Assembly (NCBI GenBank): GCA_027486345.1
Contig: JAIXPH010000024.1
Location: 1 to 41,570 of the forward strand
Direction: 5' to 3'
Length of the DNA: 41,570 nt
Source: Paracoccaceae bacterium
GTDB lineage: Bacteria > Pseudomonadota > Alphaproteobacteria > Rhodobacterales > Rhodobacteraceae
Made by a program: the position numbers and the translations under genes. Below the pieces are notes generated by a model that worked only from the letters and a program-made list of their open reading frames with translations, did not search any database and was not told where the DNA came from. Positions 1-41,570 of the stretch are shown here, one piece after another. The first letter of the stretch is position 1. Every line of letters begins with the position of its first letter.

Positions 1-125
1 CCCGCCTCCAGCGCCTCGGCCGCATGCAGCAGGGCCTGCTCCACCAACCCCGCCATCCGCATCACATGCGCCTGAACCGCCTCAAGATCACGGTCAAAGC
101 CAGAGACAATGTGGGAATCGCCCAT
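1..125 (-). CDS. phoU: Phosphate signalling protein PhoU, N-terminal part (runs off the window)
   Basis: The minus strand from an ATG at 125 encodes 41 residues beginning MGDSHIVSGFDRDLE and continuing with a VMRMAGLVEQAL segment. This matches the first helix of PhoU (E. coli PhoU has [28 protein letters not shown] at the same place). PhoU is a cytoplasmic helical-bundle protein that links the Pst phosphate transporter to the PhoR kinase and keeps the Pho regulon off when phosphate is plentiful. The rest lies beyond the left edge. It follows pstS on the same strand but is separated by a strong terminator hairpin, and pstC, pstA and pstB do not lie between them, unlike the common pstSCAB-phoU order. 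Identification rests on a short segment but the match is good. Confidence 0.8.
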   Translation of the reverse strand, partial: MGDSHIVSGFDRDLEAVQAHVMRMAGLVEQALLHAAEALEA

Positions 126-186
126 CCGCGTGGTCCTTGTGTCAGCCCCGGTCCAGCAGTGCAGGGGGCAGGTCGGAAGAAAGGGA

Positions 187-218
187 AAAGCCGGGGGCCC
201 GTGCGGCCCCCGGCTTTG
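187..218 (-). terminator. Intrinsic terminator after pstS
   Basis: A perfect 13-bp inverted repeat (188-200 with 206-218, 5-nt loop CGTGC) is very GC rich. Read on the minus strand it is followed by TTTTCCCTTT. It sits 5 bp past the pstS stop codon, so it should end or attenuate pstS transcription before phoU. Confidence 0.85.
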
Positions 219-222
219 GTTG

Positions 223-1263
223 TTATTCCAGCGGGCCCATCACGACTTCATTGGCGACGGCTTCCTGCGTGGCAGCGAGTTCCGGGTCGGCAACCAGACC
301 ATAGGCAGCCAGCGGGCCATCCGGGCCTGCAACGTCATCCGACACGAAGAATTCGACATATTCCTTCAGGCCGGGGATCACGCCGATGTGCTGCTTTTTC
401 ACGTAGAAATACAGCGGGCGCGACACCGGGTATTCGCCGGTCGAGATCGTTTCCACGCTCGGCACGATGCCCGACATGGTGGCGACCTTCAGCTTGTCCA
501 TGTTGTTCTGGTAGAACGACAAGCCGAACACACCAACCGCCATCGGGTTGGCTTCAAGCCGGGCCAGCGTTTCGGTGTAGTCGCCGTCGATGTCGACCGA
601 CACACCATCGCTGCGCAGGGTCATGCACAGCTCTTCGGCCTTGTCTTCATCCCCACCGTTGGCTGCGGCAAAGGCTTCGAACGCACCGGTTGCTTCACAA
701 CCTGCAACGATGACTTTCGTGTCAAACACTTCGCGCGTGCCGTGCTTGGTACCCGGAACAAAGGCCAGAATGTCCTGCGCCGGCAGCGCGGCATTCACGT
801 CGGACCATTGCTTGGCGGTATTGTCCACGATTGCGCCATCCTTGACCACCTGCGCGCCCAAAGCGAGGTAGACATCCGACGGGGTAAGCGCGAAGTCGGC
901 GCCGTCCTTCTTGGAGGCGAAAACGATCCCGTCGTAGCCGATGCGGACTTCAATGATCTCGGTCACGCCATTGGAGGCGCACAGCTCGACATCCGACTTC
1001 GAGATGCGCGAGGACGAGTTGGCGATGTCGATGGTGCCTTCGCCCAGCCCTTCGCAAAGCTTCTTGCGGCCAGCGCCCGACCCGCCGCCTTCGACGACCG
1101 GCGCGGCAAAGCCCGAATTCTCGGCAAAGAGTTCCGCCACGATGGTGGCATAGGGCAGGACAGTGGAGGAGCCTGCAATCTGCAGGTTGTCACGTGCAAA
1201 GGCGCCGCCGGTGGAGCAGGCCAGCGCTGCAAGGGTGGAAAGGGTGAATTTCAAGACTGTCAT
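223..1263 (-). CDS. pstS: Phosphate ABC transporter substrate-binding protein PstS
   Basis: 346 residues from the ATG at 1263, which has a GGGAGA ribosome site; a longer in-frame reading to 1311 is less likely. A signal peptide (MTVLKFTLSTLAALACSTGGAFA) leads into the mature periplasmic protein. The early motif IAGSSTVLPY and the EGGGSGAG loop about 30 residues later are the phosphate-binding elements of the PstS/PBP-like family, and the ANSSSRI segment is also typical. It binds orthophosphate in the periplasm and passes it to the PstCAB importer, whose other genes are not in this window. Regulation is probably by PhoB, through the repeat array at 1325-1364. A terminator follows directly. The length suits the roughly 340-residue alphaproteobacterial PstS. 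Confidence 0.92.
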   Translation of the reverse strand: MTVLKFTLSTLAALACSTGGAFARDNLQIAGSSTVLPYATIVAELFAENSGFAAPVVEGGGSGAGRKKLCEGLGEGTIDIANSSSRISKSDVELCASNGVTEIIEVRIGYDGIVFASKKDGADFALTPSDVYLALGAQVVKDGAIVDNTAKQWSDVNAALPAQDILAFVPGTKHGTREVFDTKVIVAGCEATGAFEAFAAANGGDEDKAEELCMTLRSDGVSVDIDGDYTETLARLEANPMAVGVFGLSFYQNNMDKLKVATMSGIVPSVETISTGEYPVSRPLYFYVKKQHIGVIPGLKEYVEFFVSDDVAGPDGPLAAYGLVADPELAATQEAVANEVVMGPLE

Positions 1264-1324
1264 CGCGTTCTCCCGCATCTCGGACGGCGCTTCTCGCGCC
1301 TCGTGATCCAAATACCGCAGCGGC

Positions 1325-1364
1325 GTGACAGCTTTGCGAACGCTTCATGACAGTTTGGTAACGT
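1325..1364 (-). promoter_or_regulatory. Pho-box-like array upstream of pstS
   Basis: On the minus strand CTGTCAT (1353-1347) and CTGTCAC (1331-1325) lie exactly 22 bp apart start to start. A degenerate unit (CGTTCGC, 1342-1336) sits exactly midway, giving 7-bp units with 4-bp spacers GAAG and AAAG. A further weak unit (ACGTTAC) lies one 11-bp step upstream. The 7+4 spacing is that of PhoB boxes, and the array is about 60 bp before the pstS start. PhoB control is inferred. Confidence 0.72.
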
Positions 1365-1542
1365 CTGTCTGATCTCTGCTGCCGCGCGTGGTGCGGGAGT
1401 CCGGCTGATCGGGAGAGGGGGCCTTGCATGGGCGGCAGGCGAAGAAAAACATGTCCGACCGCGCGACGGAAACCGGCGGCGCTGCCGTTTCAGACATCAT
1501 GACCCGGCCCAAGACCTGCGCCGGACCGGAGGTAGCATAACG

Positions 1543-3216
1543 ATGTTCAGCCCTTTTTTCCTGCGACTGGCCGGCACGGCCCTGTGCGGCATCCTCACAG
1601 CGGGGGCGGCCATGGCGGACGGAGCCTTTGATGCGGCCTTGCGGCTGGACCCGGCTGCTTTCGTCCCGGTGACGGTCACGCTGGACGGCAAGCCCTTGGC
1701 GCTGCGGCGGTATGAGGCTGTCTATGTCGGCAAGCCCGTGGCGATGGCGGCGGAGCAGCCCGCACGGCGGATGGGGCCGGGGGGCAGTCCGTCGGGCGCG
1801 GAGACTCAGGCGCTGGTCGATCCCCTGACCTATCAGAAACTGGCGATCTTTGTGCCCGAAACCGCTCGCACCCAGTCCGCGATGATCCTGAACGTCAACA
1901 ACGGCGGCTGGTTCGCCAGCGAATTGCGGCCCGGCATCACCGATGGCGGGGCCTATGTGTCGGACAGCGACACCGACAAGGTCGGCGCGGCCTTGGCGGC
2001 GGGCTATGTCTATGTCGATGTGGGCAGCCGGGGGCGCGGAATCGTCGCCGCCGATGGCAGCCTGCCCGGCAAGGCCCCGGCGGCGGTGGTTGATGCCAAG
2101 GCGGCGATCCGCTTTCTGCGCCTGAACGATGCTGTCTTGCCCGGATCGGCAGAGCGGATCGTGATCACCGGCACGTCGGGCGGGGGCGGGTTGTCGTCGG
2201 TCGTGGCTGCGAGCGGGAACAGCGCCGACTATCTGCCATTCCTGGCCGAAATTGGCGCGGCGGGTGTGGCGGCGGATGGGTCCAGCAGCCTAGCCGATGA
2301 CGTCTTTGCCGTGATCGCCTATTGCCCGATCGTCGATCTGGGCCATGCCGATCTGGCCTATGAATGGCTGTTCGACGGTATCCGCAGCGCCGACAACACT
2401 GCCGACGGGCGCTGGCCTGCGGTGGCGCAGGCGGCTTCGGCAGAATTGGCGGCGGGCTATCCGGCCTATCTGGATGGGTTGGGTCTGACGCTGGCCGATG
2501 GCAGCCCGCTGACCTCTGCCACGATGAAAGCCGCCATCGCCGCCGAAGTGCAGCGCACGGTGGAGCGGCACCTTGCCAGCGGCGGCACGGTCCCGGTGAT
2601 GGGAGAGGCGTTCGACATCACCCTGCGCCATCCGGGCGGAGAGGATCAGATATCAGTGCCGAATGACTGGCTGACGGTCGAAGATGGCAGGGTGACGGAC
2701 CTGAACCTTGACGGTTTCCTGCGGTTTGTCACCGCGACGGCGGCACTGAAACCCGTGCCCGCCTTTGACCGCACGGCGAATACCGGCAATCCGGGGGTGG
2801 ACGGCGAAAACAGCCTCTTTGGAGCTGCGACGCAGCCCTATGCCAACTTCACCGCCTATGGTTGGGCCGCCAATGAGGTGGCGGGGGATGGCTCAGGTGC
2901 AGATGACACCGGGCAGGACTGGGCGACCTATGCGGCGGGCGAAGGGGCGGCACTGGCGGCACAGGTGCGCTTGACCAACCCGATGGCCTATCTGGGCACC
3001 GACGCCAAGGCCGCGCCACATTGGTATATTCGTCACGGGATGATCGACCGGGACACGTCATTTGCCGTGGAACTTTCCTTGGCTGCCGCTGCGCGGGGTG
3101 ATTCCGATGTGAAATCCGTCGATTTTCACCTGCCGTGGATGACCCCCCATTCCGGGGATTATGACGTGCAAGAGGCCTATGGCTGGCTGAAGGGCGTTCT
3201 GGCACAAGGCAACTGA
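1543..3216 (+). CDS. Secreted alpha/beta-hydrolase, subtype B tannase-like esterase
   Basis: 557 residues with a GGAGG site about 12 bp before the ATG. An N-terminal signal peptide ends near AGAAMADG, so the protein is exported. The nucleophile elbow is GTSGGGG with Ser212. The likely catalytic acid is Asp502 in HGMIDRDTSF and the base is His536 in TPHSGDYD. This Ser/Asp/His order and the RHGMIDRDTSF block are characteristic of subtype B bacterial tannases, which hydrolyse gallate-type esters. The protein is about 90 residues longer than the well-known Lactobacillus enzyme. The substrate cannot be read from sequence and another bulky ester is possible. It lies divergent from pstS. Its stop is only 8 nt before the leader hairpins of the amide operon, so read-through into that operon is possible. 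Confidence 0.72.
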   Translation: MFSPFFLRLAGTALCGILTAGAAMADGAFDAALRLDPAAFVPVTVTLDGKPLALRRYEAVYVGKPVAMAAEQPARRMGPGGSPSGAETQALVDPLTYQKLAIFVPETARTQSAMILNVNNGGWFASELRPGITDGGAYVSDSDTDKVGAALAAGYVYVDVGSRGRGIVAADGSLPGKAPAAVVDAKAAIRFLRLNDAVLPGSAERIVITGTSGGGGLSSVVAASGNSADYLPFLAEIGAAGVAADGSSSLADDVFAVIAYCPIVDLGHADLAYEWLFDGIRSADNTADGRWPAVAQAASAELAAGYPAYLDGLGLTLADGSPLTSATMKAAIAAEVQRTVERHLASGGTVPVMGEAFDITLRHPGGEDQISVPNDWLTVEDGRVTDLNLDGFLRFVTATAALKPVPAFDRTANTGNPGVDGENSLFGAATQPYANFTAYGWAANEVAGDGSGADDTGQDWATYAAGEGAALAAQVRLTNPMAYLGTDAKAAPHWYIRHGMIDRDTSFAVELSLAAAARGDSDVKSVDFHLPWMTPHSGDYDVQEAYGWLKGVLAQGN

Positions 3217-3224
3217 GGTGGCTT

Positions 3225-3318
3225 TGCCCGGATTTTGGGCATCTGCCCGGCAAAGGGCAATTCCACCGATCAGCACGGGCGACTGGACCAAACAGGTCTT
3301 GCGCCATCGCCCGTGCTG
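3225..3318 (+). promoter_or_regulatory. Structured leader RNA of the amide operon (candidate ANTAR target)
   Basis: Two consecutive small hairpins share the same 5-bp stem. TGCCC/GGGCA pairs at 3225-3229 with 3237-3241 (7-nt loop) and again at 3244-3248 with 3255-3259 (6-nt loop GGCAAA), with a 2-nt linker. A 12-bp perfect stem follows (3271-3282 with 3307-3318) whose loop holds a smaller GACC/GGTC hairpin. Next comes the terminator at 3359-3399. Two adjacent small hairpins upstream of a terminator is the layout of known ANTAR-protein target RNAs. The loops do not show the A1/G4 pattern reported for those RNAs, so binding by the AmiR-like protein is inference. Confidence 0.5.
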
Positions 3319-3358
3319 CGCCATGCTTTCCTGACAACATCATCACTTTGGCAATCAC

Positions 3359-3399
3359 GCCCCGACCGCAGCGACGTTTTGGCTGCATCGGGGCTTTTT
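3359..3399 (+). terminator. Leader terminator (attenuator) before amiC
   Basis: GCCCCGA at 3359-3365 pairs with TCGGGGC at 3388-3394. An inner GCAGC (3368-3372) pairs with GCTGC (3382-3386), and TTTTT follows at 3395-3399. The terminator lies just 20 nt before the chosen GTG start of the amiC-like gene. It would stop transcription of the whole amide operon unless bypassed, and an antitermination protein (AmiR family) is encoded by the second gene of the operon. Confidence 0.78.
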
Positions 3400-3418
3400 G
3401 CGTTTTCGGGGGCGCGGC

Positions 3419-4510
3419 GTGACCAAGCGGCGGATCGGGATCGGATTGCTCTACTCGCGGTCAGGAAGCTATTCCCTGATCTCGGAAGCGTGCCGATCTG
3501 GTGCGCTTGCGGCAATTGCCACCGTGAACGCCGACCCGGACCGCGATCTGGCTTTTGTCCCGGTAGAGCGTGATCCGCAGGGCAATGTCGATCTTTACGG
3601 CCCGCTGTGCGAAGAAATCCTGCGCGACACGCCCGCGCGGCATGTCATCGGCTGCGTGACGTCGTGGAGCCGCAAAGAGGTGATCCCGACGCTGGAACGC
3701 CATGGCGGGACGCTCTGGTATGCCGTGCCCTATGAGGGGTTCGAGGCCTCCGATCACGTCGTCTATACCCATGCCTGCCCGAACCAGCATCTTCTGCCGC
3801 TGCTGGATTGGGTAATGCCCGCACATGGGCGCAAGGCCTATCTGACCGGGTCAAATTACATCTGGGGCTGGGAGGTGAACCGCCTTGCCCGTGAGCGGAT
3901 CACGCAGGCCGGGGGGGAGATTGCTGGGGAACGCTACCTGCCCATCGGGTCGCGCGATGTCGGGCGGATGATCGACGAAATCCGCTATGCGCGGCCGAAT
4001 TTCATCCTGAATTCGCTGATCGGGCCCTCGTCCTATGAATTCCTAGCCGCTTACCGCGATCTGGGCCAGCGCGACCCGCATTTCCTGCCGCAGACCTGCC
4101 CGGTCCTGTCCTGCAACATGACGGAATGCGAACTGCCCGCTATCGGCCCCGCTGCCGAAGGTCTGGTAGCGGCGGGACCGTATTTCCGGGGGATTGATGG
4201 CTGGCCGGACGCGGGGCGGTTCGGCTCCTCGCATGAGGCAGCGGCCTATGTCGCGGTGCTGGAATTGGCGCGTTTGCTGCACGGCCATCCGGGGGCCGAG
4301 GCCCTGCCTTTGTCGCAACTGGTGGCGCAACGCGGCGCGGGCGGGATCATTGATCCTGAGACGCATCACACCGTTTTGCCTGCGCTGATCGCGCGGGTCG
4401 AAGGCGGTGCCTTCCGCCTGCTGCATCGCCGTGCCGGGGTGGCGGGAGATCCGTATCTGACGCGGGGGACATCCGCTGTCATCGCACCGCAATTGCGGGT
4501 GGTGTCATGA
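3419..4510 (+). CDS. amiC: AmiC-like amide-sensing periplasmic-binding-fold regulator
   Basis: 363 residues from a GTG at 3419 preceded by GGGGG. An upstream TTG at 3398 is in frame but falls inside the terminator T-tract, so it is rejected. The protein has no signal peptide and begins with IGIGLLYSRSGSYS. It matches Pseudomonas AmiC along its length: IGLLFSETG there is IGLLYSRSG here, VGCYMSHTRKAVMPVVER is IGCVTSWSRKEVIPTLER, and PYEGFEYSPNIVY is PYEGFEASDHVVY. AmiC is a cytoplasmic protein with the branched-chain-amino-acid-binding fold. It binds small amides and otherwise sequesters the antiterminator AmiR. The stop overlaps the next start by 4 bp (ATGA), as expected for a stoichiometric regulator pair. 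Which amide is bound is unknown. Confidence 0.85.
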   Translation: MTKRRIGIGLLYSRSGSYSLISEACRSGALAAIATVNADPDRDLAFVPVERDPQGNVDLYGPLCEEILRDTPARHVIGCVTSWSRKEVIPTLERHGGTLWYAVPYEGFEASDHVVYTHACPNQHLLPLLDWVMPAHGRKAYLTGSNYIWGWEVNRLARERITQAGGEIAGERYLPIGSRDVGRMIDEIRYARPNFILNSLIGPSSYEFLAAYRDLGQRDPHFLPQTCPVLSCNMTECELPAIGPAAEGLVAAGPYFRGIDGWPDAGRFGSSHEAAAYVAVLELARLLHGHPGAEALPLSQLVAQRGAGGIIDPETHHTVLPALIARVEGGAFRLLHRRAGVAGDPYLTRGTSAVIAPQLRVVS

Positions 4511-5106
4511 GACGCCCGATCCGCATCCCTACCCTTGGCGGCGCGCGGGCGGTGATCCTGCATCGCCCCCATGCCACGGTGCAGGCGCTTTTGCGTCAGT
4601 TGCACGCCATCGGGCTTGAGGTGACGCAAGCCTGGCCTGAGGCAGGGGCCGAGGCGTTAGGGGCCGATTACCTGTTTTTTGACGCCGACATGGGCCATGA
4701 TGGGCTGTTCCCTTGGCCTGCGGGTCAGCCGCCAATGCCGCTGATTGCCCTGATCGGGTCAGAGGCTCCGGGCCGGATCGAATGGTCGTTGCGGGCGGGG
4801 GCGCATGCGCAATTGCTCAAACCCGTGGGGGATAATGGGGCCTATTCGGCGCTCTTGATCGCGCGGGATGCCTTTGACGCGCAAAAGGCGCTGTCGGCAG
4901 AGATTGCCGATCTGCGGCGGCGGCTGGATGGGCGGCAAACCGTGGTGAGGGCGGTGACTCTGCTGGCGACGCTGGGCAAGACCGAAGAGCAGGCCTATGC
5001 CCAATTGCGCCAGATGGCGATGGCGTGGCGCATCAGCTTTGAGGATGCCGCCGCCCGCATCGTCGCCATGCGGGACGGGCCGGAACCGGGGGTGCAGGAT
5101 GGTTGA
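4507..5106 (+). CDS. amiR: AmiR-like ANTAR-domain transcription antiterminator
   Basis: 199 residues. The N-terminal ~120 residues resemble a degenerate receiver domain (AVILHRPHATVQALLRQL, then GADYLFFDADMGHDG). A coiled-coil stretch (about 120-135) leads to the C-terminal ANTAR three-helix domain (VTLLATLGKTEEQAYAQLRQMAMAWRISFEDAAARIV). This is the AmiR architecture: an RNA-binding protein that prevents terminator formation in a leader transcript and is held inactive by AmiC. The gene overlaps amiC by 4 bp and the downstream permease gene by 8 bp. The probable target is the terminator at 3359-3399 that precedes its own operon. Confidence 0.85.
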   Translation: MRRPIRIPTLGGARAVILHRPHATVQALLRQLHAIGLEVTQAWPEAGAEALGADYLFFDADMGHDGLFPWPAGQPPMPLIALIGSEAPGRIEWSLRAGAHAQLLKPVGDNGAYSALLIARDAFDAQKALSAEIADLRRRLDGRQTVVRAVTLLATLGKTEEQAYAQLRQMAMAWRISFEDAAARIVAMRDGPEPGVQDG

Positions 5107-5980
5107 TATCTCTGCCCCTGTCGCAGCACCGAAGGGTGCGTTGAAACGCCTGATGGAACGGCGCTTGGCGCTGCTGGGTCTGGTCCTGATCGTGCTGGTG
5201 GTGGGGGCGGCGGTCCTGGCCCCGTGGATCGCGCCCTATGCGCCCGAAGAGCAGTTGTTCGACGGGCTGACGCTGGAAGGTGCGCCTTTGCCGCCCGATG
5301 CGCGGTTCATCATGGGGACGGACCTGCTGGGCCGCGACCTGTTCAGCCGCATCCTGTATGGCGCGCAAACCTCGCTGATCATCGGGGTGGTGGCGAATGG
5401 GTTGGCGCTGCTGATCGGCACGCTGGTCGGGCTGGTCGCGGGGTTCTTTCGCGGCTGGGTTGGCGCGGTCTTGATGCGCTTTACCGATCTGATGATGGCC
5501 TTTCCGGCGCTCTTGCTGGCCATCTGTCTGGCGGCGATCTTCAAGCCGTCGCTCTGGATCGTGGCGCTGGTGATTGCCTTGGTGAACTGGGTGCAGACCG
5601 CACGGGTGATCTATACCGAAACCACATCGCTGGCCGAACGTGATTTCATCGCGGCCGAACGCACCTTGGGCGCAAGCACGGGCCGTATCCTGTTCCGCCA
5701 CATCCTGCCGCATCTGGTGCCGACGATCATCGTCTGGGGCACCTTGGGGATTTCAACAACCGTGCTTTTGGAGGCAACGCTGTCCTTTCTTGGCGTGGGG
5801 GTGCAACCCCCGACGCCAAGCTGGGGCAACATCATCTTTGAAAACCAGACCTATTTCCAAGCCGCGCCTTGGCTGGTGTTCATCCCCGGGGCTGCGATCA
5901 TCCTGCTGGCGCTGGCCTTCAACCTTGTGGGCGACGCGCTGCGTGATGTGCTTGATCCGACGCAAAGGGGGCGCGACTGA
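5099..5980 (+). CDS. Dpp/Opp-type ABC transporter permease (DppC-like)
   Basis: 293 residues from the ATG at 5099, overlapping the end of the antiterminator gene by 8 bp. The open frame extends upstream, but that part is a shadow of the antiterminator gene. A cytoplasmic N-terminus (LMERRLALLGLVLIVLVV) leads into the first transmembrane helix. The loop MGTDLLGRDLFSRILYGAQTSL is a hallmark of DppC/OppC, and the EAA-type ATPase contact loop is at RDFIAAERTLGASTGRILFRHILPHL. About six membrane helices are expected. With the next gene it forms the inner-membrane channel of a peptide/nickel/opine-family importer. Here the DppC-type gene precedes the DppB-type gene, the reverse of the usual order. 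Confidence 0.88.
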   Translation: MVDISAPVAAPKGALKRLMERRLALLGLVLIVLVVGAAVLAPWIAPYAPEEQLFDGLTLEGAPLPPDARFIMGTDLLGRDLFSRILYGAQTSLIIGVVANGLALLIGTLVGLVAGFFRGWVGAVLMRFTDLMMAFPALLLAICLAAIFKPSLWIVALVIALVNWVQTARVIYTETTSLAERDFIAAERTLGASTGRILFRHILPHLVPTIIVWGTLGISTTVLLEATLSFLGVGVQPPTPSWGNIIFENQTYFQAAPWLVFIPGAAIILLALAFNLVGDALRDVLDPTQRGRD

Positions 5981-6900
5981 TGCCAGCTTACCTTTTGCGG
6001 CGGCTGTTCCAATCGGCGCTGATCCTGCTGGGCATCAGCTTTGTCACCTTCCTTTTGCTGTTCGTGCTGCCCGCCGATCCCGTGCGCCAGATTGCCGGAC
6101 GTTCTGCCACGCCGGCAACGGTTGAGAATATCCGTCAGCAACTCGGCCTCGATCAGCCTTTCATCGTGCAATACGGGCGCTATCTGGGAAATCTGCTGCA
6201 GGGCGATCTGGGCCGCAGCTATCTGCAAAAGACCCAAGTGACCGAGTTGATCCTGTCGCGCCTGCCCGCAACGCTGCAACTGATGGCGGCGGGGATTTTG
6301 GCGGAACTGGTCTTGGGCCTGACCATGGGCATCGCCGCCGCGCTGATGCGGGGGCGGGTGGGGGATCAGGTCTTGATGATGGCGTCCTTCGTCACCGTAT
6401 CGGCCCCGCAATTCGTGGTCAGCCTGCTGCTGCTGTACGTCTTTGCGGTCAAGCTGGGCTGGTTCCCCATCGGCGGCTACGGCACGCTGGCCCATCTGGT
6501 GCTGCCTGCGGTGACCTTGGGCATCCTCGGCTCTGGCTGGTACAGCCGGATGATGCGGTCGAGCATGATCGAGGTGCTGCGCGCCGACTATATCCGTACC
6601 GCACGCGCCAAGGGGCTTGGCCGCGGGCGGGTGGTGCTGCGCCATGCCCTGCCCAACGCGATCTTGCCGGTGATTGCGATGATCGGCATCGACATCGGCA
6701 TCTTCATGGGCGGCATCGTTGTCGTCGAATCCGTTTTCGGCTGGCCGGGGATCGGCCAGTTGGCATGGCAGGCGATCCAGCGTGTGGACATCCCCATCAT
6801 CATGGGCGTCACGCTGGTATCGGCCCTGGCCATCGTGATCGGCAACCTGATTGCCGATGTGATTGCCCCGTTGATCGACCCGCGCATCCGGTTGCGCTGA
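5980..6900 (+). CDS. Dpp/Opp-type ABC transporter permease (DppB-like)
   Basis: 306 residues; the start overlaps the previous stop by one base (TGATG). The N-terminus (MPAYLLRRLFQSALILLGISFVTFLLL) is the typical first helix of DppB/OppB, followed by the periplasmic loop with ENIRQQLGLDQPFIVQYGRYLGNLLQGDLGRS. The ATPase contact loop is RADYIRTARAKGLGRGRVVLRHALPNAILPV. It pairs with the DppC-like permease. Because it sits among a binding protein, an amidase and an AmiC/AmiR pair, the imported substrate is probably an amide or amidated compound rather than a general dipeptide, but that is inference from context. Confidence 0.88.
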   Translation: MPAYLLRRLFQSALILLGISFVTFLLLFVLPADPVRQIAGRSATPATVENIRQQLGLDQPFIVQYGRYLGNLLQGDLGRSYLQKTQVTELILSRLPATLQLMAAGILAELVLGLTMGIAAALMRGRVGDQVLMMASFVTVSAPQFVVSLLLLYVFAVKLGWFPIGGYGTLAHLVLPAVTLGILGSGWYSRMMRSSMIEVLRADYIRTARAKGLGRGRVVLRHALPNAILPVIAMIGIDIGIFMGGIVVVESVFGWPGIGQLAWQAIQRVDIPIIMGVTLVSALAIVIGNLIADVIAPLIDPRIRLR

Positions 6901-6932
6901 CCACACCAAGAAGAACCAACAGGAGAGAACAG

Positions 6933-8540
6933 ATGAAAAAATGGCTCGCGTCCACCGCCCTTGTCCTGTCGCTGGCACTGCCTGCGGCGGCGCAGGATTA
7001 CACGCCCGATCCGAACGCCAAGGCAGGCGGCACGATCACCATCACCTACAAGGATGATGTAGCCACGCTGGACCCGGCGATCGGCTATGACTGGCAGAAC
7101 TGGTCGATGATCAAGTCGCTGTTCGACGGGCTGATGGACTACGTCCCCGGCACCACCACGCTGCGCCCCGGTCTGGCGGAAAGCTATGAGATTTCCGAGG
7201 ACGGCCTGACCTACACCTTCAAGCTGCGCGCCGGGGTGAAATTCCACAACGGCCGTGAAATGACGGCTGAAGATGTGAAATACTCGCTGGGCCGCGTCAC
7301 TGATCCGGCCACCCAATCGCCGGGCGCGGGGTTCTTCGGCTCCATTGCCGGGTTTGACAAGGCCGGGCCGGATGGGCTTTCGGGGGTTGAGGTCGTCGAT
7401 CCGCTGACCGTGAAGATCACGCTCAGCCGTCCGGATGCGACCTTCCTGCATGTCATGGCGCTGAACTTTGCGAGCGTTGTGCCGAAAGAGGCGGTCGATG
7501 CCGCAGCGGGCGATTTCGGCAAAATGCCGGTCGGCACCGGGGCCTTCAAGCTGGCGGAATGGACGCTGGGGCAGCGGTTGGTGTTCGAAAAGAACGCCGA
7601 TTACTGGCGCGCGGGCGTGCCCTATCTGGACGGTGTGGTGTTTGAGGTCGGGCAAGAACCCGTCGTCGCCCTGTTGCGCTTGCAGAACGGCGAAGTTGAC
7701 GTCCCCGGCGACGGCATTCCACCCGCCAAGTTCCAAGAGGTGATGGCCGATCCGGCCCAAGCCGCGCGCGTCGTGGTCGGCGGGCAGTTGCACACGGGCT
7801 ATATCACGCTGAACGTCACCACCCCGCCGTTTGACAAGGTGGAAGTGCGCAAGGCCGTCAACATGGCGATCAACAAGGACCGGATCGTCCAGATCATCAA
7901 TGGCCGCGCCGTCCCCGCCACCCAGCCGCTGCCGCCGTCGATGCCGGGCTACACCGAAGGATACGCCGGTTACCCCTTTGACGTCGAAGGGGCCAAGAAA
8001 CTGCTGGCCGATGCCGGTCTGCCCGACGGGTTTGAGACCGACCTTTACGTGATGAACACCGATCCGAACCCGCGCATCGCGCAGGCGATCCAGCAGGATC
8101 TGGCGGCCATTGGCGTGAAGGCCAACATCCAGTCGCTGGCGCAGGCCAACGTGATCGAGGCGGGTGGCGCAGGCACCGCACCGATGATCTGGTCGGGCGG
8201 CATGGCGTGGATTGCGGACTTCCCCGATCCCTCCAACTTCTACGCGCCGATCCTTGGCTGCGCGGGCGCGGTTGAGGGCGGCTGGAACTGGTCCAAGTTC
8301 TGCGACCCGGCCTTGGACGCCAAGGCGACCGAGGCTGACAGCGTCAGCGACCCCGCCGATCCGGCCCGTCTGGCCAAATGGTCCGAGATCTATCAGGGCG
8401 TGATGGAACAGGCCCCGTGGGTGCCGGTGTTCAACGAAGAACGCTACACCATGAAGTCCGAACGCATGGGCGGCGAGGACGCGCTTTATGTCGATCCGGT
8501 CTCGATCCCGGTCAACTATGACTACGTCTATGTGAAATAA
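6933..8540 (+). CDS. Family 5 extracellular solute-binding protein of the amide ABC importer
   Basis: 535 residues from the ATG at 6933, with an AGGAGAG site just upstream. A Sec signal peptide (MKKWLASTALVLSLALPAAAQD) is clear. The mature part carries SBP_bac_5 features: LDPAIGYDWQNWSMIKSLFDGL near the start, GLTYTFKLRAGVKFHNG with the NGREMTAEDVKYSLGRV block, and VRKAVNMAINKDRIV in the middle. It captures the substrate in the periplasm for the two permeases upstream. The small 32-bp gap and matching strand place it in the same operon. The family binds peptides, nickel, opines, amides and other solutes, so the ligand is not determined. Similarity to the family is unmistakable. Confidence 0.9.
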   Translation: MKKWLASTALVLSLALPAAAQDYTPDPNAKAGGTITITYKDDVATLDPAIGYDWQNWSMIKSLFDGLMDYVPGTTTLRPGLAESYEISEDGLTYTFKLRAGVKFHNGREMTAEDVKYSLGRVTDPATQSPGAGFFGSIAGFDKAGPDGLSGVEVVDPLTVKITLSRPDATFLHVMALNFASVVPKEAVDAAAGDFGKMPVGTGAFKLAEWTLGQRLVFEKNADYWRAGVPYLDGVVFEVGQEPVVALLRLQNGEVDVPGDGIPPAKFQEVMADPAQAARVVVGGQLHTGYITLNVTTPPFDKVEVRKAVNMAINKDRIVQIINGRAVPATQPLPPSMPGYTEGYAGYPFDVEGAKKLLADAGLPDGFETDLYVMNTDPNPRIAQAIQQDLAAIGVKANIQSLAQANVIEAGGAGTAPMIWSGGMAWIADFPDPSNFYAPILGCAGAVEGGWNWSKFCDPALDAKATEADSVSDPADPARLAKWSEIYQGVMEQAPWVPVFNEERYTMKSERMGGEDALYVDPVSIPVNYDYVYVK

Positions 8541-8541
8541 C

Positions 8542-9501
8542 ATGTGCAAGGCCTGCAACTACACGATCCACGGCGCGCAGCATCATTTCGGCTGGGACAA
8601 TTCCTTTGCCCCGGTGGTGCGCGCCGAGCCGGGATCGACGATCCTGTTTCACTGCAATGACTCATCGGCGGGCCAGCTTGGCCCGTCGTCGACCGTAGCG
8701 GATGTGGTCAATCTGGACTTCGGCAAGATCAACCCGGTCTCGGGCCCGATCTATATCGAGGGCGCAGAACCCGGCGACGCGGTCAAGGTCACCATCGAAA
8801 GCTTTGCCCCGCGTGCCTTTGACGGGGCGGGCTTTGGCTGGACGGCGAACATTCCGGGTTTTGGCCTATTGGCTGATCAGTTCACCGAACCGGCGCTGAA
8901 GGTCTGGAAATACGATCCCGCCACAATGGAACCGGCGCTGTGGTCCGATGTGGCCCGCGTGCCGCTGAAGCCCTTTGCCGGGACCATCGGCAATGCGCTG
9001 GCCGAGCCGGGGCTGCACTCCGTCGTGCCGCCGCGCCGGGTGGGCGGGAACCTCGACATCCGCGACCTGAACGCGGGGACCACGCTTTATCTGCCGGTTG
9101 AGGTGGCGGGGGCGCTGTTCAGCGTCGGCGACACCCATGCCGCCCAAGGCGACGGCGAGGTCTGTGGCACCGCCATCGAAAGCCCGATGGATGTTGTCCT
9201 GACCCTCGATCTGGTGAAAGGCGCCAACCTGAAAACCCCGCGTTTCACCACGCCGGGGCCGGTGACGCGCCATCTGGATGCCAAGGGCTATGAGGTGACG
9301 ACCGGCATCGGTCCTGATCTGATGAGCGCAAGCCGCGATGCGGTGGCGAATATGGTCGACTTCCTTTGCGCCTCGCGCGGGATGGCGGCGGTGGATGCCT
9401 ATATGCTGGTCTCCACCTGCGGCGATCTCAGGATTTCCGAGATTGTGGATATGCCGAACTGGGTGGTCAGCTTCTACTTCCCGCGCTGCGTTTTCGAATG
9501 A
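8542..9501 (+). CDS. Acetamidase/formamidase family amidohydrolase
   Basis: 319 residues; the ATG lies one base after the previous stop. The protein belongs to the FmdA_AmdA family: an early HHFGWDNSFAPVVRAEPGSTI block, the FGKINPVSGPIYIEGAEPGD segment, GGNLDIRDLNAGTTLYLPVEVAGALFSVGD, and the family signature GDTHAAQGDGEVCGTAIES. It has no signal peptide, so it acts in the cytoplasm. Members hydrolyse formamide or short aliphatic amides to ammonia and the acid. It belongs to the shorter group (about 310 residues) rather than the ~410-residue fungal/methylotroph enzymes. Between the importer and an AmiC/AmiR pair it is the likely catabolic enzyme of the operon. It overlaps the next start by 4 bp. 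Confidence 0.9.
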   Translation: MCKACNYTIHGAQHHFGWDNSFAPVVRAEPGSTILFHCNDSSAGQLGPSSTVADVVNLDFGKINPVSGPIYIEGAEPGDAVKVTIESFAPRAFDGAGFGWTANIPGFGLLADQFTEPALKVWKYDPATMEPALWSDVARVPLKPFAGTIGNALAEPGLHSVVPPRRVGGNLDIRDLNAGTTLYLPVEVAGALFSVGDTHAAQGDGEVCGTAIESPMDVVLTLDLVKGANLKTPRFTTPGPVTRHLDAKGYEVTTGIGPDLMSASRDAVANMVDFLCASRGMAAVDAYMLVSTCGDLRISEIVDMPNWVVSFYFPRCVFE

Positions 9502-10772
9502 CGCAGGCGCTGCAAACCTTGTCCGGGGCCGAATTGGCCCCGGATGCTGCGCCGGTCATGACCGTGCAGGGGCTGACCGTCTCGGTGCGTACCGAAGGCG
9601 GTTTGCGGCCATTGGTTCAGGATTTGTCCTTTACCCTGCGCAGGGGAGAGACCTTGGCGATTGCCGGGGAAAGCGGGTCTGGCAAATCCATCACCTCACT
9701 GGCCATCATGGGCTTGCTCCCGCCGCCTGCGGTGCGGGTGACGGCGGGGCGGGTGCTGCTGGGCGCGACCGATCTGACCGCGCTGCCGGAATCTGCCCTG
9801 CGCCGGGTGCGCGGTGACCGGGTGGCGATGATCTTTCAGGAGCCGATGACCAGCCTGAACCCGGTCCTGACCGTGGGGATGCAACTGGCCGAGGCGATCC
9901 GGGCCCATCAAGACGTCAGCCGGGCCGAAGCGCGCCGTCGCGCCTTGGAGGCGTTGACGGCTGTGCGCCTGTCGCAACCCGAACGGCGGATGCTGCAATT
10001 CCCGCACGAACTGTCCGGCGGGATGCGCCAGCGGGTGATGATCGCTATGGCCTTGGCAATGCGGCCGGAGGTGCTGATTGCCGATGAACCCACCACCGCC
10101 TTGGATGTGACCGTGCAACGCGAGGTCTTGGACCTTCTGCGCGACCTGCAACGCGACCTTGGCACCGCGATCATCCTGATCACGCATGACATGGGCGTGG
10201 TTGCCGAAATGGCCGACCGCGTGATCGTGATGAAATCGGGCCGCATGGTCGAAGAGGCGCGGGTGACGGACCTCTTCGCCGCCCCGCAGGCCCCCTACAC
10301 GCGCGACCTCTTGGCCGCCGTGCCGCGCATGGGACAGCGGGTAGAGGTGGCAGTGCCTGCCCCCTCTGACGCCGTGGCAAGGCTGTCGGATGTGGTCGTG
10401 CGCTTTCCGATCAAGGGCGGGCTGCTGGGCCGCACCACGGCGCAGGTCCATGCGGTGGAGCATGTCAGTTTCGACATCCGCAAGGGTGAGACCTTTGCCT
10501 TGGTCGGCGAATCCGGCTGCGGCAAATCCACCATCGCCAAGGCGATGGTCGGTCTGGTGCCGCATCAGGGGCGGATTGAGGTTGGTGGGCAGACCCTCTC
10601 CCCCCTTGGCCACGACGCGCCGAAATCGCTGCGCCGCAAGGTCCAGATGGTGTTTCAGGACCCCATGGCCGCACTGGACCCGCGCATGCGCGTGGGCGAT
10701 CTGATCACTGAGCCGCTGTTGATCCACGGCATTGGCACCGCCCAAGACCGCCGCGATGCAGCAGCAGAGTAG
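9498..10772 (+). pseudogene. Fused DppD-DppF-type ABC ATPase, N-terminal piece ending at an in-frame TAG
   Basis: 424 residues from the ATG at 9498, which overlaps the amidase stop (ATGA). The first ATPase domain is complete: Walker A GESGSGKS, Q-loop IFQEPMTSLNP, signature LSGGMRQR, Walker B LIADEPTTALD and H-loop THD. The second domain begins normally with Walker A GESGCGKST and Q-loop FQDPMAALDPRM. It then stops at TAG (10770-10772) in the helical region before the signature motif. The same frame continues without a gap at 10773 with the missing half, so an intact gene would encode 592 residues, the usual size for fused two-domain ATPases of this family. One base change (for example TTG or CAG to TAG), a sequencing error, or a tolerated split could each explain it. 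It would energise the upstream permeases. Confidence 0.72.
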
Positions 10773-11276
10773 ATGCGGCGGGTGGGTCTGTCACAGGATC
10801 AGCTTGACCGCTTTCCGCATGAATTCTCCGGCGGGCAGCGCCAACGCATCTGCATCGCCCGCGCGCTGGCGCTGAAGCCCGACCTCATCATCGCGGATGA
10901 AAGCGTGTCGGCGCTGGATGTCAGCGTGCAGGCGCGGGTTCTGGCGCTGCTGAAGGAATTGCAGGACGAAATGGGCGTGGCCTTCCTGTTCATCAGCCAT
11001 GACATGGCGGTGGTGGACGGCATCTCGGACCGGGTGGCGGTGATGTATCTGGGCCAGATTGTCGAAATGGGCCGCCGTGCGCAGGTGTTCGGCAACCCGC
11101 AGCACCCCTATACCCAACGTCTGATCGAGGCGGTCCCCGTCCCCGACCCCACCCACCGCCGCGCACCCTCGGCCCGGCTCGGCGGCGATATCCCCAGCCC
11201 GGTGCATCCCATCGGCGGTGGCCCTGACCGAGTGGTGCTGCGCGACATCGGTGAGGGGCATCTGGTGGCGGGGTGA
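10773..11276 (+). pseudogene. C-terminal piece of the split ABC ATPase
   Basis: 167 residues in the same frame as the preceding piece, starting at an ATG that directly follows the TAG. It contains the second domain's signature FSGGQRQR, Walker B LIIADESVSALD, the SHDMAVV H-loop and the C-terminal oligopeptide-transporter extension (NPQHPYTQRLIEAVPVPDP). It lacks Walker A, so it cannot hydrolyse ATP alone. There is no good ribosome site before the ATG. Translation could come from termination-reinitiation at TAGATG. If both pieces are made they might reassemble; otherwise the importer has only one working ATPase domain or none. Confidence 0.7.
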
Positions 11277-11313
11277 GGCGACGCCAGCAGTTGCGTGTTT
11301 GCCAGCGCCGGAA

Positions 11314-11334
11314 CCGGGGGTTTCACACCCCCGG
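11314..11334. terminator. Convergent intergenic hairpin (terminator-like)
   Basis: CCGGGGG (11314-11320) pairs with CCCCCGG (11328-11334). It sits between the end of the amide operon (+) and the end of chrA (-). No T-run follows directly; the flanking text GGACCCCCGTGGGATATTT resembles a G/C-rich convergent-gene element I associate with Rhodobacteraceae genomes (from memory). Confidence 0.5.
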
Positions 11335-11371
11335 ACCCCCGTGGGATATTTGAGCAACGGGGAAGATGAGG

Positions 11372-12742
11372 TCAGGCCAAACCTGCCAGATGCAGCGTCA
11401 GCCCCAGCGCCGCCGCCCCACCCAATACGGTGGCCATCCCCAATTTCAGCCGAAACACGGCAATCAGGGCCAGCACTGACAGGCCCGCCGCGACCCAGTT
11501 GATCGAGGCCAGCACCGGCAGTTCGAGCGACAGCGGACCCGCCGTGACGCGCGTCACCTGTGACCAGATCACATGGACGGCGAACCAGAGCGCAAGGTTC
11601 AGGATCACGCCCACCACCGCCGCCGTCACGGCCGAGAGGGCGGCGGAGAGCGCCTTATTGGCGCGCAGCCCCTCCATGAAGGGCGCGCCGAGGAAGATCC
11701 ACGCAAAGCAGGGCGCGAAGGTGACCCATGTTGCCAGCAGCCCGCCCGCCGTACCGGCGAGCAGGGGCATGGTCCATCCCGCCTCACGCAGGGCGCCCAT
11801 GAAGCCCACGAATTGCAGCACCATGATCAGTGGCCCCGGCGTGGTTTCGGCCATGCCCAGACCGTCCAGCATCTCTCCGGGTTCCAGCCAGCCATAGGTG
11901 CCCACCGCCGCTTGCGCGACCCAGGCCAGCACCGCATAGGCCCCGCCAAAGGTGAGCACGGCGAGTTTTGAGAAATAGGTGGCGATGTCGGTGAACACGC
12001 TGCCCGGTGCAAGGACCAGCAGCACGGCCACCGGCAACAGCCACAGAACCAGCGCTACGGCCCCGGCGCGGAAGGCCCCGGCCCGTTTCTCCCCGGTCAG
12101 ATCGCCATGCGCGTCCCCCAGAAGCGTGGCCGCGTCATCGACATGCGCCTTGCCGACCGCGCCATGACCGCCGCCGCCCTGAAACCCCGCAACTCCGGCC
12201 TTGGCCCCTGCCCAACCGATCACCGCCGCAAGCGCGATGATCAGCGGAAAGGGCGCGGCAAGGGCAAAGATCGCCACGAATGAGGCCCCGGCGATGGCCC
12301 ACATCGCCCGGCTTTTCAGGGCGCGCTTGCCCACCCGCACCACGGCCTGCAACACGATGGCCAGCACCGCCGCCTTCAACCCGAAGAACAGCGCCGAGAC
12401 AAAGCCGACGTCGCCCCAGATCGCATAGACCCAGCTGAGGGCCATGATGGCCACAACGCCCGGCAGGATGAACAACAGCCCCGCCACCAGCGCGCCGCGC
12501 ACGCCATGCATCAGCCAGCCGATATAGGTGGCCAGTTGCTGCGCCTCCGGTCCCGGCAGCAGCATGCAGAAGTTCAGCGCATGCAGAAAGCGTGCGTCGC
12601 CCAGCCAGCGTTTCTCTTCGACCAAGATACGGTGCATGACGGCAATCTGTCCGGCCGGTCCACCAAAGGACAGCGCCGCGATGCGCGCCCAGATTTTCGC
12701 CGCTTCTGCCAGTGTCGGGAATGCCCGCGAGTCCATATTCAT
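11372..12742 (-). CDS. chrA: Chromate transporter ChrA
   Basis: 456 residues from the ATG at 12742, which follows GGATGGGGG. The open frame extends upstream without a good start. The protein has the two homologous halves of long-chain CHR proteins. The first contains FGGPAGQIAVMHRILVEEKRWL and the LNFCMLLPGPEAQQLATYIGW signature. The second contains FSKLAVLTFGGAYAVLAWV and GLGMAETTPGPLIMVLQFVGF. About ten or more membrane helices are visible. Known members extrude chromate from the cytoplasm and give resistance; many housekeeping homologues have untested substrates. It is transcribed toward the amide operon and has no chrB or other resistance gene beside it, so it is probably a single-gene unit. 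Confidence 0.92.
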   Translation of the reverse strand: MNMDSRAFPTLAEAAKIWARIAALSFGGPAGQIAVMHRILVEEKRWLGDARFLHALNFCMLLPGPEAQQLATYIGWLMHGVRGALVAGLLFILPGVVAIMALSWVYAIWGDVGFVSALFFGLKAAVLAIVLQAVVRVGKRALKSRAMWAIAGASFVAIFALAAPFPLIIALAAVIGWAGAKAGVAGFQGGGGHGAVGKAHVDDAATLLGDAHGDLTGEKRAGAFRAGAVALVLWLLPVAVLLVLAPGSVFTDIATYFSKLAVLTFGGAYAVLAWVAQAAVGTYGWLEPGEMLDGLGMAETTPGPLIMVLQFVGFMGALREAGWTMPLLAGTAGGLLATWVTFAPCFAWIFLGAPFMEGLRANKALSAALSAVTAAVVGVILNLALWFAVHVIWSQVTRVTAGPLSLELPVLASINWVAAGLSVLALIAVFRLKLGMATVLGGAAALGLTLHLAGLA

Positions 12743-12866
12743 CCCCCATCCTGCCGAGGCGACCAAGGACGCCGCCGCCCCTGTGTCGCGGCAAGCGGGC
12801 ATCAAGTCAACGCCTCGGGTCGGGGCAAGGCCGACAGGTGACGGGGCGATGACAGCCAAGCCGCCG

Positions 12867-13265
12867 TCACCCCGCCGCCGCGCTGTCCCGGCCGGGCCTG
12901 CCGGTCAGAAACCGCCTTTGCAGCGCGACAAAGGGTGTGCAGGCGCGCACCTGATCGGCGGAAAGCCGTTCGGGCCGGGGTGGCAGCCGTGCCAGCAGGG
13001 CCAGCGCCCGTGCCAGACCCTCGGCTTCCTGGCGCACCTGATCCGCCTGTTGCAACTCGGCAGTCAGGCTGCGGATCACGTTTGCCTCCCCCGGCCCGGC
13101 GCGCAGCACAGCCATGGTCTGGGCCAGCGCCGTGTCCAGCCGGTGCAGAGCCTGGGCCTGACGCGCGGCCTCTGCCGCGCAGGTGGCGAGCAGATCGCCC
13201 GCCGTCACATCCGGCGGCCAGGGATCAGGCTGAAGCGTCCCGCCCGGGTCATCGGCAAACAGCAT
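12867..13265 (-). CDS. Small helical protein at the end of the che operon (possible CheZ-like phosphatase)
   Basis: 132 residues from the ATG at 13265, whose first base is the last base of the cheY stop codon; a GTG at 13268 is an alternative. I do not recognise a named family. The middle part (about 22-95) is Ala/Leu/Gln-rich and predicted almost wholly helical. It contains ELQQADQVRQEAEGLARAL with Asp75 and Gln79. Asp-x3-Gln on a helix preceded by Gln is the arrangement of the catalytic residues of CheZ (Asp143 and Gln147, FQDLTGQ). Translational coupling to cheY and a two-helix size would fit a miniature CheY-P phosphatase. This is inference from one short motif; a structural or scaffold role is equally open. 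Confidence 0.7.
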   Translation of the reverse strand: MLFADDPGGTLQPDPWPPDVTAGDLLATCAAEAARQAQALHRLDTALAQTMAVLRAGPGEANVIRSLTAELQQADQVRQEAEGLARALALLARLPPRPERLSADQVRACTPFVALQRRFLTGRPGRDSAAAG

Positions 13266-13651
13266 CACAAGGCCCCCACGACCTTTTCGATGCAGCCCTT
13301 CAGCCCCTGCGTCGTGAACGGCTTGGCGATGAAGTTGTTCATGCCCAGAAGGTGCCCGCGCGAGATGATGCTGCGGTCCGGCCGTCCCGTCATCAGGATG
13401 AAGCCGATCCGCTGGGTCGAGGCGTTGCTGCGCAGCGCCTCCAGCAGCGACAGGCCGTCCATCCCCGGCATGTTGTAATCCGACAGCACAAGATGCGTCG
13501 GATTGGCCGCCAATCGGCGCAGGGCTGTCGTCGCCTCGCGCTCGAAGGCGACTTTCTGGATGCCGATGTCATCAAGCGCCTGTTCGACCAGACTTCGGCT
13601 GACCGACATGTCATCGACGACCATCAAGGTCAGGGTATCGCGAAGGGGCAT
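13265..13651 (-). CDS. cheY: CheY-like single-domain response regulator
   Basis: 128 residues, a lone receiver domain. The acidic pair Asp13/Asp14 (MVVDDMS), the phosphoacceptor Asp58 (LVLSDYNMPGMDG), Thr88 (ILMTGRP) and Lys110 (FIAKPF) are all present, so it should be phosphorylated by CheA. The start overlaps the end of cheR by 22 bp, and the stop overlaps the start of the small helical protein. It is one of two CheY proteins in this operon. It lacks any output domain and probably acts on the flagellar switch, or as a phosphate sink for the other CheY. Confidence 0.92.
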   Translation of the reverse strand: MPLRDTLTLMVVDDMSVSRSLVEQALDDIGIQKVAFEREATTALRRLAANPTHLVLSDYNMPGMDGLSLLEALRSNASTQRIGFILMTGRPDRSIISRGHLLGMNNFIAKPFTTQGLKGCIEKVVGAL

Positions 13652-14589
13652 GGCGTGGTCCTTGTTGCGGAAGGGGGGGCTGCGACGGCGAGGTTGCCCG
13701 GCAGGATCTGCCCGGGGTCCGGCGGGGCGGCGATCCCGGTCCGCCGGTATTGCGTGACCCCACAGGGCGCGAACAGCGGATCAAGGCGGGAATCCATGCG
13801 TTCGGAGTGGCCCAGAAACAGCCTGCCCTCCTCCACAAGGCGCCCCGCGATGCGGCGCCATAGGGCATGGCGCGTTTCGGGGTCGAAATAGATCACGACG
13901 TTGCGGCAGAAGATGATGTCGAACTGCCCGTGAAACGGCCATTCGTCCAGCAGGTTCAAGGTTTCGAACCGGATCAGCGCCCGCAGTTTGGGCGCGGTGA
14001 TGACCTGATGGTCCTGCGGCCCGTCCCGCAGGAAGCGGTGCAGGGTGGGCGGGGTCTCCGGGCCGATGCTGCGCCGATCATAGACGCCCCGACGCGCGGT
14101 CTCGATCACCTCTGCGTCGATGTCCGTGGCCAGGATCCGCAGGTCACGGCTGTCAAGGGTAGGGTCATGGTCCAGAAGGGTGGCCGCGATGCTATAGGCC
14201 TCCTGCCCAGTGGAACAACCCGCCGACCACAGCCTGATCCGCGCGCCGGACCGCGCGCGGGCCGACAGACCGGGGGCCAGTTCGGCCAGGGCCGCGAAGT
14301 GGTGCGGCTCACGGTAGAAGCGGGTGACATTCGTCGTGATCGCAGAGACAAGGGCGCGGCGCTCCGCCTCGCCCCCGGGACTGTCCAGCAGCCGCATATA
14401 GGCCGCGAAGTCGGGCAGTGCCAAGTCGCGCAGCCGGTGGGCAAGACGCGCAATCAACATGTTGCGCTTTGCCGTGCCGATCACGATCCCGGTCTCGCGG
14501 TGGATGCGCTGGGCCATGGCCGCGAATTCGGCATCGGTCAGGCCAAGGGCGGGGTCCGGGCCAAGGCGCGGGCGTCTGTCGCGGGACAT
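13630..14589 (-). CDS. cheR: Chemoreceptor glutamate methyltransferase CheR
   Basis: 319 residues from the ATG at 14589, which overlaps the cheW stop by one base (TGATG). The longer open frame upstream is a shadow of cheW. The N-terminal helical domain (about 20-90) holds LTDAEFAAMAQRIHRETGIVIG and the TTNVTRFYREPHHF block. The SAM-binding site is LWSAGCSTGQEAYSIA, followed by ILATDIDAEVIETARRGVY and IIFCRNVVIYFD. CheR methylates glutamates on chemoreceptors and so sets adaptation. There is a proline-rich tail after the catalytic domain. The partner esterase CheB is not in the window, although CheD is. Confidence 0.92.
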   Translation of the reverse strand: MSRDRRPRLGPDPALGLTDAEFAAMAQRIHRETGIVIGTAKRNMLIARLAHRLRDLALPDFAAYMRLLDSPGGEAERRALVSAITTNVTRFYREPHHFAALAELAPGLSARARSGARIRLWSAGCSTGQEAYSIAATLLDHDPTLDSRDLRILATDIDAEVIETARRGVYDRRSIGPETPPTLHRFLRDGPQDHQVITAPKLRALIRFETLNLLDEWPFHGQFDIIFCRNVVIYFDPETRHALWRRIAGRLVEEGRLFLGHSERMDSRLDPLFAPCGVTQYRRTGIAAPPDPGQILPGNLAVAAPPSATRTTPCPFAIP

Positions 14590-15059
14590 CACACCCCCTC
14601 GGCGGTGCGGTGGGGCAGGATCTTGGACAGATCGAGCTTTCGCAACATGCGCCCATCCTCCAACGGGATGACATTGGTGATGAAGGCGCGCGTCGCATCC
14701 GAGGCAAGGTCGGGGACCGGCTGCATCGCCGCATGATCGACCCCCAGAATGTCCGACACCACGTCGGCCAGAAGCCCCACGGTCTGCGGCCCGAAGGCCA
14801 CGATCACGATGACATGGCGCGGCGTCGGGGCCGTCTTGCCCAGCCCCAGTCGCGCGGCCAGATCGACGACCGCGACCACCGCGCCGCGCAGGTTGATCAC
14901 CCCGGTCACATGTGCGGGGGCGTGGGGCAACACGGTGGTGGGTGACCATCCGCGGATTTCGCGCACCACCTCTATATCGATGCAATAGTCCTGATCGCCG
15001 ATGCGCAGGGCGACGACATCATTCTGGTCGGCGGTGTGCTGAAGCATCATCTGGCGCAT
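14589..15059 (-). CDS. cheW: Chemotaxis coupling protein CheW
   Basis: 156 residues. A single CheW domain: DVVALRIGDQDYCIDIEVVREIRGW, then the conserved HVTGVINLRGAVVAVVDLAARLGL block, GLLADVVSDILGV, and the C-terminal MLRKLDLSKIL. CheW couples chemoreceptors to the CheA kinase at the inner face of the membrane. It starts 3 bp after the cheA stop and overlaps cheR by one base, so it is part of one tightly packed operon. Confidence 0.92.
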   Translation of the reverse strand: MRQMMLQHTADQNDVVALRIGDQDYCIDIEVVREIRGWSPTTVLPHAPAHVTGVINLRGAVVAVVDLAARLGLGKTAPTPRHVIVIVAFGPQTVGLLADVVSDILGVDHAAMQPVPDLASDATRAFITNVIPLEDGRMLRKLDLSKILPHRTAEGV

Positions 15060-15062
15060 GCG

Positions 15063-17120
15063 TCATCCATGGGCGGTTCGGGCGGCGGACGGAGAGTCGA
15101 CCGCGGTGCTGCGAAGGATTTCTTCCGGGTCGATGATCAGGGCGATGCGGCCGTCCCCAAGGATCGTCGCGGCAGAGATGCCGTGCACACTGCCGTAGTT
15201 CTGCTCAAGGCTCTTGATCACGACCTGCCGCTGATCGTGGATGCCGGTCGCGGCCAGGGCGGCCCGGCGCCCGGAATCGGATTCGACCATGATCAGCACG
15301 CTGCGATCCAAATCCGCGATGGGTGCAAATCCGAAACAGTCCGCGAGGTCGATGATGGGCACCAAGGCACCCCGATTGGCCACCAGCCGCCCGCTCTGGC
15401 CCAGAAGGTGGATCTGCGCAGAGGCGGGCCGGATCGTTTCCACGATCGCGGACAGGGGCAATACCATGGTCTCAGGGCCGACGCTGATCAGCATCCCATC
15501 GAGCACGGCCAAGGTCAGTGGCAGCGCGATGGTGAAGGTGGTGCCCTGTCCCGGCACGGATTGCAGGGTGACGCGTCCGCCCAGCGATTGGATCTCGCGC
15601 CGGACCACATCCAGACCGACGCCGCGCCCTGACAGGGAAGACGCCTCTTCCTTGGACGAAAAGCCCGGCAGGAACAGAAGGTTGTCGATGTCCGCCGGTG
15701 TCAGCACCGCGTCCGTGGCCACCAGTCCGCGCGCTTCGGCGATGGCGCGCACGCGGCTGCGGTCGATGCCGCCGCCATCGTCGGACAGTTCGATGATCAC
15801 CCGCCCGGACCTGTGCGCCGCCGAAAGGGTGATCACGCCCACCGGCGGCTTGCCAAGCGCCATCCGCTGCGCGGGGGCTTCGATCCCGTGATCCACCGCG
15901 TTGCGGATCATGTGGGTCAGCGGGTCGGCAAGCCGTTCGATGACGGTCTTGTCCACCTCTGTCGTGTCGCCGATCATCGCCAGCCGGACCTGCTTTCCGG
16001 TGGCATCGCCCGCCTCACGCGTGATGCGCTGCATGCGCTGGAACACCGGTTTCAAGGGCTGCGCACGGATTGACAGGACCGTTTCCTGAATGCTTCCCGC
16101 AAGTTGCCTGATCCCGGCGAGGCTGGTGGCCAGATCGCTGTCATCGCGCAGACCGGCTGTTGTCACGGCCTGCGCCAGCACCGCCTCAAGGATGACCAGT
16201 TCCCCGATCTGGTTGATCAGCCGGTCCACCCGGTCAAGATTGACGCGGATCGTGGCGGAGAGGGGCAGGACCGCCGCCGCGCTCCCGGCGGGACTGCTGT
16301 CCGTGGGCCGTTGCGACGGAGGCGCTGGCATGATCGGGGCCGGCGCTTCTGTCGGGAGGGTCGGTTCGGGCAAGAGCCGGGTGATGGTTACCTCGGCATC
16401 GTCTCCGACGAAATCGAACACCGCCTCGATCTCGTCACGCGCTTTGGTCGTCGTCAGCCGCATCTGCCAGCGCAGGCCGGGACGCGACAGGTCCAACGCC
16501 GCCAGTGGGCGGATCGCGTCGATGTCGGCGATCACCTCCACCTCTCCCAAACGGCGCAGGGCCCGGATCAAGGCGGCGGGTTCATGGCCATGGGCATAAA
16601 GACCGGCCAGAGGGGACAGTGTGATGGCGTAGGTCACAGGGTCCGGGGTGATGCTGGGCGCGACCCCATCAGGGATATGGATCGGCACGGGCTGGAAGTC
16701 GAAATCCGCCTCGATCAGATCGGGGGCCGGGCCCTGTTCGGCCAAAAGATCCAGCTCCATCAGCAAGCTGGCCATCTGGGGCGGGTCGGCCCCGCCATCC
16801 CGCGCGACGGTGACCAGATCGGCCAGCACATCGGATGCGCGCAGAAGGGTCTGCATGGCGGGGAGGGACACCGGCAGCCTGCCCGAACGCATCAGGTCCA
16901 GCACGGTTTCAAACACATGCGCAAACTCCACCACGGAGGTCAGGCCAAAGGCCGCCGCCCCGCCCTTGACGGAGTGGACCGCGCGAAAGACACCGTGGAC
17001 GGTTTCAATATCCGACGTCTCGCCCGGCTCGGCCATCAGCGACAGTCCATCGCCAAGCCGGGACAGAAGGTCTTCGCATTCCTCAAAAAATGTGGCCCGA
17101 AGCGTATCCGGTCCGGCCAT
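15063..17120 (-). CDS. cheA: Chemotaxis histidine kinase CheA
   Basis: 685 residues from the ATG at 17120; an in-frame GTG at 17126 overlaps the cheY stop and is an alternative, but the GGGG ribosome site is better spaced for the ATG. Domain order: HPt with phosphoacceptor His49 (FRAVHSVKGGAAAFG) at about 1-110; a middle domain (about 170-260) starting ITLSPLAGLYAHGHEPAALIRAL in the place of P2; the P3 dimerisation helices; the ATPase with the HMIRNAVDHGIE N-box, DDGGGIDRSRV and GRGVGLDVV; and a CheW-like P5 domain at the C-terminus. It phosphorylates the CheY proteins encoded on both sides of the cheW/cheR pair. All catalytic boxes look intact. Confidence 0.93.
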   Translation of the reverse strand: MAGPDTLRATFFEECEDLLSRLGDGLSLMAEPGETSDIETVHGVFRAVHSVKGGAAAFGLTSVVEFAHVFETVLDLMRSGRLPVSLPAMQTLLRASDVLADLVTVARDGGADPPQMASLLMELDLLAEQGPAPDLIEADFDFQPVPIHIPDGVAPSITPDPVTYAITLSPLAGLYAHGHEPAALIRALRRLGEVEVIADIDAIRPLAALDLSRPGLRWQMRLTTTKARDEIEAVFDFVGDDAEVTITRLLPEPTLPTEAPAPIMPAPPSQRPTDSSPAGSAAAVLPLSATIRVNLDRVDRLINQIGELVILEAVLAQAVTTAGLRDDSDLATSLAGIRQLAGSIQETVLSIRAQPLKPVFQRMQRITREAGDATGKQVRLAMIGDTTEVDKTVIERLADPLTHMIRNAVDHGIEAPAQRMALGKPPVGVITLSAAHRSGRVIIELSDDGGGIDRSRVRAIAEARGLVATDAVLTPADIDNLLFLPGFSSKEEASSLSGRGVGLDVVRREIQSLGGRVTLQSVPGQGTTFTIALPLTLAVLDGMLISVGPETMVLPLSAIVETIRPASAQIHLLGQSGRLVANRGALVPIIDLADCFGFAPIADLDRSVLIMVESDSGRRAALAATGIHDQRQVVIKSLEQNYGSVHGISAATILGDGRIALIIDPEEILRSTAVDSPSAARTAHG

Positions 17121-17122
17121 GG

Positions 17123-17491
17123 TCACAGCCCCAGCACGCGGTTGATCGTGTCGATCAGACCGGCTTCGTCAAACGGCTTCACGATCCAGCCGGTCGCCCC
17201 CGCACTGCGCGCGCGCTGCTTCAGCTCGGCTCCGGTTTCGGTGGTCAGTACAAGGATGGGAAGGCTGGCATGGCCCGTGCTGGCGCGCACCGCCGTGATC
17301 ACGCCGAAACCGTCCATCTGGGGCATGTTGATATCGGTGATCACCAGATGGGGGTCTGCGGCTAACAGGCGGTCCAGGCCATCGATCCCGTCTTCGGCCA
17401 GATGCACCTCAAATCCGGCGGGTTCCAAGGCGGCGGCGATCAGGCCGCGCATCGTGGGACTGTCATCAATCGCAAGGATGCGGATCGTCAT
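17123..17491 (-). CDS. cheY: CheY-like single-domain response regulator (second copy)
   Basis: 122 residues from the ATG at 17491; the upstream extension of the frame is a shadow. Receiver residues are complete: Asp9/Asp10 (LAIDDSPTMR), phosphoacceptor Asp53 (LVITDINMPQMDG), Thr82 (ILVLTTETG) and Lys104 (GWIVKPF). It overlaps the STAS gene by 4 bp upstream and ends 2 bp before the cheA ATG. The sequence is closer to classical CheY than the copy at 13265-13651 (DDSPTMR and NMPQMDG motifs). Confidence 0.92.
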   Translation of the reverse strand: MTIRILAIDDSPTMRGLIAAALEPAGFEVHLAEDGIDGLDRLLAADPHLVITDINMPQMDGFGVITAVRASTGHASLPILVLTTETGAELKQRARSAGATGWIVKPFDEAGLIDTINRVLGL

Positions 17492-17787
17492 GCCGTCTGC
17501 CCCGGTTCCGCCGCGCCATGGGTCAGCCAAGGCGCATCCGGCCGCAGTCCCAGCGCATCGCAGCTTTCCAGATAGCGGTCCGACAGCCGCCCCGTCGCAA
17601 AGCACTGCCCGTCGATGCCCCATTGTCGCCCGGCCGCGATGATCACCTCGAACGCCAGGGCGCCGATCACCTCCACCCCCGAGGCATCCAGTCGGAGCGC
17701 CGCGCCGCGCCGCGCCGTCAGGGTCAGCGCCAAGAGAGGAGCGCCCGAAGAGTCAAGGCGGCTGGGAAGGATCAGGTCTTTGTTCAT
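17488..17787 (-). CDS. STAS-domain protein, first gene of the che operon
   Basis: 99 residues from the ATG at 17787. The core (ALRLDASGVEVIGALAFEVIIAAGRQWGIDGQCFATGRLSDRYLESCDALGL) has the strand-helix pattern of STAS/anti-anti-sigma domains, including the DASGVEVIGALA strand-loop and the closing LxxLGL motif. Small STAS proteins of this type often sit at the head of alphaproteobacterial che operons beside cheY and cheA; their role is unclear. It is the first gene on the minus strand, so the che operon promoter must lie in 17788-18128. Its stop overlaps the cheY start (ATGA). Confidence 0.75.
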   Translation of the reverse strand: MNKDLILPSRLDSSGAPLLALTLTARRGAALRLDASGVEVIGALAFEVIIAAGRQWGIDGQCFATGRLSDRYLESCDALGLRPDAPWLTHGAAEPGQTA

Positions 17788-18128
17788 GCGGCGTCCCCTT
17801 GCAGGTGCATCCTTGTGGCGGCGCAGAGCAGCCATGCCCTGACTCGCCTGTCGCCCGTCATCGCATCCAGCGATTAACAGTGGGTTTCCGGCCTGCGGCG
17901 AATTTCGAAAATGCGCGGCATTTCAGCCCCGCCGCCAGAAACCATTCGTTCAGAAAGCTGTGGGACGGTGTCCGGAGACAATGGAATCTGGGCGGATGAC
18001 ATGCGGGCAAAACAACAGGGCACAAAGGGCAGGGCAGCAAGGTTTCTGCCTTTCCCGGGCGGCTGTCTTCGGCGGCATCCGGCGCCTGCCGAAGACGGCC
18101 ATGCCCTTTGGCCCCAAGGCGCAGCCCG
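17788..18128. other. Divergent control region between the two chemotaxis operons
   Basis: 341 bp without a supported gene. It must hold the promoters of the minus-strand STAS-cheYAWRY operon and of the plus-strand cheD operon. The segment 17870-17960 is less GC rich than its surroundings. I could not identify a convincing -35/-10 pair or an RpoN or FliA site. A strong hairpin lies at 18061-18100 just before cheD. Confidence 0.5.
18061..18100 (+). promoter_or_regulatory. Hairpin in the 5' region of cheD
   Basis: GGCTGTCTTCGGC (18061-18073) pairs with GCCGAAGACGGCC (18088-18100; 13 bp with one T-G pair), leaving a 14-nt loop. It ends 28 bp before the cheD ATG and is not followed by a T-run. 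It may affect translation or stability of the cheD transcript, or it may be a protein-binding palindrome. Confidence 0.45.
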
Positions 18129-18647
18129 ATGACGTTGCACGCCTTCCGTACGGTGTATGTGATTCAAGGCGAACATCACGTCTCGGACCAACCCGATACG
18201 GTGATGACGACGGTGCTGGGGTCATGTGTCGCCGCCTGCCTTTATGATCCGGTGCGCCGGATCGGGGGCATGAACCACTTCCTGTTGCCCGAAGATTCGC
18301 GCCGGCGGGACATCAGCTTTGCCAGCGCAGCGATGGAGCGTTTGGTGAACAGCCTGATCAAGCTGGGCGCGCAACGTCCCCGGCTGGAGGCAAAGCTGTT
18401 CGGCGGCGGTCACATGCTGACCGGACTGCCCGACATAGGTCACCGCAACGGTGTGGCGGCACTGGCCTTTCTGCAAGGAGAGGGCATCCCCCTGCGTGCC
18501 AAGAGTCTGGGGGGCGCGCAGGCGCGGCGGGTCCGCTTTTGGCCCGCCACCGGCAAGGCGCAGCAAATGCTGCTGGACCGGACGCCAGAGCTTGCCGCGC
18601 CGCCGCGGCCGCCGCCTGACGATCCGGGCAGTATCGAGTTGTTTTGA
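18129..18647 (+). CDS. cheD: Chemoreceptor glutamine deamidase CheD
   Basis: 172 residues from the ATG at 18129; a TTG at 18108 is in frame but less likely. The catalytic motif [15 protein letters not shown] (nucleophile Cys) is followed by the histidine motif [10 protein letters not shown], and later by KLFGGGHML, the classic CheD layout. CheD deamidates glutamines on chemoreceptors to glutamates that CheR can methylate. It heads the plus-strand operon cheD-mcp-small protein-mcp. The C-terminal ~20 residues are proline rich and probably disordered. Confidence 0.92.
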
Positions 18648-18682
18648 CGCCATGGTTGCCTTGGCTTTTTCGGGGAATTGAA

Positions 18683-20623
18683 ATGCACCTCATCTCGCGC
18701 ATGTCCGTGGCGCTTCGCATCACGCTCCTGATTGCGGTAACGCTGCTGGCCCTGACAGTCACGTTGTCGGCTGTCTTTCTGGGACTCAAGTATCACGACA
18801 TCAACCGGGCGACGCAGGATCGGTTGCGCGTGGCCATGGCGGTCTTCGCCGATGAGTTGGACCTGCGCTTTGCCACGCCGGACGCAAGGTCAGACCGCCC
18901 AGCCGCCCAGCGGCCGGATGTGTCTCTGGTCGCGTCGCCCGAGATCATTGACCGCGTTCAAGCCCTGACCGGCGGCCAGGTGACCATCTTGCAGCGTGAC
19001 GCGGTGACAGGTGGCCTTGATGTGGTGCTGACCAGTCCGCCTGACATGTCCGATGCGGAAACCTTCGCTGCGGCGCTGGAGACGGACCCGGCCTTGTGGG
19101 CCAAGCTCGAGTCCGGCACCCCTTTTCAAGGCGAGGTTCCGCTGGCGGTGGCAACACATTTTGCGGTGGTGCAACCGATCCATGACCGGACTGGAGACTT
19201 CATCGCCGCCCTGGCCGCCACCGTTCCGGCGCAGACCGTCCGCGAGGCGGTGCTGGGTTTTGCCGACAAGTTGCTGCTTCCGGCGGCCTTCATCCTCGCC
19301 GTGGCAACCTTTGTCAGCCATCTGGTGGTCAACCGCATCATGCGCCCGCTGCGCGAGGCGGCTACCACCGTTGCGTGTTTGGCGCGGCGCGATTATCAGA
19401 CGGATATCGCACCGACCGAAGCCGCAGATGACATCGGAGAGTTGACCCGCGCCTGCATCGCCTTGCGTGCCGACCTGCTCGCGGGGGTGGCCTTGGCTGA
19501 AGCCGCCGCCGCACAGGAGGCCGCGCGGGAACGCCAGAGCGCCGACCTTGCCCGTGTGGTGGAAGAGCTGCGCGCCGGTCTCGCCCGTCTGGCCGAAGGC
19601 GACCTGACCACCCCGATCCCAAGCCCGTCCGACGCCCCCTTTCCGCCGGAATACGATCCGCTGCGCCAAAGCTACAATGCCGTTGTGGACCGCGTCAGTC
19701 ATGTGATTGACCAAGTCACCCTGATCGCCCGCGGCGTGCGCGACAGTGCGGCGGAAATCGCGGACGCCAGCCGCGAATTGTCTGGCCGCGCCGAAACTCA
19801 GGCCGCGACGCTGGAAGAATCCGCCGCCGCCCTGACTGAACTGACGCAATCCGTATCCAGCACCGCGCAACGTGCCAGCCGGGCGCAAGAGGCCAGCTTC
19901 GACAATCGCACAGGGGCAGAGCGTGGGGCCGATATCGTCCGCGATGCCGTCGCCGCCATGCAGGGGATCGAACGTGGATCGGATCAGATCACCCGCATCA
20001 TCGGCGTGATCGACGATATCGCCTTTCAAACCAACCTCTTGGCCCTGAACGCCGGGGTCGAGGCTGCCCGGGCTGGCGAGGCTGGTCGCGGCTTTGCCGT
20101 GGTCGCGTCAGAGGTGCGGCTTCTGGCGCAGCGGGCATCGGATTCGGCGCGGGAAATCAAGACGTTGATCTCTGACTCCTCGGCGCAGGTCGGTCAGGGG
20201 TCGGCGCTGGTGCGGCGCGCGGGCGACAGTCTGGCCGAGATTCTGGGCCGCGCGCAGGAAGCAGCGGGGCTAGTGGCGGATATCGCGATGGCCGCAGCCG
20301 AACAGGCGCGGGGTCTGGCAGAGGTGAACTCCGGCGTGGCGCAACTGGACAATGTCACCCAGCAAAACAGCGCCGTTGCAGAAGAAACCTCTGCCGCGGC
20401 GGTGACGCTGCAATCCCGCTCCGAAGAGTTGATCGTGGCCTTGGCCGGGTTCCAGACCCGGCAAACCCGGCGGACCGCGCCGCAAGTCCCGGCGCGTCGC
20501 GCCGCAGCAGGACGCACGGTCATCGACCCCAAGGTGGTGGACTGGGCCCCCGCCGTTGCCGTCGCAGCCCGCACGCAGGGCGACCGGGGCGCGCAAGCCA
20601 CAGGCACCTGGGCAGAGTTCTGA
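18683..20623 (+). CDS. Methyl-accepting chemotaxis protein with periplasmic sensor and C-terminal pentapeptide
   Basis: 646 residues from the ATG at 18683, preceded by CGGGGAA. Transmembrane helix 1 is at about 12-35, a periplasmic sensing domain of about 160 residues follows (probably a single-Cache type fold), and helix 2 is at about 195-215. HAMP segments follow. The signalling domain has its tip around residues 440-480 ([43 protein letters not shown]). Ala/Gly-Val replaces the more usual Ala-Ala in the NAAVEAA motif, as in the second receptor here. A flexible Ala/Arg/Pro linker leads to a terminal TWAEF, which fits the x-W-x-x-F tether that binds CheR (E. coli NWETF). The ligand is unknown. 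Confidence 0.9.
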
Positions 20624-20660
20624 CGGTGGACGGCAGGGCGCGACAGACAGGAGGCAAATC

Positions 20661-20969
20661 TTGGCCGCATGGCAAACCGCGATGGTCATCACATTCCTTG
20701 GGTTCGGTACCTTGGGGGCCGGACATTTCGGCCCGCCGCCGCAGGGGCAGCCCATGGCCGTGATCGTGCCACCATGGCGGCCGGGCGGCTTTGCCTTTTC
20801 CGACGCAGTGGGATTGCCCCCGTTGGACATCCGCTGGGGCGGGCGGCTGGTGGTGTTTGCGGCTTCGGATGATCCGATGCCCCTGTCCCGCATGGGGTTT
20901 TTCGTGATGCGCGCCGACGGGGGGCTGGGCTGCCTGTGGCGTAATGACAGCAAGGGAGCGACAGGATGA
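20661..20969 (+). CDS. Small conserved-looking protein with one N-terminal helix, between two receptor genes
   Basis: 102 residues from a TTG start chosen because AGGAGG lies 6 bp before it (20649-20654); no ATG has such a site. An N-terminal hydrophobic segment (WQTAMVITFLGFGTLGAGHFG) should be a signal anchor. Then comes a ~70-residue domain with MAVIVPPWRPGGFAFSDAVGLPPLDIRWGGRLVVFAASDDPMPLSRM and GFFVMRADGGLGCLW, rich in beta-type hydrophobic strands. I do not recognise the family. The last codons overlap the second receptor gene (ATGA), so it is translated together with the receptors and may be a periplasmic partner of one of them. That role is inference. Confidence 0.7.
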   Translation: MAAWQTAMVITFLGFGTLGAGHFGPPPQGQPMAVIVPPWRPGGFAFSDAVGLPPLDIRWGGRLVVFAASDDPMPLSRMGFFVMRADGGLGCLWRNDSKGATG

Positions 20970-22567
20970 TCCTGATGGTCGATGATCTGAGGGCCAAGGC
21001 CGGCGGCTTCGCGGTGGTGATCCTTGCGCTGCTGGTGGTGGCGGTGGCCCTGACGGGGCAGGTCCTCGGCACCGGCGGCCTGCGCGAAGCGGCGGTGCTG
21101 GCGGCCATTACCGTCGCCGTCTGGGTCGAACATCGCCGCGATCCGGGAGGTCTTGGCGCGCGTCTGGCGGCCTCGGCGGGCCTGGCGGTGGGGGTTGCTT
21201 TTGTTGTCTGGCTGATGCGTGGCCATCCTTGGCAGCCCGACGCCCACATGATGTTCTTTGCGGCTTTTGCCCTGACGGCCGTGTTTTGCGACTGGCGTCC
21301 GATCCTGCTCTATGCCGGTCTGATCGCGGTCCACCATCTGGTGCTGAACTTCGCGCTGACGGCCGCCGTCTATCCCGGAGAGGCCGCGCTTGGCCGCGTC
21401 TTGCTGCACGCGGCGGTGCTCATCGTGCAGGCGGTGCCAATGATCTGGCTGGCCAGCGTGCTGAACCGCCTGTTCCAATCGGCGGCGACAAATCTACAGG
21501 CGGCGGAGGCGGCCTTGAAGAAGGCCGATGCCGCACGCCAGGAGGCCGAAACGACAGCGGCTCAGCACGCGCAGGACCGGGCGGAAACCCTCGGTTTTGT
21601 CACCGCGCTTGGAGAGGCGTTCGGCTGCCTGGCCAGCGGCAACCTGAACGCCTCGATCCGCGGGGGCGTTTCGGGCCAGTATGCCGTGGTGCATCAGCAG
21701 TTCGACGCCATGGCCAATGTCCTGCGTGACATGGTCGAACAGCTTGAGACCAGTTCCGCAGGCCTGCGCGACTCGGCCGATGATCTGGCGCGGGTGGCGG
21801 ACCAGAATGCCGTCCATGCGACGGAACAGTCCGGCATCCTTGGCTCGGCGCTGGTGTTGCTGGAACAGATGACCGACAGCGCCGACGCCACCACCCGCCA
21901 CGCTGTCACTGCCAGTGACCGCATGGTGCAAAGCCGCACGGCTGCCGAAGAGGGCGGGCGCATCCTGACCAGTGCCGTGCAGGCGATGCAGCGGATGGAG
22001 GCCAGTTCGGGCAAGATCGGCACCATCTCTGAAGTGATGGAAGCCATCGCGTTTCAGACCAACCTGCTGGCCCTGAACGCCGGGGTCGAGGCCGCGCGTG
22101 CCGGAGAGGCCGGGCGTGGCTTTGCCGTGGTGGCAACCGAAGTGCGGGCCTTGGCGCAGCGCGCGGCGGATTCAGCCAAGGACATCCAGATGCTCGTCAC
22201 TGCCAGCCGCCACAGCATGGCCGAAGGATCGCATCTGGTGCAGCAGACCAGTGACGCGCTGGGCGTGTTGATCCGGCACACTGTGGAGAATGCGGCCTCG
22301 GTCGCTGAAATCGCGCAGCGCACGCGGGAGCAATCCGGCGGTCTGGGCAATCTGGTCGCCTGTCTGCGCACGTTGGAGGATGTCGTGCGGCGGGGCGCCA
22401 TACTGGCCGAGCGGTCGCTAGCGATGAGCAATTCATTGAAACAGGATTCGCACCGGCTGTCGGGGTCCGCAGCGGCCTTTCGTCTGGGTCAGGACGCGGG
22501 CGACGAGGAGGACACAGCAAACCCGCCACCCTCCGTCGCACCGTCCTTCCGGGTGACCCATGCTTGA
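20966..22567 (+). CDS. Methyl-accepting chemotaxis protein with multi-helix membrane sensor
   Basis: 533 residues. The first ~170 residues are a polytopic membrane region of about six helices with little periplasmic loop. It contains GHPWQPDAHMMFFAAFALTAVFCDWRPILLYAGLIAVHHLVLNF; the clustered His, Trp and Asp residues may bind a cofactor or ligand. A coiled coil (about 172-205) with HAMP-like features leads to the signalling domain with the tip [42 protein letters not shown]. No CheR pentapeptide is present at the C-terminus (ends SFRVTHA). The membrane-embedded sensor suggests detection of a membrane or redox/gas signal rather than a periplasmic solute. It converges on the flavoprotein genes with a gap of only 52 bp and no clear terminator. 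Confidence 0.87.
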   Translation: MILMVDDLRAKAGGFAVVILALLVVAVALTGQVLGTGGLREAAVLAAITVAVWVEHRRDPGGLGARLAASAGLAVGVAFVVWLMRGHPWQPDAHMMFFAAFALTAVFCDWRPILLYAGLIAVHHLVLNFALTAAVYPGEAALGRVLLHAAVLIVQAVPMIWLASVLNRLFQSAATNLQAAEAALKKADAARQEAETTAAQHAQDRAETLGFVTALGEAFGCLASGNLNASIRGGVSGQYAVVHQQFDAMANVLRDMVEQLETSSAGLRDSADDLARVADQNAVHATEQSGILGSALVLLEQMTDSADATTRHAVTASDRMVQSRTAAEEGGRILTSAVQAMQRMEASSGKIGTISEVMEAIAFQTNLLALNAGVEAARAGEAGRGFAVVATEVRALAQRAADSAKDIQMLVTASRHSMAEGSHLVQQTSDALGVLIRHTVENAASVAEIAQRTREQSGGLGNLVACLRTLEDVVRRGAILAERSLAMSNSLKQDSHRLSGSAAAFRLGQDAGDEEDTANPPPSVAPSFRVTHA

Positions 22568-22619
22568 CCCGCAAGATGGCTGGTCGGGCCGGATGGTCCT
22601 CTGGTTCGCTTGGGGACGC

Positions 22620-24599
22620 CTAGTTGAGGCCAAGCGCCACCTTGCGGCCTTCGTGAAAGGCATACGGCGCTTGCCGCGGGGCAGCGCAATCGCCGATGCG
22701 GTGGGTGATCTTGCCGGGGAAGGTTTCGGGGAAGGGGTCAAAGGCGATGTTGGTCGTGGCCATCACCAGACCCGATGCCGCGATGGTTTCCTCAACCCCC
22801 GTCAACATGCTGCGGACGGTCGCGCCATTGCCGTGCCAGCGCGTGATGACATGTTCGGTCAGGAACCTGGCCCCGGCCCGTGCCAGACGCCCGCGCGCCG
22901 GACCGTCGGCAGAGGTGCGGGTGATTTCCTTGCCCACATAGGGATCAGGCGTCACGATCACCACCTGTTTGCCCTGTTCGGCCAGCGCCCAAGCCGTGCC
23001 GACCCCGCGCCAATTGCCGCCCTCGTCATAGACGATCACGGTGTCGGACAGTTTCGCCTCGCGCCGCAGCACCTCTTCCGGGGACCAGACGCCACCGTTG
23101 TCCAGCCCCGGCAAGGCCTCGGCGGCGGGCAGCCAGCGCTGGCGTGCCTGTGGGTCAGGCAACGATCCGGTGGCGAGGATCACCACCCCTGCCGGATGGG
23201 CGGCAATGTCGGCGTCATCCAGAAAGCTGTTCAGCCGCAGCGTCACGCCAAGGTTTGCGAACTGCCGTTCATACCAATCCAACAGGTCAAGGATCTGCCC
23301 CCGGCGCGGTTGCATCCCGGCAAGGCGGAATTGCCCGCCGATCTGCGGCGCGGCCTCGACGATCTCGACCTTATGCCCCCGTTCGGCGGCCACGCGGGCA
23401 GCCTCCAGCCCTGCGGGACCGGCACCCACGACGAGGACCGAGGTTGGGTTCTCGGATTTGGCGAAGCGATCCCCGCCCCACTCCCATTCGCGGCCCACGC
23501 TCGGGTTGATCAGGCAGGAAATCCAGTAATCCCGCGACCGCCGCCCCCAGCACATCTGATTGCAGGAAATGCAGCCGCGCACATCGCCCGCGCGGCCCTC
23601 GGCGGTCTTGCGCGCCAGATGCGGGTCGGCGATCTGGCCGCGCACGATCGACACAAGATCTGCTTGGCCAGAGGCGATGATGCTTTCCGCGTTTTCCGGC
23701 GTCCTGACATGCGCCTCGGACGTGACCTTGGCGTGCTTGACCACGGCCTTGATCTGTTCCGTCACCGGTGCGGTCAGCTTTTCGCCGAACAGGAAGGTCG
23801 GCATCAGGCGTTCAAAGTCGAGGTATCCGCCATGCCCGCAGGTGATATAATCGACATGACCCGTGGCGTCATGCAAAGCGATGATTTCCAACAGGGATTC
23901 CACCGACAAAGTCACATCCTGCGCGTCGCTGGTGGACACAGCCAGACCGATGATGAACTCCTCACCACAGGCGCGACGGATGCGTTCGATCACGGTGCGG
24001 GAAAACCGGGTGCGGTTTTCCAAGGACCCGCCCCATTGGTCATCGCGGGTGTTGCTCCACGGCGTCCAGAACTGGTCCAGCAGGGAATGATAGGCGGCCC
24101 AGACCTCGACCCCCTGAAAGCCTGCGCCCTTGCAGCGGACGGCGGCGGCGACATGGGCGTCGATCAACTCCCAAATCTCGGTTTCCGTCATGCGGTGCGA
24201 CCCGTCGCTGTCGTGATAGCTGGCGTGACCCGAGGGCGACCAATGCGGCGCGAAGCTGAGGTCGGAGTCGCCATGCGCGCCGATGTGGTAAAGCTGTTGC
24301 AGGATCACGGCCCCTGCCTCTTTCACTGGCTCTGTCACCTTTCGGAAATGCGGGATCACCTCGTCTGTCGCATGCAGGAAATTGCCGCGCGTCAACACGC
24401 CGGTGCGATGGACGGGCACGGGTTCGGCCACGATCATCGCCGCCCCGCCCAAGGCCCGCTCCAGCAAATACCCGGCGGTGCGCGGGCCGGGCAGGCCCAT
24501 GTCGGACATGTTGTTGGTATGTGCGCCAAAGACGATGCGGTTGCGCAGGGTCTGGCTGCGCAATTGCAGCGGGGCCATCAGGCGGGGGTGCGAGGTCAC
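22620..24599 (-). CDS. FMN/[4Fe-4S]/FAD oxidoreductase of the trimethylamine dehydrogenase/dienoyl-CoA reductase group
   Basis: 659 residues from a GTG at 24599 with AAGGG upstream; ATG at codon 8 is an alternative. The N-terminal ~370 residues are an Old-Yellow-Enzyme TIM barrel (TLRNRIVFGAHTNNMSD; QLYHIGAHGD; WGGSLENRTRFSRTVIERIR). The Fe-S motif is Cys343-x2-Cys346-x3-Cys350-x11-Cys362 (CISCNQMCWGRRSRDYWISC), with all four ligands present. A Rossmann domain starts at SVLVVGAGPAGLEAARVAAERGH. The fold is shared by TMADH, dimethylamine dehydrogenase and FadH. Of these, the WTPWSN and GYL segments look more like amine-demethylating members, but the substrate is not determined. It lies 15 bp after the paralogous gene at 24615-26651, in one operon. 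Confidence 0.82.
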   Translation of the reverse strand: MTSHPRLMAPLQLRSQTLRNRIVFGAHTNNMSDMGLPGPRTAGYLLERALGGAAMIVAEPVPVHRTGVLTRGNFLHATDEVIPHFRKVTEPVKEAGAVILQQLYHIGAHGDSDLSFAPHWSPSGHASYHDSDGSHRMTETEIWELIDAHVAAAVRCKGAGFQGVEVWAAYHSLLDQFWTPWSNTRDDQWGGSLENRTRFSRTVIERIRRACGEEFIIGLAVSTSDAQDVTLSVESLLEIIALHDATGHVDYITCGHGGYLDFERLMPTFLFGEKLTAPVTEQIKAVVKHAKVTSEAHVRTPENAESIIASGQADLVSIVRGQIADPHLARKTAEGRAGDVRGCISCNQMCWGRRSRDYWISCLINPSVGREWEWGGDRFAKSENPTSVLVVGAGPAGLEAARVAAERGHKVEIVEAAPQIGGQFRLAGMQPRRGQILDLLDWYERQFANLGVTLRLNSFLDDADIAAHPAGVVILATGSLPDPQARQRWLPAAEALPGLDNGGVWSPEEVLRREAKLSDTVIVYDEGGNWRGVGTAWALAEQGKQVVIVTPDPYVGKEITRTSADGPARGRLARAGARFLTEHVITRWHGNGATVRSMLTGVEETIAASGLVMATTNIAFDPFPETFPGKITHRIGDCAAPRQAPYAFHEGRKVALGLN

Positions 24600-24614
24600 G
24601 GACTGCCCTTCCGG

Positions 24615-26651
24615 TCAGAGGTCTTTGACCAACCGCAACGCGTCATAGATCGCGGCATGGGTGTTGCGGGCGGACACCGCGTCGCCGATGCGGAAGACGC
24701 GGAACGGGGCATCGGGGTTGCGGGTGATCGTTTGCAAGCCCCCGGTGGAGAGCGCGTCGTAATCCACCTCACCGCCATTGCGCGACAGGGGTTTCAGCGC
24801 GAAATACAGGTCATCCAAGGGCAGGGTGCCATGGTTGACGATCACCTGATCGACCAGCCGCTCCTTGCGATAATCGCCGTAATCGCTGCCAAGAGTTGCG
24901 CGCAACTGGTTGCCATCGCGCACCACGGACATCAGCCGCCATGTCACGGTAAAGGTGGTGTTGCGGCCCTGAAGGTTGCGCATATAGGGCACAAGGTTCA
25001 TCGCCATCACTTCGGGCGCGAAGCTGCGGTCGGGGGTGACGATCTCGACCGCTGCCCCGGTTGCAGAGATCAGATCCGCGGCCTGCAAGGCGGCATGGTC
25101 GCCTGCGTCGTCGTAAAGCATCACATTGGCACCGGGCTTCACATCGCCCGACAGGATGTCCCACGCCGAATGCACCAGATCATTGCCCGCCGTCAGAACC
25201 GCCGTGTGCGGCAGGCCCCCTGTGGCGATGATGACCTCATCGGGGTTGGTGGCCAGCACGGCATCCGCATCGGCGAAGGTGTTGAAGTGGAAGGTGACGC
25301 CCTTCTTTTCCGCCTGCGCCATGCGCCAGCCGATGACGGAAATCATCTCGCGCCGGCGCGGGTCTTGCGCGGTCAGGCGGATCTGGCCGCCGGGTTTATC
25401 GGCGGCCTCAAACACCGTCACCACATGACCCCGCTCTGCTGCCACGCGCGCCGCCTCGACCCCCGCAGGACCGGCGCCGATGATGGTGATGCGCTTTTTC
25501 ACAACTGCCGCCGGGATCAGATGCGGCATCGTCTCTTCGCGACCCGTGGCGGGGTTGTGCAGGCAAAAGGCGTGGCCACCCTGATAGATGCGGTCAAGGC
25601 AGTAGTTCGCGCCGACGCAGGGGCGGATGTCATCCTCGCGCTTTTCGATGATCTTCCGGACGATATGGGGATCGGCCATATGGGCGCGGGTCATGCCGAC
25701 CATGTCGAGCTTGCCCGAGGCGATGGCATGGCGCGCGGTGGCGACATCGGGGATGCGCGCGGCGTGAAAGGTGGGAAAACCGGTCGCGGCGCGAACCTCG
25801 CCCGCAAAATCCAGATGCGGCGCGCTTTTCATGCCTTGGATCGGGATCAGGTCGGTCAGGGCAGGGTCCGTGTCGATCCGGCCCCGGACAACGTTCAGGA
25901 AATCGACCAAACCGCTGTCGCGCAGCTTGCGACTGATTTCCAGCCCCTCTTCCTTCGTAGTGCCGCCCGGTGTGACCTCGTCGCCCGTGTACCTCAAGCC
26001 CACGATGAAATCGGTGCCGCAACGGGCGCGGATGGCGCGCAGGACGTCAAAGGTAAAGCGCAGGCGGTTGTCCAGACTGCCGCCATAGGGGTGGGGCAGG
26101 TCGTTGGTCAGGGGCGACCAGAACTGTTCCAGCAGGTGGCCATAAGCCTCAAGCTCGATCCCGTCGACGCCAGCGGCCTGCATCCGTTCGGCGGCATCGG
26201 CGAAATCCGCGATGATGCGGGTCATGTCCCAATCTTCGATCCGCTTGGGGAATGCGCGGTGGGCGGCTTCGCGTTCATGGCTGGGGGCGACGACAGGCAG
26301 CCAATCCCCCTTGTCCCAGCGCGTGCGGCGGCCAAGGTGGGTCAGTTGGATCATCACCGCCGCGCCATGGTCATGACATTCATCGACCATCTGCTTCATC
26401 CAGCCCACAACCTCATCCTTCCAGGCGAGGATGTTGTTGAACACCGGCGGGCTGTCGCGTGCGACCGAGGCCGATCCCGCCGTCATCGTCAGCGCGACGC
26501 CTGCCTTGGCCCGTTCCGCATGATAGGCGCGATAGCGCCCTTTCGGCATCCCATCCTCGGGGTAGGCCGGTTCATGGCTGGTAATCATGATCCGGTTGCG
26601 CAGGGTCAGATGCTTCAGCTTGTAGGGCTGCAAAAGCGGGTCGTTTGACAT
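24615..26651 (-). CDS. NADH:flavin oxidoreductase resembling N-methylproline demethylase, with altered Fe-S motif
   Basis: 678 residues. It has an OYE barrel (HLTLRNRIMITSHEPAYPEDG; IQLTHLGRRTRW; YGGSLDNRLRFTFDVLRAIRA) followed by FAD/NAD domains (ITIIGAGPAGVEAARVAAERGH; GDAVSARNTHAAIYDALRLVKDL). The overall sequence is of the type annotated in rhizobia and Rhodobacteraceae as N-methylproline (stachydrine pathway) demethylase; this is from memory. Where TMADH has Cys-x2-Cys-x2-Cys-x12-Cys, this protein reads CVGANYC then Cys363: Cys345, Ala348, Cys351, Cys363. One cluster ligand is thus an alanine. No stachydrine or betaine Rieske demethylase gene is nearby. It is the first gene of the pair; the promoter would lie in 26652-26950. 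Confidence 0.8.
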   Translation of the reverse strand: MSNDPLLQPYKLKHLTLRNRIMITSHEPAYPEDGMPKGRYRAYHAERAKAGVALTMTAGSASVARDSPPVFNNILAWKDEVVGWMKQMVDECHDHGAAVMIQLTHLGRRTRWDKGDWLPVVAPSHEREAAHRAFPKRIEDWDMTRIIADFADAAERMQAAGVDGIELEAYGHLLEQFWSPLTNDLPHPYGGSLDNRLRFTFDVLRAIRARCGTDFIVGLRYTGDEVTPGGTTKEEGLEISRKLRDSGLVDFLNVVRGRIDTDPALTDLIPIQGMKSAPHLDFAGEVRAATGFPTFHAARIPDVATARHAIASGKLDMVGMTRAHMADPHIVRKIIEKREDDIRPCVGANYCLDRIYQGGHAFCLHNPATGREETMPHLIPAAVVKKRITIIGAGPAGVEAARVAAERGHVVTVFEAADKPGGQIRLTAQDPRRREMISVIGWRMAQAEKKGVTFHFNTFADADAVLATNPDEVIIATGGLPHTAVLTAGNDLVHSAWDILSGDVKPGANVMLYDDAGDHAALQAADLISATGAAVEIVTPDRSFAPEVMAMNLVPYMRNLQGRNTTFTVTWRLMSVVRDGNQLRATLGSDYGDYRKERLVDQVIVNHGTLPLDDLYFALKPLSRNGGEVDYDALSTGGLQTITRNPDAPFRVFRIGDAVSARNTHAAIYDALRLVKDL

Positions 26652-26742
26652 CGGCGTCTCCTGTCTTTGGGGGAGTGTCGCGCGAAATGTTCATGCAAGT
26701 CAAGTTTGGCGACGGGTGCGATCATTCTGGCCCGATCAACAC

Positions 26743-26770
26743 CTTTGGCCGACCTTGGTCAGGGCCAAAG
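26743..26770. repeat. Nested inverted repeat upstream of the flavoprotein operon
   Basis: CTTTGGCC (26743-26750) pairs with GGCCAAAG (26763-26770). Inside it GACC pairs with GGTC (26751-26760). The site lies about 95-120 bp upstream of the flavoprotein start, so an operator is possible. No T-run follows on either strand. Confidence 0.45.
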
Positions 26771-26898
26771 GCCGCCGGTGTCGAACCGCTGGTTGTGGCG
26801 GAGGACGGGTTGGGAAAGGGAGATATGGGGACGACAAGGGCTACGTCCGCAGCCGGGCAAAGCCCGACGGTCAACTGGAAGACGGGGGGACATGCACG

Positions 26899-26937
26899 GC
26901 GGTGACCGCTCCGTTAGGCACCCCGGAGGGTCACCGC
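26899..26937. terminator. Strong hairpin after the 70-residue ORF
   Basis: GCGGTGACC (26899-26907) pairs with GGTCACCGC (26929-26937). An inner CTCCG (26909-26913) pairs with CGGAG (26924-26928), giving 14 base pairs with a single bulged base. It lies 13 bp past the end of the minus-strand ORF at 26951. It lacks a T-run, so it is either an atypical terminator or a structured 3' RNA. Confidence 0.45.
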
Positions 26938-26950
26938 ACCAGCCCGCCGC

Positions 26951-27163
26951 TCACGCGGCGCGGACCACTTCGGCGGTGACAGCCCGCGCTCTTGCAAGAG
27001 CGGACGCACCGGCGTCTGTGTCTTTCAACGTGATGCGCAGGGCATCACACAAATGGGGAACAAGCGCGGCCAGTTTGGCCAGATCCAACTCATCCTCGAC
27101 GATGCGTTGTTCAGCAATCTGGAGTTCAAGGAATTGGAAAAAGTCCAGTTCCGATTCGTCCAT
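26951..27163 (-). CDS. Small acidic hypothetical protein (70 aa)
   Basis: 70 residues from the ATG at 27163, chosen because GGAG lies 8 bp before it; longer starts at 27196 (ATG) or 27202 (TTG) lack a site. The sequence opens MDESELDFFQFLELQIAEQ and is Leu/Glu/Asp rich and mostly helical (VEDELDLAKLAALVPHLCDAL). It ends in an Ala/Arg helix. No family is recognised. It is divergent from the histidine kinase gene with an AT-rich promoter region between them, and a strong hairpin follows its stop. Reality is moderately supported by ribosome site, context and amino-acid pattern. Confidence 0.5.
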   Translation of the reverse strand: MDESELDFFQFLELQIAEQRIVEDELDLAKLAALVPHLCDALRITLKDTDAGASALARARAVTAEVVRAA

Positions 27164-27220
27164 CACGCACGCTCCGACAATCGCCTCACCGACCATGCCC
27201 AATTCTTAGCCGGTAGTGTT

Positions 27221-27248
27221 TTGTAGGAAAACGTAGCATCGGTATAAA
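27221..27248 (+). promoter_or_regulatory. Candidate promoter for the histidine kinase gene
   Basis: TTGTAG (27221-27226) and TATAAA (27243-27248) are 16 bp apart in an AT-rich island (27203-27320) that stands out from the GC-rich surroundings. A separated inverted repeat, TCGGATG (27282-27288) with CATCCGA (27314-27320), follows and could be an operator. The match to the -35 consensus is only partial. Confidence 0.35.
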
Positions 27249-27411
27249 ATTCGCAATGCCGTGAGCGGCTGAATTTTCCATTCGGATGGGTCTAATCATA
27301 ATCGATACATTGTCATCCGATTGGCGGATTTGTCTGGCCTGTCGTTGCCGCTACCGATGCGCAAAGGCGGCCATTTTCCGGCCGCGCTGACTCAACCCGC
27401 TGGATTGACCG

Positions 27412-29319
27412 ATGAACCGCCCCGTTGCGTCCCTGAAGCGGCAACTGGTCCTGAGCCTGTTTCTGGCGCTGGTGCTGTGCATCGCAGGTTGGCTGCCGCG
27501 CGCGCAGATGGCGAGGGCCGACGCGGGGCCTTTGGTGACGACGCTTGCCGGAACCGATCTGATCCGCGACGTGGGCCTGCTGCGCGATCCGACCGGGTCC
27601 ATGACGCTGGAAGAGGTGCGGGGCAAGAGGTTCGCGCCAAGCGGGCAACTGATCATCGCGGGCTATACGGGCGCGGCCTTCTGGGTGCGGATGACGGTCC
27701 TGCCGGCCCCGGATGGCGCGGGAACGGTTCTGGTGGTCCGGCCACCCACCTTTGACCACATGACGCTTTATGCACCCGGGACGGACAATCCCGGCACATG
27801 GGACGCGCGCAATCTGGGAGGGCGGGTGCCCGTCGGGGCCGAGGACTGGGCGTCGTCCTTGCGCGGGTTCCGCGTCAAGCCCGAACCCGAAGGGACGATC
27901 TACTACCTGCGGCTGGAGACGACGGGCTCGTTCTCGGCCTATATCGCGGCGCTGCCGAAATTCGTGGCCCATCGGCAAGGTCTGATGATCGACTTCCTCC
28001 AGATCACCTACATGTCGATGATGCTGGTCCTGATGCTGTGGTCGTTGCGGATGGCCGTGCTCACGCGTGAGCGTCTGTTCTGGTGGTTCGCGGCCCTGCA
28101 GGCCGGATGGCTGTTTCACAACACCTTCTACTTTGGCTACATCAGCCTTGCCGCGCCGACCATGCCGCAAGAGACCGTTTTTCTGACCTATCGCGCGGCG
28201 GTGATCGGCGTGTCGGTCTTGTCCATCGCCTTCCATCGCACCTTCCTGCGCCGCTTTGATCCGCATTGGGCCAGCCTGCGTCTGATGGATGCGCTGATTG
28301 TCACCATGCTCATCGCTTTTGTCATTTTCTGGGTGGGCGACCGTGCCACGGCCCTGATGATCAATGCCTTCAGCATCGCTCTGTCACCCTTCGCCTTTTT
28401 CGTCACCGCCTTCAGCACGCGCAAAAGCGCCTCGCCGGGATTGCGGACGATGCGGGGGATCTATGCGCTGCTGTCGGGCGCCTTGCTGGTCTGGGTGCTG
28501 ACGCTGATCGGCCTGTTCGAGATCGGGACCTTCTCGCTTTACGGCACCATGATCCACGGAACGGCCACCGGCGTGTTGATGGCAGCGATCCTGCATCTGC
28601 ACGGGCAGAACCTGCTGGCCGAGGCGCAGCGGGCGCAGACCGTCCTTGCCGCCCTGCAACAGCGTCGCGCCGCCGAGGAAGAGCAAAAACGCACGTTGAT
28701 GCGGTTCATCGACATGCTGACCCACGAGACGAAGAATGCGATGGCGGTCATCAACATGTCGGTCTCTGCCCCAAAGATCGGAGAGCGGCAGCGCGACCGC
28801 ATCGCCGAGGCGATCCGCGATCTGACGACGGTGATCGACCGCTGCAACCAGTCGGTGCACTTGGACAGCGTGGAACAGAGCATCACCCGCGTCGCCTGCG
28901 ATCCGGCCCTGATCCTGCGCGAGGCCTGCGCCTCCCATCCGGCGGCGGAGCGGACCGTGTTGGCCGCGCCCGAGGCACTGACACTGAAAAGCGATCCGGT
29001 CCTGCTGCGGGTGATCGTCAGCAATCTGATCGAGAACGCGCTGAAATACTCTCCCGCCGGGTCGCGCGTCGATGTGGCACTGGCCGAGGCACCGGAGGGC
29101 CGGTTGGAGATCACGGTGGAGAATGACGCAGGCCAAGCCGGGATGCCTGACCCGGCCCGGGTCTTTGAACGCTATTACCGCAGCCCGCGCGCCTTGTCGC
29201 AGATCGGTTCCGGGCTTGGACTTTACCTCGTACAGGGGCTGGTGCGGATCTTGGGCGGTGGCATCGCCTATGAGCCGCAGGGCGGCCGCGTGCGCTTTCG
29301 TCTGTGGTTGCCATGCTGA
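27412..29319 (+). CDS. 7TMR-DISM-type sensor histidine kinase
   Basis: 635 residues. After a signal peptide or first helix (LVLSLFLALVLCIAGWL) comes an extracytoplasmic beta-rich domain (about 40-185; GQLIIAGYTGAAFWVRMTV, GTIYYLRLETTGSFSAYIAAL) like 7TMR-DISMED2. A run of about seven membrane helices follows (about 195-400). The kinase core has phosphoacceptor His438 (FIDMLTHETKNAMAVI), the N-box NLIENALKYSP, and the G-box GSGLGLYLVQG. The sensor domain resembles carbohydrate-binding modules, but the signal is unknown. It overlaps the response regulator gene by 7 bp, so the two form one system. No strong ribosome site is visible before the ATG. Confidence 0.85.
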   Translation: MNRPVASLKRQLVLSLFLALVLCIAGWLPRAQMARADAGPLVTTLAGTDLIRDVGLLRDPTGSMTLEEVRGKRFAPSGQLIIAGYTGAAFWVRMTVLPAPDGAGTVLVVRPPTFDHMTLYAPGTDNPGTWDARNLGGRVPVGAEDWASSLRGFRVKPEPEGTIYYLRLETTGSFSAYIAALPKFVAHRQGLMIDFLQITYMSMMLVLMLWSLRMAVLTRERLFWWFAALQAGWLFHNTFYFGYISLAAPTMPQETVFLTYRAAVIGVSVLSIAFHRTFLRRFDPHWASLRLMDALIVTMLIAFVIFWVGDRATALMINAFSIALSPFAFFVTAFSTRKSASPGLRTMRGIYALLSGALLVWVLTLIGLFEIGTFSLYGTMIHGTATGVLMAAILHLHGQNLLAEAQRAQTVLAALQQRRAAEEEQKRTLMRFIDMLTHETKNAMAVINMSVSAPKIGERQRDRIAEAIRDLTTVIDRCNQSVHLDSVEQSITRVACDPALILREACASHPAAERTVLAAPEALTLKSDPVLLRVIVSNLIENALKYSPAGSRVDVALAEAPEGRLEITVENDAGQAGMPDPARVFERYYRSPRALSQIGSGLGLYLVQGLVRILGGGIAYEPQGGRVRFRLWLPC

Positions 29320-30014
29320 ATATCGTGATCGTCGAAGACAATGCCGCCTTGCGGGAGTCGCTGGTCGATGTGCTGGCCGCCGAGGACCACCACGTCGCCG
29401 CCTTTGAAAGCGCCGAGGGGTTCTTGGCAAATTGCAGCATCGGCTCCGTGGACATCCTGCTGTTGGACCTGAACCTGCCTGGCGAGGATGGCGTCTCGCT
29501 GGCCCGCCGGTTGCGGGAGGACTGGCCCGGTCTGGGGATCATCATGCTGACCGCGCGCGGCGCACCGGCGGAACGCAGCGCCGGGTATGAAAGCGGGGCG
29601 GACATCTACCTGACCAAACCGAGTTCCGCCCCGGAACTGACGGCGTCCATCCGTGCCTTGGCGCGGCGCCTGAACAATGACCGCCGCGGTCTGGCCTCGC
29701 CGCCCGAAACCAGCGCCGCGCCCCTGGTCCTGAACCGAAAGACCATGACGCTGCTGGGCCGCCATGGGACGCAGGCCCTGACCGCCAGCGAGACCGCCTT
29801 GCTCGAGGCTTTTGCGACGGCGCCCGACAATCGTCTGGATGTGGACAGCATCCTGCGGATGGGGCCTGCCTCCGCCCCGGTCAGCAAGGCCGCGCTGGGG
29901 GTCAAGATCGTGCGCCTGCGCAAGAAATTGATCGCCGCCGGTGCAGAGGGCCAGCCGTTGCACGTGGTGCGGACCTGGGGATACCAACTGTCGGTGCCGC
30001 TCACGCTGATATGA
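29313..30014 (+). CDS. OmpR-type response regulator, partner of the 7TMR kinase
   Basis: 233 residues from the ATG at 29313, inside the end of the kinase gene. Receiver domain: Glu8/Asp9 (VIVEDN), phosphoacceptor Asp52 (LLLDLNLPGEDG), Thr (IIMLTARG) and Lys (YLTKPSSAPEL). The C-terminal ~95 residues form a winged-helix domain ending in the usual VRTWGYQLSV strand, with the recognition-helix region AALGVKIVRLRKKL. It should bind DNA when phosphorylated by the adjacent kinase. Target genes are unknown; the kinase promoter region with its inverted repeat is a candidate. Confidence 0.88.
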   Translation: MLNIVIVEDNAALRESLVDVLAAEDHHVAAFESAEGFLANCSIGSVDILLLDLNLPGEDGVSLARRLREDWPGLGIIMLTARGAPAERSAGYESGADIYLTKPSSAPELTASIRALARRLNNDRRGLASPPETSAAPLVLNRKTMTLLGRHGTQALTASETALLEAFATAPDNRLDVDSILRMGPASAPVSKAALGVKIVRLRKKLIAAGAEGQPLHVVRTWGYQLSVPLTLI

Positions 30015-30082
30015 TCCAATCGCGGTAGAGGCAGCGGCATGGTCCATGCCCGCCAAAGCTTGCATCCCATGTTTCGGAAGCC

Positions 30083-30313
30083 GTGGTCCGCAAACCGGGC
30101 CGTCAGGATGGTTCCGGCCTGACCGTGCCGTCGCGCAAGGATGGGCTGGTCAAGGTCATTGCCCGGTTCGATTGCCAGAAGGCATTCCAGCGCATGCAGA
30201 CCACCCGGCCCGAGGTGCTGTCCGAGGTGCAGAACCTGTTCCCCTGCATCATCGAAGATGCCTCTGCCGTCACGGTGTTCAGCTACGAACGCGACGCGAC
30301 CGTCACGGTCTGA
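30083..30313 (+). CDS. Small hypothetical protein or gene remnant (76 aa)
   Basis: 76 residues if started at the GTG at 30083; the frame is open back to 30029 but offers no ATG and no clear ribosome site. The sequence DGLVKVIARFDCQKAFQRMQTTRPEVLSEVQNLFPCIIEDASAVTVFSYERDATVTV looks protein-like and ends just before a perfect terminator, which argues for a real 3' end. The N-terminal 25 residues look less natural. It may be a short conserved protein with an unusual start or a truncated remnant. No family recognised. Confidence 0.4.
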   Translation: MVRKPGRQDGSGLTVPSRKDGLVKVIARFDCQKAFQRMQTTRPEVLSEVQNLFPCIIEDASAVTVFSYERDATVTV

Positions 30314-30319
30314 AGACAC

Positions 30320-30353
30320 GAAAGCCCCCCGTCCAGTGGGACGGGGGGCTTTC
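30320..30353. terminator. Bidirectional intrinsic terminator
   Basis: A 15-bp perfect stem (30320-30334 with 30339-30353) with loop AGTG. The arms start GAAAG and end CTTTC, so short T-runs flank it in both directions. It separates the plus-strand small ORF from the end of the minus-strand thu operon. Confidence 0.9.
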
Positions 30354-30370
30354 ACGCGCCGTCTGACGGT

Positions 30371-31429
30371 TCACACCGACAGGCTGAGGCCGCGTTGCGC
30401 GGCCGATTGTTCGGCGCGGTCGAGCATCTTTTGCAACTCTGCCCCGCGGGCAAAGGTGGGTTCGGCCGGGCCTTCCCCGCGGATCGCGGCGATGAAGCGC
30501 TGATAGATCGTCGGCACGGGCGGGCAGTCCACCTCGTGCCAGTCGGCGGTCTTGATGTCGTCACCCAGACAGGCGAACAGGCGGCTGACGGTCTTTTCGA
30601 ACTGCACTTCCAACCCGCCCTTGTCGCCATAAAGGCGCAGGCGCAGGTCATTGTGGTGGCCGCTGGCAAAGCGGGTGGCAGCGACCGTGCCCAGCGCGCC
30701 ATTGTCCAGCACGACCTGCATGGTCGCAGAGTCGTTGGCGTCCAACACATATTCCCCGATCTGCCCGCCGGGGGCCTTGTCAAAGGTGGCAAGGCGGCAG
30801 GAAATCTCGGTCACGCCTTGGCCCGCGATGAAGGTCGCGTAGTCAAGGATATGGATGCCCACATCGCCCAGCACGCCCTTGGACCCATGCGCCGTGGACA
30901 GTCGCCACAGCCATTGGCTTTCCTTGTCCCATGCGCCCCAGGCATCCTGCGTCAGCCAGCTTTGCAGATAGGACGCCTCGAAATGGCGGATGGTGCCGAT
31001 GGCCCCGTCGCGCACCATCTTGGCTGCATGTTGCAGCGCCGCGACGTTACGGTAGGACAGGTTGACCATGTTGACCACGCCCGCCTTTTCCGCCGCTTCG
31101 GCCATCTCGGCGGCGGCGGCTTCATTGGTGGCGAGCGGCTTTTCGCACAGCACATGCTTGCCCGCCGAAAGGAAGGGCAGGGTGGTGGCGTAATGCGCGG
31201 CGTCCGGCGTGACATTGGTCACGGCGTCGAATTCGCCCCAGCGCAGGGCGTCGTCGATGCTGGCGAAACCATGCGGGATGCCATGCGCCTCCTGGAAGGC
31301 GGCCAGTTGCGCGGGCCGGGTGTCAACGCCACCCACCACGGTCACGCCGGGGATCGCCGAGAAGCCTTCGGCATGGTTCTTGGCCATGCCGCCGGTGCCC
31401 ACGATCAGCAGACGAACAGGCGCGGCCAT
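30371..31429 (-). CDS. thuB: Gfo/Idh/MocA oxidoreductase, ThuB-type
   Basis: 352 residues. The NAD(P)-binding motif is RLLIVGTGGMAKNHAEGF, the EKP motif is HVLCEKPLATNEAAAAEM, and the catalytic His region is GSKGVLGDVGIHILDYATF. In Sinorhizobium and Agrobacterium ThuB acts with ThuA in assimilation of trehalose and related disaccharides through their 3-keto derivatives; ThuB is the presumed dehydrogenase. It is the last gene of thuEFGKAB here, in the same order as in rhizobia. The start overlaps the thuA stop by one base. A strong terminator follows. Confidence 0.85.
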   Translation of the reverse strand: MAAPVRLLIVGTGGMAKNHAEGFSAIPGVTVVGGVDTRPAQLAAFQEAHGIPHGFASIDDALRWGEFDAVTNVTPDAAHYATTLPFLSAGKHVLCEKPLATNEAAAAEMAEAAEKAGVVNMVNLSYRNVAALQHAAKMVRDGAIGTIRHFEASYLQSWLTQDAWGAWDKESQWLWRLSTAHGSKGVLGDVGIHILDYATFIAGQGVTEISCRLATFDKAPGGQIGEYVLDANDSATMQVVLDNGALGTVAATRFASGHHNDLRLRLYGDKGGLEVQFEKTVSRLFACLGDDIKTADWHEVDCPPVPTIYQRFIAAIRGEGPAEPTFARGAELQKMLDRAEQSAAQRGLSLSV

Positions 31430-32214
31430 CAGCGATACCCCGCTTCGCCGTCTTGATGCAGGCGGGGGCCGCGTTCGACGATGGGTTCCAGTGCCACCTC
31501 GACCGGCACGTTCGGCGCGTCATTCGGGTTGGCGATGCGCGGCGCGGGGTTGTAGGCCCAGCGGCAGGCGTTGGCGATCACGCGCTGGATGTTGGCGTCG
31601 TGATAGGTCGGATAGGTTTCATGCCCCGGGCGGAAGTAGAACACGCTGCCCGCGCCGCGCTTGTAGGTCAGGCCGGAACGGAACACCTCGCCGCCCGCGA
31701 ACCATGACACGAACACCGTTTCCATCGGATCGGGCACGCCAAAGGGTTCGCCATACATCTCTTCGTGTTCCAACTCGAAATGATCCGGCAATCCCGCCGC
31801 GATGGGGTGGTTGCGGCTGGTGACCCACAGACGCTCCCGCTCCCCGGCCTCACGCCATGTCAGGTTGCAGGGCGCACCCATCAGGCGTTTGAAGGGCTTT
31901 GAGAAATGGGCCGAGTGCAGGAAGATGATCCCCATGCCGCCCCAGACCGCGTTGCAGATCCGCTCCACGATCTCATCCTGAACTTCGCCATGGGCGGCAT
32001 GCCCCCACCAGATCAGCACATCGGTTTCGGCCAGCTTTTCCGCCGTCAGCCCGTGCTCGGGGTCTTGCAGCGTCACGGTGCTGGCGGTGATCCCGCCCGC
32101 AGTGTTCAGCGCGGCGGCGATGGTGCCGTGCATCGTGTCGGGATAGACTTCGGCCACGACCTTGTTCTTGTGTTCGTGGACGTTCTCACCAAAGACGGTG
32201 ACGCGAATGGACAT
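31429..32214 (-). CDS. thuA: ThuA-family trehalose utilisation protein
   Basis: 261 residues, a ThuA/glutamine-amidotransferase-like fold. Motifs: [15 protein letters not shown] at the start, [42 protein letters not shown], and [35 protein letters not shown] near the end. In rhizobia thuA is required with thuB for trehalose, maltitol and sucrose-isomer use via keto-disaccharides; the exact chemistry of ThuA is less settled. It lies between thuK and thuB; a 48-bp gap precedes it with a GGAGAAG ribosome site close to the ATG. Confidence 0.9.
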
Positions 32215-32262
32215 GGTCTTCTCCTTCTGTCCCGCGCGGGAGCGGCGCGGTTTCGTTTCGGG

Positions 32263-33270
32263 TCAGCGGATCGGTTTGCCGTCCGCGTCAAAGCGATGGA
32301 TGTTGGCGGCCTGCGGGCGCAGACCGATGCGCGTGCCCAAGGGGATGGACAGCTTGCCGGGCTGGCGCACGATGACAGGCTCGTCGCTGCCGATTTCGAC
32401 GAACAGGAAGTTGTCAGAGCCAAGGTCTTCGGCATGGACAACCTCACCCGCCCAATCGCCCGCGCCATCGGGCAGGACGTCGATATGTTCCGACCGGATG
32501 CCCAGCGTCGTGCAGTTCTGGGCCGCGGCAAAGGCGCCGGTCAGGAAGTTCATCTTCGGGCTGCCGATGAACCCCGCCACGAACAGCGAATTCGGGCGTT
32601 CGTAAAGCTCCGCCGGGGTGCCCACCTGTTCCAGCTTGCCATCGCGCAGCACGGCGATGCGGTCTGCCAGCGTCATTGCCTCGACCTGGTCATGGGTGAC
32701 GTAGATCATCGTCACGTCCTGCATCGAATGGTGCAGCTTGGCGATCTCCAGTCGGGTCTGCACCCGCAGCGCGGCGTCAAGGTTCGACAGCGGCTCGTCG
32801 AACAGGAAGACGCGCGGGTCGCGCACGATGGCGCGGCCGATGGCGACGCGCTGGCGCTGACCACCGGACAGTTGCTTGGGCAGGCGGTCCAAGAGGTGGT
32901 CGATCTGCAAGAGTTTCGCCGCCTCGCGCACCCGCTTGTCGATGTCGGCCTTGCTGGCCTTGGACAGTTCCATGCCGAAGGCCATGTTGTCATAGACCTT
33001 CATGTGCGGATAAAGCGCGTAGCTCTGGAACACCATGGCGATGCCGCGCTTGGAGGGCACAAGGTCGTTCACCCGTTCCCCGTCAAAGGACATCTCGCCT
33101 GTGGTGATATCCTCGAGCCCTGAAATCAGGCGCAGGAGCGTGGACTTGCCGCAGCCGGACGGCCCGACGAAGACCATGAATTCGCCTTTGCGGATTTCTA
33201 GGTCGATGCCCTTGATCACCTGCACGGCGCCGTAGGACTTGGTCACGTTCTTGAGGTCAATCTTGGCCAT
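32263..33270 (-). CDS. thuK: Disaccharide ABC transporter ATPase ThuK (MalK/UgpC family)
   Basis: 335 residues. Walker A is GPSGCGKST (36-44), Q-loop MVFQSYALYPHM, signature LSGGQRQRVAIGRAIVRDP, Walker B VFLFDEPLSNLDA and H-loop YVTHDQVEAMTLADRI. The C-terminal ~100 residues form the OB-fold/TOBE regulatory region of the MalK/UgpC group. It energises the ThuFG permeases at the cytoplasmic face. It starts 6 bp after thuG and precedes thuA. Confidence 0.92.
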   Translation of the reverse strand: MAKIDLKNVTKSYGAVQVIKGIDLEIRKGEFMVFVGPSGCGKSTLLRLISGLEDITTGEMSFDGERVNDLVPSKRGIAMVFQSYALYPHMKVYDNMAFGMELSKASKADIDKRVREAAKLLQIDHLLDRLPKQLSGGQRQRVAIGRAIVRDPRVFLFDEPLSNLDAALRVQTRLEIAKLHHSMQDVTMIYVTHDQVEAMTLADRIAVLRDGKLEQVGTPAELYERPNSLFVAGFIGSPKMNFLTGAFAAAQNCTTLGIRSEHIDVLPDGAGDWAGEVVHAEDLGSDNFLFVEIGSDEPVIVRQPGKLSIPLGTRIGLRPQAANIHRFDADGKPIR

Positions 33271-33276
33271 GGTGGA

Positions 33277-34110
33277 TCAGCCTTTCACGCCGCCGGCGGT
33301 CAGGCCCGCCACGATCTTGCGCTGGAAAATGAGGACGAGGATGACAAGCGGGACCGTCACGATGACGCTTGCCGCCATGATGGGCCCCCACGGGATTTCC
33401 TGTTGCGAGGCACCGGACAGCAGGCCGATGGCCACCGGGACGGTCCGCGTGGTCTCTGAGCTGGTGAAGGTCAGGGCGAAGAGGAACTCGTTCCACGCCC
33501 CGATGAAGGCCAAAAGCCCCGTCGTCACCAAGGCGGGCCACAGAAGCGGCAGGAACACGCGGGTGATGACGATCCACGGGGTCGCGCCATCGACGATGGC
33601 GGCCTCTTCGATCTCGACCGGCAGGTCCCGCATGAAGGTGGTCAGAACCCAGACGGTGAAGGGCAGGGTGAAGATCGTGTAGGACAGGATCATCGCCCAA
33701 GGGGTGTTGAAGATGCCGATGAATCGGATCAACTCGAACAACCCGGCCAGCACCGCGATTTGCGGGAACATGGACACCGCAAGGATCGTCATCAGCAAAA
33801 GCCCCCGCCCCCGGAACCGCACCCGCGCAAGGGCGTAAGAGGCGGTCACCGCAAGGAACAGCGCGAAGACCACGGTGGTGGTGGCGATGAAGACCGAGTT
33901 CAGGATGGATTGCGCGAAGTTGCGCTGCCCCAGAACCCGGGTGTAGTTCGACCAGTCGAACGAGCGGGGGAAGTAGTTCACCTTGAACAGTTCCGTCCCG
34001 GTCGAGAAGCTGGTCACGATGGCATAGTAGAAGGGAAAGACCGAGAAGACGACGATCACGACGACTAGCGCGTAGAAGGCCGTGGTTTTCAGCAGTTTCT
34101 GTGTGGTCAT
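33277..34110 (-). CDS. thuG: Disaccharide ABC transporter permease ThuG (MalG family)
   Basis: 277 residues with about six membrane helices. The N-terminus LLKTTAFYALVVVIVVFSVFPFYYAIVTSFSTGTEL and the ATPase contact loop VEIEEAAIVDGATPWIVITRVFLPLLWPAL are typical of MalG-type permeases. It overlaps thuF by 4 bp (ATGA). With ThuF it forms the channel of the trehalose/maltose-type importer. Confidence 0.92.
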   Translation of the reverse strand: MTTQKLLKTTAFYALVVVIVVFSVFPFYYAIVTSFSTGTELFKVNYFPRSFDWSNYTRVLGQRNFAQSILNSVFIATTTVVFALFLAVTASYALARVRFRGRGLLLMTILAVSMFPQIAVLAGLFELIRFIGIFNTPWAMILSYTIFTLPFTVWVLTTFMRDLPVEIEEAAIVDGATPWIVITRVFLPLLWPALVTTGLLAFIGAWNEFLFALTFTSSETTRTVPVAIGLLSGASQQEIPWGPIMAASVIVTVPLVILVLIFQRKIVAGLTAGGVKG

Positions 34111-35081
34111 TGCTTGCTGTCCCCCGACAGGTCCACCCGGCCCAGCCAGATGTAGAGCGACACGAACACCGCCAGAATGGCGAACAGCAGCGTCGATTGC
34201 GCAGCGCCATAGGCGAACTTGTCGAAGTCGATCATGTTCTCGCGGCTGATCACGCTCATGGTCTTGGTGGCCGCCGAATTCGGCGTCAGCACATAGACCA
34301 GATCGAACACCCGCAGCGCATCCAGCATGCGGAAGATCACGGCGACCATCAGCGCGGGGCGGATCAAGGGCAGTGTGACCTTGAAGAACACCTTGACCGG
34401 GTTGATGCCATCCAGCTTTGCCGCCTCGTAGATGTCACGCGGCACCATTTGCAGGCCGGCAAGGATCAAGAGCGCCATGAAGGGCGTGGTTTTCCAGATG
34501 TCCACCATCAGCACGGCATACATGGCGGTGTCGGTGCTGGCGGTCCAAGCGATCTTCTGGTCGATCAGGCCGACGCTCAACAGGATGTCGTTGATGATCC
34601 CGAACTGGTCATTCAGCATCCAGGCCCACATCTTGGCCGAGACGATGGTCGGGATGGCCCAAGGGATCAGGATGGCGGCGCGCACCAACCCGCGCCCCTT
34701 GAATTCGGCGTTCAGCACCAGCGCCACGATCAGGCCCAGCACTGTCTCGATCAGGACCGAGGTGATGGCAAAGCGCACGGTGTTCCAGACCGCGTTCCAC
34801 CAGGCCGGATCGACCAGCGTGCCGCGGTAAATCACCTTGCCGGAGGACAGCGTCCGCATGGACAGGTAATTGTCCAGCCCGATCCACTTGCCGCCATAGA
34901 GGTTAGACAGGGTCGTGTCGGTGAAGGAAAACCAGATCGTGCGCAACAAGGGCCAGGCGGCGACGCAGATCAGGGCGAAAAGCATGGGGGCCAGAAACCA
35001 GAAGGCGGCGCGCTGCCGCTGCTGCTGAAGACTGAGCTCCCGCGTACCCGCCTTGCGCGGGGCGATGGGCGCGGCTGTCAT
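34107..35081 (-). CDS. thuF: Disaccharide ABC transporter permease ThuF (MalF family)
   Basis: 324 residues. A positively charged N-terminus is followed by helix 1 (AAFWFLAPMLFALICVAAWPLLRTIWFSFTD), a periplasmic segment around WIGLDNYLSM, and the contact loop RDIYEAAKLDGINPVKVFFKVTLPLIRPAL. It is the MalF-type partner of ThuG. An intercistronic hairpin (35116-35142) separates it from thuE. Confidence 0.92.
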   Translation of the reverse strand: MTAAPIAPRKAGTRELSLQQQRQRAAFWFLAPMLFALICVAAWPLLRTIWFSFTDTTLSNLYGGKWIGLDNYLSMRTLSSGKVIYRGTLVDPAWWNAVWNTVRFAITSVLIETVLGLIVALVLNAEFKGRGLVRAAILIPWAIPTIVSAKMWAWMLNDQFGIINDILLSVGLIDQKIAWTASTDTAMYAVLMVDIWKTTPFMALLILAGLQMVPRDIYEAAKLDGINPVKVFFKVTLPLIRPALMVAVIFRMLDALRVFDLVYVLTPNSAATKTMSVISRENMIDFDKFAYGAAQSTLLFAILAVFVSLYIWLGRVDLSGDSKQ

Positions 35082-35115
35082 CCGGGGTTCCCTCCCTTGA
35101 ACCGTCAGAAAACTT

Positions 35116-35142
35116 GGGCGGGCGGCTCTGGACCGCCCGCCC
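35116..35142 (-). terminator. Intercistronic hairpin between thuE and thuF
   Basis: A perfect 10-bp stem (35116-35125 with 35133-35142) with a 7-nt loop. On the minus strand AAGTTTTCTG follows. Such hairpins after the binding-protein gene act as partial terminators or 3' stabilisers, giving more binding protein than permease. That role is inferred from position. Confidence 0.7.
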
Positions 35143-35165
35143 GCAGGGTCAGGCCGACCGGGAGG

Positions 35166-36449
35166 TTACCAGCCAGACCCCTTGATGTCGGTCAGTTCAA
35201 CCTCAAGCAACTCGAGGTTTTCGGCGGCGGTGCCATTGCCCGACAGGGTGTTGTGCACGGCCGACCAGAACTTGGACGACACTTCGTTGTACTTGCCCTT
35301 GGTCGGGGCCGACGGACGCGGCACGGCTTGCAGGAAGACGTCCTTCCAGCGCGGGATGATCGGCTGGGCGGCGGCGATGTCGGCATCGTCATAAAGCGAG
35401 ACGATCGTGGGCAGATTCGACTCGTTGATCGCGCGCTGCTTCTGCGCTTCCGGTCCGGCGAGGTAGAGCGCGAGGCTGATGGCCGCCTCCTGCTTGGTCG
35501 AGTACTTCGACACAGCGACGTTCCAGCCGCCCAGCGTCGCCGCCGAGGTCGGGTTGTCGCCGCCAACCGGCAGCGGGGCCACGTCGAACAGGCCCTTCAC
35601 GGCGCTGTCGTCGCCATTGCCCAGACCATAGGCATAGGGCCAATTGCGCATGAACACGGCATTGCCGGTCTGCCAGACGCCACGGGCTTCTTCTTCCTGA
35701 TAGGCCAGAACGCCATCCGGAGAGATCGTGCCGACCCAGCCCTTGACGGTGTCCAGCGCCTGCACGGCCTTTTCGTTGTTGATGCTGATCGTGCCATCGG
35801 GTTCCACGATCTGGCCGCCGCCGAAGGATTTCACCCATTCCAGCGCGTTGCAGGTCAGGCCTTCATAGGCGTTGCCCTGCCAGACGAAGCCCCAGAGGTC
35901 AGCCTTGCCCTCGGCGCGTTCGGCGTCCTGAATCTTCTGCGCGGTGGCTGTCAGCTCTTCCCATGTCTTGGGAACCGAGGCGCCGTGCTTTTCCAGCAGG
36001 TCCTTGCGATAGTACAGTGCGGGCGCGTCGGTGAAGATCGGAAGGGCAACCAGCTTGCCGTTCACGGTCTGCGATTCAATGATCGACGGGAAGTGCTGCG
36101 GCGCCAGATCCTTGGCCACTTCGGTCAGATCGACGAAGTGATCGGCCAGCTGCGGGGCCCAGATCACGTCGGTCTGGAACAGGTCAATGTCAGAGGTGCC
36201 AGCGGCCAGCCACAGGCGATACTGGGCGAACTGGTCGGTGGTCGACGCGGGCATCGGCACCAGCGTCACGGTGTTGCCGGTGGCTTCTTCCCACGGCTTG
36301 ACCAGCGCCTTGAAGTTTTCGACGGCATTGCCGACGGCACCCGAGACGTAAAACAGTTCTTCGGCCGCGACCGGGGCCGCACCGAACGAGGCCAGCGCGA
36401 AAGCCGCCACCGTTGACCGCAGGGCTGCGGCCTTCATCGAAAATTCCAT
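35166..36449 (-). CDS. thuE: Disaccharide-binding periplasmic protein ThuE
   Basis: 427 residues from the ATG at 36449, with GGAGG about 5 bp upstream. A Sec signal peptide (MKAAALRSTVAAFALASFGAAPVAAEE) follows four extra residues. The mature protein is a family 1 (MalE-like) binding protein: LVKPWEEATGNTVTLVPMPASTTDQFAQYRLWLAAGTSDIDLFQTDVIWAPQLADHFVDL, then ALPIFTDAPALYYRKDLLEKHG. By operon order it matches rhizobial ThuE, which binds trehalose, maltose, sucrose and related sugars. Expression probably comes from the promoter/operator at 36536-36582. Confidence 0.9.
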   Translation of the reverse strand: MEFSMKAAALRSTVAAFALASFGAAPVAAEELFYVSGAVGNAVENFKALVKPWEEATGNTVTLVPMPASTTDQFAQYRLWLAAGTSDIDLFQTDVIWAPQLADHFVDLTEVAKDLAPQHFPSIIESQTVNGKLVALPIFTDAPALYYRKDLLEKHGASVPKTWEELTATAQKIQDAERAEGKADLWGFVWQGNAYEGLTCNALEWVKSFGGGQIVEPDGTISINNEKAVQALDTVKGWVGTISPDGVLAYQEEEARGVWQTGNAVFMRNWPYAYGLGNGDDSAVKGLFDVAPLPVGGDNPTSAATLGGWNVAVSKYSTKQEAAISLALYLAGPEAQKQRAINESNLPTIVSLYDDADIAAAQPIIPRWKDVFLQAVPRPSAPTKGKYNEVSSKFWSAVHNTLSGNGTAAENLELLEVELTDIKGSGW

Positions 36450-36535
36450 GATTTCCTCCGGTTGAAGCGGGGCCGCTTCCTCTCGACCCCTGTCGTTCTG
36501 TCGCCCCGCAACCCGCTGCTCTTGCTGGCAGCGAT

Positions 36536-36555
36536 TTTCCGAAGCGTTTCGGAAA
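36536..36555. promoter_or_regulatory. LacI-type operator upstream of thuE
   Basis: A 20-bp palindrome with arms TTTCCGAA and TTCGGAAA around the core GCGT. The same element occurs at 37728-37743 before thuR, and the adjacent regulator is a LacI protein, whose family binds such CG-centred palindromes. It overlaps the predicted -10 of the thuE promoter by two bases and extends downstream of it, consistent with repression. Confidence 0.8.
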
Positions 36556-36582
36556 TCTGCTGCAGCGGCGTTGCTCCGTCAA
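36554..36582 (-). promoter_or_regulatory. Predicted thuE promoter
   Basis: On the minus strand TTGACG (36582-36577) is followed after 17 bp by CAGATT (36559-36554). The -35 is a strong match and the -10 a weak one. The operator begins at the -10, which supports the placement. Confidence 0.5.
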
Positions 36583-36616
36583 CAGAAATCTTCAAAGGGC
36601 TTTGGGGAACCTGTGT

Positions 36617-37648
36617 TCACCCCGCCTGCACCGGCCCGGTAGAGCTCCGCTCGACAAAGCGCATCTCTCCGATAATCTGCAGCTTATCAACGGCTTGACC
36701 GTCAAGTGCGCCAACCAGAAGGCGGGCCATCGGCTCCCAACTGTCTTGCAAAGCGGCTTCAGTCACGGTCAGTGGCGGGTGCATTGCCGCCGTCTCAGGC
36801 GCGGGCAGCAAATCATCATGCGCGACCACGGATACATCACCCGGGATGGACAGCGACAGCGCGTCGAGCGCATCATAAATCCCTTTTGCCAGCAAAGAGT
36901 TGCCCGCAATGAACGCCGTGGGCCGATTGGCCGGATTTTCCATGAGCCGGATGGTTTCAACCAGACCAACCGATTCCCGCATCTGCCCATTGCGGTGCAG
37001 ATTCGGATCGAATCGGACACCCGCCTGCGCCAGGGCATCGATATAGCCCCGCGTCCGCGCCGCGCAGTAAGATCGGCCATCCACCCCGTTCAGAAACGCG
37101 ATGCGCCGATGCCCAAGCGCGGTCAGGTGTGACGTCAGGCGATAGGCGACGCCGTAGTTGTCGATGTCGAAATAGGGGTAGTCCACCACCTCGCCGGTCC
37201 GACCATGCACGACAAAGGGAATTTCCCGCCGTTGCAGGAATTGCACGCACGGGTCGTTGACGTGAAGGTCCGCCACGACAAAGCCGTCAAGGGCCGCGCT
37301 ATCCACCAATTTGCGGTGCACATCGACGGGGTCTTCGTGCTCTTCGGCGATGTGTAACAGAAAGCGCACATCCAACCGACTGAAATTGGACGATAAACCA
37401 CTGACCATCTGCACAAACAGGGGATTTCCCGCCGCATGGCTGGGGGCAGGGATCACAAGACCGACTGTTCCCGACCGTCCCGTCGCCAGTTTGCGCGCCG
37501 AAAGGTTGGGTTGGTAACGCATCTGGCGTGCGGCGGCCAAAACCTTCTCGCGCGTGGCCTCGTTCACATCGGAATGGCCGTTCAGCGCCCGGCTGATCTG
37601 GGTCACCGACAGGCCCAGATGGCGGCTCAGGTCTTTCAGCGTGGCCAA
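36617..37648 (-). CDS. thuR: LacI-family regulator of the thu operon (ThuR-like)
   Basis: 343 residues from a TTG at 37648 preceded by GGGGGC; an ATG at 37672 (351 residues) is the alternative but lacks a ribosome site. The helix-turn-helix is at the N-terminus (TLKDLSRHLGLSVTQISRALNGHSDVNEATREKVLAAARQMRYQPN). A periplasmic-binding-like ligand domain follows (TVGLVIPAPSHAAGNPLFVQMVSGL; GHRRIAFLNGV; PTAFIAGNSLLAKGIYDAL). It lies upstream of thuE on the same strand. Two copies of one palindrome flank it, before thuE and before its own start, so it probably represses the operon and itself until a disaccharide is present. Confidence 0.87.
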   Translation of the reverse strand: MATLKDLSRHLGLSVTQISRALNGHSDVNEATREKVLAAARQMRYQPNLSARKLATGRSGTVGLVIPAPSHAAGNPLFVQMVSGLSSNFSRLDVRFLLHIAEEHEDPVDVHRKLVDSAALDGFVVADLHVNDPCVQFLQRREIPFVVHGRTGEVVDYPYFDIDNYGVAYRLTSHLTALGHRRIAFLNGVDGRSYCAARTRGYIDALAQAGVRFDPNLHRNGQMRESVGLVETIRLMENPANRPTAFIAGNSLLAKGIYDALDALSLSIPGDVSVVAHDDLLPAPETAAMHPPLTVTEAALQDSWEPMARLLVGALDGQAVDKLQIIGEMRFVERSSTGPVQAG

Positions 37649-37725
37649 AATTGCCCCCTTTTCGCCCGGCATGGACGTCGTTTCCGCCTTTTGATGGCGG
37701 TGTGGATGGCGAAGTCAAGTGGCAT

Positions 37726-37745
37726 GATCCGAAGCGTTTCGGAAC
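37726..37745. promoter_or_regulatory. LacI-type operator between thuR and the isomerase gene
   Basis: TCCGAA (37728-37733), core GCGT, TTCGGA (37738-37743): identical through 17 bp to the thuE operator. It lies 80 bp before the thuR start and about 100 bp before the divergent isomerase gene, so one site could control both. Confidence 0.78.
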
Positions 37746-37840
37746 TTTCCTGACACCCGATGCACCGCTGATTGCCTGTGCCCGGGAATTGCCCCTACAC
37801 TCGGCCCAAAGCACAAAGCCCGGTGGGCAAAGGGGGGACT

Positions 37841-39307
37841 ATGGCTCTGGTGATCCGCCGCAAGGTGACGTTGGGCGTTGTGATCGGGTCGCGGGCGTTT
37901 TTCTCGCCCGCGCCCTGTGCAGACGCACGGCGCGATGTGTTGGCGCAGTTGGAAAAGCTGGGCGTGGATGTGGTCACCCTGCCGTTCGAGGCCACGGCGA
38001 ATGGCGCGGTTCAATCAGTGGCCGATGCGGACCTTTACGCCGCCCATTTCCGTGCCAACGCCGACAGGATCGACGGGTTGGTGATCTGCCTGCCGAACTT
38101 TGGCGACGAGATCGCGATTGCCGAACTGGTCAACCGCGCCCGCCTGAACGTGCCGATCCTCTTGCAAGCCAGCAATGACGAGGTGACGAAAGTCTCGGTC
38201 AAGGAACGCCGCGATGCGTTCTGCGGCAAGATCAGCGTGACCAACAATTTTTGGCAATACGGCGTGCCGTTCACCGAAACCATGCACCACACCTGCGACA
38301 CATGGGGCGATGAATTCGCCGCCGACCTTGACCGCTTCGCCCGCACCTGCCGCACGGTGCGGGGTTTGCGCGGCGCGCGTCTGGGGGCCATCGGTGCCCG
38401 CACCGGCGCGTTCCAGACCATGCGCTATTCGGAAAAACTGCTGCAAGCGGCGGGGATCACCGTCGTGACCGTGGACCTGTCCGAGATGATGGGGGCCGCC
38501 ACGGCGATCCGTGACGATGACCCGGCCTTGCAGGCCACGCTGGCGCGGGTGCAGTCCTATGGCACCATCCCGGCCCATATCAAACCGGCGCAAATCGCCA
38601 AACAGGCGCGCTGGACGCTGGCCGTCAACCGCTGGATCGAAGAGAACGGCTGCGATGCTTCGGCCATCCAATGCTGGCGGTCGTTGCAGGACAATTTCGG
38701 CTGCGCCACCTGCCTGACGATGAGCATGATGGGCGAAGACCTGATGCCAAGTGCGTGCGAGGTGGACATCATGGGCGCCCTGTCGATGTATGCGCTGGCG
38801 CTGGCCTCTGGTGCGCCGCCCGCCATCCTCGATTGGAACAACAACTACGCCTATGAGGAAGACATCTGCGTCTGCACCCATTGCGGCAATTACCCCAAAT
38901 CCTTCATCGGCGACACGCCCGAGGTGGGGGAGTTGGACGTCCTGGGCGAAACCATCGGACGCGAGAAATGCTTTGGCGCGGTCAAGGGCAAGGTCAAACC
39001 CGGCCCGATGACCTATTTCCGCCTCTCCACCGATGATCGGCGCGGCACGGTCAAGTGCTATCTGGGTGAGGGCGAGTTTACCGAACACCCGTTCGCCATG
39101 GATGGCGGCATCGCCGTCAGCCGCGTGCCGCAATTGCGCAAACTGCTGCGCTTTGTCACGCAGAACGGCTTTGAACACCACGTCGCCATGGTGCGCGGCC
39201 ATCACGCCGATGTGGTGAATGAGGCAGTGACGCGCTACCTAAACTGGCCGATCTACCACCACGGCGCAGAACCGGAGCCGCAGCTTTACATGCCCAACCG
39301 TTTCTGA
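37841..39307 (+). CDS. L-fucose/L-arabinose isomerase-like protein
   Basis: 488 residues from the ATG at 37841, with AGGGGGGAC immediately before it; the longer frame to 37772 is rejected. It has the two-part fold of the fucose/arabinose isomerase family. The N-terminal region carries VIGSRAFFSPAPCADARRDVLAQLEKLGVDVVTLPFE and GLVICLPNFGDEIAIAEL. The C-terminal catalytic region carries SACEVDIMGALSMYALALASGAPPAILDWNNNYAYEED. A CVCTHCG motif follows, unusual for a simple aldose isomerase and possibly metal binding. Members interconvert aldoses and ketoses with a divalent metal. It is transcribed away from thuR and shares the thu-type operator, so a role in handling a sugar released from keto-disaccharides is plausible but unproven. 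Confidence 0.75.
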   Translation: MALVIRRKVTLGVVIGSRAFFSPAPCADARRDVLAQLEKLGVDVVTLPFEATANGAVQSVADADLYAAHFRANADRIDGLVICLPNFGDEIAIAELVNRARLNVPILLQASNDEVTKVSVKERRDAFCGKISVTNNFWQYGVPFTETMHHTCDTWGDEFAADLDRFARTCRTVRGLRGARLGAIGARTGAFQTMRYSEKLLQAAGITVVTVDLSEMMGAATAIRDDDPALQATLARVQSYGTIPAHIKPAQIAKQARWTLAVNRWIEENGCDASAIQCWRSLQDNFGCATCLTMSMMGEDLMPSACEVDIMGALSMYALALASGAPPAILDWNNNYAYEEDICVCTHCGNYPKSFIGDTPEVGELDVLGETIGREKCFGAVKGKVKPGPMTYFRLSTDDRRGTVKCYLGEGEFTEHPFAMDGGIAVSRVPQLRKLLRFVTQNGFEHHVAMVRGHHADVVNEAVTRYLNWPIYHHGAEPEPQLYMPNRF

Positions 39308-39324
39308 ACGAAACTTCATGAACA

Positions 39325-39349
39325 GCCGGGGGCGGGTGCCGCCCCCGGC
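39325..39349. terminator. Terminator-like hairpin between convergent genes
   Basis: An 11-bp perfect stem (39325-39335 with 39339-39349) with a 3-nt loop, lying between the ends of the isomerase gene (+) and scoB (-). T-runs are poor on both sides. Confidence 0.65.
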
Positions 39350-39356
39350 CTAAGAA

Positions 39357-39983
39357 TCAATTGACCAGAGTCGCCTCAGTCGCCGCGCGCAACTCAGCCT
39401 CGGTCACACCGTCTGCCAGTTCGACGATCTTCAGCCCGCCCGGCACCACATCCAGCACACCCAGATTGCTGATGATGCGGTTGACGACACCTTGGCCGGT
39501 CAGCGGCAGGGTGCAGCGTTTCAGCACCTTGGACTCGCCGTGTTTGCTGGTGTGGTCCATCACCACCACCACACGGCCCACGCCCGCGACAAGGTCCATC
39601 GCGCCGCCCATGCCCTTGACCAGTTTGCCGGGGATCATCCAGTTCGCGAGGTCTCCATTCTCGGCCACTTCCATCGCGCCGAGGATGGCCATGGCGATCT
39701 TGCCGCCACGGATCATGGCGAAGGATTGCGCCGAGTCAAAGAACGCCGTCTGCGGCAGTTCGGTGATGGTCTGCTTGCCCGCGTTGATCAGGTCGGCATC
39801 CTCTTCGCCCTCAAACGGGAACGGGCCCATGCCGAGCATCCCGTTTTCCGATTGCAGCGTGACGTTGACGCCCGCCGGAATGTAGTTCGCCACCAGCGTC
39901 GGAATGCCGATGCCAAGGTTCACATACCAGCCGTCCTGCAATTCCTGCGCGGCGCGGGCGGCCATTTGGTTGCGGTCCCACAT
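39357..39983 (-). CDS. scoB: 3-oxoacid CoA-transferase subunit B
   Basis: 208 residues. The catalytic glutamate is Glu46 in [11 protein letters not shown], the class I CoA-transferase motif. Further family blocks are [36 protein letters not shown] and [23 protein letters not shown]. With subunit A it moves CoA from succinyl-CoA to acetoacetate or a similar 3-oxoacid, feeding ketone-body or fatty-acid breakdown products into acetyl-CoA. The start overlaps the scoA stop (TAATG). Confidence 0.92.
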
Positions 39984-40687
39984 TACACGGACTCCTTCTT
40001 GCGGACGGTACGCTGTTCGATCCGTTTTTCGTGCTGCCCCTGCACGATGCGGTGCACATAGATGCCGGGCAGGTGGATGGTGTCGGGGTCCAGCGATCCC
40101 AGCGGAACGATCTCTTCGACCTCAACCACGCAGATCTTGCCGCAGGTGGCGGCGGGCGGGTTGAAATTGCGGGCAGTCTTGCGGAACACGAGGTTGCCCG
40201 ATGGGTCCGCCTTCCATGCCTTGACGATGGACAGATCGGCCACGATGGCGCGTTCAAGGATATAGGTCTTGCCGTCGAAATCCTTGTGCTCTTTCCCCTC
40301 GGCAATCACCGTGCCCACGCCGGTGCGGGTGTAGAAACCGGGGATACCGGCGCCACCGGCGCGCATCCGTTCGGCCAAGGTGCCTTGGGGGTTGAACTCC
40401 AACTCCAACTCACCGCTCAGATATTGGCGCATGAATTCGGCGTTCTCGCCCACATAGGACGAGATCATTTTCTTCACCTGACGGCTTTCCAGCAAAACGC
40501 CAAGGCCAAAGCCATCGACGCCTGCGTTGTTCGACGCCACCGTCAACCCTTGCGTTCCCGCCTTGCGAATGGCGGCGATCAGAAGTTCCGGGATGCCGCA
40601 CAGGCCAAAGCCCCCGCTGGCGATGGTCATGCCGTCAAACAGCACGCCCTCCAAGGCCGCATTGGCCGTTTCATAGATTTTCCGCAT
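39983..40687 (-). CDS. scoA: 3-oxoacid CoA-transferase subunit A
   Basis: 234 residues from the ATG at 40687, with GGGGGAT just before it; the open frame extends upstream to 40735 without a better start. Conserved blocks: [30 protein letters not shown] (the glycine-rich CoA loop), [19 protein letters not shown], and [13 protein letters not shown]. It is the first gene of scoAB and is divergent from a PAS-LuxR regulator, with a perfect palindrome between them that probably carries the control site. Confidence 0.92.
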
Positions 40688-40772
40688 ATCCCCCGCCACG
40701 GTTGCCGGGGCCGAAGCGCCCCTGTCGGACAGCACATTCCCCCTTTGCGCGCCGTCCTTCCATCCGTAGGAA

Positions 40773-40790
40773 TACGTAGATATCTACGTA
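40773..40790. promoter_or_regulatory. 18-bp perfect palindrome between scoA and the PAS-LuxR gene
   Basis: TACGTAGATATCTACGTA reads the same on both strands. It ends 6 bp before the regulator's ATG and lies about 85 bp before the scoA start. A perfect two-fold site suits a LuxR-type dimer. Position over the regulator's start suggests autoregulation together with scoAB control. Confidence 0.78.
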
Positions 40791-40796
40791 GAGGCG

Positions 40797-41363
40797 ATGA
40801 TGCGGCGACCCGATGATCTGGCAAGGACCGGCTTTGACCTTGCTCCCGATGCCACGCTGGTCTTGGCCGACCGCGTGATCCTGCGCGCCAACCGCCGTGT
40901 AGAGGCCGTGTTCGGCTGGACCCCGGCCGAGTTGGAGGGCCAGTCGATCCGCATGCTCTACCCCGGTCAGACGGATTTCGATCTGATCGGCGACCGCGCG
41001 CGGCGGGCGATGCTGACCGACCCCGTCTATAGCGACGAACGCTTCATGCGGCGCAAGGATGGGCAGGTGGTGTGGATGGAGGCGCATGGTCAGGCGCTGG
41101 ACCCTGCCGATCCGCAAAAACTGGCGGTCTGGTCCTATCGCCCGGCGCGTGTGGCGGCGGCGGGTCCGGCGGACAGCATGACGGCGGCGGAACGGCGGAT
41201 TGCGGGCTATCTGGTGAACGGTTTCACCAGTAAGGAAATCGCGCAATCGCTGGGCTGTTCCCCCCGAACGATCGAGGCGCACCGCGCCAACATGATCCGC
41301 AAGATGGGCGTGCGGAACAGCTTTGATCTGGTCAGCCGCTTGCTGGCGGCCAGCGAAGGCTAG
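40797..41363 (+). CDS. PAS domain LuxR-type transcriptional regulator
   Basis: 188 residues; two adjacent ATGs (40797, 40800) follow GAGG. The N-terminal PAS domain (about 10-115; LVLADRVILRANRRVEAVFGWTPAELEGQSIRMLYPG, FMRRKDGQVVWMEAHGQAL) is followed by a C-terminal LuxR/GerE helix-turn-helix (MTAAERRIAGYLVNGFTSKEIAQSLGCSPRTIEAHRANMIRKMGVRN). No receiver domain is present, so a small ligand or redox state probably acts through the PAS domain. It is divergent from scoAB and likely controls it through the palindrome at 40773-40790. The stop codon lies exactly at the edge of the inserted IS element. Confidence 0.88.
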   Translation: MMRRPDDLARTGFDLAPDATLVLADRVILRANRRVEAVFGWTPAELEGQSIRMLYPGQTDFDLIGDRARRAMLTDPVYSDERFMRRKDGQVVWMEAHGQALDPADPQKLAVWSYRPARVAAAGPADSMTAAERRIAGYLVNGFTSKEIAQSLGCSPRTIEAHRANMIRKMGVRNSFDLVSRLLAASEG

Positions 41364-41570
41364 GGTCAGGACCTATTGATCTTGCTGTTGCGGCATGATT
41401 CAGCCTCCGCAAGGAGACCGATCAATGAGCAACCTTTTCTGGCTGACCGAGGTGCAGATGGCCCGTCTTCAACCCTTCTTCCCGAAGAGCCATGGCAAAC
41501 CCCGCGTCGATGACCGGCGCGTGCTGAGCGGGATTATCTTCATCAATCGTAATGGCTTGCGGTGGTGCGA
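41364..41570 (+). mobile_element. Left end of an IS5-family-like insertion sequence (runs off the window)
   Basis: GGTCAGGACC at 41364 begins an AT-richer stretch that leads into a transposase gene. Just before it is CTAG (41360-41363), the type of target duplicated by IS427-group IS5 elements. The left end at 41364 is an estimate because the right end is not in the window. Confidence 0.7.
41425..41570 (+). CDS. IS5-family-like transposase, N-terminal part
   Basis: 48 complete residues from the ATG at 41425 (AGGAG lies 10 bp upstream) to the window edge. The sequence MSNLFWLTEVQMARLQPFFP followed by SHGKPRVDDRRVLSGIIFINRNGLRW is the well-known start of IS427-group transposases, which carry a DDE catalytic domain further on. 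Members of this group are often made by frameshifting between two ORFs; only the first is visible. Confidence 0.88.
   Translation, partial: MSNLFWLTEVQMARLQPFFPKSHGKPRVDDRRVLSGIIFINRNGLRWC

Follow-up and report, generated by a model that had tools for sequence, protein, structure and literature searches.

A Rhodobacteraceae amide-uptake operon likely controlled by AmiC/AmiR antitermination, with a candidate single-hairpin leader

The window analyzed here is a 41,570-nt stretch of DNA that makes up contig C50 in a draft genome of 4.08 Mb; its closest relatives are two Rhodobacteraceae MAGs, PARR1 (L033) and H1_MAG_00043 (L034). It carries an amide-uptake operon that is likely to be autoregulated by AmiC/AmiR antitermination, with a single hairpin, P2, serving this purpose in the window's clade. 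RNA polymerase would begin just upstream of P2. Without inducer, AmiR would be held by AmiC, and the terminator at 3359-3399 would halt transcription ahead of the AmiC gene. A small amide on AmiC would release AmiR, whose ANTAR domain would then grip the P2 loop (3350-3361) and keep the 3' arm of P2 from the terminator stem, allowing AmiC, AmiR, the importer, and the amidohydrolase to be transcribed. Many relatives have a further, variable hairpin (P1) 2-3 nt ahead of P2, with which their RNA would begin; it is absent from the window's clade, so that one ANTAR hairpin would have to suffice there.

Gene content and conservation of the operon

The genes at 3419-11276, all on the forward strand, are co-directional and tightly packed. 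An AmiC-like sensor (3419-4510; PF13433, 3.6e-73), which also matches P. aeruginosa AmiC structures (PDB 1pea, 1.5e-35) and is probably cytoplasmic, as no signal peptide was seen by eye, is followed by an AmiR-like antiterminator (4507-5106; 1qo0_D AmiR, 9.1e-10) with AmiR_N (PF21332) and ANTAR (PF03861) domains. This adjacency of a PF13433 sensor and an AmiR_N-ANTAR protein is the arrangement by which we recognized an AmiC/AmiR pair. Domain matches identified the next two genes as a DppC/OppC-type permease (5102-5980, start codon uncertain) and a DppB/OppB-type permease (5980-6900), after which come an SBP_bac_5 solute-binding protein (6933-8540; PF00496, 5.6e-102) and an FmdA_AmdA-type amidohydrolase (8542-9501; PF03069, 4.1e-58). 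The last of these scores 197.5 bits against a PF03069 gathering score of 27 and shares the family domain and the GD-HA-x-GDGE stretch with the FmdA/AmdA acetamidase-formamidases (PDB 5ubu, 2ii1), but lies far under the cut-off of the formamidase equivalog NF045496 (125.4 versus 500 bits). The run ends with a fused DppD-DppF ATPase, identified by domain match and frame comparison, whose first piece (9498-10772) extends to an in-frame TAG (10770-10772) and whose remainder (10773-11276) holds the rest of the second ATPase domain (PF00005 positions 97-135 plus oligo_HPY). The gene families named in an earlier sequence-only reading of this DNA were borne out by PF13433, PF21332/PF03861, OppC/OppB, SBP_bac_5, PF03069, and the double ABC ATPase; the TAG did not figure in that reading. 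Among 68 relatives examined, the ATPase frame is open in all 62 that could be tested, and the TAG could reflect either a sequencing error or a recent loss; if the latter, the importer in the window's strain would be without a complete second ATPase domain.

For comparison, we took the best 80 of 102 AmiR matches from one scan of genome contigs, giving 81 loci with the window. The order AmiC-AmiR(ANTAR)-DppC-DppB-SBP-FmdA was found in 62 of the 68 related loci L033-L100. Four others (L034, L053, L075, and L083) lie on short contigs that end before the last genes, with the order intact up to there, and two (L095 and L096) are arranged differently. Among L101-L112, an AmiC match stands directly before AmiR in eleven, with Dpp-like genes mostly farther away, while L111 has its best AmiC match on the opposite strand. 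The arrangement is widespread in Rhodobacteraceae, occurs in Phyllobacteriaceae too, and is not peculiar to the window's genome. Conservation supports two earlier proposals, that AmiC/AmiR-type antitermination acts at the operon's own leader and that the regulator genes lie behind the terminator, coupled to a Dpp-type importer and an amidohydrolase of the FmdA type. The P. aeruginosa AmiC/AmiR regulator genes likewise lie within the operon itself; the window differs in having an FmdA_AmdA enzyme and a Dpp-type importer rather than the nitrilase-type AmiE.

A conserved hairpin overlaps an intrinsic terminator

The AmiC start could be placed in 78 of the 81 loci, including the window (L053, L090, and L111 were omitted), and the leader counts refer to these. 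P2, the candidate antiterminator hairpin and proposed AmiR binding site, is GGC-AATCAC-GCC at 3350-3361 (forward strand). The pattern GGC-A-N5-GCC occurred within 230 nt upstream of AmiC in 77 of the 78 loci, compared to 2.3 expected from shuffles of the same 230 nt, and within 160 nt in 76 of the 78, compared to 1.5 expected; only in L112 was it not found within 230 nt. An A at loop position 1 was built into this pattern, but of the GGC-N6-GCC matches lying no more than 160 nt from AmiC, 77 have a loop that starts with A and 15 a loop that starts with a different base. Position 4 of the loop is C in 62 of the 77 loci, the window among them, A in nine, T in five, and G in one, and position 5 is a purine in all 77. 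By folding energy P2 is inconspicuous (-3.6 kcal/mol in the window, with 142 of 200 shuffles folding equally well), and it came to light only by alignment of the leaders: a scan of the 78 leaders for A1-G4 hexaloops closed by four or more contiguous pairs yielded no site common to the set, and Rfam gave no match in the window at gathering thresholds. P2 was also missing from the hairpins listed in the sequence-only reading.

The intrinsic terminator (3359-3399, forward strand) had been proposed earlier and stands, its stable fold being conserved with compensatory changes. The fold of 3358-3399 reaches -23.5 kcal/mol, a stability equaled by none of 200 shuffles, and a T-rich tract past a stable stem lies directly 3' of P2 in 75 of 77 loci (exceptions, L050 and L051). 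By script, the P2 3' arm falls inside the terminator stem in 71 of 77 loci; four others (L055, L101, L107, and L108), where the script took in too much sequence, have printed folds that open with the same pairs. Since the 3' arm of P2 is the foot of the terminator, the two structures are mutually exclusive. We aligned the terminators of 64 of the 75 leaders (six over-long and five near-duplicates were omitted) and found that 84.5% of the pair cells were standard, compared to at most 48.3% in slid controls, with a covariation score of 0.402 versus 0.205 in shuffles (0/500 as high). The number of pairs changed on both sides, 9 of 12, showed no excess over shuffles (181/500). A consensus scan of 3150-3450 reported neither promoter nor terminator; it missed the terminator because its loop limit of 8 excludes 3359-3399.

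A model of the leader, R1, searched against the window's own genome returned the window leader at E = 1.3e-7 and the next match at 1.55 (150 of 9,682 first-look candidates were scored, with rough calibration). Among the candidates scored there, R1 yields no second good match, and AmiR probably acts at one leader alone in this genome. Under strict filters, 17 of 61 relatives had a match at E 0.1, and the AmiR-bearing genome G008 had none; a few weak matches in relatives (E 0.0026-0.08) were not traced to AmiC loci.

Inferred promoter and upstream hairpins

Of the 77 loci, 57 have a TTGAC sequence at a distance of 25-80 nt ahead of P2, compared to 2.5 expected in shuffles. In the window, alignment and weighted pair scoring gave an inferred -35 element TTGCGC (3299-3304) and an inferred -10 element CATGCT (3322-3327) on the forward strand with 17-nt spacing, the top-scoring pair under weights that were set by hand; these hexamers are weaker than the TTGAC type and are absent from the consensus-scan output. 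From them we infer a transcription start near 3333-3335, about 16 nt before P2.

The sequence-only reading had placed the ANTAR target further upstream, in two small hairpins with equal stems (3226-3240 and 3245-3258, forward strand) and a 12-bp hairpin (3272-3317, forward strand). We regard this as very improbable. The small hairpins do stand ahead of the terminator with equal stems, but they are within chance: the window has two copies of GCCC-N6-GGGC where 4.2 would be expected, and an equally good fold is reached by 33 of 200 shuffles of 3217-3262. The 12-bp hairpin is stable (z = -4.1). It spans the inferred -35 element, outside the conserved leader, and the small hairpins lie upstream of that element altogether. 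None of these hairpins offers the A1/G4 hexaloops of an ANTAR target, and among 31 aligned relatives and the ten clade members they were recognized only in L033 and L034. Because of this narrow distribution and their position before or across the inferred promoter, they are probably outside the regulated leader RNA.

A second hairpin might still be active in the window's clade if transcription began farther upstream and P1 were replaced by the 12-bp hairpin, whose inner part reads GGACC-AAACA-GGTCT. Taken as a whole, 3217-3333 is far more stable than its shuffles (z = -5.1), the stretch AAACAGGTCTTGCGC is preserved in L033 and L034, and L035 has a hairpin of other sequence beginning 67 nt before P2. 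Against this, the 12-bp hairpin lies across the inferred -35 element, its outer arms are just partly preserved in L034 (by eye), and the best hairpins of other clade members occur at varying places. It is also about 50 nt from P2, and in vitro EutV no longer acted once the two hairpins were set 20 nt farther apart (PMC8934654). We consider such a replacement unlikely and favor P2 as the single hairpin in this clade.

P1 is variable in relatives and absent from the window's clade

A P1 hairpin of at least four pairs before P2 was found in 58 of 76 scored loci. The gap to P2 is 2-3 nt in 52 of these, and the loops vary from 4 to 8 bases and show no consensus. No P1 was found in the window or in the rest of its ten-locus clade (SH-aLRT, 99), which is P1-less under every labeling that we applied to a midpoint-rooted, six-protein tree of 69 loci, of which 67 could be labeled for P1. 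By eye, 16 of the 67 loci are P1-less, requiring at least six changes on the tree; four rule-based labelings gave 17, 18, 20, and 25 P1-less loci and 7-10 changes. More distant loci have P1, and we infer from this that its absence is a loss, not a gain, on a tree that is only midpoint-rooted. The distance from the -10 element to P2 has a median of 22 nt in the P1-less loci (15-26 nt in 15 of 16), compared to 29 nt in the 61 other loci (25-32 nt in 50), which looks as if P1 had been cut out.

The signal for P1 as a structure is mixed. In a fixed frame, 59 cells of the stem changed on both sides, compared to 42 in shuffles (2/500 as high). In an unselected frame, 52% of the cells paired, because loop length varies and P1-less rows were retained, and there was no excess over shuffles in pairs changed on both sides (498/500). 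Covariation in the unselected frame was higher after a +1 slide (0.220) than unslid (0.189), which we read as the register of a six-base loop. When each P1 region was compared singly to its own shuffles, 19 of the 76 were more stable than 95% of them.

The leader can now be set against characterized ones. EutV and NasR bind two hairpins with A1/G4 hexaloops, and the P. aeruginosa amiE leader combines an AmiC sensor and an AmiR_N-ANTAR protein with a hairpin ahead of an intrinsic terminator, as the window does (PMC3369931, PMC8934654, and PMC7496416 for the former and PMC3369931 for the latter). P2 shares with the EutV/NasR hairpins its six-base loop, closing C-G pair, A1, and a 3' arm that overlaps the terminator, and the terminator precedes the controlled genes as in other ANTAR leaders. 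It departs from them, and from P. aeruginosa, in its A1-C4 loop, and the upstream A1/G4 hexaloop has as its counterpart a variable hairpin in relatives and none in the window. The architecture is that of the established AmiC/AmiR-ANTAR antitermination, in a form whose loop code has changed and which, in the window's clade, has one hairpin.

With P1 and G4 both missing and just three pairs in the P2 stem, the leader of the P1-less lineages might instead be only a constitutive attenuator on which AmiR is inactive. This is improbable, as P2 and the terminator are retained throughout the ten-locus P1-less clade and no convincing second leader of this kind was found among the scored candidates in the genome. 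AmiR, moreover, remains under strong purifying selection in the clade, with dN/dS of 0.02-0.09 for AmiR and 0.04-0.11 for AmiC in six pairs each (some dS values saturated).

AmiR lacks the lysine that may read G4

The lysine of P. aeruginosa AmiR is replaced by Val in 76 and Ile in 5 of the 81 AmiR rows, with Val in the window. EutV itself lay outside the alignment, and we take this position to be EutV Lys149, which handles G4 together with Arg142, Glu160, and Tyr164 (PMC8934654). The window AmiR has Glu160, Tyr164, Arg168, and Met172 at those numbers, along with an Arg at 143; Arg143, Arg168, and Met172 are invariant over the 81 rows, and at position 164 Tyr is found in 69 rows and Trp in 10. 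The loss of the lysine and the loss of G4 fit together, though not strictly. Among 40 further loci retrieved, a pattern search found a leader before AmiC in 19. A strict link was rejected: G4 occurs with Lys in L187-L189, which are close kin, but with Val in L192 and L196. In 14 of the 19 leaders G4 is absent and AmiR also lacks the Lys. For some Lys-bearing AmiRs, such as L158, L170, and L190, the search gave no leader before AmiC, hence these were unscored. We hold it evenly balanced whether, in this alphaproteobacterial ANTAR family, the code moved from A1-G4 to A1-C4-purine5 and P1, freed from sequence recognition, was dropped in several lineages including the window's, one three-pair hairpin sufficing.

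Substrate and inducer

The AmiC positions that align with P. aeruginosa Tyr83, Thr106, and Tyr152, presumably ligand-contacting residues in amide binding, are Val, Val, and Trp in the window. Position 106 is also where 1qnl, which we take to be an inducer-specificity mutant of AmiC, differs from 1pea in the printed alignments. Downstream of the same AmiC/AmiR pair, two rhizobial loci, L102 and L110, encode a Dpp-type importer and a hydrolase of the proline-iminopeptidase family, which scores 260 and 258 bits, respectively, against TIGR01250 (cut-off, 168); L102 has FmdA too. The L110 hydrolase matches PDB 7a6g (4.6e-138), an entry listed as a putative proline iminopeptidase that we assume to be an L-proline amide hydrolase, for which a search of the open-licence PMC literature gave no support. 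The differing AmiC pocket positions and the hydrolases of L102 and L110 weaken the earlier suggestion that formamide or acetamide is the inducer. Because formamide should need no peptide-type importer, and given the hydrolase family in L102 and L110, we tentatively suggest an amino-acid or peptide-like amide as the substrate, a proposal that we rate at somewhat under an even chance.

Implications for ANTAR-mediated antitermination

We recognized no publication on this operon or on a single-hairpin ANTAR antitermination leader among the titles and abstract openings searched in open-licence PMC. A published survey required A1 and G4 in both loops (PMC3369931), and for that reason would probably have missed this family. 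Published work bears on a single-hairpin reading in both directions: NasR binds a lone P2 hairpin, if weakly (PMC7496416), but EutV in vivo needed both hairpins (PMC3369931, PMC8934654), which counts against it, and PMC8934654 raises single-hexaloop binding sites as an idea while posing the reason for two hairpins as an open question. If the reading given here is true, nature would have provided, in the one-hairpin leaders, a test of why two hairpins are required in the known ANTAR leaders, and closely related operons with and without P1 permit a direct comparison by in vitro transcription. For the organisms themselves, the operon points to a hitherto unassigned amide-uptake route that is common in Rhodobacteraceae.

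Gene content and upstream sequence of the operon

The fused DppD-DppF ATPase gene of the operon contains an in-frame TAG at 10770-10772, and the ATPase frame was uninterrupted in all of the relatives where this could be tested (62/62). At the other end of the operon, the sequence from a tannase-like gene to the inferred promoter (3217-3333) folds strongly, and the 12-bp hairpin within this fold (3272-3317) spans the inferred -35 element (3299-3304). Among the relatives aligned, we recognised this folding stretch only in the window and its nearest relatives, L033 and L034. The gene just 5' of it (1543-3216) matches the NCBIfam subtype B tannase model at 431 bits, against a cut-off of 300.

Variation among related loci

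The genome's second ANTAR protein (L001; G000:C58:14175-14333), a stronger match (E 2.1e-21), is possibly NasT, although this is a guess. In the rhizobial loci L102 and L110, the genes after AmiC-AmiR encode a hydrolase of the proline iminopeptidase family and a different Dpp set. In L095 and L096, FmdA directly follows AmiR and precedes a distant Dpp set. Each of L187-L189 carries two candidate leaders with A and G at hexaloop positions 1 and 4, one 5' of AmiC and the other 3' of AmiR, and their AmiRs retain the lysine taken to contact the position 4 G.
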